From a virus, in IMG/VR virus record IMGVR_UViG_3300013233_000361, positions 1-49,281 of that record: a stretch of 49,281 nucleotides of DNA; one strand, given 5' to 3'. Shown here in pieces: positions 1-49,281 of this stretch. The notes under the pieces are model-generated. The model searched no databases and was not told the DNA's origin. It saw only the letters and a list, made by a program, of their open reading frames with translations. Each line of letters opens with the position of its first letter. Position 1 is the stretch's first letter. A program made the translations under genes and the position numbers.

Positions 1-552
1 CTGTGGGGGAGCGTATTGCACGGGAGCCTGCGGGGGCGTAGCGGGCTGCGGGGCAGGCGCCGGCGCCTGTTGTGGCGCGAACTGGGCGGGGGCCTGCGCC
101 TGCGTCTGGGGAGCGATCGCCTGCGGGGCCGGCATGGGAGGCGCGACCGTTCCGGCCGTCGGCGGCTGGTAGTCCTTCACCTGATTCTTGTCGTCATAAC
201 CTCCGCTCCCCTCTTCGACGTACGTCTTTCCCACGAAGCGGCGGCCGTGAAGGATCGCGGTATCGTTGAACGCCTGGGGGACGCCGCACGCGAGCGCGAG
301 CTTCTTCATATCGCGGCGGCCTCGAGCAACGGCGCTCGCCGTCTTGTTGCTCCACGTGAAGTTCTGGTAGATGCGAATACCCTGGGACGGCGTGCCGGTC
401 ACTCCGTCAAACGTGAACTGGACATAGGTCGACCCCTCCTTCGACCCTTCCCTGAATTCCGAATCGACCACGTCATAGAGATATTGTCCCTCCGGAAGGA
501 GGGGCGTCTCGAAGTCGTCGTTCGGATCGAATTGTCCCGGTAGCTGTGCCAT
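1..552 (-). CDS. DUF669-like ssDNA-binding/recombination accessory protein, N-terminal part (runs off the window edge)
   Basis: An open frame starts at ATG 552 (MAQLPGQF...) after a purine-rich ribosome site (GGAGAAAGGA) and stays open to base 1, giving 184 residues. Residues 1-130 form a compact, mostly beta-type domain (motifs PEGQYLYDVVDS, YVQFTFDG, RIYQNFTWSN). After that comes a low-complexity Pro/Gln/Ala tail (QAPAQF, APAPQPATPPQ). Size, composition and its place directly downstream of a Sak4-like ATPase fit the DUF669 family, small phage proteins commonly encoded beside Sak4/RecA-fold recombinases and thought to help load or bind single-stranded DNA. The disordered tail resembles the tails of SSB-like proteins. 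The reading continues at the right edge of the window (49167-49280), but the two pieces are one base out of phase if the ends are simply joined. The family call is from remembered sequence character and context, not a search. Confidence 0.7.
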   Translation of the reverse strand, partial: MAQLPGQFDPNDDFETPLLPEGQYLYDVVDSEFREGSKEGSTYVQFTFDGVTGTPSQGIRIYQNFTWSNKTASAVARGRRDMKKLALACGVPQAFNDTAILHGRRFVGKTYVEEGSGGYDDKNQVKDYQPPTAGTVAPPMPAPQAIAPQTQAQAPAQFAPQQAPAPAPQPATPPQAPVQYAPPQ

Positions 553-572
553 TTTTCCTTTCTCCGTTGCGG

Positions 573-1367
573 TTAACCCTCTTGGGCCTGTTGGCTCGGA
601 ACCGAAGTTCCGAGAATTTTCTGATAGATGTCTGCCAGATCTGGAGTTTGCCAGAACTCGAGCGACGTCGAGCGGTCCTTCGCCTCATATAGCGCATCGG
701 GCTGCGTTTGAAGGAGTCGAAGGTCTGGAGCTCCCGCCGTCGGATTCTGTATCATCCGAAAGGCGAAGATCTCGTCGAATTGTCTCGCGAGCCAGCTCTC
801 CTCGAGGAGAGCCTTCCCAGGAATCGCGGGAACGATTCTCGTCGGAGCTCCTTCGGGCGTAAATCGCTTTTGCTGCGCCAAGAAGACGATGTTGTACGGG
901 AGCTTTCGAAACCTGCGGACATAGTCCTTCACCTTGTCATACGTCTCGCCGTAGGCCTTCCTCGGATCCTTTGCCTTGCTCTTTTCGTGATTGAGGCAGA
1001 CCTCCGCAATCTCGGTAATCGAATCGAGACAGATCGTCTTGAAGTAGCCCAGCGCGCCAGCGTCCCCTGCGAAGAACTGGTAAGCCTCCTCGAACTCTCG
1101 CCACGTCTCGATCTTCCCGGCATGGTGCTGGGTGTCGAAGATCTCACACGTGGGATCTGGCGCGTGGTATGACCGGCCACAATAGCGACACGGGCCCAGG
1201 CGCCTGACCGACTTCAAGCCGCCTTCGGCCGAAATGATCGCAGTCTGAGCAAGGTGACCGGTCGTCGTACAAAGCGTCGTCTTCCCGACTCCCGGGGGGC
1301 CGTGAACGAGGATTTTTATGCCGCCTTCGCGCGCTAGCTCGCTCGCGGGTCGTAGATCGAACGCCAT
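573..1367 (-). CDS. Sak4-like RecA-fold ATPase (single-strand annealing/recombination)
   Basis: 264 aa from ATG 1367 (MAFDLRPASELAREGG). The start is set by GAGGAG eight bases upstream and by a TAATG overlap with the preceding gene. A longer in-frame reading exists but lacks these signals. The P-loop GPPGVGKTT is at residues 23-31, and a Walker B-like strand ends in CLDS (FKTICLDSITEI). A Cys pair, CRYC, plus a later Cys suggest a small metal-binding insertion. Phage ATPases of this build (AAA_24/Sak4) act as recombinases or annealing partners with an SSB-like protein and an exonuclease. Here the downstream DUF669-like gene and the Cas4-like nuclease in the same leftward operon complete that set. 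Biochemical activity is inferred from family and context. Confidence 0.82.
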   Translation of the reverse strand: MAFDLRPASELAREGGIKILVHGPPGVGKTTLCTTTGHLAQTAIISAEGGLKSVRRLGPCRYCGRSYHAPDPTCEIFDTQHHAGKIETWREFEEAYQFFAGDAGALGYFKTICLDSITEIAEVCLNHEKSKAKDPRKAYGETYDKVKDYVRRFRKLPYNIVFLAQQKRFTPEGAPTRIVPAIPGKALLEESWLARQFDEIFAFRMIQNPTAGAPDLRLLQTQPDALYEAKDRSTSLEFWQTPDLADIYQKILGTSVPSQQAQEG

Positions 1368-1756
1368 TAGATTAGCTCCTCGAATGAGACGCCGACCTTC
1401 GACGGCTTGGTAGTGACTGCTCGCGCGACAAGTCGGAACGCGTCCGGATCGTTTTCCTCGATCCAACGATAGTTCTCTAGGATGAGCGACGGTTTATAGC
1501 GGACAAGGTTCTCGGCGTATCCCGCGGGAAGCTCGCCTCGAATTCGATCGAAGGCGTCTTCGTCGAGGCGTCTGTTCACGCGGTGCGTGAGCTTCAAGCG
1601 TCCACCAGCCACGACCTTTGTCGTCGATCCCTCCGACTTACGTCCAACCAGATCTGCGATCCTCTCCTCGAGACGATAGCGCTCCTCTCGAGCGTCTTCC
1701 TCGCGAAGCTTGACACCTCGCCACGCTGTTACGAGTTCGTCGAGTTCGGTCGTCAT
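1367..1756 (-). CDS. Coiled-coil protein linked to Sak4 module, function unknown
   Basis: 129 aa, starting MTTELDELVTAWRG. Its ATG overlaps the stop of the upstream gene (ATGA, 1753-1756) and its TAA overlaps the Sak4 start, so the three genes are translationally coupled. Residues 1-45 form a charged helix with a likely coiled coil (LREEDAREERYRLEERIADLVG). The C-terminal half contains KLTHRVNRRLDEDAFDRI and ends in GVSFEELI. Proteins of similar length with an N-terminal heptad-like helix are often seen next to phage Sak4/DUF669 genes. I do not recognise a catalytic motif. A role as partner of the ATPase is inferred from position only. Confidence 0.75.
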   Translation of the reverse strand: MTTELDELVTAWRGVKLREEDAREERYRLEERIADLVGRKSEGSTTKVVAGGRLKLTHRVNRRLDEDAFDRIRGELPAGYAENLVRYKPSLILENYRWIEENDPDAFRLVARAVTTKPSKVGVSFEELI

Positions 1757-2022
1757 CCGTTAGCCCTCTCGATCCTGAACATCGGCGAAGCGCCTCCGCC
1801 GATCCTCGCCGGGAGCTCGCGGATCTCTTCATCCGGATTCATCTCGAGGAGCTCGCCGAACGAACCGGTCCAAACCTCTTCGCCGCTTTCCTCGTCGACG
1901 ACCGAAACCGCAAGCCCAAGGCAGAACCCGCAGATCGACCCATGGTCTAACGCGTGAAGATCGCAGCCGCAAAGGTCGCAGTCGTCGAAGTAGAGACAAA
2001 CAAGAGCTTCCAAGGCATTCAT
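1753..2022 (-). CDS. Small zinc-finger-like protein
   Basis: 89 aa from ATG 2022 (MNALEALVCLYFDD). This start is chosen because it overlaps the upstream stop (ATGA, 2019-2022); an in-frame extension upstream is Arg-rich shadow sequence. Residues 14-35 carry two Cys pairs (CDLCGCDLH and CGFC) with a His between them, as expected for a zinc ribbon or rubredoxin-like knuckle. The remainder is acidic (DEESGEEVW, MNPDEEIREL). It overlaps the next gene's start (ATGA). Its function is unknown. Zinc binding is inferred from the Cys spacing. Confidence 0.72.
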   Translation of the reverse strand: MNALEALVCLYFDDCDLCGCDLHALDHGSICGFCLGLAVSVVDEESGEEVWTGSFGELLEMNPDEEIRELPARIGGGASPMFRIERANG

Positions 2023-2255
2023 CGGCACGACTCCTCGAGATCGAGCGCATAGCACAGGTCGATCTCTGCGTCTGTCATTTCCTCGCCGTCGGTCCGAACG
2101 ATTCGGCGATCCGTATAAAAGGCAGATCCTGCCCGCTTGCACTCGCGATAGTCGCGGTCTTGGCAGCGCCACGCGGCGAGAATGCTTCGATGCGTATGCC
2201 CGCAAGCTCCTCGAACGTTGCCGATGGTTGTGTAGGTGATTGGTTTTTCGTTCAT
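2019..2255 (-). CDS. Small protein, first gene of the leftward operon
   Basis: 78 aa from ATG 2255 (MNEKPITYTTIG), with GAGG about ten bases upstream. A longer in-frame reading to 2375 would run through the predicted leftward promoter and is rejected. It contains CGHTHRS and two further Cys residues (WRCQD, RECKR), so a small metal site is possible, followed by an acidic C-terminus (TDAEIDLCYALDLEESC). It is the promoter-proximal member of the leftward operon, a position often held by small host-takeover or regulatory proteins. That is context only, and no family is recognised. Confidence 0.65.
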   Translation of the reverse strand: MNEKPITYTTIGNVRGACGHTHRSILAAWRCQDRDYRECKRAGSAFYTDRRIVRTDGEEMTDAEIDLCYALDLEESCR

Positions 2256-2302
2256 CGTGTGACCCTCGATGGTTTCTTCCCTTACCCCCTTTCGGGGACT
2301 CT

Positions 2303-2332
2303 TATATATAACGACCGCGCGAAGAGATTCAA
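2303..2332 (-). promoter_or_regulatory. Leftward sigma70-type promoter
   Basis: On the minus strand TTGAAT (2332-2327) is followed after 16 bases by TATATA (2310-2305); an alternative TATATA gives an 18-base spacer (-10 at 2308-2303). The element lies 50-80 bp upstream of the first leftward gene, inside the divergent intergenic region. A short CCCC-TTTC-GGGG hairpin (about 2287-2298) falls in the predicted leader. It would drive the whole leftward operon. Confidence 0.55.
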
Positions 2333-2425
2333 GAGGCATTTCCGATTTTCTTTCGCTTGCGACCGCGGGCGTCAATCTGTAGCGTCGTCGACACTGAGGG
2401 TCAACTTGTTCTACGGATTCGAAAC

Positions 2426-4768
2426 ATGAGAGACGACGCGAAAGACGCGGCGCTAGCTTTCCTGCAATGGTGGTTTGAGTACGTCGAAGAAGGCTTCGTT
2501 CAGCTCACCTACATACGAGACGGGAGGGTCAGGACCTCGAGCTATCCGATCGCCCAGGGCTTCGAGCGAGCCGTCGACGAGGCGGTTCGTCGCAACGCGG
2601 CCGGAGAAAACTGCTACTTCCGCACAGCTCCGCTAGGAAGGCTTCCCGCGAAGCCTTCAGATCGCGGCGGCGAAGAGCTCGTAGGTTCTTCCCCAGGTAT
2701 GTGGGCGGAGGTCGACGTCGCAGAGGCGGGGGGACACAAGCAGAAGGGAGCGATCGCGGCAACCTTCGACGCCGCGCGCAATTGGATCGAAGCGCTGCCG
2801 ATAGAGCCGTCTGTCGTGATTCATTCGGGCGGAGGATACCACCTATATTGGCGCGCAAACGAGCCTCGCTCCTTCGAGCTAGGTGACTGGGCGGAAGGAA
2901 AGCGGGACGCGACATACTTCGAGGCGGCGCTACAAAAGCGATCTCGAGAATGCGGGTTCGGGCTCGACACCAACATTACACGAAATTTCGCCTGTCTCCT
3001 TCGGGTCCCGGGCTTAGTGAACTGGAAGCGCGCGGCGGGACACGTCGTAACGATCGAGCAATTTCGAGAGTCGTTGGAATACAGTTGGTCCGACTTCGAG
3101 GAGGTCGCGGCCGCGGTCCTCGGAGCCGAGGACGCAACAGCATACCTCTACAGCGAACGAGCGCCTCTCCCGGCGCCTGGGGAAGCTCGAGCACCAAAGG
3201 GGCGTAACGATACGCTCAAGAGCATGGCGGCGGCATGTCTCGCTCAGGGAAAGAAAATCGGAGAGGTCGTCGGCGAGCTCGTCGCATATGACTTGCAGGC
3301 GCACGATCCTCCGCTCTTCCTAGACCGCTCGGAAGGTATGCGGACCGGAGACGCCTATACGAACGCGCTCGGATTCGTCTCCTCGATTATGCAATCGATC
3401 CAAGTGCAGGCGGAGGCGAGCGGCCGCTCTCCGGATTACGGCAACCTGCAACAGCTCCGCACGCTCACAACGGCGGCCGGGGCGCTCACGGAAGACCCCT
3501 TCGAGAGGATCCCTCTCGTGAGCTTCGCGAACGCTTGGATGGACCGCAGCGGCTATGAGCCTCATCTACTCGAGAGCGTCTTGCCGAAGTCGACGCTAAC
3601 CGTTATCGCCGGTCCGCCGAAGTCTCAGAAATCGCTTATGCTCCTTGAGCTCGCCGTGAAGCTTGCAACGGGCAAGCCCTGGCAAGGGTTCAAGCCGCTA
3701 CGTCCTCTTCGCGTGTTATTGATTCAATTCGAAATGCCTCTCGATATGATGCGTCGGCGGATTCACGGTATGGGGGGCCCAGGAGGCTATTCGTCTGCGA
3801 CGCTGGAACAGCTAGACCGGAACTTCATCTACAGCGCGAAGGCGGTAGCTCCCTTCGACCGCGACTCGTTCCCGCACTACGTCAACTTCGCACGGCGCGG
3901 CTTCCCGGACCTCGGGGCGCCTCCCGATGTGATCGTCTTCGATCCGCTTCAAAACATGTACACCGGAGACGAGAACTCTAACGCGGACATGGCCGTCTTC
4001 CTGCGGCTCCTCGACGAGTTCCGGGACACGCTCAACCCGGAGGCGGCGACGATCATCCTACACCACGCCAACAAGACGAATCGAAAGGAAATGCTCGAGG
4101 ACCCGTTTAACGCGCTACGGGGAGCGAGCTATCTGCGGGGCTACTACACGAGCGCGATCTTCGTCGCGAAGCTGTCGGAGGAAGGAGAGGAGCGGAAGAT
4201 CTTCTTCGACGTTCGCGCGGGAATCGCGCCGGCTCCGAAGGTCGTCGAGTATCAGGACGGAGCCTTCGTCGACGTCATGAACTTCGACGCGCTCGCCGGC
4301 GAGACGCAGCTCGACACTTGGAACGCGGAGCGCCGGCGACAGCGCGACAGGATCCTCCGGGAGATCAACCGGCGAGCTCTTTGCCTCGGAGAGATTCACG
4401 CTTCGAAAGAGCTCTCCGAACTCCTCGCCGAAGAAGATGACTTACCGGGCTCGAGGCGCGTTCGCTCGCTTCTCTCCGAATATGCGACTCGAGGCTATCT
4501 GCGTTTCTCCGACGGCAGCGCAGTAGGGTTCCAACCGTGCGACGGGCGCTCTAGCGGTTACGTAATCACGGAGACGACGGAGATCTTGGGGGACCTTGGA
4601 GTCATCGATCCAGTCCTACCGACTCACTACAAAGACCGGACGAACGGGCTCCTCGTGAAGATCGACGAGGATAGCGAGCCTCCGGAGTGGCATTACGACG
4701 ATCCGGAGTTCACGCTCGAACTAATCAATCCTCAGTCAAACGTAGAGCCGTTTCGGGGTCGGCGGTAG
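2426..4768 (+). CDS. Primase-helicase fusion: PrimPol/RepB-like primase with RecA-fold helicase
   Basis: 780 aa from ATG 2426 (MRDDAKDAALAF); the in-frame extension to 2357 crosses promoter sequence. The N-terminal part has archaeo-eukaryotic primase signatures: an acidic pair in WAEVDVAE (E95, D97) and HSGGGYHLYW (H133-W142), typical of RepB/D5-type primases. The C-terminal half is a RecA-fold helicase of the RepA/AAA_25 type. Its P-loop GPPKSQKS (396-403) carries Gln where Gly is usual. A Walker B strand VIVFDP has D506, followed by a His-rich motif (ILHHANK) and an Arg-containing LRGASYLRG. Such fusions initiate and unwind at phage or plasmid origins. The repeat-rich region 5.1-5.3 kb just downstream is a natural substrate. 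Its 3' end overlaps a convergent small gene by 37 bp. Confidence 0.85.
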   Translation: MRDDAKDAALAFLQWWFEYVEEGFVQLTYIRDGRVRTSSYPIAQGFERAVDEAVRRNAAGENCYFRTAPLGRLPAKPSDRGGEELVGSSPGMWAEVDVAEAGGHKQKGAIAATFDAARNWIEALPIEPSVVIHSGGGYHLYWRANEPRSFELGDWAEGKRDATYFEAALQKRSRECGFGLDTNITRNFACLLRVPGLVNWKRAAGHVVTIEQFRESLEYSWSDFEEVAAAVLGAEDATAYLYSERAPLPAPGEARAPKGRNDTLKSMAAACLAQGKKIGEVVGELVAYDLQAHDPPLFLDRSEGMRTGDAYTNALGFVSSIMQSIQVQAEASGRSPDYGNLQQLRTLTTAAGALTEDPFERIPLVSFANAWMDRSGYEPHLLESVLPKSTLTVIAGPPKSQKSLMLLELAVKLATGKPWQGFKPLRPLRVLLIQFEMPLDMMRRRIHGMGGPGGYSSATLEQLDRNFIYSAKAVAPFDRDSFPHYVNFARRGFPDLGAPPDVIVFDPLQNMYTGDENSNADMAVFLRLLDEFRDTLNPEAATIILHHANKTNRKEMLEDPFNALRGASYLRGYYTSAIFVAKLSEEGEERKIFFDVRAGIAPAPKVVEYQDGAFVDVMNFDALAGETQLDTWNAERRRQRDRILREINRRALCLGEIHASKELSELLAEEDDLPGSRRVRSLLSEYATRGYLRFSDGSAVGFQPCDGRSSGYVITETTEILGDLGVIDPVLPTHYKDRTNGLLVKIDEDSEPPEWHYDDPEFTLELINPQSNVEPFRGRR

Positions 4769-4977
4769 CAACGGTTATCTGAGGTCTCCGAAGTCACGCG
4801 CGGAAGCTCCATTAGCGTTTTCACCGTGGCGAGCGCTTGCTTGAGTTGATCTCGGGCTGATCGCGCGAGCGCATCTGCGACGGTGTCGATGTGTTCGGGG
4901 TCGTCTGGGAGCGCTTGCTCGATCTGGTCGATAATGTTCGCGATCGCCGCCTCGGTCGCGCTTACTTTCCTGAGCAT
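4732..4977 (-). CDS. Small alpha-helical protein convergent with primase
   Basis: 81 aa, starting MLRKVSATEAAIANIID. It has a near-perfect ribosome site, AGGAGGAG, seven bases before ATG 4977, which strongly favours this frame over the longer minus-strand frame covering the same DNA. The protein is predicted helical, with residues 8-60 rich in Ala, Leu, Asp and Gln, and a basic C-terminus (CYRRPRNGS). Its last 37 bases are antisense to the end of the primase-helicase gene. It stands alone, reading left, beside the repeat region, so a role in controlling replication is possible. No family is recognised. Confidence 0.65.
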   Translation of the reverse strand: MLRKVSATEAAIANIIDQIEQALPDDPEHIDTVADALARSARDQLKQALATVKTLMELPRVTSETSDNRCYRRPRNGSTFD

Positions 4978-5056
4978 TTCGCGTCTCCTCCTGGGGGGCC
5001 TTCAAGGGCTTTTTTACCCGCTCAACAGGGTTGATCGGCAAATGCTACCAAAATCG

Positions 5057-5083
5057 CATCTATAACGCATAGAAGCTAGTCAA
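5057..5083 (-). promoter_or_regulatory. Weak leftward promoter candidate
   Basis: Minus-strand TTGACT (5083-5078) lies 15 bases before TAGATG (5062-5057), about 80 bp upstream of the small leftward gene at 4977. The -35 is good, while the spacer and -10 are poor. The repeated 11-mer AGGGTTGATCG occurs on both sides (about 5028 and 5083) and could be a protein-binding site. Confidence 0.3.
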
Positions 5084-5112
5084 GGGTTGATCGCTGCGCC
5101 AAATTCGATCGC

Positions 5113-5175
5113 CGGCTTCCCTATGTTATACTTCGGCTTCCCTATGTTATACTTCGGCTTCCCTAATTTATATTT
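5113..5175 (+). repeat. Three tandem 21-bp repeats (iteron-like)
   Basis: Three head-to-tail units of 21 bp occupy 5113-5133, 5134-5154 and 5155-5175. The first two are identical (CGGCTTCCCTATGTTATACT plus T). The third keeps CGGCTTCCCTA and then diverges to an AT-rich ATTTATATTT. Each of the first two contains TATACT. A 21-bp period equals two helical turns, as in iterons bound by replication initiators or in operator arrays. Confidence 0.85.
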
Positions 5176-5193
5176 AGACAAGGCTAAGTTTCG

Positions 5194-5218
5194 CGGATAT
5201 ACACTCCGTGTATATCCG
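5194..5218. repeat. Inverted repeat, 11-bp arms with 3-bp spacer
   Basis: CGGATATACAC (5194-5204), spacer TCC, then GTGTATATCCG (5208-5218). The arms are perfectly complementary. This is a plausible dimer-binding operator or part of an origin. It sits between the tandem repeats and the 22-bp palindrome. Confidence 0.8.
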
Positions 5219-5235
5219 ACTTTTCAGGCCGCGTC

Positions 5236-5257
5236 AATTAGGGAAATTTCCCTAATT
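5236..5257. repeat. 22-bp perfect palindrome
   Basis: The 22 bases are their own reverse complement: AATTAGGGAAA followed by TTTCCCTAATT. The half-site TTCCCTAA matches the core of the upstream 21-bp repeats (TTCCCTAT/A), so the same protein probably recognises both. Confidence 0.85.
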
Positions 5258-5292
5258 TTCAGAAAAGCTCGTAAGTAATTGATATAACACAG

Positions 5293-5308
5293 ATAAATTA
5301 GGGAAGCC
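5293..5308. repeat. Inverted copy of the third repeat unit core
   Basis: ATAAATTAGGGAAGCC is the exact reverse complement of bases 5156-5171 of the third 21-bp repeat. With the palindrome it gives at least six TTCCCTA half-sites within 200 bp in both orientations. Confidence 0.8.
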
Positions 5309-5512
5309 AACCACCCCTCTCTTTCAAAGGAAAGGAGAGGGGGAGGTCCTCCCTCCCTCCGGTCGTCGTCCCTTACGCCTTCGGCTACGCTACGCCCAAA
5401 CGGCCTTTCGGCCTGGGCTTCACTTCGGGACGCCTGCCCTTGAGCTCGGTCGGCTCCTCCCCCTCGCCTGTCCTTCACGAGAGTGTTGGCAACTTGCGCC
5501 AAACCCTGCTAC
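5309..5512. other. Gene-free GC-rich stretch downstream of the repeat array
   Basis: I see no convincing gene here. A minus-strand frame (5224-5502) has low-complexity Arg/Glu/Gly sequence, crosses the palindrome and has no ribosome site. The stretch holds GGGAGG-T-CCTCCC (about 5348-5360) and GGCC-TTTC-GGCC (about 5403-5414), small inverted repeats that could structure a 5' leader of the rightward operon starting at 5578. Confidence 0.5.
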
Positions 5513-5547
5513 AAAAAACTCCGGCGAGGCGGTGAACCTCCCGGAGT
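5513..5547 (-). terminator. Leftward intrinsic terminator
   Basis: On the minus strand the stem ACTCCGG / CCGGAGT (5547-5541 with 5524-5518), with an inner GAGG/CCTC stem (5540-5537 with 5529-5526), is followed by six T residues (5518-5513). It would stop antisense transcription entering the origin region from the right. On the plus strand the same hairpin lies in the leader of the gene at 5578. Confidence 0.6.
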
Positions 5548-5577
5548 CATGGCTAACCCCGAACCTGCGGAGTCAAC

Positions 5578-5961
5578 GTGCTGAAAGGTATCTCAAACTC
5601 GACGCTAGTCCAAGCGAAACACGTCCAGACCGAGCCGGGAGCGCGGCGATTGCCGTTCCCGTTCCACGAATACGCCGTAACGCGAGACGGCGACGTCTGG
5701 TCGCATAAGCGCAGAGCTTCGAAGAAGCTCGTCGTCGCTGAGGGCTGGGAGGCGGACGGGAAGCGCTACGATCGCGTCGTGACGCTGTGCGTCGCCGGTG
5801 CACAACGCAACTACGAAGTCGGAGAGCTTGTCGCCTCGGCGTGGGCGGAAGGGCGGGAGGAGTACAGCGCTCGAGAAGCGAAGCAAGCGAAGCCGAAGCC
5901 GAAGCCGAAGCCTCGTCGACGAGTCAGCTTCACGCCTCCGCCATTGCCCCGACAAACTTGA
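5578..5961 (+). CDS. NUMOD4-like DNA-binding protein, basic tail
   Basis: 127 aa starting at GTG 5578 (MLKGISNSTLVQAK), with GGAG five bases upstream. Residues 30-85 (FHEYAVTRDGDVWSHKR ... YDRVVTLCVAGAQRNYEVGELVASAW) resemble the NUMOD4 or N-terminal module of HNH homing endonucleases, which binds DNA. No HNH catalytic motif follows. Instead there is a highly basic tail of KP repeats (KPKPKPKPRRR). It could be a degenerate homing endonuclease or a stand-alone DNA-binding regulator. An 11-codon ATG frame (5549-5584) overlaps its start and may be a leader peptide. It is the first gene of the accessory operon. Confidence 0.6.
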   Translation: MLKGISNSTLVQAKHVQTEPGARRLPFPFHEYAVTRDGDVWSHKRRASKKLVVAEGWEADGKRYDRVVTLCVAGAQRNYEVGELVASAWAEGREEYSAREAKQAKPKPKPKPRRRVSFTPPPLPRQT

Positions 5962-6013
5962 CAGGAGAATTCAGATCGCCGATGTTCGGGATCCAACGCA
6001 ACGAGGGTCACTC

Positions 6014-6589
6014 ATGGTTCAGCAATTAGCACAGGCTATTCGTCGTTTTGTTTCAACCTCTTCGCAGATCGCAGCGCTCAAAGCGAAGCTCGTCTCCGCG
6101 GAGCGTCAACGCGACTATCTCATGGAGCTCCTCACGGCGGAGCGACAGCACTCCAAGCCGGCGCAGAATGACCGAAGGGCTAGCCTCCTGGGGATTCTAC
6201 ACCTCTTCGGCCTCACATCGGACGGTGAGCCGTCTGACGACGAGCTCGCCGGCGAAGTCGGAGCCCAGATACAAAGCCTGCTCGAGGACGTTGCGGAGCT
6301 CGAGGACGCTCTAGAATGCGCTAACAGCGCCGAGAAGACGTCCGGAATCGACGCGCTTATCGACTTCCGGGTTCAGGTCGTAAAGCTCGTCGGAGAGCTC
6401 TCCGAAGCTTCTGAGAGTCGTACGAAGACAATCGCGGCCGTGAACAAGCTGATTGAGCTCGCAGCGCGACCCGTGAACAGCTTCGGCGAGGCTCGCAATG
6501 TCTGGAGGAACTCGGACGCCGAACGCAATCGATTGCGGCAAGACCGGCGCGCTGAGATTATCAAGCCTACCCAGGATGACTCGGAATGA
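6014..6589 (+). CDS. Coiled-coil protein of unknown function
   Basis: 191 aa from ATG 6014 (MVQQLAQAIRRFV), with GAGG eight bases upstream. The in-frame extension to 5798 is an Arg/Ser shadow of the previous gene. Residues 10-50 form a strong helix (SQIAALKAKLVSAERQRDYLMELL). Two more helical acidic segments (LLEDVAELEDALE; VVKLVGELSEASESRTKTIAAVNKLIEL) suggest an elongated bundle. There is no catalytic motif. It ends in ATGA overlap with the next gene, so the two are coupled. Confidence 0.65.
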   Translation: MVQQLAQAIRRFVSTSSQIAALKAKLVSAERQRDYLMELLTAERQHSKPAQNDRRASLLGILHLFGLTSDGEPSDDELAGEVGAQIQSLLEDVAELEDALECANSAEKTSGIDALIDFRVQVVKLVGELSEASESRTKTIAAVNKLIELAARPVNSFGEARNVWRNSDAERNRLRQDRRAEIIKPTQDDSE

Positions 6590-7287
6590 GTCAGATCGCA
6601 CTGGGAACGTCGGCGGACGGGCCGCGCGCCTCGAGCCTGGCCGCGCGCCTAGACGCAATGCTCGCAGCGCTCTTCTTACCTCAGCGCACGACAGCTGGAA
6701 ACGTGGCGCGCTCGGGAGACGTAGCGCGCTATTCTGAGGACGACTTGACGTTATTCTGCGCGAGGTATCTTGGACAATCCGTATCGCCGAAGGCTCTCGT
6801 CTCGGTGCGCAAAGGGAACATACCGTCGGCAAACGTGGGAGTTTTGCTTCGTCGCTGTCTTGACCGATTCGAGGCGGGCCTCGACGTCGAGCTCCTCGTC
6901 CGACGGGACAGGTTTCGCCAACAGGGGTGGACGGCGATTCGCTTCTTCGAGCGCTTTGGATTTGCACCGAACGGGAATCCGAGCATCGTCGATTTCCTCG
7001 AGAAGCTAGCTGTGCGGCTTGTAGGCGTCGACGTGGCAGTCTTGGACGAAGCGGCGGCGCTCGAGGGACGAAGGCGGGAGACGGGCTCTCAGGAGCTTCT
7101 AAGGGGTGATTATCCTGAGCTCCGGGAACGGCTCGAGCGCTTCGGCGGCGAATTGCCTGTCGAGCTCCGCCCCTATGTTCTCGAGGACGGTCGGTTTACC
7201 TTCGGCGAAGACGCCCAGGGGAGCGAGATAGCTCGTCGGGTCCTTCGAGCTGCTTTCGAGGCTAGGCTGTGCCGTTTCGAGAGCTGA
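6586..7287 (+). CDS. Hypothetical protein, accessory operon
   Basis: 233 aa (MSQIALGTSADGPRASSL), starting inside the preceding stop (ATGA). Residues 45-90 (YSEDDLTLFCARYLGQSVSPKALVSVRKGNIPSANVGVLLRRCL) are reminiscent of an HTH-type or repressor-like segment, but I cannot assign it confidently. The rest is Leu/Arg/Glu-rich helical. No catalytic motif or membrane segment is visible. The next gene overlaps its last 19 bases. Confidence 0.6.
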   Translation: MSQIALGTSADGPRASSLAARLDAMLAALFLPQRTTAGNVARSGDVARYSEDDLTLFCARYLGQSVSPKALVSVRKGNIPSANVGVLLRRCLDRFEAGLDVELLVRRDRFRQQGWTAIRFFERFGFAPNGNPSIVDFLEKLAVRLVGVDVAVLDEAAALEGRRRETGSQELLRGDYPELRERLERFGGELPVELRPYVLEDGRFTFGEDAQGSEIARRVLRAAFEARLCRFES

Positions 7288-7487
7288 TTGTCGTGGAATG
7301 CGCTAACTGCGGTCATGAGTTCGGGAGCGATCGAAACTTCCTCAAAATGCCGATCCTCTTCAAAAATTACAGATTCGCCGCAAGGGCGGTGACGGCGGCC
7401 GGATGGTATGTCGTGGCTCACTTCGAACTGTGTACGCGGTGTCATGACTTCGCGCTCGAGTGGATAGCCCAGGAGGCGGGACGATGA
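7269..7487 (+). CDS. Small zinc-ribbon-like protein
   Basis: 72 aa, start GTG 7269 (MPFRELIVVECANC), overlapping the preceding gene. Another GTG, ten codons in, is also possible. Two Cys pairs, CANC (near the N-terminus) and CTRC, about 40 residues apart form a classic four-Cys zinc site. FGSDRNFLKMP and AGWYVVAHF lie between them. The stop overlaps the next ATG (ATGA). Function unknown. Confidence 0.65.
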   Translation: MPFRELIVVECANCGHEFGSDRNFLKMPILFKNYRFAARAVTAAGWYVVAHFELCTRCHDFALEWIAQEAGR

Positions 7488-7618
7488 GACGACAACCCAC
7501 GCCGAGAGGCTACTACCTACACGCAGCCGTGTTCTTGCTCGGCGCGGTGACTCTCGCGGGCTATCCGGTCGCGGTGGCCGCAGCGTGGCTTCTGGGAGCT
7601 CGTGAGCGAGAAGAATAA
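7484..7618 (+). CDS. Small single-pass membrane protein
   Basis: 44 aa (MRRQPTPRGYYLHAAVFLL), ATGA-coupled to the preceding gene. Basic N-terminal residues are followed by one hydrophobic segment (about residues 13-38, AAVFLLGAVTLAGYPVAVAAAW) and a charged end (GARERE-E). It is predicted to sit in the inner membrane with the N-terminus inside. Function unknown. Confidence 0.55.
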   Translation: MRRQPTPRGYYLHAAVFLLGAVTLAGYPVAVAAAWLLGAREREE

Positions 7619-7650
7619 CCCATGCAGGCAACGCTTGTGACTACAACAGC

Positions 7651-8268
7651 ATGGAAAGCGCTAAAATGATCGAGAATGCAACCAAGGAAGACGTCCTCGA
7701 GGCGACGAACACGCTAAGACCTCCGGAGCACAGTCTGTTCGGCGATCGCGACGTCCGAACGGTCTTGATGGATCCTCCGTGGCTAGAACGAGGAGGCGGC
7801 AAAAGCAAGCGCGGTGCCGATCGGCACTACCCATTGCTGCCGACGCCGCAGATCCCAGGTGTCGTGCGCTCCTGTGACCACTGGGATCGCCTCTGCGACA
7901 CGGCTCATTGCTACATGTGGGTTACGAACAACTTCCTCGAGGACGGGCTCTGGTTGATGCGTGAGCTCGGATTCAGGTACATCACGAACCTGGTCTGGAC
8001 GAAGGACAAGATGGGCCTAGGGCAATACTTTCGCGGGCAGCATGAGCTACTTCTCTTCGGGGTACGCGGCGAGACGATCCTCACGGACGGCACGTGGTCT
8101 ACTTGGCTCGGCCGCGGCGAGCTCAAGCGGACTCGGCACAGCGAGAAGCCGCTCGCCGCCTACACGATGATCGAAGCAGCGTCGCCGGGGAAATGGCTTG
8201 AAATCTTCGCCCGAGAACCTCGGGATGGTTGGCTCTGTTGGGGCAATGAGATCGAGGCGTCGAAATGA
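7651..8268 (+). CDS. MT-A70 family DNA adenine methyltransferase
   Basis: 205 aa (MESAKMIENATKED). ATG 7666 is an equally possible start because no strong ribosome site marks either. DPPW, the catalytic motif of the MT-A70 N6-adenine methyltransferases, is at residues 41-44 (TVLMDPPWLERGGG). The later strands (CYMWVTNNFLEDGLWLMRELGFRYITNLVWTK) and the end of the fold (KPLAAYTMIEAASPGKWLEIFARE) match the family layout. It would transfer methyl groups from SAM to adenine N6, probably in phage DNA as protection from host restriction. No restriction endonuclease partner is nearby. It is coupled (ATGA) to the following zinc protein. Confidence 0.85.
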   Translation: MESAKMIENATKEDVLEATNTLRPPEHSLFGDRDVRTVLMDPPWLERGGGKSKRGADRHYPLLPTPQIPGVVRSCDHWDRLCDTAHCYMWVTNNFLEDGLWLMRELGFRYITNLVWTKDKMGLGQYFRGQHELLLFGVRGETILTDGTWSTWLGRGELKRTRHSEKPLAAYTMIEAASPGKWLEIFAREPRDGWLCWGNEIEASK

Positions 8269-8639
8269 CCGAAGCTCTACAAGCCAAACTTCGCGACGAG
8301 CTATTAGGCGGAACCATACGGGGCGGAGTTGCAGTAGGCGACGGCGATCCTCCGCAATTCTGCGAATGGTCGCGCGTGCGAGCTCGCAAGACTCACCGCT
8401 GCTTTGAGTGTCTCGAACCGATCGAGCCTGGGGAGAGCTACCACGTTCTATCGGGACGGTGGCATGACGGAGGGTTTCAGCGGTTCAAATATTGCGGCGC
8501 ATGCAAGCGATGGGCGGACGGCGCCTTCTTCGTCTTGAAGCTCGAGCTCTATCCTCTTGGATTGCTCGACGAGGCGATCGCCGAACTAACACGCCATTCA
8601 GACGGATGGCATTACGTCGAGCCCAGGCCGCGGCTGTGA
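8265..8639 (+). CDS. Zinc-binding small protein downstream of methyltransferase
   Basis: 124 aa (MTEALQAKLRDELLGG), starting in the methyltransferase stop (ATGA). Residues 45-80 hold CFECLEPIEPGESY and CGACKRW, two CxxC knuckles that form a treble-clef-like zinc ribbon, often found in small phage proteins of unknown role. The C-terminus is helical (LLDEAIAELTRH). Coupling with the methyltransferase suggests co-production, not necessarily joint function. Confidence 0.7.
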   Translation: MTEALQAKLRDELLGGTIRGGVAVGDGDPPQFCEWSRVRARKTHRCFECLEPIEPGESYHVLSGRWHDGGFQRFKYCGACKRWADGAFFVLKLELYPLGLLDEAIAELTRHSDGWHYVEPRPRL

Positions 8640-8863
8640 ACCCGATCGACCTAGGCCCGTGGGAGATCCAGGAGATCGAGCGGCTTGTGTCCTCGTCGGT
8701 ATGCCGCTGTGGTCGGCATACTGGAATCTGGCGCGAGGTCCGGTCTGGAGAATATCGCGAGCGAGGATGGTGCAAGGTCCCATCGCTGGACAAATTAATA
8801 CAAGACCGCGACCACCTCCGTGCTGAGTTCGAGCTACGCCGACAGGAGCTCAGATGCGTGTGA
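8636..8863 (+). CDS. Small Cys-containing protein
   Basis: 75 aa from GTG 8636 (MNPIDLGPWEIQEIERL), chosen because it overlaps the preceding TGA (GTGA); upstream in-frame sequence is shadow. It has a CRCGRH motif near residue 23 and a C-terminal charged helix (SLDKLIQDRDHLRAEFELRR). Function unknown. The next gene starts ten bases before its end. Confidence 0.6.
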   Translation: MNPIDLGPWEIQEIERLVSSSVCRCGRHTGIWREVRSGEYRERGWCKVPSLDKLIQDRDHLRAEFELRRQELRCV

Positions 8864-9078
8864 AGGTGAACGTCGAGGAACTCGACGAGCGACGCTATCC
8901 GACGCCGTATGAACAGCAACTTTACGCTGTGCAGCCCGCCGAGGTCGCGACCGTGCCGCCAGCCTACTTGGATGCGTTGGAGGCACTTGAGGACCTCACG
9001 TGGCGATATCTCGCCGGCGCTGCGGTGACTCAGAGCGAGGTGATCGCGAAGCTCCACGCAATCAGGATGTCTCGATGA
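8854..9078 (+). CDS. Hypothetical protein
   Basis: 74 aa (MRVKVNVEELDERRYP). A short beta-like start is followed by a helical C-terminal half (YLDALEALEDLTWRYLAG). It overlaps the previous gene and is ATGA-coupled to the next. No motif is recognised. Confidence 0.6.
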   Translation: MRVKVNVEELDERRYPTPYEQQLYAVQPAEVATVPPAYLDALEALEDLTWRYLAGAAVTQSEVIAKLHAIRMSR

Positions 9079-9170
9079 GCAGCTCGTCCAGCGACACTGA
9101 GACCCTCCGGGCTGGCCCCGCTGTCGACGAGTTCGTCGAGCTCTTCGACGAAGGGCTGGTGTCCGATTGA
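9075..9170 (+). CDS. Very small acidic protein
   Basis: 31 aa (MSSSSSDTETLRAG), ATGA-coupled to the previous gene and ending three bases before the next start. Its acidic C-terminus is FVELFDEGLVSD. Supported only by tight packing in the operon. Confidence 0.4.
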   Translation: MSSSSSDTETLRAGPAVDEFVELFDEGLVSD

Positions 9171-9173
9171 GCC

Positions 9174-9362
9174 GTGAGCATTCTAGAGCTTCACGCAGCG
9201 CTCTTTCTCGTCTTTCTCGCTTGTGTTCTAGCCTGGGAGAGGCTCGAGCTTACCGTCGATCGTGAGCTCGCTAGGCGCTATGTCGCAGAGCTTCGCCGTC
9301 ATCATTCGGACGAGTTTCGTCGGCCCAGGCGTTGGATTGACGCGAGCTCGAGCTCCGACTAG
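9174..9362 (+). CDS. Small membrane-anchored protein
   Basis: 62 aa from GTG 9174 (MSILELHAALFLVFLACVLAW). One N-terminal transmembrane helix (residues 5-21) is followed by a charged soluble tail rich in Arg and Glu (ELARRYVAELRRHH). Probably an inner-membrane protein. It directly precedes the membrane-anchored HExxH gene, so it may be a partner. No family is recognised. Confidence 0.55.
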   Translation: MSILELHAALFLVFLACVLAWERLELTVDRELARRYVAELRRHHSDEFRRPRRWIDASSSSD

Positions 9363-9373
9363 CCTCCGACGCT

Positions 9374-9970
9374 ATGCGTTATCCAAGCCCAGAAGACGAG
9401 CTCCCTACGCTCGATAGCTATGCCAAGCCGCACCGGCGAGGCTTAATTCAGACGGTCGTCGCCTTCGTCGTCTGGTGTGCGTCGAAGCTGTGGCTTGCGC
9501 CACGAACCTGGGCGAAGAGCTACCTCGAGGATTACTATACGACTCTCGCGAACGGCCGCGGCGGATTCGATGTTCTCCGACCGCTCGGCTCGAACTCTGT
9601 CTCCGCGTCGCTGTGGCTTCATGAAGGCGTGCACGGCTGGCAAGCCTTTCACGCTGTGTGCGGGCCGGATTGGTGGGCGAAGACGATTCACTCGCTCGAC
9701 TACCTCCTCCGGCCTCGACGCGGGAGGCTTCGACGTATCGAGGCGCAAGCATATGCGGCGGAGGTCCTCGCTGGCTTTCGCACGATAGCCCAGGCGTCGA
9801 AGAACCTAGTCGGCCGGACGTACTACCCGGAGCCGTGGTATACACCGACGCTCGAGGAGGGACGCGAGGCAATTGAAGAAGCGCTAGAAGGCTGGAAGGT
9901 CGCGGGCTTCGATCGAGACTCGATTCGCAAGCTGGGCGATATCGCCATCGGCGAAGTCTACAAGAACTGA
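9374..9970 (+). CDS. Membrane-anchored HExxH metallopeptidase-like protein
   Basis: 198 aa (MRYPSPEDELPTLDS). A hydrophobic segment at residues 24-41 (LIQTVVAFVVWCASKLWL) could anchor it in the membrane. LHEGVHGWQ gives H83-E84-x-x-H87, the zinc-binding and catalytic motif of metallopeptidases. A downstream E-A-Q-A-Y-A-A-E (E123-E130) supplies a plausible third zinc ligand, making it gluzincin-like. It is the last gene of the accessory operon, directly before a terminator. Candidate roles are processing a host envelope protein or superinfection exclusion, but the substrate is unknown. Zinc binding is inferred from motifs. Confidence 0.65.
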   Translation: MRYPSPEDELPTLDSYAKPHRRGLIQTVVAFVVWCASKLWLAPRTWAKSYLEDYYTTLANGRGGFDVLRPLGSNSVSASLWLHEGVHGWQAFHAVCGPDWWAKTIHSLDYLLRPRRGRLRRIEAQAYAAEVLAGFRTIAQASKNLVGRTYYPEPWYTPTLEEGREAIEEALEGWKVAGFDRDSIRKLGDIAIGEVYKN

Positions 9971-9999
9971 AAACGGCTCCCCGTGAAGGGAGCCGTTTT
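9970..9999. terminator. Bidirectional intrinsic terminator
   Basis: AAAACGGCTCCC, loop CGTGAA, then GGGAGCCGTTTT: a perfect 12-bp stem with T4 on the plus side and A4 at the start, so it can stop transcription in both directions. It begins on the last base of the HExxH gene stop and closes the accessory operon. Confidence 0.85.
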
Positions 10000-10098
10000 C
10001 GCCGGCCGTCGAGGGTCAATCTCAGGATCCGGAGAACTGGGCTCACAGTACGAGAGCAGGATCGACTAGTCAAGCGCCGTTGGCGGTGTTATTTCTGC

Positions 10099-10311
10099 GT
10101 GCGCAACGCATGCTGGTTGCTGCGTGCTGTTTCTCCTCTGGTTCGAGAGGAAGTTTTGAAGACAGATCAGCTAGCTGCGAGGACCTATCTCGCAAAGAAG
10201 GCGAGGCAGGCTCGAGAACGCCTCGAGGCAATTGCGGCCGCTGTAGGCGTTATCGCTATCGTCTTCGTCGTAGTGATCGTGGTTTGGACGGCATTTCAGG
10301 GGCGGCTGTGA
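10099..10311 (+). CDS. Small membrane protein
   Basis: Up to 70 aa. The likely start is TTG 10156 (LKTDQLAARTYL, 51 aa) because GAGAGGAAG lies just before it; ATG 10099 gives a longer form. A basic helix (LAKKARQARERLEA) precedes one strong transmembrane helix (AAAVGVIAIVFVVVIVVW). It is the first gene after the terminator and ahead of the packaging genes. It might be a holin-like or accessory membrane protein. Function unknown. Confidence 0.5.
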   Translation: MRNACWLLRAVSPLVREEVLKTDQLAARTYLAKKARQARERLEAIAAAVGVIAIVFVVVIVVWTAFQGRL

Positions 10312-10363
10312 GCGACAAGATTCCGCGCCGTTGAAGAGCGGATAGCCGCCCAGAGTCTCCGTT

Positions 10364-10468
10364 GTGATATACTTCGGCGGCGAGCTCGAGAAGTTCCGCG
10401 AGGCGTTCCTCCCCCTGGGGCGCGTACTGATACCAGAAGACGAAAGCACGACGAGGGTTAGTCAATGA
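10364..10468 (+). CDS. Possible 34-aa protein
   Basis: GTG start (MIYFGGELEKFREAF) and a stop that overlaps the next ATG (ATGA, 10465-10468). Sequence such as LPLGRVLIPEDESTTRVSQ looks protein-like, and the frame keeps the operon contiguous. The start lacks a good ribosome site, and an antisense frame covers the same bases, so support is modest. Confidence 0.35.
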   Translation: MIYFGGELEKFREAFLPLGRVLIPEDESTTRVSQ

Positions 10469-10665
10469 AAGCATGGTATCATGGAGTGATGACGCCAGAC
10501 GGCGTCTGGCTTGTGGGAAGCAGTGGCGAAAAGGACGACGCCAAGCTTGTGCGCGTCGCTACGGCAGACGCTACGCAAATGGCCGTTGAAGGAGTGTACC
10601 CGGTGACGGTCGTCGTGTTGCCTGCACTTCCGGACAACGAGATCTTAGCATGGCCAGGAAGATGA
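10465..10665 (+). CDS. Hypothetical protein upstream of terminase
   Basis: 66 aa (MKAWYHGVMTPDGVWLVG). Short beta-strand-like sequence (VWLVGSSGEKDDAKLVRVATAD; VYPVTVVVLPALPD). It overlaps the start of the small terminase gene by 16 bases. No family is recognised. Its place next to packaging genes is the only functional hint. Confidence 0.6.
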   Translation: MKAWYHGVMTPDGVWLVGSSGEKDDAKLVRVATADATQMAVEGVYPVTVVVLPALPDNEILAWPGR

Positions 10666-11231
10666 TCGAGAACACAAGCGAGGAGCTCGAGGTTCGGATC
10701 TGGGAGCGACAGCCAGAAGAGACGGATCGCGCATGGTCTGCGTTTGAGATCTTTAGAGGCATGCCTTCGCAGGGGCGGGCGCTAACGCGATCATACGTCC
10801 TCTATCGGCGCATGCGAGATCCTGATTATGGCAGGGGTAAGAAACCACTGCGAACCGTTCCAGGCTCATTCAGGGGCTGGTACAACACGCATGACTGGAG
10901 GGCTCGCGCAACGGCTTGGGATCGTCACAAAGACGAAGCGTTTCTTCTGGCAGACGAATGCGACCACGTCGACAAGCTCCGCGACTTTCGCTCGAGGCTT
11001 CAAAAATATTCGGAGCTCTCGACTCGCAACGGGATCAAATGCATGCGTGTCGTGAAGCGATCTCTCGAGTCTCTTGAGTCAGATGGCGGCGTCGTCCCTC
11101 CCAGTCTTCTCCCGAAGTACATTCAGGCAACGGCGCGACTCTTTGAATCGGCGTCCGCCCAGGAAGCTCAGGCGCTCGCAGTCGACGCTATCCTCGAGGC
11201 GGTAGGTGATGCGCCGGCAGAAATACACTGA
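10650..11231 (+). CDS. Terminase small subunit-like DNA-packaging protein
   Basis: 193 aa (MARKMIENTSEELEV). The segment WERQPEETDRAWSAFEIFRGM with ALTRSYVLYRRM and WRARATAWDRHKDE is the pattern seen in many phage small terminases (Q-P-x-E-x-x-x-A-[WY]-x-A-F, then an HTH-like part and W-x-x-R-A-x-A-W-D). A C-terminal helix region probably mediates oligomerisation. It recognises the packaging start and recruits the large subunit, encoded immediately downstream with a 26-bp overlap. Call based on motif memory and context. Confidence 0.75.
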   Translation: MARKMIENTSEELEVRIWERQPEETDRAWSAFEIFRGMPSQGRALTRSYVLYRRMRDPDYGRGKKPLRTVPGSFRGWYNTHDWRARATAWDRHKDEAFLLADECDHVDKLRDFRSRLQKYSELSTRNGIKCMRVVKRSLESLESDGGVVPPSLLPKYIQATARLFESASAQEAQALAVDAILEAVGDAPAEIH

Positions 11232-12657
11232 TCGAGCTCTAGCTGCGAGCGCGCCTCTCGTTCAGAGCTTTGGCCGGAAACGACGCGAAGCGCTCTTCCC
11301 TACGGTCGAGGCGTTCACCAAATCACACCTCTCCGATTACAAACCACACAAGGCACAGGTCGAGCTCCGCGACGCAATGGCGGCCGCTCGCTTTGTCACA
11401 GTGATCGCGGGGAGGCGTAGTGGGAAGACATACGGCGGCGGTCGGGAGTTCCTTCTCGCTGTGGCTCGTGATTACGCTAGAGCTCGAGGGAAGGGCGAGA
11501 AGTGGTTCGCTCCGTCGAAGCTCACGAAGGAGGCGAAGCCGCTCCTCTGGTATTGGTGTGTAGCGCCGACTTATGCGCTGGGCGTCTATCAACGGAGAGA
11601 GATCTTCGAGGTCCTGGGCGGCCTAGACGGCCCGCTAGTCCTCAAGTGGTACGCGTCGAATAACTCACTCTGGTTACAGGGCGGGATTTTGATCGAGTTC
11701 AAAACGGCCGACAATCCGAACCGGCTCGTCGGCTCAGGGCTAAATGGAGCCTGGGTTGACGAGGGAGCTCGAGTGAAGGCGGAAGCCTGGGCGGATAATC
11801 TTCGGCCGGCGCTGTCGGATCGCCTAGGGTGGTGCCTTGTGACCTCGACGCCGCTCGGGAAGAACTGGCTCTACCGGGAGCTCTGGCGAAACGAGAGCGA
11901 GGACTACGCTCGCGTCCACTTCCGGACGGTCGACAACACGGCGCTTCCTCACCTCGTCGAGGAGGTCGCTCGAGCTCGAGTAGAGCTCCCGAAAGCGATG
12001 TTCCTGCGGAACTACGAAGCGAGCTTCGACGCCTTCGAGGGAAAGATTTTTGAGCACTTCCTAGACGACGCCACGCATATATGGAGCGGAACTCTTCCGC
12101 CGTTTACGCGGCGATTCGCCGGGATTGACTGGGGGCATAGCAATCCGGGGACACAAATCGAGATCGGACAGGCTCTCGGAGGGGAGCTCATTGTATATCG
12201 TGAAGATTACGTCCGGGAGCTCCCGATCGCGGCTGCGCCGAAGTCTCCGCGCGATGACTGTTGGATCAAGAGATTTCGCGCTGCACAAAGACGAGGCGTT
12301 TCGCATGCCTGGGCGGATCCGTCGGAACCCGCTCACATTTTGCAGTGCAGACAGAATGATATCGACGTTCGGCGGGCTAACAATGCGGTGAACCCTGGGA
12401 TCGATCTGCTTTCCACGCTTCTTATGCCAACGGGACGCGACGGGAAGCCGACGCTCATGATCCACGAGTCGTGTACCAATCTGCGCGAAGAGCTATCTTC
12501 CTATCGCTGGGGGGCTAACGGCAAGCCGGTAAAGGAGGATGACCACACCGTCGACGCGTTGCGCTATGGTGTGTATACCGAGGCAAAGCGGAACGGCCTC
12601 TTCGTTCTCGAGAAGCTCGTCGAAGCGTTCCCGTCGGCCTTTGACATGGCGGCGTGA
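11209..12657 (+). CDS. terL: Terminase large subunit (packaging ATPase-nuclease)
   Basis: 482 aa from ATG 11209; a GTG one codon earlier is also possible. The ATPase domain shows Walker A AGRRSGKT (K73, T74) and Walker B GAWVDEG (D184, catalytic E185), followed by the coupling motif VTSTP. The nuclease domain shows RRFAGIDWG (D307), a second acidic site near HAWADPSEP and the C-terminal DDHTVDALRYG, as in RNase H-fold terminase nucleases. It powers DNA translocation into the prohead at the portal, encoded next. Complete length for the family. Confidence 0.92.
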   Translation: MRRQKYTDRALAASAPLVQSFGRKRREALFPTVEAFTKSHLSDYKPHKAQVELRDAMAAARFVTVIAGRRSGKTYGGGREFLLAVARDYARARGKGEKWFAPSKLTKEAKPLLWYWCVAPTYALGVYQRREIFEVLGGLDGPLVLKWYASNNSLWLQGGILIEFKTADNPNRLVGSGLNGAWVDEGARVKAEAWADNLRPALSDRLGWCLVTSTPLGKNWLYRELWRNESEDYARVHFRTVDNTALPHLVEEVARARVELPKAMFLRNYEASFDAFEGKIFEHFLDDATHIWSGTLPPFTRRFAGIDWGHSNPGTQIEIGQALGGELIVYREDYVRELPIAAAPKSPRDDCWIKRFRAAQRRGVSHAWADPSEPAHILQCRQNDIDVRRANNAVNPGIDLLSTLLMPTGRDGKPTLMIHESCTNLREELSSYRWGANGKPVKEDDHTVDALRYGVYTEAKRNGLFVLEKLVEAFPSAFDMAA

Positions 12658-12658
12658 T

Positions 12659-14155
12659 ATGGTCGAATCAGACGGCGTTAGAAGCCTGCGGGAGGCGGTA
12701 CATATGGCGAAGATTCTTGGGTATACGCAGCGAGAGGCGCAGTTCAACACGGCCTCACGCTACTATTGGGGCCGGCAATACGACGATCTCGAGCCCTGGA
12801 CGACTTCAAATTGTCCGCTCCGGGACAAGGCTCCGTCTGTTCAGGTGGGACTGACGAAGAAGGCGGTCAACAAGGTGAATGCTCACTTGTTCGGCGAGGG
12901 TCACCAGCCACACTGGAAGATTGAGGACAGCCGCAACGCTGGAAAGACGTCTGAGGCTCTAGACGAGGCGCTACAGGACGTGTTCGAGCGTAGCGGCTTG
13001 AAGCGTCGCTATCTCGAGCTCGGTCGCCTGGGCACGCTTCACGGTACGGCCGCGATCGGCTTTCATCTTTTTGACGGGGGGCGTTTTGATACGGAGGTTC
13101 TGCAAGCTGGGACGTCGAAGCCTACGTTCGGGAGTGACGACCGAGTTCGTGCGATAGATCTTGGGCTCGACTTCGACGACCTTCTCGAGCTCGACGAGTT
13201 TTGGCGGACGTTCGAAGAGGACGAAGTCTCCGGCAATCGAGATCGCGAGATATGGCATAGGCGGACTTGGACGACGCAACAGACGATCGAATATCAACCG
13301 CTCGACGTGAGAGACGCCCAGGCTACAGGCGCTTCGAGGCTTGAGGATCTGCCGTGGGTAGAGGACGCAGAACAAACGCAGTCGCATGATCTGGGCTTCG
13401 TGCCTGCCGAATGGATTACGCCGATCCCAGTCGCTCATGATATCGACGGAGCTCCGATCGTCGACGCTAGCGAATTCAAGCTCGAGGACGAGATTAACTA
13501 CACGCTGTCGCAGACGGGCCGCGGGATTCGTTACAATCAAGAGCCGACGAAGGTGTTTACGAATGTCGACGCGAACGCCTCGGATCCGGTTCGCGTCGGA
13601 GCGGATAATACCCTCATGGTATCGGCCGATCCGGAGGCGGGTGGCAACGCTGGCGCTTCACTTCTCGAAATGACAGGGAACGGCGCTGTCGTCGCTATGG
13701 ACTATTCCAGAATGGTTCGAAATCTGTTCAATGAGATCGTTCAAGTCGTTGATCATGACCCGCAGCAATTCGCCGGAGCGCTCTCCGGAGTCGCGCTCGA
13801 GCGCCTCCTCTATCCGATGGTACTACGCGTCGAAAATCTTCGGCCTGAGTATGAGCATAAGCTAGGCAGGCTCCTCCGCAAGATGCTCGAAGCGGACAAG
13901 GTTACGGGCGCTGACAACATGGTTGTGTCTGCGCTGTGGCCTCCCGTCGTCTCGCCGACAGCTCAGGATCTCCAAATGTATACGACGGCGGTCGTCGAGC
14001 TCGAGAGTGTTGGGATCATCGATCAAAAGAAGGCGGTCGAAGTCTTGTCGCCGTTTCTGGATATTGAAGACGTCGACGCCTATCTCGCCGACCTCGTCAA
14101 GCGTGAGGTCGCCCAGGGTACGACGACCGGTAAGGCGCCAGCGAATCAACCGTAA
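12659..14155 (+). CDS. Portal protein
   Basis: 498 aa from ATG 12659 (MVESDGVRSLREAVH), two bases after the terminase stop; the longer in-frame reading overlaps terminase and is a shadow. Features include an N-terminal helix, an SPP1-type layout (YWGRQYDDLEPW; KVNAHLFGEGHQ) and a long C-terminal crown/helix region (RLLYPMVLRVENLRPEYEHKLGRLLRKML). It forms the dodecameric vertex through which DNA passes. The terminase-portal-Mu F order supports the call. The TAA overlaps the next ATG (TAATG). Confidence 0.85.
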   Translation: MVESDGVRSLREAVHMAKILGYTQREAQFNTASRYYWGRQYDDLEPWTTSNCPLRDKAPSVQVGLTKKAVNKVNAHLFGEGHQPHWKIEDSRNAGKTSEALDEALQDVFERSGLKRRYLELGRLGTLHGTAAIGFHLFDGGRFDTEVLQAGTSKPTFGSDDRVRAIDLGLDFDDLLELDEFWRTFEEDEVSGNRDREIWHRRTWTTQQTIEYQPLDVRDAQATGASRLEDLPWVEDAEQTQSHDLGFVPAEWITPIPVAHDIDGAPIVDASEFKLEDEINYTLSQTGRGIRYNQEPTKVFTNVDANASDPVRVGADNTLMVSADPEAGGNAGASLLEMTGNGAVVAMDYSRMVRNLFNEIVQVVDHDPQQFAGALSGVALERLLYPMVLRVENLRPEYEHKLGRLLRKMLEADKVTGADNMVVSALWPPVVSPTAQDLQMYTTAVVELESVGIIDQKKAVEVLSPFLDIEDVDAYLADLVKREVAQGTTTGKAPANQP

Positions 14156-17100
14156 TGCCTCGAGTTCCTCCGGAGATACTCGAGCTCGCTAAATCGCATC
14201 ACCGGCAATTGCTAGCGCTCGAGAAGGACGCTCGAGCTCGTGTTCGCGAGGAGCTCGATCGAGCTGTTCGGCGAATTGAACGGGACCGGACGTTTCGCTC
14301 GATCTCCGACTTCCGGGCTCTACAGCTCTCCCAGATAGAGATCCTTGCTCGTATCTCGAGGGAGAAAACGACGGAGGGGCTCGAGCGCGCGCTCGAGGAT
14401 ATCCTTTCAGCCGGTCTTCTCCTCGCCCCAAACCATGCAGATACGGAGCTCCAGAAATGGATCGACTTCCACGGCGGTGAGGCTCGACCGCTTAACCTCG
14501 CCGCATTATCGGCTGCGTCTCGAGATACGCTGATCGAGCGAATCCCAAGGTCGCTTGCAACCTGGGGTCCGGATGTAGCTAGACGCGTTCGTCGAGAGAT
14601 CAGCGCATCGATCTCGACGTTCGCCTCGAGAGAGGAGGCGTTGCAGGGGATTCATGGCGCGATCAATGCGGAGCGATGGAAGGCAGATCGCATTTTCAGA
14701 ACCGAGCTCTTCGACGCGTATAACGAGGCGCATCTTGACAGTCTAGAACTCGCTAGAGACGTCTATTCGGTCGATACGAAGAAGAGCGCGATCGTAACGT
14801 TTGACGCTCGAACCGGCCGCGACTCGTTACCCATGCACGGGCAGGTTAGGGAGCTAGACGAGGACTTTATCGACGGGGACGGCCGTCGTTTCCTTCATCC
14901 TCCCGGCCGACCGAACGATCGGGAGAAAGAGATCCCATGGCTCGACGACTCGCCTCCGGAGATCATTCCTCTCGAGCAAGGAGAGGCGCGTGTTGCGGCG
15001 GATATAGCCAAGCGTCAAGCGATACAGGATCGAGCGCGAGCTCGTCGCGGGCTACCTCCTCTTCGTCGTGGTCCTAGACCTCCGACGATTCCGCTCACAT
15101 TTGACGAGAGGCGTTCTGCGTTGATCGTCGATTGGACGCAGGGTTCGAACAGCAACTCGAGCGTCCTCACCAAGACGGCGGCGCTCGAAGAATTCGGGCT
15201 CGACGGGCAGGTCTGGAATCCGCGTGATCGCGGGATACCTTCGGACACGACGCAGCGACAGGAGGATCTCCGCAGAGCCTATGATGCGACGCAAGCCTTC
15301 TACCAGACGGAGCGCATAGGCTCTGTTCGGCTCTATCGTGGTGTCCGCTCGGATACGATTATCGAAGGAACGGTCGAAGCTTGGACGAGCGATCCTGATA
15401 TTGCGCGGAAGTTTGCGGGCCCAGGCGGTAATATTCTTGTCGCCGATATTGACTCGCGGCGAATCCTCGCGAGCGTCGACGCGCCGGGATGGAAGAATGG
15501 TAGATTCGGAGATCAACGCGAACACCTGATCCTTTCCGACGTTCCGAAGCTTCGATTTAGTCCGGGCGGCTGGTCGTCGGGATCGTTCCAAGCCTTGGAC
15601 CTCGACCCGAACGCGGTCTCTGCGGGCCCATGGGGCGTCCTACAGGACTCGAGCGGGATAGCTCGTCTAGACCATATCCCTAGCGGGAGAACGCTTCTAG
15701 AAGGCGCTGAGTATACGAGAGACGCTCTCGTCGATTCGGCTCAGTACCTCGATCGGTCCGGCTTCTTTGACGGACTGGGAGAGATTACGCCGGCGGGAGC
15801 CGAGGAGCTCGACGACGCAATCGACGTTCTTCGCGTAAAGCTCGGCGGAGCGGTTCCAATCGGAGCGGATTCGGCCCAGGGGATAGAGCTTAGCGGCGTT
15901 CGCTGGGGGCTGGTGAATCAGGACGTCAAGCCGGGAACGCCGGGGAAGTGGTCGCGGCGTAAAATCACGCTTACAGAAGGTGAGACTAGCTTTCACTACA
16001 CAGACCTAAGCGGCGTGATTCAGCAGAATCTGGCCGTCGTGACAGATTCGCGCGGTCCCGGGGAGGGCTACTTCTCGCTTGTTCATGTCCCTACTGGCCG
16101 TCCTCTGTTTGAGGGCGGGCGGACGTTCTATGGCCAAGGGTTTCGGGTACCTGTCGATATTGGCGGCTATCAACAGCGCAACGTGAGAGCGATCGGAGAG
16201 GCGCTTCATACCTTCTTCGACGAGGACGGCGCGGTTGTCGTGGATAAGCTCGAGGACTTCGATCGGCTCGTCGCGCATATGGGTTCGCTCGAATTTGCAG
16301 AAATGCCCAAGGGAGAGACTCCGAAAGAAACGGTCGATCGTCTTTTCTCGATCCTCGAAGATCAAGGCAGCGACGACGAGTTTATCGACTTCATGTTAGA
16401 GCGTGGCAAAGCATTCAGCGGGGGCCCGGAACTGGGGTCGTCGTCTAGAGCTCGCCGCTCACACATTGCCGAAGAAAAGCTCTCCGAAGAGGACCGCTTC
16501 GAAGAGGCGGTAAAGAGCCGACGTGATTCGCTACGTCGCGGTCGATATGCCAGACATGCTGACGCCGACTTCGAGCGGGCGATTCAAGCCGAAGCCGAGA
16601 GACGCGACGCCGAAGCTACCCGACAACGTCTCGAGGCTGCGGAATCTCGCGTTCGACTAGGCTTCGACGTCGGCGACGGCAGACAAGCCGAAGCCCAGGC
16701 GATTGCCGAACGCGAGGCACGCGATACCGCGAAGAAGGAGAAGGACCTCGAGGAGGCGGAACGGAAGCGACTAGCGGCGAAAGAGAAACAAGAGCTTGCG
16801 GAGAGGGATCTTGCGAAAAAGGAGCTCGAGAAAGAACGAGCGAAAGAGCGGGCTCAGATCAAAGCCGACGAAGAGCGCAGAGCAAAGCTGGCAAAGGAGG
16901 CGAAGAAGCGTGCGGAGCTCGCCGAGAAGAAAGCAGCGAAGAAGCGGAGGGACGCGGAGAAGGCTGCGAAGAAGGCTGCGAAGGAGAGGGCGCGCCTCGA
17001 GGAACAAGAGGCAAAAGAGAAGGCTGCGGCGGAGAAGGCGGCCGACGAGCTCGAGAAGAAACGGAAGCGCGACGAGGCGCGAGCTCGTGCGCGAGAGCAA

Positions 17101-18312
17101 AAACAAAAGCTCGAGCGAGAGAACTTCGGGGCTGAACATGATGCGGATGCGGATGCGGACAAGATCCGAGAAGACAACAAGAAGGCCCAGGCGAAGGCTC
17201 AGGCGAAGGCTCAAAGGGCGAAGAAGACTCGAAAGGCAAAGCCGAAGAAGGTCCCGAAGTTTGCGAAGGTTTCGGAGGCGCAAGACTGGGCGGTCAAGAA
17301 CGGACTAACGCAACGGATCAAGCTCAAGAGAACCTACAATCTCGATGGAGTAAATGAAGCGTTCGAGGCTATCGAAGATATGAACGAGCGCTTCGGCTTC
17401 GGCGAACTCAAGTCTATTTCAGATCAGCGACACCACAACAAAGTCTTTGCCAAGGAGGCAGGTGTCCCAAGTGTTCGGGGCGGTAGCAGTGCTACGGCAG
17501 GCTATACAAGCGATGTTCTGATTATCACGAAAAAGGCTTTTGATGCCGAAGGCCTAAACGAGTCGTTCCTTGCAAACAATGCCTATATCGGCTCGATCAG
17601 CGATCCGGCGAAAATAGTCGATAGCCTTCGACGTCGGAGCAAGGATGAGGCGGCGGACCGACTCGAGCTTCTTGCGTCTCAGGGCTGGAAGGATCGTCAA
17701 GTTATCGCACACACTCCCGCCCAGGTCATGCAACACGAACTAGGGCATCGTTTCCACGATACCGCGCAAAGCAGGTTTGCAGATCCTGACCCAGTCAAGG
17801 CGGTTCAGAAGGCGGCTTTCGACCCCATGATTCGCCGCCTGTGGTCTAATGGTTGGGCGACCACGCTAGGGCGCTACGCTTCGGCGGAGCCGGCGGAATA
17901 CGCGGCGGAGTCAATGGTCGCCTATGTCAATGGCGACCACCATCTATTGCCGACGGAGCTCGTCGATTTCTACGCCAAGTTCGATACCAAGGCGACAACA
18001 ACGCGAGCACTGGCCCAGGAACGACTTAGGGCCTGGGAGAGTTCGAGCGCAACGCGTATTGCAAAGCGAGCGGCTCAAGCTGCGGAAGTCGATAGACGCG
18101 AAGCGGAGCTTGCGACGAAGATCGCCAAGATAGGATCACTGAAAAAAGAGAAGGCTGGCTCGCTTTCGGAAGAGGAACTTGTAATCTTGGGACAGGATGC
18201 AGCGGATATGCGCGCACAGTTCGGAGAGGGAAGGCTCGCGGATATGCTCTTCACGGCTTGGAAGAACAAGCGCGCAGCGATTGAAGAGAAGAAGAGGAGA
18301 CTAGGGCTATGA
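14155..18312 (+). CDS. Giant head protein: Mu F-like + ADP-ribosyltransferase-like + coiled coil + HExxH zincin-like
   Basis: 1385 aa (MPRVPPEILELAKSHH). Residues about 1-265 look like the Mu F/SPP1 gp7 minor head domain (FRTELFDAYNEAH; TFDARTGRDSLPMHGQV; RFLHPPGRPNDRE). Residues 300-470 have ADP-ribosyltransferase features: R395 in LYRG, an STS-like WTS (410-412) before DPDIARKFAG, and Q454-x-E456 (DQREHLIL), the Q/E-x-E catalytic pattern. Residues 480-760 hold two related modules (HIPSGRTLLEG and HVPTGRPLFEG). Residues about 790-1050 are a Lys/Glu/Ala-rich coiled coil. The C-terminus has MQHELGHRFH (H1194, E1195, H1198) and, 50 residues later, EPAEYAAES (E1245-E1252), a gluzincin-like zinc site. 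The F-type domain would place it in the capsid, so the enzyme domains could be injected with DNA, like T4 Alt. Enzyme activities are inferred from motifs. There is no frameshift. Confidence 0.75.
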   Translation: MPRVPPEILELAKSHHRQLLALEKDARARVREELDRAVRRIERDRTFRSISDFRALQLSQIEILARISREKTTEGLERALEDILSAGLLLAPNHADTELQKWIDFHGGEARPLNLAALSAASRDTLIERIPRSLATWGPDVARRVRREISASISTFASREEALQGIHGAINAERWKADRIFRTELFDAYNEAHLDSLELARDVYSVDTKKSAIVTFDARTGRDSLPMHGQVRELDEDFIDGDGRRFLHPPGRPNDREKEIPWLDDSPPEIIPLEQGEARVAADIAKRQAIQDRARARRGLPPLRRGPRPPTIPLTFDERRSALIVDWTQGSNSNSSVLTKTAALEEFGLDGQVWNPRDRGIPSDTTQRQEDLRRAYDATQAFYQTERIGSVRLYRGVRSDTIIEGTVEAWTSDPDIARKFAGPGGNILVADIDSRRILASVDAPGWKNGRFGDQREHLILSDVPKLRFSPGGWSSGSFQALDLDPNAVSAGPWGVLQDSSGIARLDHIPSGRTLLEGAEYTRDALVDSAQYLDRSGFFDGLGEITPAGAEELDDAIDVLRVKLGGAVPIGADSAQGIELSGVRWGLVNQDVKPGTPGKWSRRKITLTEGETSFHYTDLSGVIQQNLAVVTDSRGPGEGYFSLVHVPTGRPLFEGGRTFYGQGFRVPVDIGGYQQRNVRAIGEALHTFFDEDGAVVVDKLEDFDRLVAHMGSLEFAEMPKGETPKETVDRLFSILEDQGSDDEFIDFMLERGKAFSGGPELGSSSRARRSHIAEEKLSEEDRFEEAVKSRRDSLRRGRYARHADADFERAIQAEAERRDAEATRQRLEAAESRVRLGFDVGDGRQAEAQAIAEREARDTAKKEKDLEEAERKRLAAKEKQELAERDLAKKELEKERAKERAQIKADEERRAKLAKEAKKRAELAEKKAAKKRRDAEKAAKKAAKERARLEEQEAKEKAAAEKAADELEKKRKRDEARARAREQKQKLERENFGAEHDADADADKIREDNKKAQAKAQAKAQRAKKTRKAKPKKVPKFAKVSEAQDWAVKNGLTQRIKLKRTYNLDGVNEAFEAIEDMNERFGFGELKSISDQRHHNKVFAKEAGVPSVRGGSSATAGYTSDVLIITKKAFDAEGLNESFLANNAYIGSISDPAKIVDSLRRRSKDEAADRLELLASQGWKDRQVIAHTPAQVMQHELGHRFHDTAQSRFADPDPVKAVQKAAFDPMIRRLWSNGWATTLGRYASAEPAEYAAESMVAYVNGDHHLLPTELVDFYAKFDTKATTTRALAQERLRAWESSSATRIAKRAAQAAEVDRREAELATKIAKIGSLKKEKAGSLSEEELVILGQDAADMRAQFGEGRLADMLFTAWKNKRAAIEEKKRRLGL

Positions 18313-18527
18313 CTACGACAACGAATTCGCTGCAATGTCCGCTCTGCAATAGGTGGCGAAGTGACTTCGAAGGGACAGGGTCTTGTGAGGCTTTCCCCGA
18401 AGGCATCAAGTTGGAGGTCTACAACGGCGAGGTCCCGCACAACGAACCCATCTCGGGAGACCATGGAATCCGCTTTGAGCTCACGAAAGATCCGCGACGG
18501 CTTGCTTCGCTTGGGGCGGCGAAATGA
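18309..18527 (+). CDS. Small Cys-rich protein in head operon
   Basis: 72 aa (MTTTTNSLQCPLCNRWR), ATGA-coupled to the giant head gene. CPLC at residues 10-13 and a further Cys (GSCEAFPEG) could bind metal. A short HNEPISGDHG segment follows. It resembles small phage proteins with a partial zinc knuckle inserted between head genes. Function unknown. Confidence 0.6.
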   Translation: MTTTTNSLQCPLCNRWRSDFEGTGSCEAFPEGIKLEVYNGEVPHNEPISGDHGIRFELTKDPRRLASLGAAK

Positions 18528-18709
18528 GACGACGTATCTACAAGACGCTAGACGGGGAAGAGGTCGTCGCATTGCTTCCTGAGAATGAGCGAGATCTCGC
18601 TCAGCTCGAGGCAAACGCAAGGGATCCGGAGGGAAACGACCTCGACGCGAGGCATTCTTTTGCCGATGAACTCGACAGCGCAAAGAGTGCCAAAGACGTT
18701 CCGGCTTGA
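18524..18709 (+). CDS. Hypothetical small acidic protein in head operon
   Basis: 61 aa (MRRRIYKTLDGEEVVAL), ATGA-coupled to the preceding gene. A basic start precedes an acidic helical body (LPENERDLAQLEANARD). No family is recognised. It is followed by a 7-bp hairpin (TTCGGGA 18719-18725 / TCCCGAA 18734-18740) without a T-run, just before the scaffold ribosome site. Confidence 0.55.
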   Translation: MRRRIYKTLDGEEVVALLPENERDLAQLEANARDPEGNDLDARHSFADELDSAKSAKDVPA

Positions 18710-18764
18710 TTCGCTTCGTTCGGGAAGGCAATCTCCCGAAAACCTCTGGAGGAGACGCCACAAG

Positions 18765-19490
18765 ATGAAACGAAAAATGTTCAACCCTCGATTTCTCTTT
18801 TCCACGGCTCCGGGACTGGAGTCGATCCTAGCGTTCAAAGACGACCCGGAAAACGCCGACGCCGACGCCGACGCCGATGCCGATGAAAGCGATCAGAATT
18901 CGGACGCGGACGCCGACGCGACCGGTGATAATGCACAAGGTGAGCAGGAAGATACTGGTGCCGAAGCGTCTACTCCCCGATCTTCAGCTACGAATGACGC
19001 CAAGCTAAAGGCGCTCGAGCGCAAGCTTGAGAAGGAAAGAAAGGCAAGGGAGAAGCTCGAGGCGGAAAAGAAAGCCGCCGACGACGCCAAAAAGAGCGAT
19101 CTCGAGAAAGCGCAAGACGCAGCAAAGACGGCCCAGGAGAAACAGGTCGCGGCGGAGAGACGCGTCGAGGAGCTCCGAATCGAGAACGAGATTCGGACGA
19201 AGGTCGTCGCAGCCGGTATTCGAGGAGAACGAATCGAGGCGACTCTTCGATTGATTGATCGTTCAGCGATCGAGATCGAGGACGGAGAGATAGACGGAGT
19301 CGACGACGCCGTCGAAGCAGTGAAGAAGGACTTTCCGGAATTCTTCGGATCAAAGGCGACGAGCTCGCCGACGACCGGAGGAGGAAAAGGCAGCGACCGA
19401 GACGGAGACGACGACAACGGTCCGCAGTCGGATTACGAAGTCGGGCAAGCGCTCGCGAAGCAACGGGACGAACACAAGTCTAGGCTTTAA
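18765..19490 (+). CDS. Scaffolding-like prohead protein
   Basis: 241 aa from ATG 18765 (MKRKMFNPRFLF), preceded by GGAGGAG; upstream in-frame sequence is shadow. Acidic D-A repeats at residues about 30-55 (NADADADADADES) are followed by a long coiled coil (KLKALERKLEKERKAREKLEAEKKA), then a folded segment (IRTKVVAAGIRGERIEATLRLIDR) and a Gly/Asp-rich linker with a charged C-terminus. Acidic, coiled-coil proteins directly upstream of the capsid gene usually act as scaffolds that direct shell assembly and are then lost. No protease is evident nearby. Confidence 0.75.
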   Translation: MKRKMFNPRFLFSTAPGLESILAFKDDPENADADADADADESDQNSDADADATGDNAQGEQEDTGAEASTPRSSATNDAKLKALERKLEKERKAREKLEAEKKAADDAKKSDLEKAQDAAKTAQEKQVAAERRVEELRIENEIRTKVVAAGIRGERIEATLRLIDRSAIEIEDGEIDGVDDAVEAVKKDFPEFFGSKATSSPTTGGGKGSDRDGDDDNGPQSDYEVGQALAKQRDEHKSRL

Positions 19491-19514
19491 GCCGACAACC
19501 GAAGAGGAGCCGAA

Positions 19515-20345
19515 ATGGCTGGAACGAACTTTGTACAGAACAATTATGCGGGAACCCGTACGCAGCGCGGCGCGGTCTGGCTCACGGCTCACGGCTCAGA
19601 CGAGATCAACAGCGTCTCGGTCGGGACCTTCCCCGCCGACAATGGTACGGATTCGAATCTGTACCGCCAGATCCTCGAGGGTACGGTCCTCGCAAAGCGC
19701 GATGATCTGAACCTGCACTACCCGTGCGCGGAGGACAACTCCGTCGGCGCGGTCGTCGCAGCGAATGACGTGGTCATCGCGGATCCGTACCAATTCGCGA
19801 TCGGTCAGCTCGTCGAGCTTCCGACCAGCGTCGCGACGGACTCCGATCGATTTCGTCTCGTGACGGCGATCAATTACGACACGAACACGATCACTCTCGA
19901 CGGCGCGACGTTCTCGCTCTCCGACGCAGACGCGATCGAAGTGGACGGGGGGCGCTCGGAAGCGCTGGCGAACGGCGCGGTCGTCGCGAGCGCGACGCTC
20001 GTCCTGAACGCTGGTGAGGGCTCCCGCTTCGCGATCGGCGATACGCTCGAGTTCTCCGGCGACACGTCGAAGACGATCCTCAGCATCGTCGGCGATACGC
20101 TCACGCTATCGGCCGGGATCTCGATCGCGGATACGTCGCGGATCGTGTCCAACTCGGACGGCGCGTACAAGATCACGAACAAGACCGTCACGATCGACGA
20201 GTTCCGCTTCACGCCGCAGAACGTGATGATCCCGACCCGTGCGCACGGCCGAGTGAAAGAATCGCTCGTGATCGGCCTCACGCCGACCGCGAAGACGGCG
20301 CTCGAGGGCGGGCTTCTCATCTTCGACCAGCGAACGATCGCTTAA
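19515..20345 (+). CDS. Capsid decoration-like protein
   Basis: 276 aa (MAGTNFVQNNYAGTRTQRG), with GAGGAG upstream. The protein is beta-rich with repeated motifs (FAIGQLVELP ... FAIGDTLEFSGD; NTITLDGATFS ... DTLTLSAGIS), consistent with two related beta-barrel or Ig-like modules. It sits between scaffold and major capsid genes, the usual place for head decoration or fibre proteins that stabilise the expanded shell. Assignment rests on position and composition. Confidence 0.65.
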   Translation: MAGTNFVQNNYAGTRTQRGAVWLTAHGSDEINSVSVGTFPADNGTDSNLYRQILEGTVLAKRDDLNLHYPCAEDNSVGAVVAANDVVIADPYQFAIGQLVELPTSVATDSDRFRLVTAINYDTNTITLDGATFSLSDADAIEVDGGRSEALANGAVVASATLVLNAGEGSRFAIGDTLEFSGDTSKTILSIVGDTLTLSAGISIADTSRIVSNSDGAYKITNKTVTIDEFRFTPQNVMIPTRAHGRVKESLVIGLTPTAKTALEGGLLIFDQRTIA

Positions 20346-20410
20346 CGGCGCGCGCAACTGACCGCAAACCCCAGGGCCGGAGCTTCGGCCGCTTCTAGGA
20401 GAATTGCCAA

Positions 20411-21445
20411 ATGGCACGACAGAAAATCAAAGAATTCTACGCTCCGGAAGAGCTGACGCCGGAGCTCCTCAATGGCCTCGTCGATGAGACGGAACTCCGC
20501 CCCATGGAGATCTTGCAGTTCGTCGACCTCGTCCAGCATGAAACGGAGACGATCGAACTCGACGTCCTGATTCAGCAGACGGACAGATTCGCGAACATCG
20601 TCGGCTTCGCCGATTCGTCGATCGCGACGAAGGGTCTCGAGACGGAGAAGAAGTTCGTCAACCCGTTCCACGTCAAGAACTACCACGAGTTCAAGCTCAC
20701 CGACTCCAAGTTCATGCAGCGGAGTGGGGAATCCGTCGTGATCAGCGCGGCTGGGATCGCCCAGTCTTCCGCTATGCAGGAACAGAAGCGGCGAAACCTG
20801 CTTCACTGGGCTACGCTGGCTATGATCGACCAGCGTACGTTCACCTATCAGGACGGAGACAAGCTTCTGACGGTGGACTACACGAGCGAGATCGGCGTAC
20901 TTCCGGCGCCTACGGGCGGAGTGATCGACGTCTCCGGCTTCGCGCTACGCGAAACCAACCGAATGAAGAACACCTATTACCGGCTCAACAGGCAGGTCCC
21001 GAACCTCGCCTTCATGAGCGCGGCTACGGCGCTGCTCTTCACCGACATCGCCGAAGTGAAGGCGGCTTATGTCGCGCTTCAATCGGCCGATCCGGAGTCG
21101 AGCGCTTCGCTCTTCCAACGATTCAGCTGGAACGGGATGGTTTGGGTCATCCTTCACGAGCAATACCCTGACATCGCCGGAATGTTGCTCGACCCGATCA
21201 CAAAGGGGCGGATCGTCGTCACGGTCGACAGTGTCCTCGATCCGAATCCGGACGCGGCCGGATCTCCGTTCAAGATGCATCGTGCGTCGAACGCGCTCAA
21301 CAACAACAACGCGGCGCGCCCCTTCTACGATATGTTCGAAGTCTCGAACGATCCGATCGCCTGGGGGCACCGGCTCTATGACAACATGGTCCCGGGCGTG
21401 TCCAAGCGCAACGCGGTCATGCAGTGGGAGGTGATCACTCCGTAA
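20411..21445 (+). CDS. Major capsid protein
   Basis: 344 aa (MARQKIKEFYAPEEL), with TAGGAG a dozen bases before ATG. Length, the order scaffold-decoration-capsid, and sequence style (VVISAAGIAQSSAMQEQ; TRTFTYQDGD-like strands; NPDAAGSPFKMHRASNALNNNN) fit HK97-fold shell proteins of the phage E or DUF5309-like kind. The hairpin GGCCG/CGGCC in the 65-bp leader may affect mRNA stability. It is followed within 50 bp by a very strong terminator, as expected for a highly expressed gene. Confidence 0.8.
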   Translation: MARQKIKEFYAPEELTPELLNGLVDETELRPMEILQFVDLVQHETETIELDVLIQQTDRFANIVGFADSSIATKGLETEKKFVNPFHVKNYHEFKLTDSKFMQRSGESVVISAAGIAQSSAMQEQKRRNLLHWATLAMIDQRTFTYQDGDKLLTVDYTSEIGVLPAPTGGVIDVSGFALRETNRMKNTYYRLNRQVPNLAFMSAATALLFTDIAEVKAAYVALQSADPESSASLFQRFSWNGMVWVILHEQYPDIAGMLLDPITKGRIVVTVDSVLDPNPDAAGSPFKMHRASNALNNNNAARPFYDMFEVSNDPIAWGHRLYDNMVPGVSKRNAVMQWEVITP

Positions 21446-21494
21446 GCGGAAGGGCGGACGCGCTGGGAGTTCCCGACGCTGGCCAGCCGCTATC

Positions 21495-21524
21495 GCCTCG
21501 CCGCCTTCGGGCGGCGAGGCTTTT
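21495..21524 (+). terminator. Strong intrinsic terminator after capsid gene
   Basis: GCCTCGCCGCC, a TTCG tetraloop, GGCGGCGAGGC, then TTTT. The 11-bp GC-rich stem with a UUCG loop is very stable. It separates head from neck/tail genes. Confidence 0.88.
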
Positions 21525-21552
21525 CGGGTAGGACTCTCGAGGAGGCGCTCGA

Positions 21553-22089
21553 ATGAAACTCTCAGATCTGAAAATGGACGAACTGCGGGCGCTTGCCTTC
21601 GACCTCGAGGTAACGCTCGATCGCGAGCTCTCGCTCTCGAGGAAGAAGAAGGACGCGATCTCGCAGATTGAGGAGGCGCTCCTCGAGCTCGCCGGTCACA
21701 ACGCAAGCTCCGCGTCCGATCTTCTCCGCTCGAGAGGGATCGACTCTCACGAGCTCCTCATTTCGACGGAGAGCGATTCGGAGCTCGAGAAGGATGAGGA
21801 CAAGAGACTCGAGCCCGAAGCCGGGGAGATCGCAGATCCGGAAGCGTATGAGGCGGCTAAGGCCGCTGGTGTCGTCGAGGAGCTTGAGGGACACGACTTC
21901 AACCCTCCGCTCGACGGTCCGCTTCCGCATGCGTTGCAGGTTCGCGAGCATCCGATGAACGGGCGCGTTCATTACGGAGATCTGATCCTCTCGCCGACGG
22001 TGGACGATCTCAGGTATACTCACGTGGCGCTGGGGAAGAAGGGCTACGAGAAGCTGAAAGCGCATGGATACAGGACGGTCAAAGGGTAG
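21553..22089 (+). CDS. SAP/Rho_N-like domain protein between head and tail modules
   Basis: 178 aa (MKLSDLKMDELRALAFDLE), with GAGG upstream. Residues 1-45 look like the helix-extended-helix of SAP or Rho N-terminal domains (LSDLKMDELRALA ... LSRKKKDAISQIEEAL), which bind nucleic acid. An acidic linker (residues 70-115) leads to a C-terminal segment (HYGDLILSPTVDDLRYTHVALGKKGYEKL). Many phages carry such a protein just after the capsid gene, sometimes as a head-completion factor. Function unproven. Confidence 0.6.
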   Translation: MKLSDLKMDELRALAFDLEVTLDRELSLSRKKKDAISQIEEALLELAGHNASSASDLLRSRGIDSHELLISTESDSELEKDEDKRLEPEAGEIADPEAYEAAKAAGVVEELEGHDFNPPLDGPLPHALQVREHPMNGRVHYGDLILSPTVDDLRYTHVALGKKGYEKLKAHGYRTVKG

Positions 22090-22102
22090 CGCGCGGAGAC
22101 GT

Positions 22103-22161
22103 GCGCAACGGGGCCGGCGCGTAGCGGGCGTTTGGGAGTGTCTCCTCCCGTCCTGTTGCGC
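22103..22161 (+). promoter_or_regulatory. Structured leader upstream of neck genes
   Basis: GCGCAAC (22103-22109) pairs with GTTGCGC (22155-22161). Inside lies GGGAG-TGTCTC-CTCCC (22134-22149). There is no T-run, so this is more likely a 5' structure or processing site than a terminator. It fills the 94-bp gap before the gene at 22184. Confidence 0.4.
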
Positions 22162-22183
22162 GTCGGCCTAGCGCGGAGAGACA

Positions 22184-22486
22184 ATGGCGAACAATGGCGG
22201 CTATTACGACACCCGCTTCGACCTTGATAAACCGCTCTGGACCGTTGCGGAAGTCGAGGCGAAACTCGTCGCGCTCGAGGATCTCATTAGCGCGGTTCAG
22301 GCGAAGCCGGTGGGGCTCGGCGTCCCAGGGGCTGGGAACGCGAACTTCATCGGGCGTTTATCTGATCTTCGGAAAGAGCGTGCGATCTGGGGGTCTCGCC
22401 TGAAGGAGGCTAGGGCCTATGAACTCAAGACCTCCCAGGGGATTGTGCGCTCCGCGCTACAGGGACCGAAGCAGATCATCGAGTAA
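22184..22486 (+). CDS. Head-tail joining-type small protein
   Basis: 100 aa (MANNGGYYDTRFDLDK). An alpha-helical body (LWTVAEVEAKLVALEDLISAVQ; RLSDLRKERAIWGSRLKEA) resembles short head-tail connector or stopper-associated proteins, as expected between capsid and neck genes. It has a GGAG ribosome site and ends four bases before the next start. Specific role unknown. Confidence 0.55.
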   Translation: MANNGGYYDTRFDLDKPLWTVAEVEAKLVALEDLISAVQAKPVGLGVPGAGNANFIGRLSDLRKERAIWGSRLKEARAYELKTSQGIVRSALQGPKQIIE

Positions 22487-22489
22487 GCA

Positions 22490-22966
22490 ATGCCATGGAA
22501 TCTCGCCAACATGATGCGCTCCGTAATTCGCGACGACGTGATTGCGTGCTTCCTTCCGAGCGTCGACAACTTTGTCCGCGTGCGCAATCTCGGCGGACTC
22601 AAGAATCACTTGGGCGAGATCGATCCTTACACGAAGCGGATCGAGCGCTTCTCGTTTAAGGCGGTCGAGACGACGGGGCGCGGCGGGCTAGACGATATGA
22701 CTAGGACGGAACGCGAGGTCGGAGGACAGGCTCAGGGAGAGATCTTGCTAGAACTCCTTGAGGACGTCTTGAGGCTAGGAGATCGCGTCGAGCGTCTCTC
22801 CGACGAAGAGATCGCGAAGCTCGAGGCGCTCCTCCTGGATCCGCTTGCGCCGGCGGTCAATTTGCAGGACACGACGACCGCGTTCGAGGTAATACAGGTC
22901 GAGGCGCCAAGGCTAAATAATCAAGTCGTGAGCTATCAGATCACGATTCGAGAGCAGACGGACTAA
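22490..22966 (+). CDS. Neck/head-completion protein, unknown
   Basis: 158 aa (MPWNLANMMRSVIRDDV). Mixed alpha/beta content, an acidic helix (LSDEEIAKLEALLLD) and a final strand (VVSYQITIREQTD). It sits in the neck gene cluster and its stop overlaps the next ATG (TAATG). Probably a stopper or adaptor, judged by order only. Confidence 0.55.
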   Translation: MPWNLANMMRSVIRDDVIACFLPSVDNFVRVRNLGGLKNHLGEIDPYTKRIERFSFKAVETTGRGGLDDMTRTEREVGGQAQGEILLELLEDVLRLGDRVERLSDEEIAKLEALLLDPLAPAVNLQDTTTAFEVIQVEAPRLNNQVVSYQITIREQTD

Positions 22967-23448
22967 TGGCGACGAAGACAGTCACGATCCAGCATTACGG
23001 CGCGACGCTTCGCTTCGACGATGAAGAGCGTCGTGAGATCATTGTGAATGCACTGCTAGCGTCGGCGCTTACGGGGGAGGCTCTTCTCGTCGAGGCGACA
23101 CCAGCTGATACAGGTAGGGCTCGCGCCGGATGGATTACGCGGCCAACAGCGAACGGAGCGGAGACTTCGAACGACTCGCCGGTAATTGGGATCTTGGAGC
23201 TAGGCTCTCGTCCGCATCGTCCGCCGTTTCGGCCGATCCTCGAGTGGGTCGTTCGCAAGTTCGGGACAGGGAAGCGCTCTTTCGAGAACTACTCCGAGGT
23301 CGATCCGGAGCTTATGGCGATTGCCTGGGGAACTGTGCGCAAGATTCAAGACCATGGGACACAGCCGCATTTCATGGTGAAGAAGAACCTCGAGAAGCTT
23401 GCGCGGATCACAAAACGACATGTTGAACGCGCGCTAGGTGTACTGTGA
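22966..23448 (+). CDS. Neck protein, HK97 gp10-like
   Basis: 160 aa (MATKTVTIQHYGATL). The segment LVEATPADTGRARAGW matches the conserved P-[AV]-D-T-G-x-[AL]-R region of the HK97 gp10/tail-completion family. GILELGSRPHRPPFRPILEW (PxRPF-like) and a C-terminal helix also fit. These proteins close the connector to the tail. GTGA coupling to the next gene. Confidence 0.72.
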   Translation: MATKTVTIQHYGATLRFDDEERREIIVNALLASALTGEALLVEATPADTGRARAGWITRPTANGAETSNDSPVIGILELGSRPHRPPFRPILEWVVRKFGTGKRSFENYSEVDPELMAIAWGTVRKIQDHGTQPHFMVKKNLEKLARITKRHVERALGVL

Positions 23449-24038
23449 TAGCGACGACTCCGCGTGACGCTCTGATTCATGAGATCGCATTAGCGATCGA
23501 GGCGAGCTCGCCAACGCTCGACGATGTTGCGGTTCGCCGCGGATTCCCGTCTTCGCTCTCAAGAGACGACGACTTCATTCTACCGTCGATCTCCGTATCG
23601 ATTCAGACGGAAGACGCGGAGAAGGCTCGTCGCAAGCTTTACCGAGAGACGGAGCTCGAGAACGGCTATATCGAACAGCTCTTCGAGATCGAGCGGATTA
23701 CGATGAAAGGGACAATCGAGCTCTGGACGGGCAGTAAAAACGAGCGAGAGCCTATCGAGCTCGAACTCGATCAGATCTTCGCAGGCGCAAGGGTCGATCC
23801 ATATGGGACGGAGGAGCCTCTTCCCCCCGGACTTGTTCTCGATCTCTCGCTATTGTACGAAGCGAGAGTCCGGGTTCGGAAGATCGACAAAAGCCAACAG
23901 GACGCAGGCGGAGCTCGAGACGGCTATTTCAGGCTCCTCTATTCGTTCGAAGCGACGGTTCCCAATTTGATTCGGGTAGAGTACAAAAAAGCAATCCAAA
24001 CGACGACGACCGAGGTCGGCGCAGACGTCATCGTTTGA
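23445..24038 (+). CDS. Tail terminator-like protein
   Basis: 197 aa from GTG 23445 (MIATTPRDALIHEIALA), overlapping the previous stop. An N-terminal helix is followed by strands (SISVSIQTED; GTIELWTGSKNEREPIELELDQIF; RLLYSFEATVPNL), the layout of tail terminator/completion proteins that cap the tube and sheath. It is placed just before the sheath gene. Call based on order and fold impression. Confidence 0.6.
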   Translation: MIATTPRDALIHEIALAIEASSPTLDDVAVRRGFPSSLSRDDDFILPSISVSIQTEDAEKARRKLYRETELENGYIEQLFEIERITMKGTIELWTGSKNEREPIELELDQIFAGARVDPYGTEEPLPPGLVLDLSLLYEARVRVRKIDKSQQDAGGARDGYFRLLYSFEATVPNLIRVEYKKAIQTTTTEVGADVIV

Positions 24039-24056
24039 TAAACGGAGCGGATCACA

Positions 24057-25493
24057 ATGGCGATTTTCTACACAACGAATCCGGTGGAATGGAAGCTGAC
24101 GGACTCCGTGATTATCGCGGAGCAACAGCAACCCTCAAGCGGCAATCTCTCGAATGGTCCGGAGCTCGTCGGGATCGTCGGTGAATTCCCCTGGGGGCCG
24201 GCGGATACCCTGCTCGAGTTCTCGAGCGGACAGGAACTTCTCGATCAACTCGTCGCAGGATACTCCGACCCGGGAGCCTATGCAGGCTGGCGAGCTCTCT
24301 CCGGGAAGACGTTCGGCGGGCCGCTTCGCATTGTCCGCGCGAAAGCGGCGGCCGGAGCCGTGAATGCGTTCCGGACGATCGCCGATACGGTCGGACCGAC
24401 GGATGCTGTCGATCTGACGGCGAAATATCACGGCGTCGCGGGCAACGAAGTCACGACGCTGTGGACGAATCAGGGCGCAAACTTTGACCTCACGATCACT
24501 TTTGGGACGATCGTCGAAACGTTCGAGGGCGTGAGCTTCGACGCCGCAGGCATGACGTTTATCATGGTGAACTCGGCTCTCGTTGATGCCGTGCTGAACG
24601 TCGCGGGCGGCGTCAATCCTCCGACGGACGTCGCGGCTGTGGCGCTGGCGACCGGAGCGGACGGTACGCTCGTCGATCTCGACTATACGGGGTCGGACTC
24701 CGTCGCCAAGGGGCTTCGGGTCCTCCGAGGTATGGAAGATGGAGGCTTCGCCTTCGTCGCCGAGTATACGTCGGCGGCTGTGATTACGGAGCTCTTGCTT
24801 CACGCGGCCGTGAAGCGAAATATCGTCGGCGCCCAGGCGGATATCTCCGACGTGCTCGCGACGAACATCGCCGCAGCGGGGGCGCTCGCCGATGAGAGGC
24901 TTCGGCTCTTCGTTCATCGCGCACAACAGCTCGTCGAGGGAACGGAGTACACGGTTGATCTGACGGCGTTCTATGCGTCTGTCTTCTCCGCAATCGCCCC
25001 GAATCTCTCCGTAGCGGAGCGGCAGTGGCGAAATCCGTATCTGACTCCGATCCTGGGAGTGCCAGCCGGAAACGACTTGATCCGGAACAATTGGATCCTC
25101 GCCGACAACGCGGGCGGAATCATGCTCGAGAAGCTCAAGACGGGCGGCTTCAAGTTCCACATGGATATCACGAGCGACCCGACGGACGGCGCGACGAGCT
25201 CGATCCGGCGCAGGATGCATGACTTCGTCAACGAAGAGACGGGCGTCGCGCTCGAGCAATTTTTGAACAAGCCTCCGACGAACACGAATCGGAACAACGC
25301 TCGAGCCGCGGTTCGCAAGCGGTTGCAAACCATGCAAGACCTCGAGCTGATCGAGGCGTTCAGTTTCGCCGAACTCGCGCGAGACGGCGACTCCGTCACG
25401 TACGAGACGAAGGTGAAGCTCTTCGGCGAAATGCGCTATCTGATCAACAAAACCACCGTCGGCGAAAACGTCGTAATCGAGGAGGCGGCCTAA
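24057..25493 (+). CDS. Contractile tail sheath protein
   Basis: 478 aa (MAIFYTTNPVEWKLTDS). The sequence has the typical sheath layout: an N-terminal region with VGIVGEFPWGPAD, a middle insertion, and a conserved C-terminal domain (RNPYLTPILGVPAGNDLIRNN ... SSIRRRMHDFVNEE ... NNARAAVRKRLQTM ... VTYETKVKLFGEMRYL). It defines the virus as a myovirus-type phage. Its C-terminal arm would bind tube and neighbouring sheath subunits. Complete. Confidence 0.88.
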   Translation: MAIFYTTNPVEWKLTDSVIIAEQQQPSSGNLSNGPELVGIVGEFPWGPADTLLEFSSGQELLDQLVAGYSDPGAYAGWRALSGKTFGGPLRIVRAKAAAGAVNAFRTIADTVGPTDAVDLTAKYHGVAGNEVTTLWTNQGANFDLTITFGTIVETFEGVSFDAAGMTFIMVNSALVDAVLNVAGGVNPPTDVAAVALATGADGTLVDLDYTGSDSVAKGLRVLRGMEDGGFAFVAEYTSAAVITELLLHAAVKRNIVGAQADISDVLATNIAAAGALADERLRLFVHRAQQLVEGTEYTVDLTAFYASVFSAIAPNLSVAERQWRNPYLTPILGVPAGNDLIRNNWILADNAGGIMLEKLKTGGFKFHMDITSDPTDGATSSIRRRMHDFVNEETGVALEQFLNKPPTNTNRNNARAAVRKRLQTMQDLELIEAFSFAELARDGDSVTYETKVKLFGEMRYLINKTTVGENVVIEEAA

Positions 25494-25522
25494 TCGTCGC
25501 TCTCCCGCGAGGAGTCTAACTC

Positions 25523-25951
25523 ATGGCTGAGATCGTAAGAGGACAAGACGTTACGGTTAACGTCTTCGACGGCGGCGGCGACGTCGTTTTGATTCTGAAC
25601 CCGACAAGCTTCTCTCGGAATCTCGATTCCGATGAAGAGCGCCAGCAACGTCTTGGAGACCGGAACGAGCCTCCGAGGCAAACGATCCATGGGTTTTCGG
25701 GAAGCATGAGCTTCGAGGAGGAGAGCTCGGTACTCGACGATCTCCTCGACGCTATGACGGGCGCCTATCGTGGCGCTCAGGCGGTCTTCACGATCGACGT
25801 TCTCGAGACGACGTTCCATCCCGAGAACGGTACGGACAGGACCTATCTCTATCCGGACGCGGTCTTCAAAATCAACAAGGACGTCGCTGGGAAAAACGAT
25901 CCGACGGAGCTAACCGTCGAATGGACAAGCAAGCTGCGCGAGCTCGTCTGA
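25523..25951 (+). CDS. Tail tube protein
   Basis: 142 aa (MAEIVRGQDVTVNVFDGG), directly after the sheath gene. Beta-rich (VVLILNPTSFSRNL; IHGFSGSMSFEEES; DPTELTVEWTSKLRELV), with the size and place of inner tube subunits. It polymerises into hexameric rings on the baseplate hub. Confidence 0.78.
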   Translation: MAEIVRGQDVTVNVFDGGGDVVLILNPTSFSRNLDSDEERQQRLGDRNEPPRQTIHGFSGSMSFEEESSVLDDLLDAMTGAYRGAQAVFTIDVLETTFHPENGTDRTYLYPDAVFKINKDVAGKNDPTELTVEWTSKLRELV

Positions 25952-25977
25952 GCTAGCGCGTAACAGGAGGAGACACC

Positions 25978-26475
25978 ATGGAAGCAGAGGAGAAGGTCGC
26001 GCGCTTGCGCGAGGAAGAGGAAGAGGCTGAAGACTCGGAGCTCGGCTACGATGTAGACGGCCTCGGAGGCTCCTACGAGTTCCCCGATATCGAACTTGAG
26101 GACGACGAGAACGTGTGGTGTGGCTTCATGCCGCCAAAGAAGGAGGATGGGCCTGCGATCTATATCGAAGGCGTCTACCCGAACACGGCGATCACGAGAC
26201 AGGCTTTGCAGCTCGTCGAGAAGAAACTCCGACGCGATCCGCTACTCGCGATGAAGGAGGCCCAGGAAAATTTGCTTCGACTTTGCGTCAAGGTGATCGG
26301 CGACGATGACGTAAAGTACACGGATCTCCGAGGACGCGGACTCGATCGGTTTCTCGACTCGAAACAGATGCACTTCGTGACGGAGTTCTTCGACCGGCTC
26401 ACAACTCCCGACGACGCGGAGGTCGAGTCTTTTTTGGCGACGGTGCAGACGGGGCGCCGGAAGAGGACGAAATAG
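25978..26475 (+). CDS. Tail assembly chaperone, unshifted product
   Basis: 165 aa (MEAEEKVARLREEEEEAED), preceded by AGGAGGAG. An acidic N-terminus and a helical body (KLRRDPLLAMKEAQENLLRLC; LDRFLDSKQMHFVTEFFDRL) are followed by a basic end (TGRRKRTK). It lies between tube and tape measure, where tailed phages encode the G/GT chaperone pair. A TTTTTTG slippery site at 26430-26436, in the correct phase, would send part of the ribosomes into the -1 frame, which stays open to 26717. Confidence 0.8.
   Translation: MEAEEKVARLREEEEEAEDSELGYDVDGLGGSYEFPDIELEDDENVWCGFMPPKKEDGPAIYIEGVYPNTAITRQALQLVEKKLRRDPLLAMKEAQENLLRLCVKVIGDDDVKYTDLRGRGLDRFLDSKQMHFVTEFFDRLTTPDDAEVESFLATVQTGRRKRTK
26430..26436 (+). 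promoter_or_regulatory. -1 programmed ribosomal frameshift site
   Basis: TTTTTTG is positioned as T-TTT-TTG relative to the chaperone frame (codons TTT at 26431 and TTG at 26434), the X-XXY-YYZ form needed for tandem slippage. A GGCG/CGCC stem potential lies a few bases downstream. Confidence 0.75.
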
Positions 26476-26717
26476 ATCTAGCGGTCCGGAGGACGATCGC
26501 GCTCGAGGACGCGCGCGGGCTTCGGGCCGCTCCCCGTTTCTTCAGGCTCCGGCTTGATTCGGTTTTTGTCGACGAACTCGAGGAAGCGTGTCTCGAGATC
26601 GCTCGATATGCGAATCAGGATCTAGACAAGGTCGAGGCGTGGCCTTTCCCGGCGCTCTTTCGTCGCTATCGTGCCTTGGCTAGAGTAGTGAAGAGAGAGA
26701 CGGGCGGTAAGGACTAG
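26436..26717 (+). CDS. Tail assembly chaperone frameshift extension (-1 frame, no own start)
   Basis: Open -1 frame with no ATG or ribosome site of its own near its beginning. Joined at the slippery site it adds 93 residues (GDGADGAPEEDEIDLAVRRT ...), giving a 246-aa fusion. The extension looks like real protein: LEDARGLRAAPRFFRLRLDS, VFVDELEEACLEIARYAN and EAWPFPALFRRYRALARVV. The T-type domain of such chaperones binds the tape measure protein, whose gene starts nine bases later. This frame explains the otherwise empty 250 bases before 26726. Confidence 0.78.
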   Translation, partial: GDGADGAPEEDEIDLAVRRTIALEDARGLRAAPRFFRLRLDSVFVDELEEACLEIARYANQDLDKVEAWPFPALFRRYRALARVVKRETGGKD

Positions 26718-26725
26718 GATCGGCA

Positions 26726-28720
26726 ATGCCTCTTTCGACAGTCTACAAGGTCATTACCCGCTATGAGGCGGAGACGCGCACCGCGGAGCGTAGGGTCGAG
26801 AGGCTCACGCGCAAAGCGGAGCGCCACGCCAGAATGGTTGAGAGGGCCAAAAACGCCTGGGTGTCGTTCAAGACGATCGCAAAGGGCGCGATCGTCGGCG
26901 GGACCATCTTCGGGATCGGTCTTCTTACTCGACGGATGGTCTCGCTAACTCAGCGGGCTCAGGACGCCAAGATCCAGATCGCGGCTGTATTCGAGCAGTC
27001 GAATCCTGGAAGGTTTTCAGCGAATCTCAAGCGCGCAGGGACGCTATTCAAAAAGTTCCAGAAGAGCTCGATCACGTCGCCGGCGACGTCGCAAGACTTT
27101 CTGACCTTGTTCGGCGGCGCGGCGCCGGCGATCGCACCGCTAGGCTTGAGCAACGACACGATCGACAAATTCATATCTCGAGCGGTCCCAACAGCGAAAG
27201 CTTTCACCGGCGGCGACTTCGAGCAGGCAGGTCGCGACATACTTCAGATCCTTCAGGGACGCGCCGGAACAGACGTCAAGACATTCAACAGTCTGAAGGC
27301 TGGGCTCTTCAAGGCGACTGGCGCCAAGAATACGGAGGCGTTCAATAAGCTTGCCCAGGCGCAACCAAACAAGGTCTTCGACGCGCTGAACAAGGTCCTC
27401 TCGACAATGGACGTGGTGAACAAAGAGTTCGGTACGAGCTTCGGCGGATTGATCTCGTCGCTCAAAGAATTCTCGGACCTCTTCCTCCTCGCGATCGGAG
27501 GTCCTGTAATCAAGACGTTCTCGAAACTGCTCAAGCGCTGGGTAGACTGGTTCGGCGACAATCAAAAAGCGATTGAGGCGATCGGCGAGACGATCGGACA
27601 AAAGGTAGGGAAGGGGCTCGAGCTCGCGGTCTCTCTCTCCGGTATGATCCTAGACAACTTCAAAGGCATTCTTGCAATCGGTTCAGTGATCGCAGCTCGG
27701 AAGGTATTCGGGCTTGCGGCGATCGCCGGAGGCGCAGCTCGAGGAGGGCTAGGCGGAGAGTTCTCGACGAACCTCGCAAGCGCTCGCGGAATTGCAGGGG
27801 CGGCCGGGCGCGGGCTGAAAGCAATTCCCGCTGGAGCAGTATCGGCTTTGGGAGAGGTGATTTTTGGCGGGACGTTTGGTCCTAGACAGGACGTATTCTC
27901 TCGCGGGATTCGAGGAGCTCGCGCCGGAATCGGGCGAAACTTCGGCGCCGGCGCGACGAGCATTCTAACGCCATTGCAGCGGGCAGGCGGCGCGGTCAAG
28001 TCTGGCGGTCTCTCGATCCTATCGAAAGGTCTACCGGCGATCGTGAGCGCTTTCGGCACGCTCTCCATAGCGATCCTGCCACTGACAGTCATCATGGGGA
28101 TGTTGATCGGCACGTTCCGGGTGCTGAAAGACAAGACGAACGATGCGACGATCTTTCTGAACACGTCGATCGACGAGCTCTTCGCGACGCTTGATCAGAT
28201 CGCGTTACAGTTCGGGTTCGGCGGCGGCTTCGTCGGTGCTTTGAAGAAGCTTGTCGACTTCCTTGGGACTGGCGTCGTCGGCGTTCTGGGGATCGGCGTC
28301 AAGGTCGTTCAGGAATTCGCGCGCGCGTTCTCTTTCATGATTGCGGTCTTCAAGGGCGCTGCGCTAGGGATCGGCACGTTGATCAGCCGCTTTCAGGATC
28401 AAGGGATTCGCGCCGCCTTCGACCCAAACTTCGTGCAAAAGGCATTCTCGGACGGCATGAATCAGGCGTTCAAGGAACGGAATCAGGCGGAGCTACAGGC
28501 GCTGCGGGAACAGAAGAAGAAGAAGAAAGAGGCGGCGGATAAGGCCGCTGCGGATGCGCTCAAGAAGGGCGGAGACAAGGCTCCGAATATCAGAGTCACG
28601 GTGAATCAGACGATCACGACCGATGCGAATCCAGACCGGATCGCCTTCAAGATCGGCGAAGTGATCGGCGACGTAATGAAGAAGTTCCCGAAAGCCGCTG
28701 TCGGCGTGACGGCGAGGTAG
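26726..28720 (+). CDS. Tail tape measure protein
   Basis: 664 aa (MPLSTVYKVITRYEAETR). An N-terminal coiled coil (RTAERRVERLTRKAERHARMV) is followed by a hydrophobic segment (about residues 52-70) and Gly/Ala-rich hydrophobic stretches at 300-345, 415-470 and 500-560. The C-terminal coiled coil ends in a Lys/Ala run (EQKKKKKEAADKAAADALKK). Such proteins set tail length and pass through the host membrane with DNA. The modest length suggests a fairly short tail. It is placed after the chaperone pair, as usual. Confidence 0.85.
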   Translation: MPLSTVYKVITRYEAETRTAERRVERLTRKAERHARMVERAKNAWVSFKTIAKGAIVGGTIFGIGLLTRRMVSLTQRAQDAKIQIAAVFEQSNPGRFSANLKRAGTLFKKFQKSSITSPATSQDFLTLFGGAAPAIAPLGLSNDTIDKFISRAVPTAKAFTGGDFEQAGRDILQILQGRAGTDVKTFNSLKAGLFKATGAKNTEAFNKLAQAQPNKVFDALNKVLSTMDVVNKEFGTSFGGLISSLKEFSDLFLLAIGGPVIKTFSKLLKRWVDWFGDNQKAIEAIGETIGQKVGKGLELAVSLSGMILDNFKGILAIGSVIAARKVFGLAAIAGGAARGGLGGEFSTNLASARGIAGAAGRGLKAIPAGAVSALGEVIFGGTFGPRQDVFSRGIRGARAGIGRNFGAGATSILTPLQRAGGAVKSGGLSILSKGLPAIVSAFGTLSIAILPLTVIMGMLIGTFRVLKDKTNDATIFLNTSIDELFATLDQIALQFGFGGGFVGALKKLVDFLGTGVVGVLGIGVKVVQEFARAFSFMIAVFKGAALGIGTLISRFQDQGIRAAFDPNFVQKAFSDGMNQAFKERNQAELQALREQKKKKKEAADKAAADALKKGGDKAPNIRVTVNQTITTDANPDRIAFKIGEVIGDVMKKFPKAAVGVTAR

Positions 28721-28724
28721 CGCT

Positions 28725-29723
28725 ATGCCTGCTTCGATTCTATTTGAGGTCGAGACGGGGAGCGAGATTGCTGCATTTGAACTCGCCGGAGACGACCTTC
28801 CTAAGGATTACGAGTCGGGCTTCAAGCTCCGAGAGACGGTCACCCGGTACGCCGGGACCTTCACTTCGGTTCAGGTCCATGGTGAAGAGTTTGAGCCGAT
28901 CGAGTTCGAGGGCGTCCTCGATGATACTTGGACCGCAGATCCTGGGCACGCGCTCGCGTTGCGAGACACGATTATTGCGATCGTCGCTCTCGGCGAGCTC
29001 GTCCGATTCGAATATGAGAGCGATCAATTCTGGGGGACGCTTGAGGCAAGTTTCAAGGAGATCAGGCGCGACAGGATCGAATACAAGATCAAGTTCAAAC
29101 CGTATTGGCGCGAGGACCCGCAGCAAGTCGTATATCTCGCTTTTGCGGAGCCTCCGCTCGATCTGGGTGAGAATTTAGACGCCGGGCTAGGCGAGCTCAA
29201 GACGCATCTAGAGGTTCCTCCCCTGGGCGTCGATCTATCCTTCGTCGGAGACGTTGTCCTCGACGTCCTCTCCGCGAAGAATTTGATCTCCAATGTGCTC
29301 GGTTATCTGGACGACGTCGGAGCCTACGCCGAACTGACCGCGGAGCTCGTCGGGATTACGACGCGGTCGCTCTTCGGGGCTGCTCGCTCACTCGATAGCG
29401 TGGCGAAGAAATTGAAAGGCGCGGGCGATTCAATCCTATCCAATACGGCGAGCGCCAAGATCGAGGGGGCGCAATGGATCTATCAGGGCTCTCGTCTCAC
29501 GAGACGCACGCTAAGCGACTTGTTAGCTATGCTGCGGAAGTTCTTACAGACACGAGAGCCGACGCGCGTACAGCTCTACACGGTGAAGGAGAACGACACG
29601 TTACAGCGGCTGGCGCGCGACTTCCTCGGAGACTTCTCTAGGTGGACAGAGATCGCGGATGCGAATGATCTACCGAACTCCGAGATTGTTCGCGGACAGG
29701 TCTTGAAGATTCCTACGAGGTAA
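28725..29723 (+). CDS. LysM-containing baseplate/tail protein
   Basis: 332 aa (MPASILFEVETGSEIAA). The N-terminal half is beta-rich. The C-terminal 50 residues form a LysM-type module (YTVKENDTLQRLARDFLGD ... WTEIADANDLPN ... VRGQVLKIP), as in T4 gp53-like or Mu-type baseplate proteins following the tape measure. LysM may bind peptidoglycan or help assemble the hub. It is encoded four bases after the tape measure gene. Confidence 0.75.
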   Translation: MPASILFEVETGSEIAAFELAGDDLPKDYESGFKLRETVTRYAGTFTSVQVHGEEFEPIEFEGVLDDTWTADPGHALALRDTIIAIVALGELVRFEYESDQFWGTLEASFKEIRRDRIEYKIKFKPYWREDPQQVVYLAFAEPPLDLGENLDAGLGELKTHLEVPPLGVDLSFVGDVVLDVLSAKNLISNVLGYLDDVGAYAELTAELVGITTRSLFGAARSLDSVAKKLKGAGDSILSNTASAKIEGAQWIYQGSRLTRRTLSDLLAMLRKFLQTREPTRVQLYTVKENDTLQRLARDFLGDFSRWTEIADANDLPNSEIVRGQVLKIPTR

Positions 29724-29727
29724 CGCT

Positions 29728-31086
29728 GTGGCCTATCCGAAGTTCTTTCCGCAGGCTCGAGCGAATCTCGCGATCGTTCCATTTGATAACGTTCCCGTGG
29801 CCTCGTCGGAATTGATTCGCCTTGGAAGCGTCCCTCCTCGTCGGATTCGCTATGAGTCGAATGACATCTTCACGGCGGATACGTTCGAGCTCGAGCTCGA
29901 CGAGACGCTCTTCCCGCTCGATCTTCGAGACGTGCGCGCGGTCGCGGTCGATCTCCATTTGGGAGACGCTGGCTCGCTTTCTGCGCTGATCGATACTGTC
30001 TCGGACAAGAACCGGCTGATCCTGGGGCAGACCGATAAATTAGCGAAGCGGATCGAGACGGATACGGCTTCGACAGTAACGTTCACGGGGCGCGATTATT
30101 GGGGCCTGTTCCTGGACGAAAAATGGCAGGGACGTTCTGTAACACTCGGTCGAGCGCTCTCCGAGATCGTCGGAGAAGTGAAGGATTCGATTCCCGCCGT
30201 CGAACGTATGGACGTCGTCGCCGTCGACGGATTCGATCCTGTCGTCCCTTCGGGCCGAGGACGCAAGCGGAAGAAGTTCACGGCTCAACCTGATAAGAGT
30301 GTTGGCGAGGTCCTCGTGAATCTCGCGCTAAAAGTCGGCGCGATCATCACGGTCGATCGCGACCGGATTCAGATACAGCCGCCTCGAAATATCCTCTCCG
30401 ACAATGCGCGGGAGTCGACGCCTCTCTTCGTCGAGGGGCGCAATCTGAAAAGCCTATCTACTGAGCGGATGCTGGGAAAGCCGGACGTGCCGAACGTGCT
30501 CGCGCAATCCATCGATCCGGCGAGCGGAGCTCTCGTCGAGGGGCGTTTCCCGCTGAACTTCAAAGAGACTGCTCGAGCGGCGCGCGTGAAGGAGCGCGCG
30601 AAGAAGAGCGTCAACGTCGAGTTCCGTCGATTCACGATCCGACATCCGGCGCCGACGGTTACAGCGATGAATGAGATCGCTAAGCAGATTTACGACTTCC
30701 ACGCTCGAGAACAGGTCTCAATCTCATTCACGACAAACGATCTAGTTGTAGCTCCGAACCCACTACCTGCGAGAATCGACGAACGACTTCGCGTTGAAGA
30801 TAGTCGGGATTTAGTCGCGACAACGCAGCTCCGCAACGGTAGCGCGATCAGGATTCGTATCGATCCCGATGTTCGAAACGTTCTCGAGAAGGCGGTCTCG
30901 GAGGCGGATAAAGAGCGTGAGCTTCGTCTCGCGGGCTACAAAGCCCAGGTCGCGGCAATTCTAGCCAAGGGCTATCGGCTCTTTGACGAGCTCCTCTTCG
31001 TGTCTAAAGCGTCTCACGAATACTCAACCGATAGCGGCTATCAGCTCGGCGTTGAGGCGGTGAACTTTATCGAGGTCGGACCATGA
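29728..31086 (+). CDS. Baseplate hub protein (gpD/gp27-like)
   Basis: 452 aa from GTG 29728 (MAYPKFFPQARANLAIVP). Features of phage late D/hub proteins: FELELDETLFP, an insertion with TFTGRDYWGLFLDEK, GEVLVNLALKVGAIITVDRDRIQIQ, and a C-terminal domain. It forms the ring on which the tube starts and to which the spike binds. ATGA-type coupling to the spike gene. Confidence 0.72.
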   Translation: MAYPKFFPQARANLAIVPFDNVPVASSELIRLGSVPPRRIRYESNDIFTADTFELELDETLFPLDLRDVRAVAVDLHLGDAGSLSALIDTVSDKNRLILGQTDKLAKRIETDTASTVTFTGRDYWGLFLDEKWQGRSVTLGRALSEIVGEVKDSIPAVERMDVVAVDGFDPVVPSGRGRKRKKFTAQPDKSVGEVLVNLALKVGAIITVDRDRIQIQPPRNILSDNARESTPLFVEGRNLKSLSTERMLGKPDVPNVLAQSIDPASGALVEGRFPLNFKETARAARVKERAKKSVNVEFRRFTIRHPAPTVTAMNEIAKQIYDFHAREQVSISFTTNDLVVAPNPLPARIDERLRVEDSRDLVATTQLRNGSAIRIRIDPDVRNVLEKAVSEADKERELRLAGYKAQVAAILAKGYRLFDELLFVSKASHEYSTDSGYQLGVEAVNFIEVGP

Positions 31087-31652
31087 GCAACCTCGAGGGA
31101 ATCATTCGCGATCTCGACGGGCGTTCTATGCAGCTCGCCGAAGGCGTCGCGACGGCGGACGGAACGCTCGAAGACGGAATGATTGAGATCGACTTCAAGC
31201 TGTCGACGACCGGCGAAGACGTTACGGTCGAAGAGCTTGTTGCGGCTGGCTCCGTTTTTCGGATCCCGAAGGCGGGCGAGCTCGCTCTCCTGGGCTTCGT
31301 AGACGGCGACAGAAACGAAGGCTATGTTCTGGGCTGGTTACCGCGTCCGGACGCCTCTCCGGCGGATGCTCGTGTCACTGCGGGAGCGTTATGGCTATTC
31401 CCTCCCGACGGAGAGAAAGTCGTCGTCGTCTCGAGCTCGGAGATCCAATTAGGGAGCGAACAGGCGACTAGCGCTGTCGTACTCGCGCCGAAGCTAGAGA
31501 CGCGTTTAGGGGCTCGCTCGAGCGCCTATGGCGGGCATACTCATATCGTTACGGCTCCGCTGATTCCTATCGGTCCTGTTCCATCGGCTACTCCGATTCC
31601 GAGCACACTTCCAGGCGGCGACATTTCCGCCGTGAAGACGAAGGCGGAATAG
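31083..31652 (+). CDS. Baseplate spike protein (gpV-like)
   Basis: 189 aa (MSNLEGIIRDLDGRSMQ). An OB-fold-like N-terminal region (RIPKAGELALLGFVDGDRNEGYVLGW) is followed by a repetitive beta segment (EKVVVVSSSEIQLGSEQATSAVVLA). GGHTHIV has H152 and H154, a His-x-His pair like those that bind a metal ion at the tip of P2 gpV and similar spikes. It pierces the outer membrane. The next gene overlaps its stop. Confidence 0.75.
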   Translation: MSNLEGIIRDLDGRSMQLAEGVATADGTLEDGMIEIDFKLSTTGEDVTVEELVAAGSVFRIPKAGELALLGFVDGDRNEGYVLGWLPRPDASPADARVTAGALWLFPPDGEKVVVVSSSEIQLGSEQATSAVVLAPKLETRLGARSSAYGGHTHIVTAPLIPIGPVPSATPIPSTLPGGDISAVKTKAE

Positions 31653-31975
31653 TGTCTATCTCGAAGGCGAGAATCCTAGACAACGCCATTGCTGCGATCA
31701 CAGCCGCGAACAGATATATCGACGCAGACGGCGGGCCGCTCGAGGGCGTCGAGCTCGCGAACGCTCAACAGGCCACGCGGACCGGACTCGAGTTTCTCGT
31801 CGACGCGATAATCGACGAGCTCACCACGAATGCTATAGTCTCGACAACGGTTGCGACGACGACGACGGGAACAGCTGCGACGAACGCGCTACCGGTGAAC
31901 GGTGTCCCGGAGGTCGTTGGAGACGCAGCGGTGACGGGGACGGGAGCGGGAGCGGGTATCGGAGGGCTTTCCTAA
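31652..31975 (+). CDS. Hypothetical baseplate-region protein
   Basis: 107 aa from GTG 31652 (MSISKARILDNAIAAI), overlapping the spike stop. A helical N-terminus is followed by a Thr/Ala/Gly-rich tail (TTVATTTTGTAATNALPVNG). Located between spike and gp25-like genes, it may be a spike-tip or chaperone protein. No family is recognised. Confidence 0.55.
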   Translation: MSISKARILDNAIAAITAANRYIDADGGPLEGVELANAQQATRTGLEFLVDAIIDELTTNAIVSTTVATTTTGTAATNALPVNGVPEVVGDAAVTGTGAGAGIGGLS

Positions 31976-32337
31976 TGGCGAACGTGAACATTCAAGACGT
32001 GAAGATCCCGTTCGAGGAGACTCCCGGCGGCGATCTCGTCATTGTCGAGAGTCGCGAGCTCGCCTCGCAGCGGATCGTCTATGGCTATACGATTGAACAG
32101 GGCGCGATCGTACATCGTCCGGCATGGGGAGCGGGGCTCGAGAGCTTCGTGAACAAGCCTCCTAACGCTACGAATTTGCAGCGGATCAAGAATCGGGCGA
32201 AGAACTTCCTCCGCACGCTCCCCTTTCTCGAAGAGTTCTCCGTCGAAGTGATCGCCGACGGCAACTCCGCTGTGATACAGACGGACGCGAGAACGTCGGA
32301 AGAGGAACTCCTCGTTCCAGAAGTGATGATAGGTTGA
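31975..32337 (+). CDS. Baseplate wedge protein, gp25/gpW-like
   Basis: 120 aa (MANVNIQDVKIPFEETP). Size and content (LASQRIVYGYTIEQGAIVHRPAWGAGLESFVNKPPN ... RIKNRAKNFLRTLPFLEEFSVEV) match the gp25/gpW lysozyme-like wedge family: an aligned R-x-x-x-x-x-L start, a W-G-x-x-L patch and a final strand. It initiates sheath assembly. TAATG overlap with the gene before. Confidence 0.75.
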   Translation: MANVNIQDVKIPFEETPGGDLVIVESRELASQRIVYGYTIEQGAIVHRPAWGAGLESFVNKPPNATNLQRIKNRAKNFLRTLPFLEEFSVEVIADGNSAVIQTDARTSEEELLVPEVMIG

Positions 32338-32341
32338 CACC

Positions 32342-32881
32342 ATGCCCACAATCCCAAGCGAACAAGATCTCTATGACGAAATGCAGGCAACGGTAGAGGG
32401 TGACGGATCGACGAACCTCGTCGACTTCTCCGCCGGCTCCGTCCTCGACGTAATGACGGGGGCTGTTGCTACAGCGGCGCGCTCTATCATGCGGTGGGTT
32501 CAGCGACTTGTTGGCCTAGCCTTCGTCTCGACTTCGAGCGGATCGGACCTCGACTTCGTGATCGCGGATCGCGTCGATAGCCTGCCCAGACTCTCAGGCG
32601 AATCAGACGACGACTACAAGACGCGCTATTTCGAATACATCCGCGACGCTTTGGGCCGTGGCACGCTCCCCGCGTGGCGTTATTTCCTCACGCATGCTGT
32701 TGAGGGAGTCGACCCGCTCACGTTTACGATCGTCGAGGACCTCGATCTCGGCACCGTGACTCTCACAATCCGGCCGCTCCCGACATATTCGGAAGCCACG
32801 ATCAAGGCTACAGCTGATTCTCTAAAGGGGGACTGGAGAGTCTTCGGCGGACCATTCCCTAACGTCGTGACGCTCCCGTAA
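32342..32881 (+). CDS. Baseplate J-like protein
   Basis: 179 aa (MPTIPSEQDLYDEMQATV). LVDFSAGSVLDVMTGAVATAARSIMRW and SGSDLDFVIADRVDSLPRLSGESDDDYKTRYFEYI correspond to the N-terminal and characteristic R-x-x-G-E-S-D-x-x-[FY]-x-x-R part of gpJ-like wedge proteins. It is shorter than gpJ (about 300 aa), so it is either a compact member or lacks one domain. TAATG coupling to the next gene. Confidence 0.72.
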   Translation: MPTIPSEQDLYDEMQATVEGDGSTNLVDFSAGSVLDVMTGAVATAARSIMRWVQRLVGLAFVSTSSGSDLDFVIADRVDSLPRLSGESDDDYKTRYFEYIRDALGRGTLPAWRYFLTHAVEGVDPLTFTIVEDLDLGTVTLTIRPLPTYSEATIKATADSLKGDWRVFGGPFPNVVTLP

Positions 32882-33612
32882 TGGCACGCACTCTTTCCCA
32901 GGTCTTCGACGAGCTTGTTCGGATCTTTCCTCCGGAGTGGTCGGACAATGTTCGAGGGGTCGCAATTCTGACTGGGATCGCGACGGTTCTTCGCGGGCGA
33001 GAGGTCAAAGTTGATGCCGCCTCAGGCTGGAATGATCAAGTCTATATCGCGACGTCTGAAGGCATCTATCTTGACGAACATGGCGCGCAAACTGGAGTCT
33101 CTCGGCTCCCAGGCGAAGCCGACTCTGTGTATGCTCCACGAATCAGATTCAAGCCCAGGATTTTGACAGGCGGTAACCCGATCGTCGGCGATGGCGGAGG
33201 AGACGTCCTCGGCGAGCTAAGCCTCTATCTGCCGAACGGCTATACCGTTGTCGCGGAAGAGCCATATCTGAACGTACTCGACGACGGCTTCTTTCTGGCG
33301 GACACAGCCGCAATCTTGACGAACCCTCGAGTCGAAAATCCGGAGCCGAAGTTCTTGGGGTGGATTACGATTCCGATTCCGGAAGTCGTCTACGTTCTCG
33401 AGTCATTCCTCGCGATCGATGCGTTCCTGGGCGTCGACGCGTTCCTCGACGAGACGATCGACGATCTTAACCGTCGACATATTCGACAGATTCTTGCAGC
33501 GATTGAGGCGCAACGGGGTTACGGTGTGGCGATAGGCGTCTCCGTTGCGGATGTTCCTCAGCTCGTCTACTTTGACGCTCTATTTGAGACCGGTTCGGGA
33601 GGTTACGTCTAA
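32881..33612 (+). CDS. Baseplate wedge/tail protein (tail protein I position)
   Basis: 243 aa (MARTLSQVFDELVRIFPPE). Features include ILTGIATVLRGREVKVDAA, YLDEHGAQTGVSRLPGEADSVYAPRIRF (a second J-like L-P-G-E-x-D-x-x-Y-x-x-R signature) and a C-terminal strand-rich part. It probably connects the baseplate to fibres. It may be a divergent second J-like subunit paired with the preceding gene. Confidence 0.62.
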   Translation: MARTLSQVFDELVRIFPPEWSDNVRGVAILTGIATVLRGREVKVDAASGWNDQVYIATSEGIYLDEHGAQTGVSRLPGEADSVYAPRIRFKPRILTGGNPIVGDGGGDVLGELSLYLPNGYTVVAEEPYLNVLDDGFFLADTAAILTNPRVENPEPKFLGWITIPIPEVVYVLESFLAIDAFLGVDAFLDETIDDLNRRHIRQILAAIEAQRGYGVAIGVSVADVPQLVYFDALFETGSGGYV

Positions 33613-34889
33613 TGGATCTTCGACGCGTACTGAAAAACACCTATGAGCTCTTCGACGCCGTCGACGTTGTTCGGCTCGCTAAGAGTACGTTCCGCGACAT
33701 GGCGGCCTATTCGCTGGCGACTCGCCTCCTAGACGCGAACGGCGATCTCGTCGTCGTACCGGTATTCTTGGGAAGCGGTCTCGAGCCTTCGGCCGACGGA
33801 ACGAACGCCAACGTAACGATGAAGCCGGGGCTAGCGCTTTGGTATGACGCCTCTCAGGGGGACAGCTGGCTCGGCGAAGTAACGCCAGTGTTCTTCGACA
33901 CTGCACAGACGGCGAGCTTCACTTCGAATACGTCTGGCAATGACCGAATCGACGTCCTCTCTGTTCGTCCTATCGAAGTCGAAGAGGATTCGGTTCTTCG
34001 AAAGTTCAAAGATCCGATTTCGCAAGTGGTCTCTCAGCAACTTAGCCCGCAACGTGTTCGCCTGGGCTTCGAGTTTGTCGTTACCGAAGGCGTTCCCGCT
34101 GCTTCTCCTTCGGTTCCGGCGACGCCAACGGGAACGTTCAAAATCGCGGAGGTTCTTCGGCCGAATGCTCAAGCCGATGTAAACGCCGTCGACGTGACAG
34201 ACGCACGCAACCTCGATCGAATGAAGACGGGCTTCGTCGACGCGGTCTCAGGGTTGGCGGCTCGAGCGGGAGCTCTCTACTTCGGAGATCCGGCCGGGAA
34301 TCATTACAAGCTCGAGCGCGACGATGCAGTTACGCCGACGGTGCTACAACTGCAAAACCAAAACGGTTTGAATCAGGACTTCGAGGCGGCAGAACTGAAG
34401 GCGACGGCCGGTCTCGTCTCGGACACGATCCAGGTTCAGACGAACCTCGTCCAGGACACGATCGAGACAAAGAATTTTGCAGGGACCAACGCAGCGATCT
34501 TGCTCGCCAAAAATACTCCCTGGGCTTTCTGTCGATTCGGCTGGAACGACCCGGGAGGGTCGCTCACAAACAACGATCCTGCGGACAATCTCTCCGGCGA
34601 CTTCAATATCACTTCCGTACAGTGGAAGATCTCCGGCTCAGATATCTACGCTGAGGTCGTTCTAACGACGGCGCTCGCGGCTGTTACAGGCGCGCTCGCC
34701 ATTGTGAGCGGCGGGGGGCTCAAAGCTGGGAGCGGCTCGATTACTCCATTCGTCAACGTTCAAGCCGAGGTAGTCTCGACGACGGTCGTGCACATCTACT
34801 TTTCGAATGCGGCGGGAGTCATGGTCGAACCGTATTCGGCTAGCGGTCTAGCTCTTCACTCGCTACTCGTGATCGACGGAGATCTGTAG
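33612..34889 (+). CDS. Tail fibre/baseplate connector protein
   Basis: 425 aa (MDLRRVLKNTYELFDAVD). The N-terminal 200 residues are beta-rich with the style of baseplate-proximal fibre proteins (GLALWYDASQGDSWLGEVTPVFFD; NDRIDVLSVRPIEVEEDS). The C-terminal part carries repeated short strands (SDTIQVQTNLVQDTIETKNF) and a distal domain (VVSTTVVHIYFSNAAG). Its position after the wedge genes supports this. TAATG overlap with the wedge gene. Confidence 0.65.
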   Translation: MDLRRVLKNTYELFDAVDVVRLAKSTFRDMAAYSLATRLLDANGDLVVVPVFLGSGLEPSADGTNANVTMKPGLALWYDASQGDSWLGEVTPVFFDTAQTASFTSNTSGNDRIDVLSVRPIEVEEDSVLRKFKDPISQVVSQQLSPQRVRLGFEFVVTEGVPAASPSVPATPTGTFKIAEVLRPNAQADVNAVDVTDARNLDRMKTGFVDAVSGLAARAGALYFGDPAGNHYKLERDDAVTPTVLQLQNQNGLNQDFEAAELKATAGLVSDTIQVQTNLVQDTIETKNFAGTNAAILLAKNTPWAFCRFGWNDPGGSLTNNDPADNLSGDFNITSVQWKISGSDIYAEVVLTTALAAVTGALAIVSGGGLKAGSGSITPFVNVQAEVVSTTVVHIYFSNAAGVMVEPYSASGLALHSLLVIDGDL

Positions 34890-35648
34890 ATGGCACTCAC
34901 GAACAAGACGCTAGCCGAGCTCGCGAAGCTCAATACGGCGATCGGTCCAGTGCCGGAAGCGGCGCAGCCTATCGGGAACACGAAGGCGACGGGTACGATC
35001 ACAACGATCGCTGTCGCGAATCTCGTCGACGGAGAGACGTTCTTTCTCTCCGACGGAATCAATCCGGAGGTTACGTTCGAATTTGACGTAGCTGGGGACG
35101 GCGTGACGGCAGGGAATACCGCTGTCGACGTCTCAGCGCTCACGACAGCGGATGAAGTGAGAGACGCGATTATCGCAGCGGTAACCGCTCTCGCGTCGTC
35201 TGTGCTCGCGCTGACGGCTACTGACGGCGGAGCGGCGACGGTCAATCTCTCGAATGAGTTCGGCGGAGTCGTCGGTAATCTCACGCCGACGATCGATACG
35301 GTGGCGGACGTCGGATTCGTTGTTAGCGCGATGGCGGGCGGCGTCGACTATCCAACGGTCTTCCCCGCTGCGGACGGCGACGGTACGGCTACGGCGGATG
35401 TTTCGCGCTGCGTCGTGCATGTACATCCGACAGGCGGAGACGTCGTCTTTACGGTCGTGTCCAGAACGGAGGGAACTTCGAACGACTTCGACGGTCTAAA
35501 CAACCTCGAGAGCCTCACGGCACGCGACGGTGTCGGATGGAAGGAGATCGTAAATTGTGCGCCGGAGGACGAGGTCGCGGTCTATATCGAGTCGGGGACG
35601 GCTACCCTCGATAACGTCGTCGTGACGATAGCTCCCTGCAACGGATGA
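34890..35648 (+). CDS. Tail fibre-region structural protein
   Basis: 252 aa (MALTNKTLAELAKLNTA). Residues 30-150 look like a bacterial Ig-like or phage tail beta domain (TFFLSDGINPEVTFEFDVAGDG; ADEVRDAIIAAVTA; GAATVNLSNEFGGVVGN). The C-terminal part has CVVHVHPTGGDVVFTVV. It is encoded without a gap after the connector and overlaps the next gene (ATGA). Exact role unknown. Confidence 0.6.
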   Translation: MALTNKTLAELAKLNTAIGPVPEAAQPIGNTKATGTITTIAVANLVDGETFFLSDGINPEVTFEFDVAGDGVTAGNTAVDVSALTTADEVRDAIIAAVTALASSVLALTATDGGAATVNLSNEFGGVVGNLTPTIDTVADVGFVVSAMAGGVDYPTVFPAADGDGTATADVSRCVVHVHPTGGDVVFTVVSRTEGTSNDFDGLNNLESLTARDGVGWKEIVNCAPEDEVAVYIESGTATLDNVVVTIAPCNG

Positions 35649-36808
35649 GCTTTGGAGGTCAAAGCTATGGGCGGCCTCGAAGTATCTCCGCGGGGCGGAG
35701 GGTCGGTTATGCTGCGGATCGGCCTCTTACCATTCCCCCCTTCGGAACGAATCTAACCTTCCTCCAGACCACCAGCTATTGGGGGACAAACAACGTCGAG
35801 TGCATGCGTAGGATACCGGGACGGTCCTATATCGTCGCATGTACTGAAGACCGAAACATCGTGCCAGGGATTATCCTTGTGCCTCCGACAGGGGCTGCGT
35901 TCCTCGCCGAATGGAATAATGGCGGTTCGAACGATGAGTATAACCACGCGCTATCTAGGGCGAACTCGATCGCGGTCGACGACTCAGGAAAAATCTACAA
36001 CTACAACCAGATCGCATTCGGCGATTTCATGGAGCCAGTGCAGCTCGAATCGACCGGGCTTACCGCGTTGAATCAGGCGCTGCCCGACGGCACTAGTGCT
36101 TCACACTATGCGTCGGCGGTATCGGCGGATGGCGCGGTGTCGGTGTTCTCGAACACCCACGCTACGGACCGGCTGATTCAGTATGACGCCTCCATGGTCG
36201 AGGCGGCGCGAGGATTCGGGCAGATTGGTGGATCGCTTACGATATCGCTGGAGATTATCGCTGGTGGTACCGTCATCGTCACAGGAGATACGAACACGGG
36301 TAAATTCCAGGGGTTCGCGGCAGGCTCGCTCGCCACGGCAATCTGGACATTCGATCCAGTGCTCGATCCGAGCGCTCCATTCAGAGCGGCGACGATAGGC
36401 TTCGGGAGTCGCGCGATTCGCGCATCCGGAGACCAGTCGGTCTGGCTCACGCCAAACGGCGCCGCCAACAACAATCATTTCGTCTATCGCGTAAGCGCGT
36501 CGGGAGCTCTGCTCACTGAACTAGATCCAAGCCTCGACAGCGGGTTAGCGGCAGGCATCAACGACAAGGTAATCGATATCGAGGTCGACAAAGTGGGTCA
36601 TCTCTACGTGCTGTTCATGCGCACGATCGGTGGCAATCGCACGGCGGACGTTATCCGATATGATGCCGTCGGGTCTCTTGTCTATTCGTCGGCCGCAAAG
36701 GGAATCAATTCGTTTCCCTTCATACCATCTTCAATCGCGGTCGACGACGCAGGTAACGTCTATGTCGGAGACGAGCAGGGCGACATTTCAGTAATGAGTC
36801 AAACGTGA
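35645..36808 (+). CDS. Beta-propeller-like tail protein
   Basis: 387 aa (MSFGGQSYGRPRSISAG). The repeated pattern N/S-S-I-A-V-D-D-x-G-x-[IV]-Y (SIAVDDSGKIYNYN near residue 110; DIEVDKVGHLYVLF; SIAVDDAGNVYVGDEQGD at the C-terminus) matches NHL/SMP-30-type propeller blades. In a tail fibre locus this may be a receptor- or glycan-binding head. The N-terminus (GRPRSISAGRRVGYAADRP) may attach it to the tail. Enzymatic activity cannot be inferred. Confidence 0.6.
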   Translation: MSFGGQSYGRPRSISAGRRVGYAADRPLTIPPFGTNLTFLQTTSYWGTNNVECMRRIPGRSYIVACTEDRNIVPGIILVPPTGAAFLAEWNNGGSNDEYNHALSRANSIAVDDSGKIYNYNQIAFGDFMEPVQLESTGLTALNQALPDGTSASHYASAVSADGAVSVFSNTHATDRLIQYDASMVEAARGFGQIGGSLTISLEIIAGGTVIVTGDTNTGKFQGFAAGSLATAIWTFDPVLDPSAPFRAATIGFGSRAIRASGDQSVWLTPNGAANNNHFVYRVSASGALLTELDPSLDSGLAAGINDKVIDIEVDKVGHLYVLFMRTIGGNRTADVIRYDAVGSLVYSSAAKGINSFPFIPSSIAVDDAGNVYVGDEQGDISVMSQT

Positions 36809-37521
36809 TCTGGAACAGATATAAGGGCGGGAACGGCTGGCGTAGGCTCGAGAATGGAATCCTTCTCGCCGAGAAACCCGACAGTCTCGTGGAGCTTGAG
36901 TCTCACGAGCTCGACGACGGTTACGTCTATCGAACGCATGGAGATCCGATCACAGCTTGGACGGCGTTACAGGACTTCGGCTCGTCTCTTCGAGACGCGT
37001 CACAGCGCTTCTACGTTCCCGTCTACGTCCTCTTCGCGATAATGGCGATTGAAGCAAAGAGGCAGGGAAAGGATCGGTCGCACTTCAATCCACGCTGCGT
37101 GCGAGAAGAGCCGGGCTATATCTCGGACGAGAAGACGCCTAACCGCGTATCGCCTGGGCTCATGCAGACATTGATCTCGACGGCTCGAGGACAGAACAAA
37201 CGGAATCGATTTTTTGAGGGATACGACGGCGAGATCGAGCTCCTAACTCGTGAGGACCTCTTCGTTCCTGAGCGCTCGATTATGATCGGCGCGGCCTATA
37301 TGGCATACCAAATCGAGCGAAAAGAGACCGACGAAGCTGGCTTCGACGACGACGATCCGGTCTTGCTGTGCAGCGCATACAACGCGGGTAGCGTTCGAGA
37401 GACGACGAAGAACGACTTCCATCTTCTAACCTACGGCGGTAACTCGAGGATTGAAAAATTCATCGCGTACAATAACGATATGATCCACGTTCTAGATCAT
37501 ATCCTCGAGGGGATCGCATGA
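36805..37521 (+). CDS. SLT-type lytic transglycosylase/endolysin
   Basis: 238 aa from GTG 36805, overlapping the previous stop (GTGA). Lytic transglycosylase (GH23-like) signatures: catalytic-site AIMAIEAKR (E83), SHFNPRC, PGLMQTLISTAR (G-L-M-Q-T) and the late CSAYNAGSV (A-Y-N-A-G). It would cleave the glycan chain of peptidoglycan. There is no signal peptide, so export would need a holin, or it may act from the tail at entry. It lies inside the fibre gene cluster, well before the membrane/lysis genes at 42.3-44.0 kb. Confidence 0.78.
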   Translation: MIWNRYKGGNGWRRLENGILLAEKPDSLVELESHELDDGYVYRTHGDPITAWTALQDFGSSLRDASQRFYVPVYVLFAIMAIEAKRQGKDRSHFNPRCVREEPGYISDEKTPNRVSPGLMQTLISTARGQNKRNRFFEGYDGEIELLTREDLFVPERSIMIGAAYMAYQIERKETDEAGFDDDDPVLLCSAYNAGSVRETTKNDFHLLTYGGNSRIEKFIAYNNDMIHVLDHILEGIA

Positions 37522-38132
37522 GTGGAAGTGAGGCAATCCGGCGCGACATTCTGATCAAGCAAGGGGCTCCGTTCTCATGTGGGCCATGGCGGATTCGGGA
37601 TCCGATTACGAAGTTTCCTCTCGACTTCTCCGCCTATGCTGGGACACAGATCCGGGCCCAGGTCAGACAGGGGCCGGCCGATTCGAATCCGGTCCTCGTC
37701 GATATGACGATCGCAAACGGAGGCGTCTTGCTGTCTCCGTCTATTCTGCCAGCGGAGCCGGTGACGGGATCGTTTGTCGCGACGGCTAATACGATCATTG
37801 CGGCTGGAGCTCTGTTCCAGACGCGCGGCGCGACGCAGGGCGATCTAGCCACGCTCGCAGGCGGTCCGAATGATTCAGCGCGTAGGATCGTCTCCGTCGA
37901 TAGTGAGACGCAGATTACTGTCGACGGAGCTCCCTTCACTCCGGCGGTCGCTGGCGGGACGGTGGCGCTGACGAACGAGAGTCGTTTCGAGATCTTCATG
38001 AGCTCGACGACGACGGACGCGTTAGACCTCGTCGACGATGCCGGGGCCTGGGATCTCTATGTCGAGATCGCAGGTTCTCCGGAGAGATTCTACGAAGGCG
38101 TCGCGAAGCTATCGAGGACGAGGACCCGGTGA
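37518..38132 (+). CDS. BppU-like tail/baseplate upper protein
   Basis: 204 aa (MSGSEAIRRDILIKQGAPF). The segment DILIKQGAPFSCGPWRIRDPITKFPLDFSAYAG ... AQVRQG matches the beginning of many small phage proteins related to BppU N-terminal domains (G-[AD]-[TD]-F ... D-L-T-G-x-x-x-R-x-Q-[IVM]-R). It ends in DLYVEIAGSPERFYEGVAKL. Such proteins often anchor the following fibre. GTGA coupling to the fibre gene. Confidence 0.6.
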   Translation: MSGSEAIRRDILIKQGAPFSCGPWRIRDPITKFPLDFSAYAGTQIRAQVRQGPADSNPVLVDMTIANGGVLLSPSILPAEPVTGSFVATANTIIAAGALFQTRGATQGDLATLAGGPNDSARRIVSVDSETQITVDGAPFTPAVAGGTVALTNESRFEIFMSSTTTDALDLVDDAGAWDLYVEIAGSPERFYEGVAKLSRTRTR

Positions 38133-40771
38133 GTGTCCGCTTCGAAATAGTCGAGGAGATCCGACAAGGGTTCAATGTCGTCCTCGAGCTAGAGACGGCG
38201 ATCGCCTTCGAGACGGTTCTCGAACTGCGTTCTCTAGAGGTTATCGAGGAGACGGTCGACTCGAGCGCGAGCGTCTCCTCATTGCTCGGCGCTCACATAG
38301 GAGACTTGGCGAATCCTCACACAACAGACGTGGGTAACCTTGGAGCCGGGACTCTCCTCGAGCTCAACACAGCGATTATCGACGCGACGCTCGACGACTC
38401 CGGCGACCCTCGAGCGCCGACCGCGCACGCGCCGACGCATGCGAACGGCGGAGGCGACGATGTTGCGGCAGATACTCTCGCGACAGCTTATGCTCCGGTG
38501 AACTATGGCGGAGGGGCGGAGCTCTCAGCGCATCTTGCAGGCATCGATGCGGCGATCGGCGGAGCGGGAGTCGGCGACGTAATAGGGCCGGCCGGAGCAA
38601 CGGACGAAGCGATCGTCCGGTTCAACACTGCTACCGGGAAACTTGTCCAAGACTCGCTCGCGACAATAGACGACGTTGGGAACATCGCCACGCCTGGGAC
38701 GGTCGACGGTCGCGACGTCTCTGCAGACGGAGTCATCTTAGACGCTACTTCGGCGTCGCTCTCTTCTCATTTGGGAGACTTGGCAAACCCTCACGCAACG
38801 GATGTGGGGAACCTTGGTGCGGGAACGCTGGCCGATCTCAACCTTGTTGTCACAGACGCAACGCTAGATGATGTTTCAGGGGCTCGCATACCGCTCGCTC
38901 ACGCTGCGACGCATGAGAACGGAGGAGTAGACGAAGTCAACATGGCTGGGCTCTCCGGCCTTCTCGCAGACCCTCAGACGCCGCTCGCTCACGCGCCTAA
39001 TCATTCTCAGGGCGGAGCGGATGAGATCGATGCGGCGGATCTAGGATCTGGTGTGGCGGGCGCAGCCGAAGTGCTTACGGCGGATGGTGTCGGTGGGGCA
39101 GCATGGGCTGCGATCGTGACTGGAGACGAGCTTGTCGGAGTCACGGCAACTGATACCACTCCGGGCTATCTCGACGCCAAGGTTTCGCCGGGCGCGGGGC
39201 TGACCAGAACGGTCACCAACCCGGCCGCGAATGAGGGCTATCGGCTAGACGTTGGCGCAAACATAGACGGCTCGATTGTCGTCAATCCAGATGACATTCA
39301 GGTCGGCGTCCTAGCCTCAGATCCTCAACACGGAAATCGTGGCGGAGGCTCTCTTCATGCGCTTGTAGTCGCCGCGGGTGCCGCTGGGTTCATGGCCGGA
39401 GCCGACAAGACAAAGCTCGACGGAATTGCCGCGGGCGCCAGCGCAACCTTTGTGGGCCTCACTGATACCGCCGGAGCGCTCGTCGGCGACCAGTTTGCCA
39501 GGTCGAATGCGGGCGGCACGTCGCTGGATATGTTCGATCTGTTCGGGACCGCCAACACGTTCTCCGCCGCCCAGACGATCAACGCCCAGCTGAACATGGG
39601 TGGCGACGTCCTGCCGACCACGAATCAGGTACGCGACATCGGGTCTGGCTCACTGCGGTTCCGGAGAGTCCGGGGTCAGATCGCCGACTTCGTCTCGACG
39701 GCCGGCACGAGCACGGTTGCGCTTCCCGCGGCGACTTCGAAGGGTGGGTTGCTGGCGGGGAGTCAGGGCGGAAACGGCACGAATGTCCACCGGCTGGACG
39801 GTGGCGCGTTCCCGGCGATCGCATGCATTGGCAATGCGGCGACCACCAATGTGGGCGGCTCAGCAACGATCGAGGCGATCAAAGGCGGGGCCATCGCATT
39901 CGGTTCCGCCTATGCCTACGGCACTGGGCTAGCCACGGTGCGGGCATCTGGCTACTCGGCATTCACGGCCGGATATGCCTATGGCTCGGGCACCTCGCTA
40001 TTGGAGGCCACGAACTCGGGTAGCGTTGCGTTCGGTTATGCAAACGGGCGCTCGTCCACCGGCACCGCGCAGGTCCGCTCAACCGGGAATGGGTCGTTCG
40101 TATCAGGCTTTTGCCGAGTCCAAGCAGGTAGTGGAACGAGTCTGATCCTCTCGTCTGGCGCCGGGGCATTCGCGGCGGGCTATGAGAAGACGACCGGCGG
40201 TAACGTCACGATTCAGGCGACGCAGAAGGGCGCGTTCGCTCAAGGGGATGCCGAGTCCACGAACGCAGCCGCTACGGCCACGATCGAGGCAACCAATACC
40301 GGTTCGTTCGCGCAGGGCCGGGCATCAGGGTCCGCGTCAGGTTCGGCTCGAATCACCAGCTCCGCAGCGGGGTCGTTCGCTCAGGGTTGCGCCAAAGACG
40401 GCGGCATCATCGAGGCCACGTTTGACGGCTCGATTGCGCTGGGGTTCTCGAATTCGGCCGCAAACCAGATCGCCAGTCATGCCCTCAACGCAGCCCAGTT
40501 CGGACCCGGGACCAACGCACAGGCCGATTCGCTCCAGGTGGGTGCCGCGGGGCTCCGGCTCAAAGGCACCGCAGGATCTCCAACCACGCCTCAGGTGGGC
40601 GACCTATGGGTCAACGTCGGTGGGTACCTACAGGCGCAGACGCCCACTGGCAACGCACTGGCGTTCACGCGGCCGGCCATCACCGGGTCGCGTGCGGGCA
40701 ATGCTGCACTCGCCTCGCTACTGTCACAGCTCGCGACGATGGGGCTCATCGTCGATTCGTCTACCGCCTGA
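38129..40771 (+). CDS. Tail fibre protein with trimeric-adhesin-like distal part
   Basis: 880 aa from GTG 38129 (MSVRFEIVEEIRQGFN). Residues 1-60 are a probable attachment domain. H-x-GDLANPHxTDVGNLGAGTL occurs twice (about residues 56 and 212), with related A-H-A-x-x-H-x-x-GG-x-D-E-[VI] spacers (residues 95, 260, 288). The distal part (about 590-800) has G-[SA]-[FI]-[AV]-x-G repeats (GSFAQGRAS, GAFAQGDAE, GSIALGFSN), like YadA-type beta-rolls. It ends in the common fibre C-terminus TGSRAGNAALASLLSQLA. From about 39.3 kb codon style changes (ACC, GCC, CTG more often), suggesting replacement of the receptor-binding end. Confidence 0.82.
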   Translation: MSVRFEIVEEIRQGFNVVLELETAIAFETVLELRSLEVIEETVDSSASVSSLLGAHIGDLANPHTTDVGNLGAGTLLELNTAIIDATLDDSGDPRAPTAHAPTHANGGGDDVAADTLATAYAPVNYGGGAELSAHLAGIDAAIGGAGVGDVIGPAGATDEAIVRFNTATGKLVQDSLATIDDVGNIATPGTVDGRDVSADGVILDATSASLSSHLGDLANPHATDVGNLGAGTLADLNLVVTDATLDDVSGARIPLAHAATHENGGVDEVNMAGLSGLLADPQTPLAHAPNHSQGGADEIDAADLGSGVAGAAEVLTADGVGGAAWAAIVTGDELVGVTATDTTPGYLDAKVSPGAGLTRTVTNPAANEGYRLDVGANIDGSIVVNPDDIQVGVLASDPQHGNRGGGSLHALVVAAGAAGFMAGADKTKLDGIAAGASATFVGLTDTAGALVGDQFARSNAGGTSLDMFDLFGTANTFSAAQTINAQLNMGGDVLPTTNQVRDIGSGSLRFRRVRGQIADFVSTAGTSTVALPAATSKGGLLAGSQGGNGTNVHRLDGGAFPAIACIGNAATTNVGGSATIEAIKGGAIAFGSAYAYGTGLATVRASGYSAFTAGYAYGSGTSLLEATNSGSVAFGYANGRSSTGTAQVRSTGNGSFVSGFCRVQAGSGTSLILSSGAGAFAAGYEKTTGGNVTIQATQKGAFAQGDAESTNAAATATIEATNTGSFAQGRASGSASGSARITSSAAGSFAQGCAKDGGIIEATFDGSIALGFSNSAANQIASHALNAAQFGPGTNAQADSLQVGAAGLRLKGTAGSPTTPQVGDLWVNVGGYLQAQTPTGNALAFTRPAITGSRAGNAALASLLSQLATMGLIVDSSTA

Positions 40772-40780
40772 GGTCCTGCC

Positions 40781-41131
40781 ATGCCGATCGCACTCGTCAC
40801 CCCCTACGACCCCGGCGACCTCGATCCGGGCCAGTCCTACACGCACGTCGAGCTGCGGTCGTTCGCCGGGGATTTCGAGGCGAACGAGATCTCGTTCGAG
40901 TTCAAATATGGCACCCTCGACCAGAACTCCAAATTCGTCTGGGGCAAGGTCGATGCGACGAGGTTCATCGTGAAGGACCGGCCGAGGCTTGGCACGACCG
41001 ACTACACCAACATGATGGCGGAGCTGTCGCTCGACGATGAGCTGACGAGCGCCGCGGTCGGTCGGATCATCTATACTTATGCGCTCATGAACGGCCTCTA
41101 CGTTGGTACGCCGTTGCCCCCGAACCCGTGA
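40781..41131 (+). CDS. Fibre-associated hypothetical protein
   Basis: 116 aa (MPIALVTPYDPGDLDPG). Beta-rich (SYTHVELRSFAGDFEANEISFEFKYG; FIVKDRPRLG). It starts ten bases after the fibre stop and shares its distal-end codon style. It could be a fibre chaperone or a small tail-tip protein. No family is recognised. Confidence 0.6.
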   Translation: MPIALVTPYDPGDLDPGQSYTHVELRSFAGDFEANEISFEFKYGTLDQNSKFVWGKVDATRFIVKDRPRLGTTDYTNMMAELSLDDELTSAAVGRIIYTYALMNGLYVGTPLPPNP

Positions 41132-41138
41132 GGATGAG

Positions 41139-41501
41139 ATGAGTACTCCGCTGGCGTGGTATGCGATTCTTGAGGGCGTCGACGGGGCGCGCTCTGGCCT
41201 GATCAAGGTCGAGCCAGGACCCGTGCGCGCATATGAGATCGAGGAGGTGTTTTCGGCGATGTTTGGGGCCGGCAGTCCGCTAGGCCCGAGCACGGACGAG
41301 CCAGCGCACTCCGAGCTGACATGCACGGAGGAAGCCGCAAAGTACAAGTCGCTGACTCTGCTCGGCGTCGAGGATATTCGGCAATGGGATCTTGTTGAGC
41401 TCAGGCAAAAAGTGGCACGTCAAGCCGACGACGCGGAGAAGGAGAAGGAGGAGGCCGAGCGAGCCGAGTATGAACGACTCAAGGCTAAGTTTGATGACTA
41501 G
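41139..41501 (+). CDS. Fibre-region hypothetical protein
   Basis: 120 aa from ATG 41139 (MSTPLAWYAILEGVDGA), with GAGGATGAG upstream; in-frame sequence before that overlaps the previous gene. A globular first part is followed by a charged C-terminal helix (VARQADDAEKEKEEAERAEYERL). It may be a fibre assembly chaperone. The last eight bases overlap the sulfotransferase start. Confidence 0.58.
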   Translation: MSTPLAWYAILEGVDGARSGLIKVEPGPVRAYEIEEVFSAMFGAGSPLGPSTDEPAHSELTCTEEAAKYKSLTLLGVEDIRQWDLVELRQKVARQADDAEKEKEEAERAEYERLKAKFDD

Positions 41502-42318
41502 TCAGTTCCACGTCATCGCCGGATTGCCACGCAGCGGGTCGACGCTTCTCTGCAATCTGCTCAACCAGAATCCCGGGTTCAGCGCATCCTCGACATCCGC
41601 GCTCGCTGGAACCCTCGCGGCCGTGGCGAATCACTGGACGGTTGCGCCGGAGGTCAAGAGCGATCTAGCAGACAGCCGCGTCGAGACCGAGTCCCGCATG
41701 GAAGAGGTCATGAAGGGCGTTGTCGACCGATGGTACGAGGGAGGATGGTACGATGCGCACGACCGCGAGCGCGTCCTATTCGACAAGGGGCGGATGTGGG
41801 TCGGGATGACCGACAGGCTTCACCAGCTCTATCCAGACGCGCGCGTGTTCGTGACCGTCCGGGATCCGCGCGATGTTCTCGCGTCGGTCTGGCGCCGGCA
41901 CCTCGTCAATCCGATCCTCGACGAGCACATGGGCACGACGCTACAGGCGAGGGCGGACGCGATGTTTTCCCCGGACGGTATCATCGGCGGGCCTCTCACC
42001 CATCTGGAGGACCTCATCCGGCGCAAATCGGAGGTCGTCGTACCGGTGGTGTTCGAGGACTTGGCGCGCGACCCCGAGCGTGTGTTGAGGCTCATCTATG
42101 CTGAGATCGGTCAGGACTACTGGGTCGGCCACCAGTTTGAGGATATCGAGTCCACGGCCACGGACCTCGACGCACTCTACCTGAACAAGTTCCCGCACGA
42201 TGGTTCTGGCAAGGTCGAGCCTCCCTCTGGTCACTGGTCAGACGTTATCCCGGAGCCGCTCGCCGCTCAGGTGGTAGCTCGCTACCCGGTCTACTGCGTA
42301 TTTTTCGGTTATGGGTGA
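41494..42318 (+). CDS. Sulfotransferase family protein
   Basis: 274 aa from ATG 41494 (MTSQFHVIAGLPRSGST). The PAPS-binding loop GLPRSGSTLL (residues 10-19) is the canonical 5'-phosphosulfate motif (P-R-S-G-[ST]-[ST]). VTVRDPRDVLAS (120-131) is the 3'-phosphate-binding motif. The C-terminal half fits the P-loop NTPase-like fold (VVPVVFEDLARDPERVLRLIYAEIG). It would transfer sulfate from PAPS to a sugar or protein. Next to the tail fibre it may modify host surface glycans or the fibre itself. Its codon style (GTC/GCC/ACC, little CTCGAG) differs from most of the genome, suggesting recent transfer with the fibre tip. Confidence 0.82.
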   Translation: MTSQFHVIAGLPRSGSTLLCNLLNQNPGFSASSTSALAGTLAAVANHWTVAPEVKSDLADSRVETESRMEEVMKGVVDRWYEGGWYDAHDRERVLFDKGRMWVGMTDRLHQLYPDARVFVTVRDPRDVLASVWRRHLVNPILDEHMGTTLQARADAMFSPDGIIGGPLTHLEDLIRRKSEVVVPVVFEDLARDPERVLRLIYAEIGQDYWVGHQFEDIESTATDLDALYLNKFPHDGSGKVEPPSGHWSDVIPEPLAAQVVARYPVYCVFFGYG

Positions 42319-42351
42319 AACTCGAGATTCAACAAGTTAGGCTTCACAACA

Positions 42352-42828
42352 ATGGGAACACCAACAGAACAGGCGGCGGCGACGATGGCCCAGGGCTTAG
42401 GCCCACAGCTCCTAACGGTATCAGACGGCTATGGCCTGCCGATTCTCTTCGCTTCGCTCCTCGTCTACATCTTGATGCGGCTTCTAGTGAAGCCGTTCCT
42501 CGTCGAATATCTGGCGAAGAAGGGGCTCGACAAGAAGCAACGCGAGGGCTGGCTTCTCCGCTCAACCCTTTTGCCTGGGCTCCTCGCCGCGGCGATCGTC
42601 GACTTCACTCCAATCGCTCGAGCGGTCGGCGTCGAGCTTCACTGGCTCGCAGCCGCTCCTATCGGCGCGATATTCTACGCGGCTGGCGGTGTCGCAATTC
42701 ATGAGCTCCTGAAGCGGATCGATCCGATTGGTATGATCGCCAAACGCTTGGGAGGGAAGACGGACGCGGAACACAAGCGCGAGGCAGAAGAGATCTACGC
42801 AGATAGAAAGAAAAAGCGGGAACTCTAG
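42352..42828 (+). CDS. Holin-like membrane protein
   Basis: 158 aa (MGTPTEQAAATMAQGLG). Predicted membrane helices are at about residues 27-48 (YGLPILFASLLVYILMRLLV), 72-95 (STLLPGLLAAAIVDF) and 100-120 (LHWLAAAPIGAIFYAAGGVAI). The C-terminus is strongly charged (KRLGGKTDAEHKREAEEIYADRKKKRE). Membrane topology with a basic cytoplasmic tail, and its place at the start of the lysis cluster, suggest a holin. Not proven by motif. Codon style returns to the genome norm here. Confidence 0.55.
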   Translation: MGTPTEQAAATMAQGLGPQLLTVSDGYGLPILFASLLVYILMRLLVKPFLVEYLAKKGLDKKQREGWLLRSTLLPGLLAAAIVDFTPIARAVGVELHWLAAAPIGAIFYAAGGVAIHELLKRIDPIGMIAKRLGGKTDAEHKREAEEIYADRKKKREL

Positions 42829-42849
42829 ATTGCAACCAAGAGGGTTATC

Positions 42850-43281
42850 ATGGTGAAGACGGAGTTCGAGGAAGTGCAGTTAGACGGAACCATTGTCGGA
42901 GGGATTGTCGGCGCCGCAGGCGCGATTGTAGCGGCCGTCGTGACGGCGTTCTTCGCGCTCCGGAAGACGGTCGTCGAGAAATATTTCGACGGGATCGGCG
43001 AGCGGGTAAAGCTCCTAGAGAACACGCTCGAGAAAGAGCGCGACGAGACACACGAATTCCGAGAGCAGATCCTCGAGATACGGAGAGCGCTCAACTCGAG
43101 TGAACTAGAGGTCGTCGAACTTCGCCGGCGGAATGATCTTCTCGAGATCGATCTCGCGGAGACACGGCTAGAGCGCGACGGCCTAAAGCTAGAGCGCGAC
43201 GAACTCGCCTCAAAGGTTCACAAGCTCGAGCTCAGGCTCGACGAGCTCGAGACACAGACGTCCGAGGTTTTGAGCTCGTGA
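42850..43281 (+). CDS. Membrane-anchored coiled-coil protein (spanin-like)
   Basis: 143 aa (MVKTEFEEVQLDGTIVG). One transmembrane helix (residues 14-36, IVGGIVGAAGAIVAAVVTAFFAL) is followed by about 95 residues of coiled coil (LLENTLEKERDETHEFREQILEIRR ... LERDELASKVHKLELRLDEL). A single N-terminal anchor with a long coiled coil is the build of inner-membrane spanins, or of a membrane scaffold. GTGA overlap with the next gene. Confidence 0.55.
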   Translation: MVKTEFEEVQLDGTIVGGIVGAAGAIVAAVVTAFFALRKTVVEKYFDGIGERVKLLENTLEKERDETHEFREQILEIRRALNSSELEVVELRRRNDLLEIDLAETRLERDGLKLERDELASKVHKLELRLDELETQTSEVLSS

Positions 43282-43655
43282 CGATCCTTGTCCTCGTCCT
43301 CGGCGCGCTCGCAGTTTGGGGGGCGTTCCGGATCTTTCGTCCGAAGATCGAGCGACGGCTCCGGACGGGCTTCGTCGTTGCGCTCTCTGCTCTCTCTGGC
43401 TTCGCGCTCGCTTTCGTGACCTTGGGGAAGTACAAACGGTCGAGGCCGGAGACGGGCTCTCAGGAGACCGTCGACGCGAAGGAGGTTCTCGAGGAGATCG
43501 AGGACCGCTTCGGGACATCAGACACTTTCGAGGAGCTCGAGAATGCAGCGGACGATCTATTTCCTACCCCTCCTAGTGGCGATTCTCTCGACGACGAGCT
43601 CGCCGACTTTCGCTCAGGATCTGCCGAGCTCGTCGGTGACGATTCCTCGATCTGA
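43278..43655 (+). CDS. Small membrane protein in lysis cluster
   Basis: 125 aa from GTG 43278 (MTILVLVLGALAVWGAF). Two hydrophobic segments (residues 2-18 and 32-50, FVVALSALSGFALAFVTLG) are followed by an acidic C-terminal tail (VLEEIEDRFGTSDTFEELENAADDL). Its final 113 bases overlap, in another frame, the next gene, whose product begins with a signal peptide. This Rz/Rz1-like arrangement suggests a lysis role. Family unknown. Confidence 0.55.
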   Translation: MTILVLVLGALAVWGAFRIFRPKIERRLRTGFVVALSALSGFALAFVTLGKYKRSRPETGSQETVDAKEVLEEIEDRFGTSDTFEELENAADDLFPTPPSGDSLDDELADFRSGSAELVGDDSSI

Positions 43656-44025
43656 CTGGGATCTTTGTCGACGCTACAAGGCTACGCTGATTCAGCGCAT
43701 CGAAGACGTGAAGCTCTGTACATCGGACGGGAAAAGGGTCCGCGACAAAAAGAATCAATGCGTCGGCGAACTCGCTGGAAAAACGTTTGAAGCCCGAAGA
43801 TGCGCGCTAGAACTTGAGCCGACAAAAGCGGCGCTAGTCCTAGCTAGAGACAAGATCAAGCGGCGAAAGCCCGCGACGTTTTGGGCGTCGGTCGGGACTC
43901 TCGCGGCCTCGCTTGCCTGGGCGAGCGTGGAGCTCTTTGCGGGCGAGCGGCCGGAGCTCGTCAAGATGGCCGTCCCGATTGCGACGGGTCTCGCCGGAGG
44001 CGTCCTACTCCTCTTCACTTGGTAG
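43543..44025 (+). CDS. Exported protein with signal peptide, possible outer spanin component
   Basis: 160 aa (MQRTIYFLPLLVAILST). Residues 1-24 form a signal peptide with a likely cleavage after TFA (SPTFAQD). The mature part has three to four Cys (WDLCRRYK, VKLCTSDG, QCVGEL, RRCALE). Two C-terminal hydrophobic stretches (FWASVGTLAASLAWASVELF and MAVPIATGLAGGVLLLF) could be membrane helices. There is no lipobox, so it is not a classical Rz1 lipoprotein. It starts inside the preceding gene and is the last rightward gene, converging on the leftward operon end with one base between. Confidence 0.55.
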   Translation: MQRTIYFLPLLVAILSTTSSPTFAQDLPSSSVTIPRSDWDLCRRYKATLIQRIEDVKLCTSDGKRVRDKKNQCVGELAGKTFEARRCALELEPTKAALVLARDKIKRRKPATFWASVGTLAASLAWASVELFAGERPELVKMAVPIATGLAGGVLLLFTW

Positions 44026-44026
44026 G

Positions 44027-44386
44027 CTAGGCCTTCCCCAGGCTCACAAGCCGCGCCATGGTATTAGCCTCGCTGGCGAACACGAGGGACGCGACGAAGA
44101 ACTCTAGGACCTTGTCGCTACTGCTTATGCCTAGCAGGTCTGAGAAGGCCTCGCGAGCATTCGCCGAGAAGGCTATGGCTGCGTCGCGGTATTCGTCGAC
44201 GCGCTCGGAGAAGTCTTCAAGAGTCTCCGGCGAGCTCGAGCTCCGTTTCTCGAAGATCCGTAGGAGCGGCTCGAAAGTCTCTGCGTGCATGGGGCAGCAT
44301 GAAACGTCGAGATCGAATATCTCAGAATGGATCCGAACGGTTTCTGAGATCTCGCAAAAGTAGCAAAGGGATCCTCCGAGATTCAC
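44027..44386 (-). CDS. Small Cys-containing protein, last gene of the leftward operon
   Basis: 119 aa (MNLGGSLCYFCEISETV), starting inside the stop of the LexA-like gene (ATGA). CYFC at residues 8-11 and a later CCPMH could form a C-x2-C...C-C/H metal site. The rest is helical (LLRIFEKRSSSSPETLEDFSERVDEYRD). No family is recognised. It converges with the last rightward gene, leaving no space for a separate terminator. Confidence 0.6.
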   Translation of the reverse strand: MNLGGSLCYFCEISETVRIHSEIFDLDVSCCPMHAETFEPLLRIFEKRSSSSPETLEDFSERVDEYRDAAIAFSANAREAFSDLLGISSSDKVLEFFVASLVFASEANTMARLVSLGKA

Positions 44387-44604
44387 GACACTACCTCTAG
44401 CGAGCGGGGGACGCAGCGGCCGTTGCGTCGCTCGCGTTTGACGACTCCGGCTTCCTCGAGCTTGTCGAGCTGATATTGCACGGCGCGAACGGCAACTCCG
44501 ATCCCTGTGGCGATCTCGTCATAGGTTGGCGGCTCGCCTACCTCGAAGACATATTCCGCGACGAAGTCGACGATCTCTTGTTGCGTGACGGTTAGGCGTT
44601 CCAT
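44383..44604 (-). CDS. LexA-type winged-helix DNA-binding protein (no peptidase domain)
   Basis: 73 aa (MERLTVTQQEIVDFVAEYV), with GAGAGG upstream. The whole protein matches the N-terminal LexA DNA-binding domain: LTxxQxEIVDFVAEY, E-x-G-x-PPTYDEIATGIGV (helix 2-3) and AVQYQLDKLEEAGVVKRERRNGRCV (recognition helix and wing). The C-terminal Ser-Lys self-cleaving domain is absent, so it cannot respond to RecA as LexA does. It might bind phage operators or host SOS boxes. ATGA-coupled to the following gene. Confidence 0.8.
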   Translation of the reverse strand: MERLTVTQQEIVDFVAEYVFEVGEPPTYDEIATGIGVAVRAVQYQLDKLEEAGVVKRERRNGRCVPRSLEVVS

Positions 44605-44679
44605 CGTTACCTCTCAAATGCTGGCGGCTCTTCGGTGAGCTCCGTGGCATCATGTTGACGCCTCGCCAGATCATATCGT

Positions 44680-45225
44680 TTAGCGGCCTGTGACCGCGCG
44701 TAATGCGTTGACGAGCTCGGAATCTAGACACGCTATAATTGCGGCTAACGCGTCGGTTGCATGGTTCTGCTTCGACTTCGTAGTTCCTCTCAGGAGCTCT
44801 TCGAGGTTCACGAAGCGTTCGCCCAGAGCGTCGGCTACTGTATCTTTCGATGCTGAGTTGTCTCCTGTGACGGCTGCTTTCAGGTCGTCTGGCGGAACTT
44901 GAATGAGCGGAATGTCGCCCGACATTGCCACGATAGAACCCCAGGCGAATCCGAGCGTTCGATGAGTATTGGTATTAGGGAAGCCCCACGATTGTCGCTC
45001 GCTACAAATGATCGTCGCTCGAGGCTCCCAGAACAATCGGGCGAGAACTGAATTGATCTCGCGCATTCTGCGGACCGAATCGTCTGCTTCGAATAGGCGC
45101 TTCTTTTTCGCGCTCTTCTTCGTCGTAATTACGCCTAGCTCGAGGAGACTCTCTTCATCTGCGGTGAGCTCGACTACGGCGAAGCCGAGATTCGAGAACC
45201 CAGGGTCTAGACCGACGGCGATCAT
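44680..45225 (-). CDS. RuvC-like Holliday junction resolvase
   Basis: 181 aa from ATG 45225 (MIAVGLDPGFSNLGFAV), overlapping the preceding stop (ATGA); the longer in-frame start is shadow. RNase H-fold RuvC signatures are the first acidic residue in GLDPG (D7), the second in IICSERQSWG, and the C-terminal KQNHATDALAAI with an H-x-x-D pair. The central helix region is GFAWGSIVAMSG. It would cut four-way junctions made during recombination or branched replication before packaging. It fits with the Sak4, Cas4-like and helicase genes of the same operon. Confidence 0.85.
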   Translation of the reverse strand: MIAVGLDPGFSNLGFAVVELTADEESLLELGVITTKKSAKKKRLFEADDSVRRMREINSVLARLFWEPRATIICSERQSWGFPNTNTHRTLGFAWGSIVAMSGDIPLIQVPPDDLKAAVTGDNSASKDTVADALGERFVNLEELLRGTTKSKQNHATDALAAIIACLDSELVNALRAVTGR

Positions 45226-45605
45226 AGGACAACATCCTCGAAACATATCCGGACGATCCGGCCGTAGCCGTGAGCGCCGGGAACAAAGCCGACGCGGTAG
45301 CGCCAACGGGTGATCGTCGAGCGGTCGACCTCAAGCTCACGGGCGAGCTCCGAGTAGCTCCCCAGGATCTCGGAGAGTTCCTCGAGAGCGGCGATCGAGC
45401 AATTGAGCGGGCGGACGTCGCGGTCTTCCTCGAGGTAGATCCGGAGAAGGGCGGTCCAACCCGACGAGGTAATCCCTTCGCGCTCCCACCGGCGGAACAG
45501 TCGAGCGCGCACTCCGAGCATTTCGGAGATCGCGATCTGCGTACACTGTCCGCGGAGCTCGCGGACTTCTTCGGCGGCCCAGGGGGAGAAGTCGAGGTCG
45601 AGCAT
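45222..45605 (-). CDS. HTH DNA-binding protein with two helix-turn-helix segments
   Basis: 127 aa from ATG 45605 (MLDLDFSPWAAEEVREL), two bases after the helicase stop. Two HTH-like stretches are visible: CTQIAISEMLGVRARLFRRWE (about residues 21-41) and YSELARELEVDRSTITRWR (about 83-101), the second followed by a basic wing (VGFVPGAHGYGRIVRI). It is probably a transcription regulator or DNA-binding accessory for replication. Encoded between helicase and resolvase. Confidence 0.68.
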   Translation of the reverse strand: MLDLDFSPWAAEEVRELRGQCTQIAISEMLGVRARLFRRWEREGITSSGWTALLRIYLEEDRDVRPLNCSIAALEELSEILGSYSELARELEVDRSTITRWRYRVGFVPGAHGYGRIVRICFEDVVL

Positions 45606-45607
45606 AC

Positions 45608-47089
45608 TCACGACGCGAGCTCGTCGGCGAGGGCGGGCCATTGCTTCGACTTGCGCAAGCCGACGAGGATCGAGATCAGGTCGGAGAGCGCGCCCTTGTT
45701 CAAGCGCTGCGCTTCGCGGACGCCGAAGGAGAGGATCTCGCGGTGCCGTTGCGGTAGTCCCCGGACGATCTTCGGGTCCGGTACGCGGTTTAGCTTCTTC
45801 GCGTAGCGGATCTGTTTGATTGTCGGATCCTCCTTCCGCATACGACGCGGCGCGACCTTTTGCTCGAGTACGCCGGCAACGTCGAGCGCGACGACGACTT
45901 GACGGAGGTACGCCTCGAGCGGCGTTAGACCGCGGATAACGCGCTCCTCGACCGTCTCGTCCGACTCGTCCTCGAATACCTCGAGGAGCTCGTCCGCGGC
46001 TTCCTCGAGGAGATCGACGTCCTCGAGCGCCTCGTCTACGGCGCCTCCGGAGAGGCAGGCTTCGTGCGTGAGCTTCAACGAGGCGAAGAGCTCAAGCGGA
46101 TCGAAGATCGTCGCGAAGGTCTTTCCCTCCGTTGCGCGGAGGACCCGGCCTACCTCCTGGGCGAACCGGACCTTCGACTTTGTGTTTCGACGGAGGAGGA
46201 GCCAGCGGAGCCACGGGAGATCGACGCCTTCCTGTAGCATCGAGACGTGAACGACGGCGTCGATCTCGCCCAGGCGAAGCCGCTCGAGCCGCTTCTCATT
46301 CTGGTCGCGAGTGTTCCCGGAGTGGATCGTCCGGACGTCGACGCCATAGTCGCGGGCGAGGCGGGCGAAGTTGTCCGCGTCGGCGATTGTGTTCGCGTTC
46401 ACGACGCCGGGACCGAGCTCACAAGCTCGAGCGAGCTCGGAGAGGCAAGCGAGACCGAACGACGCCTCCGCTCCGGTGTAGTGCTCTAGGCGCCACGGAA
46501 CGACGACGCCGTCCTCGAGCGCCTCCTTCACGCCGTATTCGAAGACGAGCCGATCCCAGCGTTCGAGCGCGCCGCTATCCTTCGCGAGATATGGCGTCGC
46601 TGTCAGTCCGATCCGGAGCTCCGGATCGAGGATCGTGAGCGCCTCGTCGACGGTCTCCGTCTCCGTGCGGTGAACCTCGTCGGCGATCCATAGCCCAACG
46701 CGCCTAGAAGCGACGGAGAGCTCTCGGAAGAACTTGGGAAGTGAGTCGAGGCAGACGACGACGATCGGCCGTAGCGGCTGTTTCTCGTCGGCGTAGTAGC
46801 GTCCCACGTAATATTTGCCAATTCGATCGCGGATTGTGTCGGAGAGCTGACGGACGAGAGCTTGTGTCGGAGCCGTGACGACGATCGACTCGCGCTCTTC
46901 GGGGACGGAGACGTAGCACAGCTCCGCGGCGAGGGCGGCCTTCCCGGCCCCCATGATAGCGCGGACGACGCCACGCTCGCCGGCCTCAAGGGAGGCGACG
47001 GCCTGAGGAAGCGCTCTAGCTTGCCATTCTCGCGGAGAAGAAAAGGGAAACGTATCACCGGTCCAAGCGTGGGGGAGGGAGAAGTTCAC
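45608..47089 (-). CDS. SF2 DEAD/DEVH helicase (UvsW/SSL2-like)
   Basis: 493 aa from GTG 47089 (MNFSLPHAWTGDTFPF), overlapping the upstream stop (GTGA). Motifs in order: Q-like PREWQARALPQA; motif I IMGAGKAA (K50, with Ala in place of the usual Thr/Ser); motif Ia VTAPTQALV; motif II IADEVH; motif III GLTATP; motif IV-V DVRTIHSGN and VVHVSMLQEGVDLP; motif VI FAQEVGRVLR. The C-terminal 150 residues are acidic then helical. It resembles branch-migration or recombination helicases of phages. Function with RuvC-like resolvase and Sak4 is inferred from the operon. Confidence 0.85.
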   Translation of the reverse strand: MNFSLPHAWTGDTFPFSSPREWQARALPQAVASLEAGERGVVRAIMGAGKAALAAELCYVSVPEERESIVVTAPTQALVRQLSDTIRDRIGKYYVGRYYADEKQPLRPIVVVCLDSLPKFFRELSVASRRVGLWIADEVHRTETETVDEALTILDPELRIGLTATPYLAKDSGALERWDRLVFEYGVKEALEDGVVVPWRLEHYTGAEASFGLACLSELARACELGPGVVNANTIADADNFARLARDYGVDVRTIHSGNTRDQNEKRLERLRLGEIDAVVHVSMLQEGVDLPWLRWLLLRRNTKSKVRFAQEVGRVLRATEGKTFATIFDPLELFASLKLTHEACLSGGAVDEALEDVDLLEEAADELLEVFEDESDETVEERVIRGLTPLEAYLRQVVVALDVAGVLEQKVAPRRMRKEDPTIKQIRYAKKLNRVPDPKIVRGLPQRHREILSFGVREAQRLNKGALSDLISILVGLRKSKQWPALADELAS

Positions 47090-47340
47090 GTCTCGAGCTC
47101 GACTTCTTCGGAGAAGATCATATCTGCGGCGCCATCGAATTCCCGCCGGACGTCGATCCCGATTCCGCATTTGTTACGGGGCTCGACGATCAGGATATCG
47201 CCGGACTGGAACCATACGCTGGGGGTCGAGTGCTCGAGTTCCTCCGGGTTGTAAGCCACGAAGATGAGACGGGCTCCGACTTCGAACTTCGCCGGATCCT
47301 CTTCTCCGCAAACGGTCGCGTTTGCTTGGATTATTCTCAA
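47086..47340 (-). CDS. Hypothetical small protein between nuclease and helicase
   Basis: 84 aa (MRIIQANATVCGEEDPA), ATGA-coupled to the nuclease gene and GTGA-coupled to the helicase. Beta-rich (ARLIFVAYNPEEL; SVWFQSGDILIVEP) with an acidic end (FSEEVELET). It may be a small OB- or SH3-like adaptor. No family is recognised. Confidence 0.62.
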   Translation of the reverse strand: MRIIQANATVCGEEDPAKFEVGARLIFVAYNPEELEHSTPSVWFQSGDILIVEPRNKCGIGIDVRREFDGAADMIFSEEVELET

Positions 47341-49043
47341 AACGGAACCAAGTCGAGGCGAGCTCGAAGCTCCGCATAGTTCGTCGAGGCGTCGATCGGA
47401 TTCTCGTCAAGCTCGCGGCTCGAGAAGACAGCGCTCGTTTCGAGCTCAAGCACGAGTTCATTGACCGGCCTTAGCTCTACTGCGTTGAAGACGGAGACGT
47501 CGTGTTCGTCGTGGTATTCGATGAAGCTGGGACTCAATGCGTTGTCAGCTCCGACATATTCTAGCACTGGCTCGAGCAAGCCGGGAATGTATAGATGCGC
47601 GTCGCAGCCTAATCGTTGGCGGTCCGGAGGTATCGCCCAGGCGGCGCCGTTGTAACTACACTGCCATCGTGGCCGCTCGGAGCCGGAGCCGTCGAGGACG
47701 GGCGTAGAATGAACACACGTTCGACAGTTCTTTTCAGGCGTCTGCGATTCGTGGCAAATTTTGCGGAAGTCGCAAAACTTGCACTTGAAGAAGGTCGGGT
47801 CGCTAGAGATTCGATCGGGCGGCGAATTCGAGCGAATCACTCGCTCTGCTTTCTCAAGCAACGCGTTCGCGTGAGCTCGCGTCGCCTTGTCCATTCGGAT
47901 CCGCTCGAAATGAATCGAATCATCGTTTTTCCCGCTGGCGAAATAGACAGCTCGCTTCAAGCCCAGGAGCAGCATATACAGGATCGTTTGCGCATAGTGC
48001 TTAGGATTCGCCGCTTCGACGCCCATTTTCGCAAGCCGCTTCATTCCCTTATCATTGAGGTTCTTCGCCTCGACGACGTGTGGCGTCTTAGGCGCCTCCT
48101 CGAATCCTCTTCCGACCGCGTCTAGACGTCCTCCGACGTGGCCGTCTAGTGCAGTAACTTTGATCTGTAGCTCGTCGCGTTCTCGAGCCCGTCGCCGCGC
48201 AACGGACTCACTCTCGCAACTCTCCTTCAATACGCCGCTTGCGGCATATACGTGCCAACCTTCGGCGACATAGCACGCGACGTGCTCGCCTTCCACGTGT
48301 GATCGCTGCGACCATATCTCGACCCCGATCGATCGGAGCTCGCTGAGTATCAGATCCTCTTCCCGATTGCCTCGTTCGAAGCGTCGGATCGCTTGTCCGT
48401 TGAATTGTGCCTGAGCTCCCCAACGCAGCTTATACCAGCATGCGCGCTCACACTCGACGCCGAGATAGCCCATAGGAAGAGTGTAACCTCGACGCTCGTC
48501 GTCGCGCTGGCGCTCGTACATCGCATAGATCCGCTTCACCGTCGCCGTATCGGAGATCGAGGGGAGCGTCCGGTTCTTGTTCGGGTCGGGAACGATCGGT
48601 TCGAGGGGCGGCCTAAATTGCCAGACTGGCGGAGGAGCGGAAGGCAGATCGACGACGGGAACAAGATCTCCGTCGACGAGCTCGAGCCTCTCGCCTTCTG
48701 TGTGGACCTCGACGCGCACACCTAGATCCGGGTGGTCGTCGGAGAGCGGATCGATCGCTGGCGTGTGATCCGTGAATCGCTCCGCTCTAGCCTGAGCCTT
48801 TGCTAGGGCTACTCGTCTGTCTTGGCATTTCTGACACAGCGTCTCCCCGTCTTCCGTCAAGATGAAGCCGACGATCGCTCGCTTCGCGCATGCTGCACAC
48901 TCCTCGGTTATCGATGCAACGGGGACTTCCAGGAGCTTCGCGACGAGGTCAGCCTTGTTCCCGCTCTTCGTCTTCCCTTGGGCTGCGCAGCGCTCGCGAA
49001 GCTCCTTCACGCTCATAGCGTGTAACGTGTGCTTATCTGCCAT
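47337..49043 (-). CDS. SAP domain + Cas4/RecB-like PD-(D/E)XK exonuclease
   Basis: 568 aa from ATG 49043 (MADKHTLHAMSVKELRE), with AAGGAGGAG seven bases upstream; the longer reading overlaps the structured element. Residues 5-40 are a SAP domain (MSVKELRERCAAQGKTKSGNKADLVAKLL). A zinc ribbon follows (ECAACAKRA ... CQKC). The nuclease core shows CERACWYKLRW, RRFERGNREEDLIL, GHVGGRLDAVG (active-site Asp), VVEAKN (E-x-K) and HYAQTILYMLLLG. C-terminal cysteines (FKCKFCDFRKIC) with the early CERAC recall the Fe-S cluster of Cas4/AddB-type nucleases. It probably makes 3' or 5' single strands for the Sak4 annealing system. No CRISPR array is present, so a CRISPR role is not suggested. Confidence 0.82.
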   Translation of the reverse strand: MADKHTLHAMSVKELRERCAAQGKTKSGNKADLVAKLLEVPVASITEECAACAKRAIVGFILTEDGETLCQKCQDRRVALAKAQARAERFTDHTPAIDPLSDDHPDLGVRVEVHTEGERLELVDGDLVPVVDLPSAPPPVWQFRPPLEPIVPDPNKNRTLPSISDTATVKRIYAMYERQRDDERRGYTLPMGYLGVECERACWYKLRWGAQAQFNGQAIRRFERGNREEDLILSELRSIGVEIWSQRSHVEGEHVACYVAEGWHVYAASGVLKESCESESVARRRARERDELQIKVTALDGHVGGRLDAVGRGFEEAPKTPHVVEAKNLNDKGMKRLAKMGVEAANPKHYAQTILYMLLLGLKRAVYFASGKNDDSIHFERIRMDKATRAHANALLEKAERVIRSNSPPDRISSDPTFFKCKFCDFRKICHESQTPEKNCRTCVHSTPVLDGSGSERPRWQCSYNGAAWAIPPDRQRLGCDAHLYIPGLLEPVLEYVGADNALSPSFIEYHDEHDVSVFNAVELRPVNELVLELETSAVFSSRELDENPIDASTNYAELRARLDLVPF

Positions 49044-49059
49044 GGTGTCTCCTCCTTTC

Positions 49060-49141
49060 GGCAATCGCGAGAGCCGGACTCGAACCGGCGAAGGGGGGCC
49101 TTTCAGCCTATCCCGCGGATGCAATACCGCTCGCGCTTGCC
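49060..49141 (-). ncRNA. tRNA-like structured element (degenerate tRNA or regulatory RNA)
   Basis: On the minus strand an outer stem pairs 12 bases (49141-49130 with 49071-49060) with one mismatch. The 3' side holds a perfect T-arm-like hairpin, GCCGG-TTCGAGT-CCGGC (49089-49073), with the canonical TTCGANT loop. Inside are ATCC-GCG-GGAT (49120-49110) and GGC-TGAAAG-GCC. A standard cloverleaf does not fit: the anticodon stem around CTGAAAG does not pair and the D-arm is abnormal. It lies in the gap between the DUF669-like gene and the nuclease gene, inside the same leftward transcript. Either a decayed tRNA or a structure controlling mRNA processing. Confidence 0.45.
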
Positions 49142-49166
49142 TCTAGCGCGACTATCTCACGAGACA

Positions 49167-49281
49167 TTATTTCTGCGCCCACGGAGGAACCGCGGGAGCG
49201 GCGGCGTTCTGCGGGGGCGCCGGCATGACCGGATGCACGACCGGCGGCTGCGGGGGCGCTTGCGGGGGCGCTTGCGGGGCC
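49167..49281 (-). CDS. C-terminal Pro-rich part of the DUF669-like protein (continues from base 1)
   Basis: Reading leftward from 49280 the frame gives a Pro/Gln/Ala tail (APQAPPQAPPQPPVVHPVM) ending PPWAQK and TAA at 49169-49167. This is clearly the end of the Pro-rich tail begun at 1-552. Joined end to end, the two segments total 667 bases, one more than a multiple of three, so the frame is kept only if a base is removed or two are added at the junction. GC-rich near-repeats (CTGCGGGGGCG, GCTTGCGGGG) at both edges make an assembly slip likely. Confidence 0.65.
   Translation of the reverse strand, partial: APQAPPQAPPQPPVVHPVMPAPPQNAAAPAVPPWAQK

What the first reader, a model, noticed from the sequence alone, without database searches (positions are those of the whole stretch)
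14155..18312. Capsid-targeted multi-enzyme protein: Mu F-like domain fused to ADP-ribosyltransferase-like and HExxH zincin-like domains
The 1385-aa reading frame carries an F-type head domain, an ART triad (R395, W-T-S 410-412, Q454-x-E456), two related beta modules, about 260 residues of charged coiled coil and HELGH with a downstream E-x-x-x-Y-x-x-E. Mu F-ART fusions are known, and T4 Alt shows that ARTs can be packaged and injected. Adding a C-terminal zinc peptidase through a long helical spacer resembles a polymorphic toxin layout, with both ADP-ribosylation and proteolysis delivered at DNA entry. The enzyme activities are inference from motifs.
Basis: partly seen in the sequence, partly recalled or inferred. 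Interest (0 to 1): 0.8.

Follow-up and report, generated by a model that had tools for sequence, protein, structure and literature searches.

The report
Phage head protein carrying two enzymes
This is a large phage head protein whose tail end carries what look like two host-attacking enzymes (one that would attach ADP-ribose, one zinc-dependent protein cutter), a new and unusually rich example of a known kind of phage-carried weapon; related phages carry the same head part with different enzymes or with none.

Summary
The 1385-aa frame is real, and it sits between the portal and scaffold genes of a myovirus-like contig. Its N-terminus is a Mu F/SPP1 gp7-type head domain.

The C-terminal zinc-peptidase claim is supported: homology to a stand-alone protein next to a DarA gene on a Moritella plasmid and to a zincin fused to MuF in another phage, plus the lethal-factor-type signature HExxH … Y-x6-E-xx-AE. 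The ADP-ribosyltransferase (ART) claim is plausible but only motif-level. R395 and Q454-x-E456 are conserved under purifying selection in a relative, but no family model matches, the STS motif is degenerate, and the structure models failed. The 'two related beta modules' are weakly supported.

Relatives show modular turnover. L033 has MuF-ART-beta without the zincin. L032, 94% identical DNA to L033, lacks exactly the ART-beta block. Other relatives carry kinase-like, Nudix, C39, deamidase or zincin ends. Two small overlapping ORFs follow: orf61 is shared with L033 and L032; orf72 occurs only here, together with the zincin, and is a candidate immunity gene.

MuF-ART and MuF-zincin proteins are published, so this is a new variant of a known kind. 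The long-coil ART-plus-zincin combination and the zincin-plus-orf72 cassette are the new points.

The parts
14155..18312 (+). 1385-aa MuF multi-enzyme protein
   Evidence: Open frame, start codon overlaps the stop of the portal gene
14155..14949 (+). N-terminal head region, residues 1-265, with MuF domain about 140-262 (motif RTEL...AYN, IVT-D-RT, HPPGRPNDRE)
   Evidence: PF04233 E=0.0022 sub-threshold; PHROG head morphogenesis; 33-63% identity to post-portal genes of relatives
15091..15600 (+). ADP-ribosyltransferase-like region, residues 313-482; R395 at 15337-15339, W-T-S 15382-15390, Q-R-E 15514-15522
   Evidence: 60% identical to L033 with R395, W410, T411, Q454, E456 kept, dN 0.38 / dS 1.73; no library hit
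15601..16299 (+). two beta-rich modules, residues 483-715, relation to each other weak
   Evidence: 40% identical to L033; low-confidence model shows strands plus two helices twice; repeat match only in the window
16450..17304 (+). charged Ala/Lys/Glu helical spacer, residues 766-1050
   Evidence: composition; first part shared with L033, which ends within it
17332..18009 (+). zincin-like metallopeptidase, residues 1060-1285; HELGH at 17734-17748, Y-x6-E-xx-AE at 17875-17910
   Evidence: homologous to Moritella plasmid protein P0006 (E=0.02 in database, z=23) and MuF-zincin of L024 (z=8.4); Pfam ATLF sub-threshold in relatives P0006 and L051
18309..18527 (+). orf72: 72-aa Cys/His-containing ORF, ATGA overlap; candidate immunity gene for the zincin
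   Evidence: Present only in the window; L033 and L032, which lack the zincin, lack it
18524..18709 (+). orf61: 61-aa ORF, ATGA overlap; candidate immunity gene for the ART, or a structural gene
   Evidence: 41% identical over 49 aa to the ORF directly after the MuF gene in L033; also in L032
12539..14155 (+). portal protein
   Evidence: SPP1_portal PF05133 E=3e-11
11206..12657 (+). terminase large subunit
   Evidence: PF03237 and PHROG 2
18585..19490 (+). scaffold protein (true start probably downstream)
   Evidence: PF06810 E=2e-15

Best explanation
The gene encodes a capsid-borne, multi-domain effector. The N-terminal MuF domain is made with the head genes and docks at the portal/procapsid, as SPP1 gp7 does (1-2 copies per capsid). 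The rest of the protein is cargo that enters the host with the DNA: an R/QxE-type ART-like enzyme, two small beta modules, a long helical spacer and a lethal-factor-type zincin. The ART would modify host proteins; QxE rather than ExE suggests a target other than arginine. The zincin would cleave a host protein or release the ART by cutting its own chain. Small overlapping downstream ORFs (orf72, orf61) may protect the producing cell until assembly. Shown here: the frame, the MuF domain, gene position, zincin homology, conservation of the ART motif, module gain and loss among relatives. Inferred: packaging, injection, both enzyme activities, their targets, immunity.
For: Gene order terminase-portal-MuF gene-small ORFs-scaffold. 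MuF matches. Relatives with the same type of N-terminus carry other ends. By Pfam: Nudix (L028), C39 peptidase (L034) and Gln deamidase (L044). By inspection: kinase-like (L003, L004, L028) and zincin (L024, L042, L043, L051). The ART block is as conserved as the head domain (60% vs 63%, dN/dS about 0.2) and is deleted precisely in L032 while both flanks remain at 94% DNA identity, so it looks like cargo, not head structure. Zincin homology with Y-x6-E-xx-AE spacing as in the lethal-factor-type family. The nearest zincin relative lies directly after a DarA gene; in P1, DarA is an internal head protein (PMC12810830). Small ORFs overlap the gene end.
Against: No library recognises the ART. T4 Alt similarity is not significant (127 of 1000 shuffles). 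The STS motif is WTS here and WTD in L033. Structure models failed. No virion proteomics. Whether 1385 residues fit and pass through the portal unprocessed is unknown. No integrase was found, whereas Jamet et al. found MuF toxins only in temperate phages.
Confidence: 0.62

Rival explanations
1. The zincin is a processing protease, not an effector: it cuts the long protein inside the head or after injection and so frees the ART part, as proposed for P1 DdrB-type polyvalent proteins.
For: Published proposal that metallopeptidases in polyvalent proteins process their own chain (PMC5512222). A 1385-aa chain with a 285-residue spacer between the two enzymes. The homologue in the Moritella plasmid is a stand-alone gene beside a DarA gene.
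Against: L033 keeps the ART without any zincin, so release by it is not required. The other MuF zincins lie C-terminal to MuF with no ART noticed.
Confidence: 0.3
2. The zincin module plus orf72 is a toxin-immunity cassette picked up by an ancestor that already had MuF-ART plus orf61, giving a two-toxin MuF protein with one immunity gene for each toxin.
For: Zincin and orf72 are together present here and together absent in L033 and L032; orf61 is present in all three. Start/stop overlaps at each junction. MuF toxin genes are usually followed by a small ORF (PMC5576092) and MuF-ART Bxa has two immunity proteins (PMC11699363). Zincin GC3 59.7 vs 63-66 upstream.
Against: Three genomes only; loss in the L033 lineage is as possible as gain. 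orf72 has no characterised homologue found. No binding data. orf61 stays in ART-less L032, though that deletion looks recent.
Confidence: 0.28
3. The ART-like segment is not a working transferase: a decayed or coincidental motif in a structural extension of the head protein.
For: No profile match; WTS/WTD instead of STS; Alt comparison not significant.
Against: R395, W410, T411, F420, Q454 and E456 conserved at 60% overall identity, with dN/dS about 0.2. Signature in only 4 of 5000 shuffles. Order of elements matches the R-S-E ART pattern. MuF-ART fusions are common.
Confidence: 0.2
4. The zincin is the head maturation protease of this phage.
For: No other capsid protease was recognised among the head genes scanned.
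Against: L033 and L032 have the same head gene order, no zincin and no replacement noticed.
Confidence: 0.04

Closest known systems
MuF polymorphic toxins (Jamet et al. 2017, PMC5576092; EFV toxin; Bxa, PMC11699363; Percival gp4 and Goodman MuF-VIP2, PMC7302621)
   Same: N-terminal MuF domain in the packaging module, variable enzymatic C-termini including ART (14%) and metallopeptidase (20%), small ORF downstream. Percival/Floof show presence/absence of the ART as L033/L032 do here.
   Different: The architectures in the text I read give one toxin domain per protein; here ART-like and zincin domains are in one chain, with beta modules and a 285-residue helical spacer. No lysogeny gene (tyrosine integrase) found.
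Phage polyvalent proteins (Iyer et al. 2017, PMC5512222)
   Same: Several unrelated enzymatic domains in one virion-context protein; metallopeptidase the commonest, ART the commonest modifier; self-processing proposed.
   Different: Their ARTs are the H-Y-D type (ART-PolyVal); that paper says R-S-E ARTs are not in genuine polyvalent proteins. The ART here has R and QxE, and PF18760 does not match.
T4 Alt
   Same: Head-packaged, injected ART; R-S-E type; similar order of motif elements by eye.
   Different: No MuF domain, no zincin; pairwise similarity not significant; QxE instead of Alt's ExE.
P1 darA operon of internal head proteins
   Same: The closest zincin relative (P0006) is encoded directly after a DarA gene in Moritella plasmid pMR24a.
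   Different: There the zincin is a separate protein; DarA itself is not part of the window protein.

Membership tests
MuF (SPP1 gp7 / Mu F-like) head protein | MuF domain sequence | tested here: met
   PF04233 E=0.0022 (19.2 bits vs cut-off 29.6), PHROG head morphogenesis E=7e-5; relatives L042-L051 pass the cut-off
MuF (SPP1 gp7 / Mu F-like) head protein | Encoded next to the portal in the packaging module | tested here: met
   Overlaps the portal stop, before scaffold
MuF (SPP1 gp7 / Mu F-like) head protein | Present in virions | not testable with these tools
   needs proteomics
MuF polymorphic toxin | Variable C-terminal toxin domain on a conserved MuF N-terminus | tested here: met
   L003, L028, L033, L034, L044, L024 and others
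MuF polymorphic toxin | Small ORF (<150 aa) directly downstream | tested here: met
   orf72 and orf61; immunity function untested
MuF polymorphic toxin | Temperate phage | tested here: inconclusive
   No PF00589 integrase in the record, which may be incomplete; serine recombinases and repressors not tested
R-S-E ADP-ribosyltransferase (Alt/VIP2 clade) | R, STS, (E/Q)xE active-site residues | tested here: inconclusive
   R and QxE conserved in both; STS is WTS / WTD
R-S-E ADP-ribosyltransferase (Alt/VIP2 clade) | Significant profile or fold similarity | tested here: inconclusive
   No profile match; model pLDDT 41.6, so the fold was not really tested
ART-PolyVal (H-Y-D type) | Match to PF18760 | tested here: not met
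   no match at E<=10
Lethal-factor-type zincin (gluzincin) | HExxH plus downstream Tyr and Glu ligand with Y-x6-E spacing | tested here: met
   H1194-E1195-x-x-H1198, Y1241, E1248; same spacing in P0006, L024, L043, L051
Lethal-factor-type zincin (gluzincin) | Significant profile match | tested here: inconclusive
   PF07737 only sub-threshold, and only in relatives (0.0035 and 0.00057); none for the window domain
Lethal-factor-type zincin (gluzincin) | Zincin fold | tested here: inconclusive
   model pLDDT 48.8; best PDB match a zinc metallopeptidase 4l7a but E=2.4
Phage polyvalent protein | Two or more unrelated enzymatic domains in one virion-context chain | tested here: inconclusive
   zincin supported by homology, ART at motif level only

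The most novel reading that the evidence does not exclude
A two-toxin MuF protein assembled by stacking toxin-immunity cassettes: an R/QxE ART guarded by orf61 and a lethal-factor-type zincin guarded by orf72, both carried in the head on one chain and delivered with the DNA.
Probability: 0.22. Interest if true: 0.65.

Novelty: new variant of a known kind. Interest (0 to 1): 0.45.

Why it matters
What MuF effectors do at infection is an open question. Here nature supplies a matched series: the same head protein with ART plus zincin (window), with ART only (L033), and with neither in frame (L032). That would allow the contribution of each enzyme, and of each small neighbouring ORF, to be tested. 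It would also ask whether one head protein can carry and deliver two different enzymes.

Tried and rejected
- Whole-protein Pfam/PHROG scans gave nothing; domain pieces were needed.
- Scans of viral and genome contigs with the whole protein, the ART or the zincin found no relative; terminase, portal and MuF queries did.
- AlphaFold on ART+beta (3 sequences, pLDDT 41.6) and zincin (3 sequences, pLDDT 48.8) was not usable; the fold searches had no match at E<=0.001.
- NCBIfam Rhs core hit on the zincin (E=0.0005, 26 residues, below cut-off): rejected as a chance match around 'RFADPDP'.
- Touem01 phage hit to the L033 ART (E=0.8): a MuF-like protein with no ART signature seen.
- Beta modules vs the C-terminal half of the Moritella DarA: not significant.
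- Window ART vs the C-terminal ART-like ends of L003/L028: not significant.
- No homologue of orf72 in phages.
- L051 and L043 small ORFs as related zincin immunity genes: only a hint (117 of 3000 shuffles).

Full report
What is there. The window is a whole virus record of 49,281 bases with terminase, portal, scaffold, probable capsid and tail-sheath genes. The frame 14155-18312 codes 1385 residues. Its start overlaps the portal stop, and its stop overlaps a 72-codon ORF, which in turn overlaps a 61-codon ORF.

Head domain. Residues 145-240 match Phage_Mu_F below the cut-off (E=0.0022) and two PHROG head-morphogenesis families. The same N-terminus follows the portal in L025, L004 and L003 with 63, 40 and 33% identity. 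A scan with this alignment gave 25 related loci, several of which pass Pfam's MuF cut-off.

ART-like region. No library or PDB sequence search recognises it, and the polyvalent ART family PF18760 does not match. The support is comparative. L033 is 49% identical over residues 1-881. The ART block is 60% identical with dN/dS about 0.22, as constrained as the head domain at 63%, and R395, W410, T411, F420, Q454 and E456 are kept, while S412 is D. A general ART signature is found in 4 of 5000 shuffles (11 with S/D allowed), and in 984 ORFs only in these two proteins; the signature was written after seeing the motif. By eye the order of elements follows T4 Alt, but the alignment score does not beat shuffles. 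The reading 'R/QxE-type ART' is therefore likely but unproven. QxE would point away from arginine as target (established ART knowledge).

Zincin. Residues 1062-1277 match a Moritella plasmid protein at E=0.02 in a 7-billion-base search, 25% identity over 226 positions, shuffle z=23. They also match the MuF-fused zincin of L024 (z=8.4). HExGH followed by Y-x6-E-xx-AE is shared with L024, L043, L051 and the Moritella protein, and has the Tyr/Glu spacing known for lethal-factor-type peptidases (own knowledge). Pfam's ATLF model hits two of these relatives below its cut-off. The Moritella gene follows a DarA gene, linking this zincin type to head-internal anti-restriction proteins; P1 DarA lines the head interior (PMC12810830).

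Module turnover. L033 ends in the spacer at residue 914, has no zincin, and is followed by an orf61 homologue and scaffold. L032 is the same phage type at 94% DNA identity and lacks exactly 1370 bp, gene positions 961-2330, which removes ART and beta modules out of frame. A misassembly is possible, but both flanks are intact. Other relatives carry kinase-like plus ART-like ends (L003, L028), Nudix (L028), C39 peptidase (L034) and Gln deamidase (L044). No homologue of this zincin was found in the 10 related records searched. orf72 appears only with the zincin.

Mechanism. Most likely the MuF part holds a few copies at the portal inside the head, and the cargo enters the host with DNA. Published work supports this for MuF-ART and MuF-peptidase proteins as a class (PMC5576092, PMC9503650, PMC7302621, PMC11699363) without direct proof here. 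Whether the zincin acts on the host or on its own chain is open; L033 shows the ART does not depend on it.

Novelty. MuF-ART and MuF-zincin fusions are known, and proteins with ART and metallopeptidase in one chain are known (PMC5512222). That paper states that R-S-E ARTs are absent from genuine polyvalent proteins. If the ART call holds, R-S-E-type ART plus lethal-factor-type zincin on one MuF chain is a new variant. I did not see this combination in the papers read, which is not proof of absence. Structure prediction did not help.

Noticed in passing
L026:3761-4624 (Moritella sp. 24 plasmid pMR24a): Stand-alone zincin gene directly after a DarA gene (PF18788, PF18789), with a very large SNF2-related protein gene nearby: a P1-like anti-restriction operon with a peptidase gene.
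   Followed up: partly
L032:8752-10126: Natural 1370-bp deletion of ART and beta modules relative to L033, flanks 94% identical, out of frame.
   Followed up: yes
L004:13071-15335 and L037:12232-12495: MuF plus kinase-like protein whose ART-like end (GDNENE motif) lies in another frame, suggesting a frameshift in that contig.
   Followed up: partly
L028:5142-9506: 1454-aa MuF protein with Nudix, kinase-like and C-terminal ART-like parts in one chain.
   Followed up: partly
L003:9527-11164, L004, L028: A kinase-like domain (LGGSTGAELV...DNGGA) recurrent in MuF proteins, not recognised by Pfam or NCBIfam.
   Followed up: no
window 41392-42318: Sulfotransferase gene (PF13469, E=4e-17) to the right of the tail-gene region, unusual for a phage.
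   Followed up: no
window 7651-8268: MT-A70-type adenine methyltransferase gene upstream of the terminase genes, possible self-protection of DNA.
   Followed up: no
L024:11706-14000: MuF protein with a zincin and a further C-terminal domain of unknown kind (contains EETIHATQAK).
   Followed up: no
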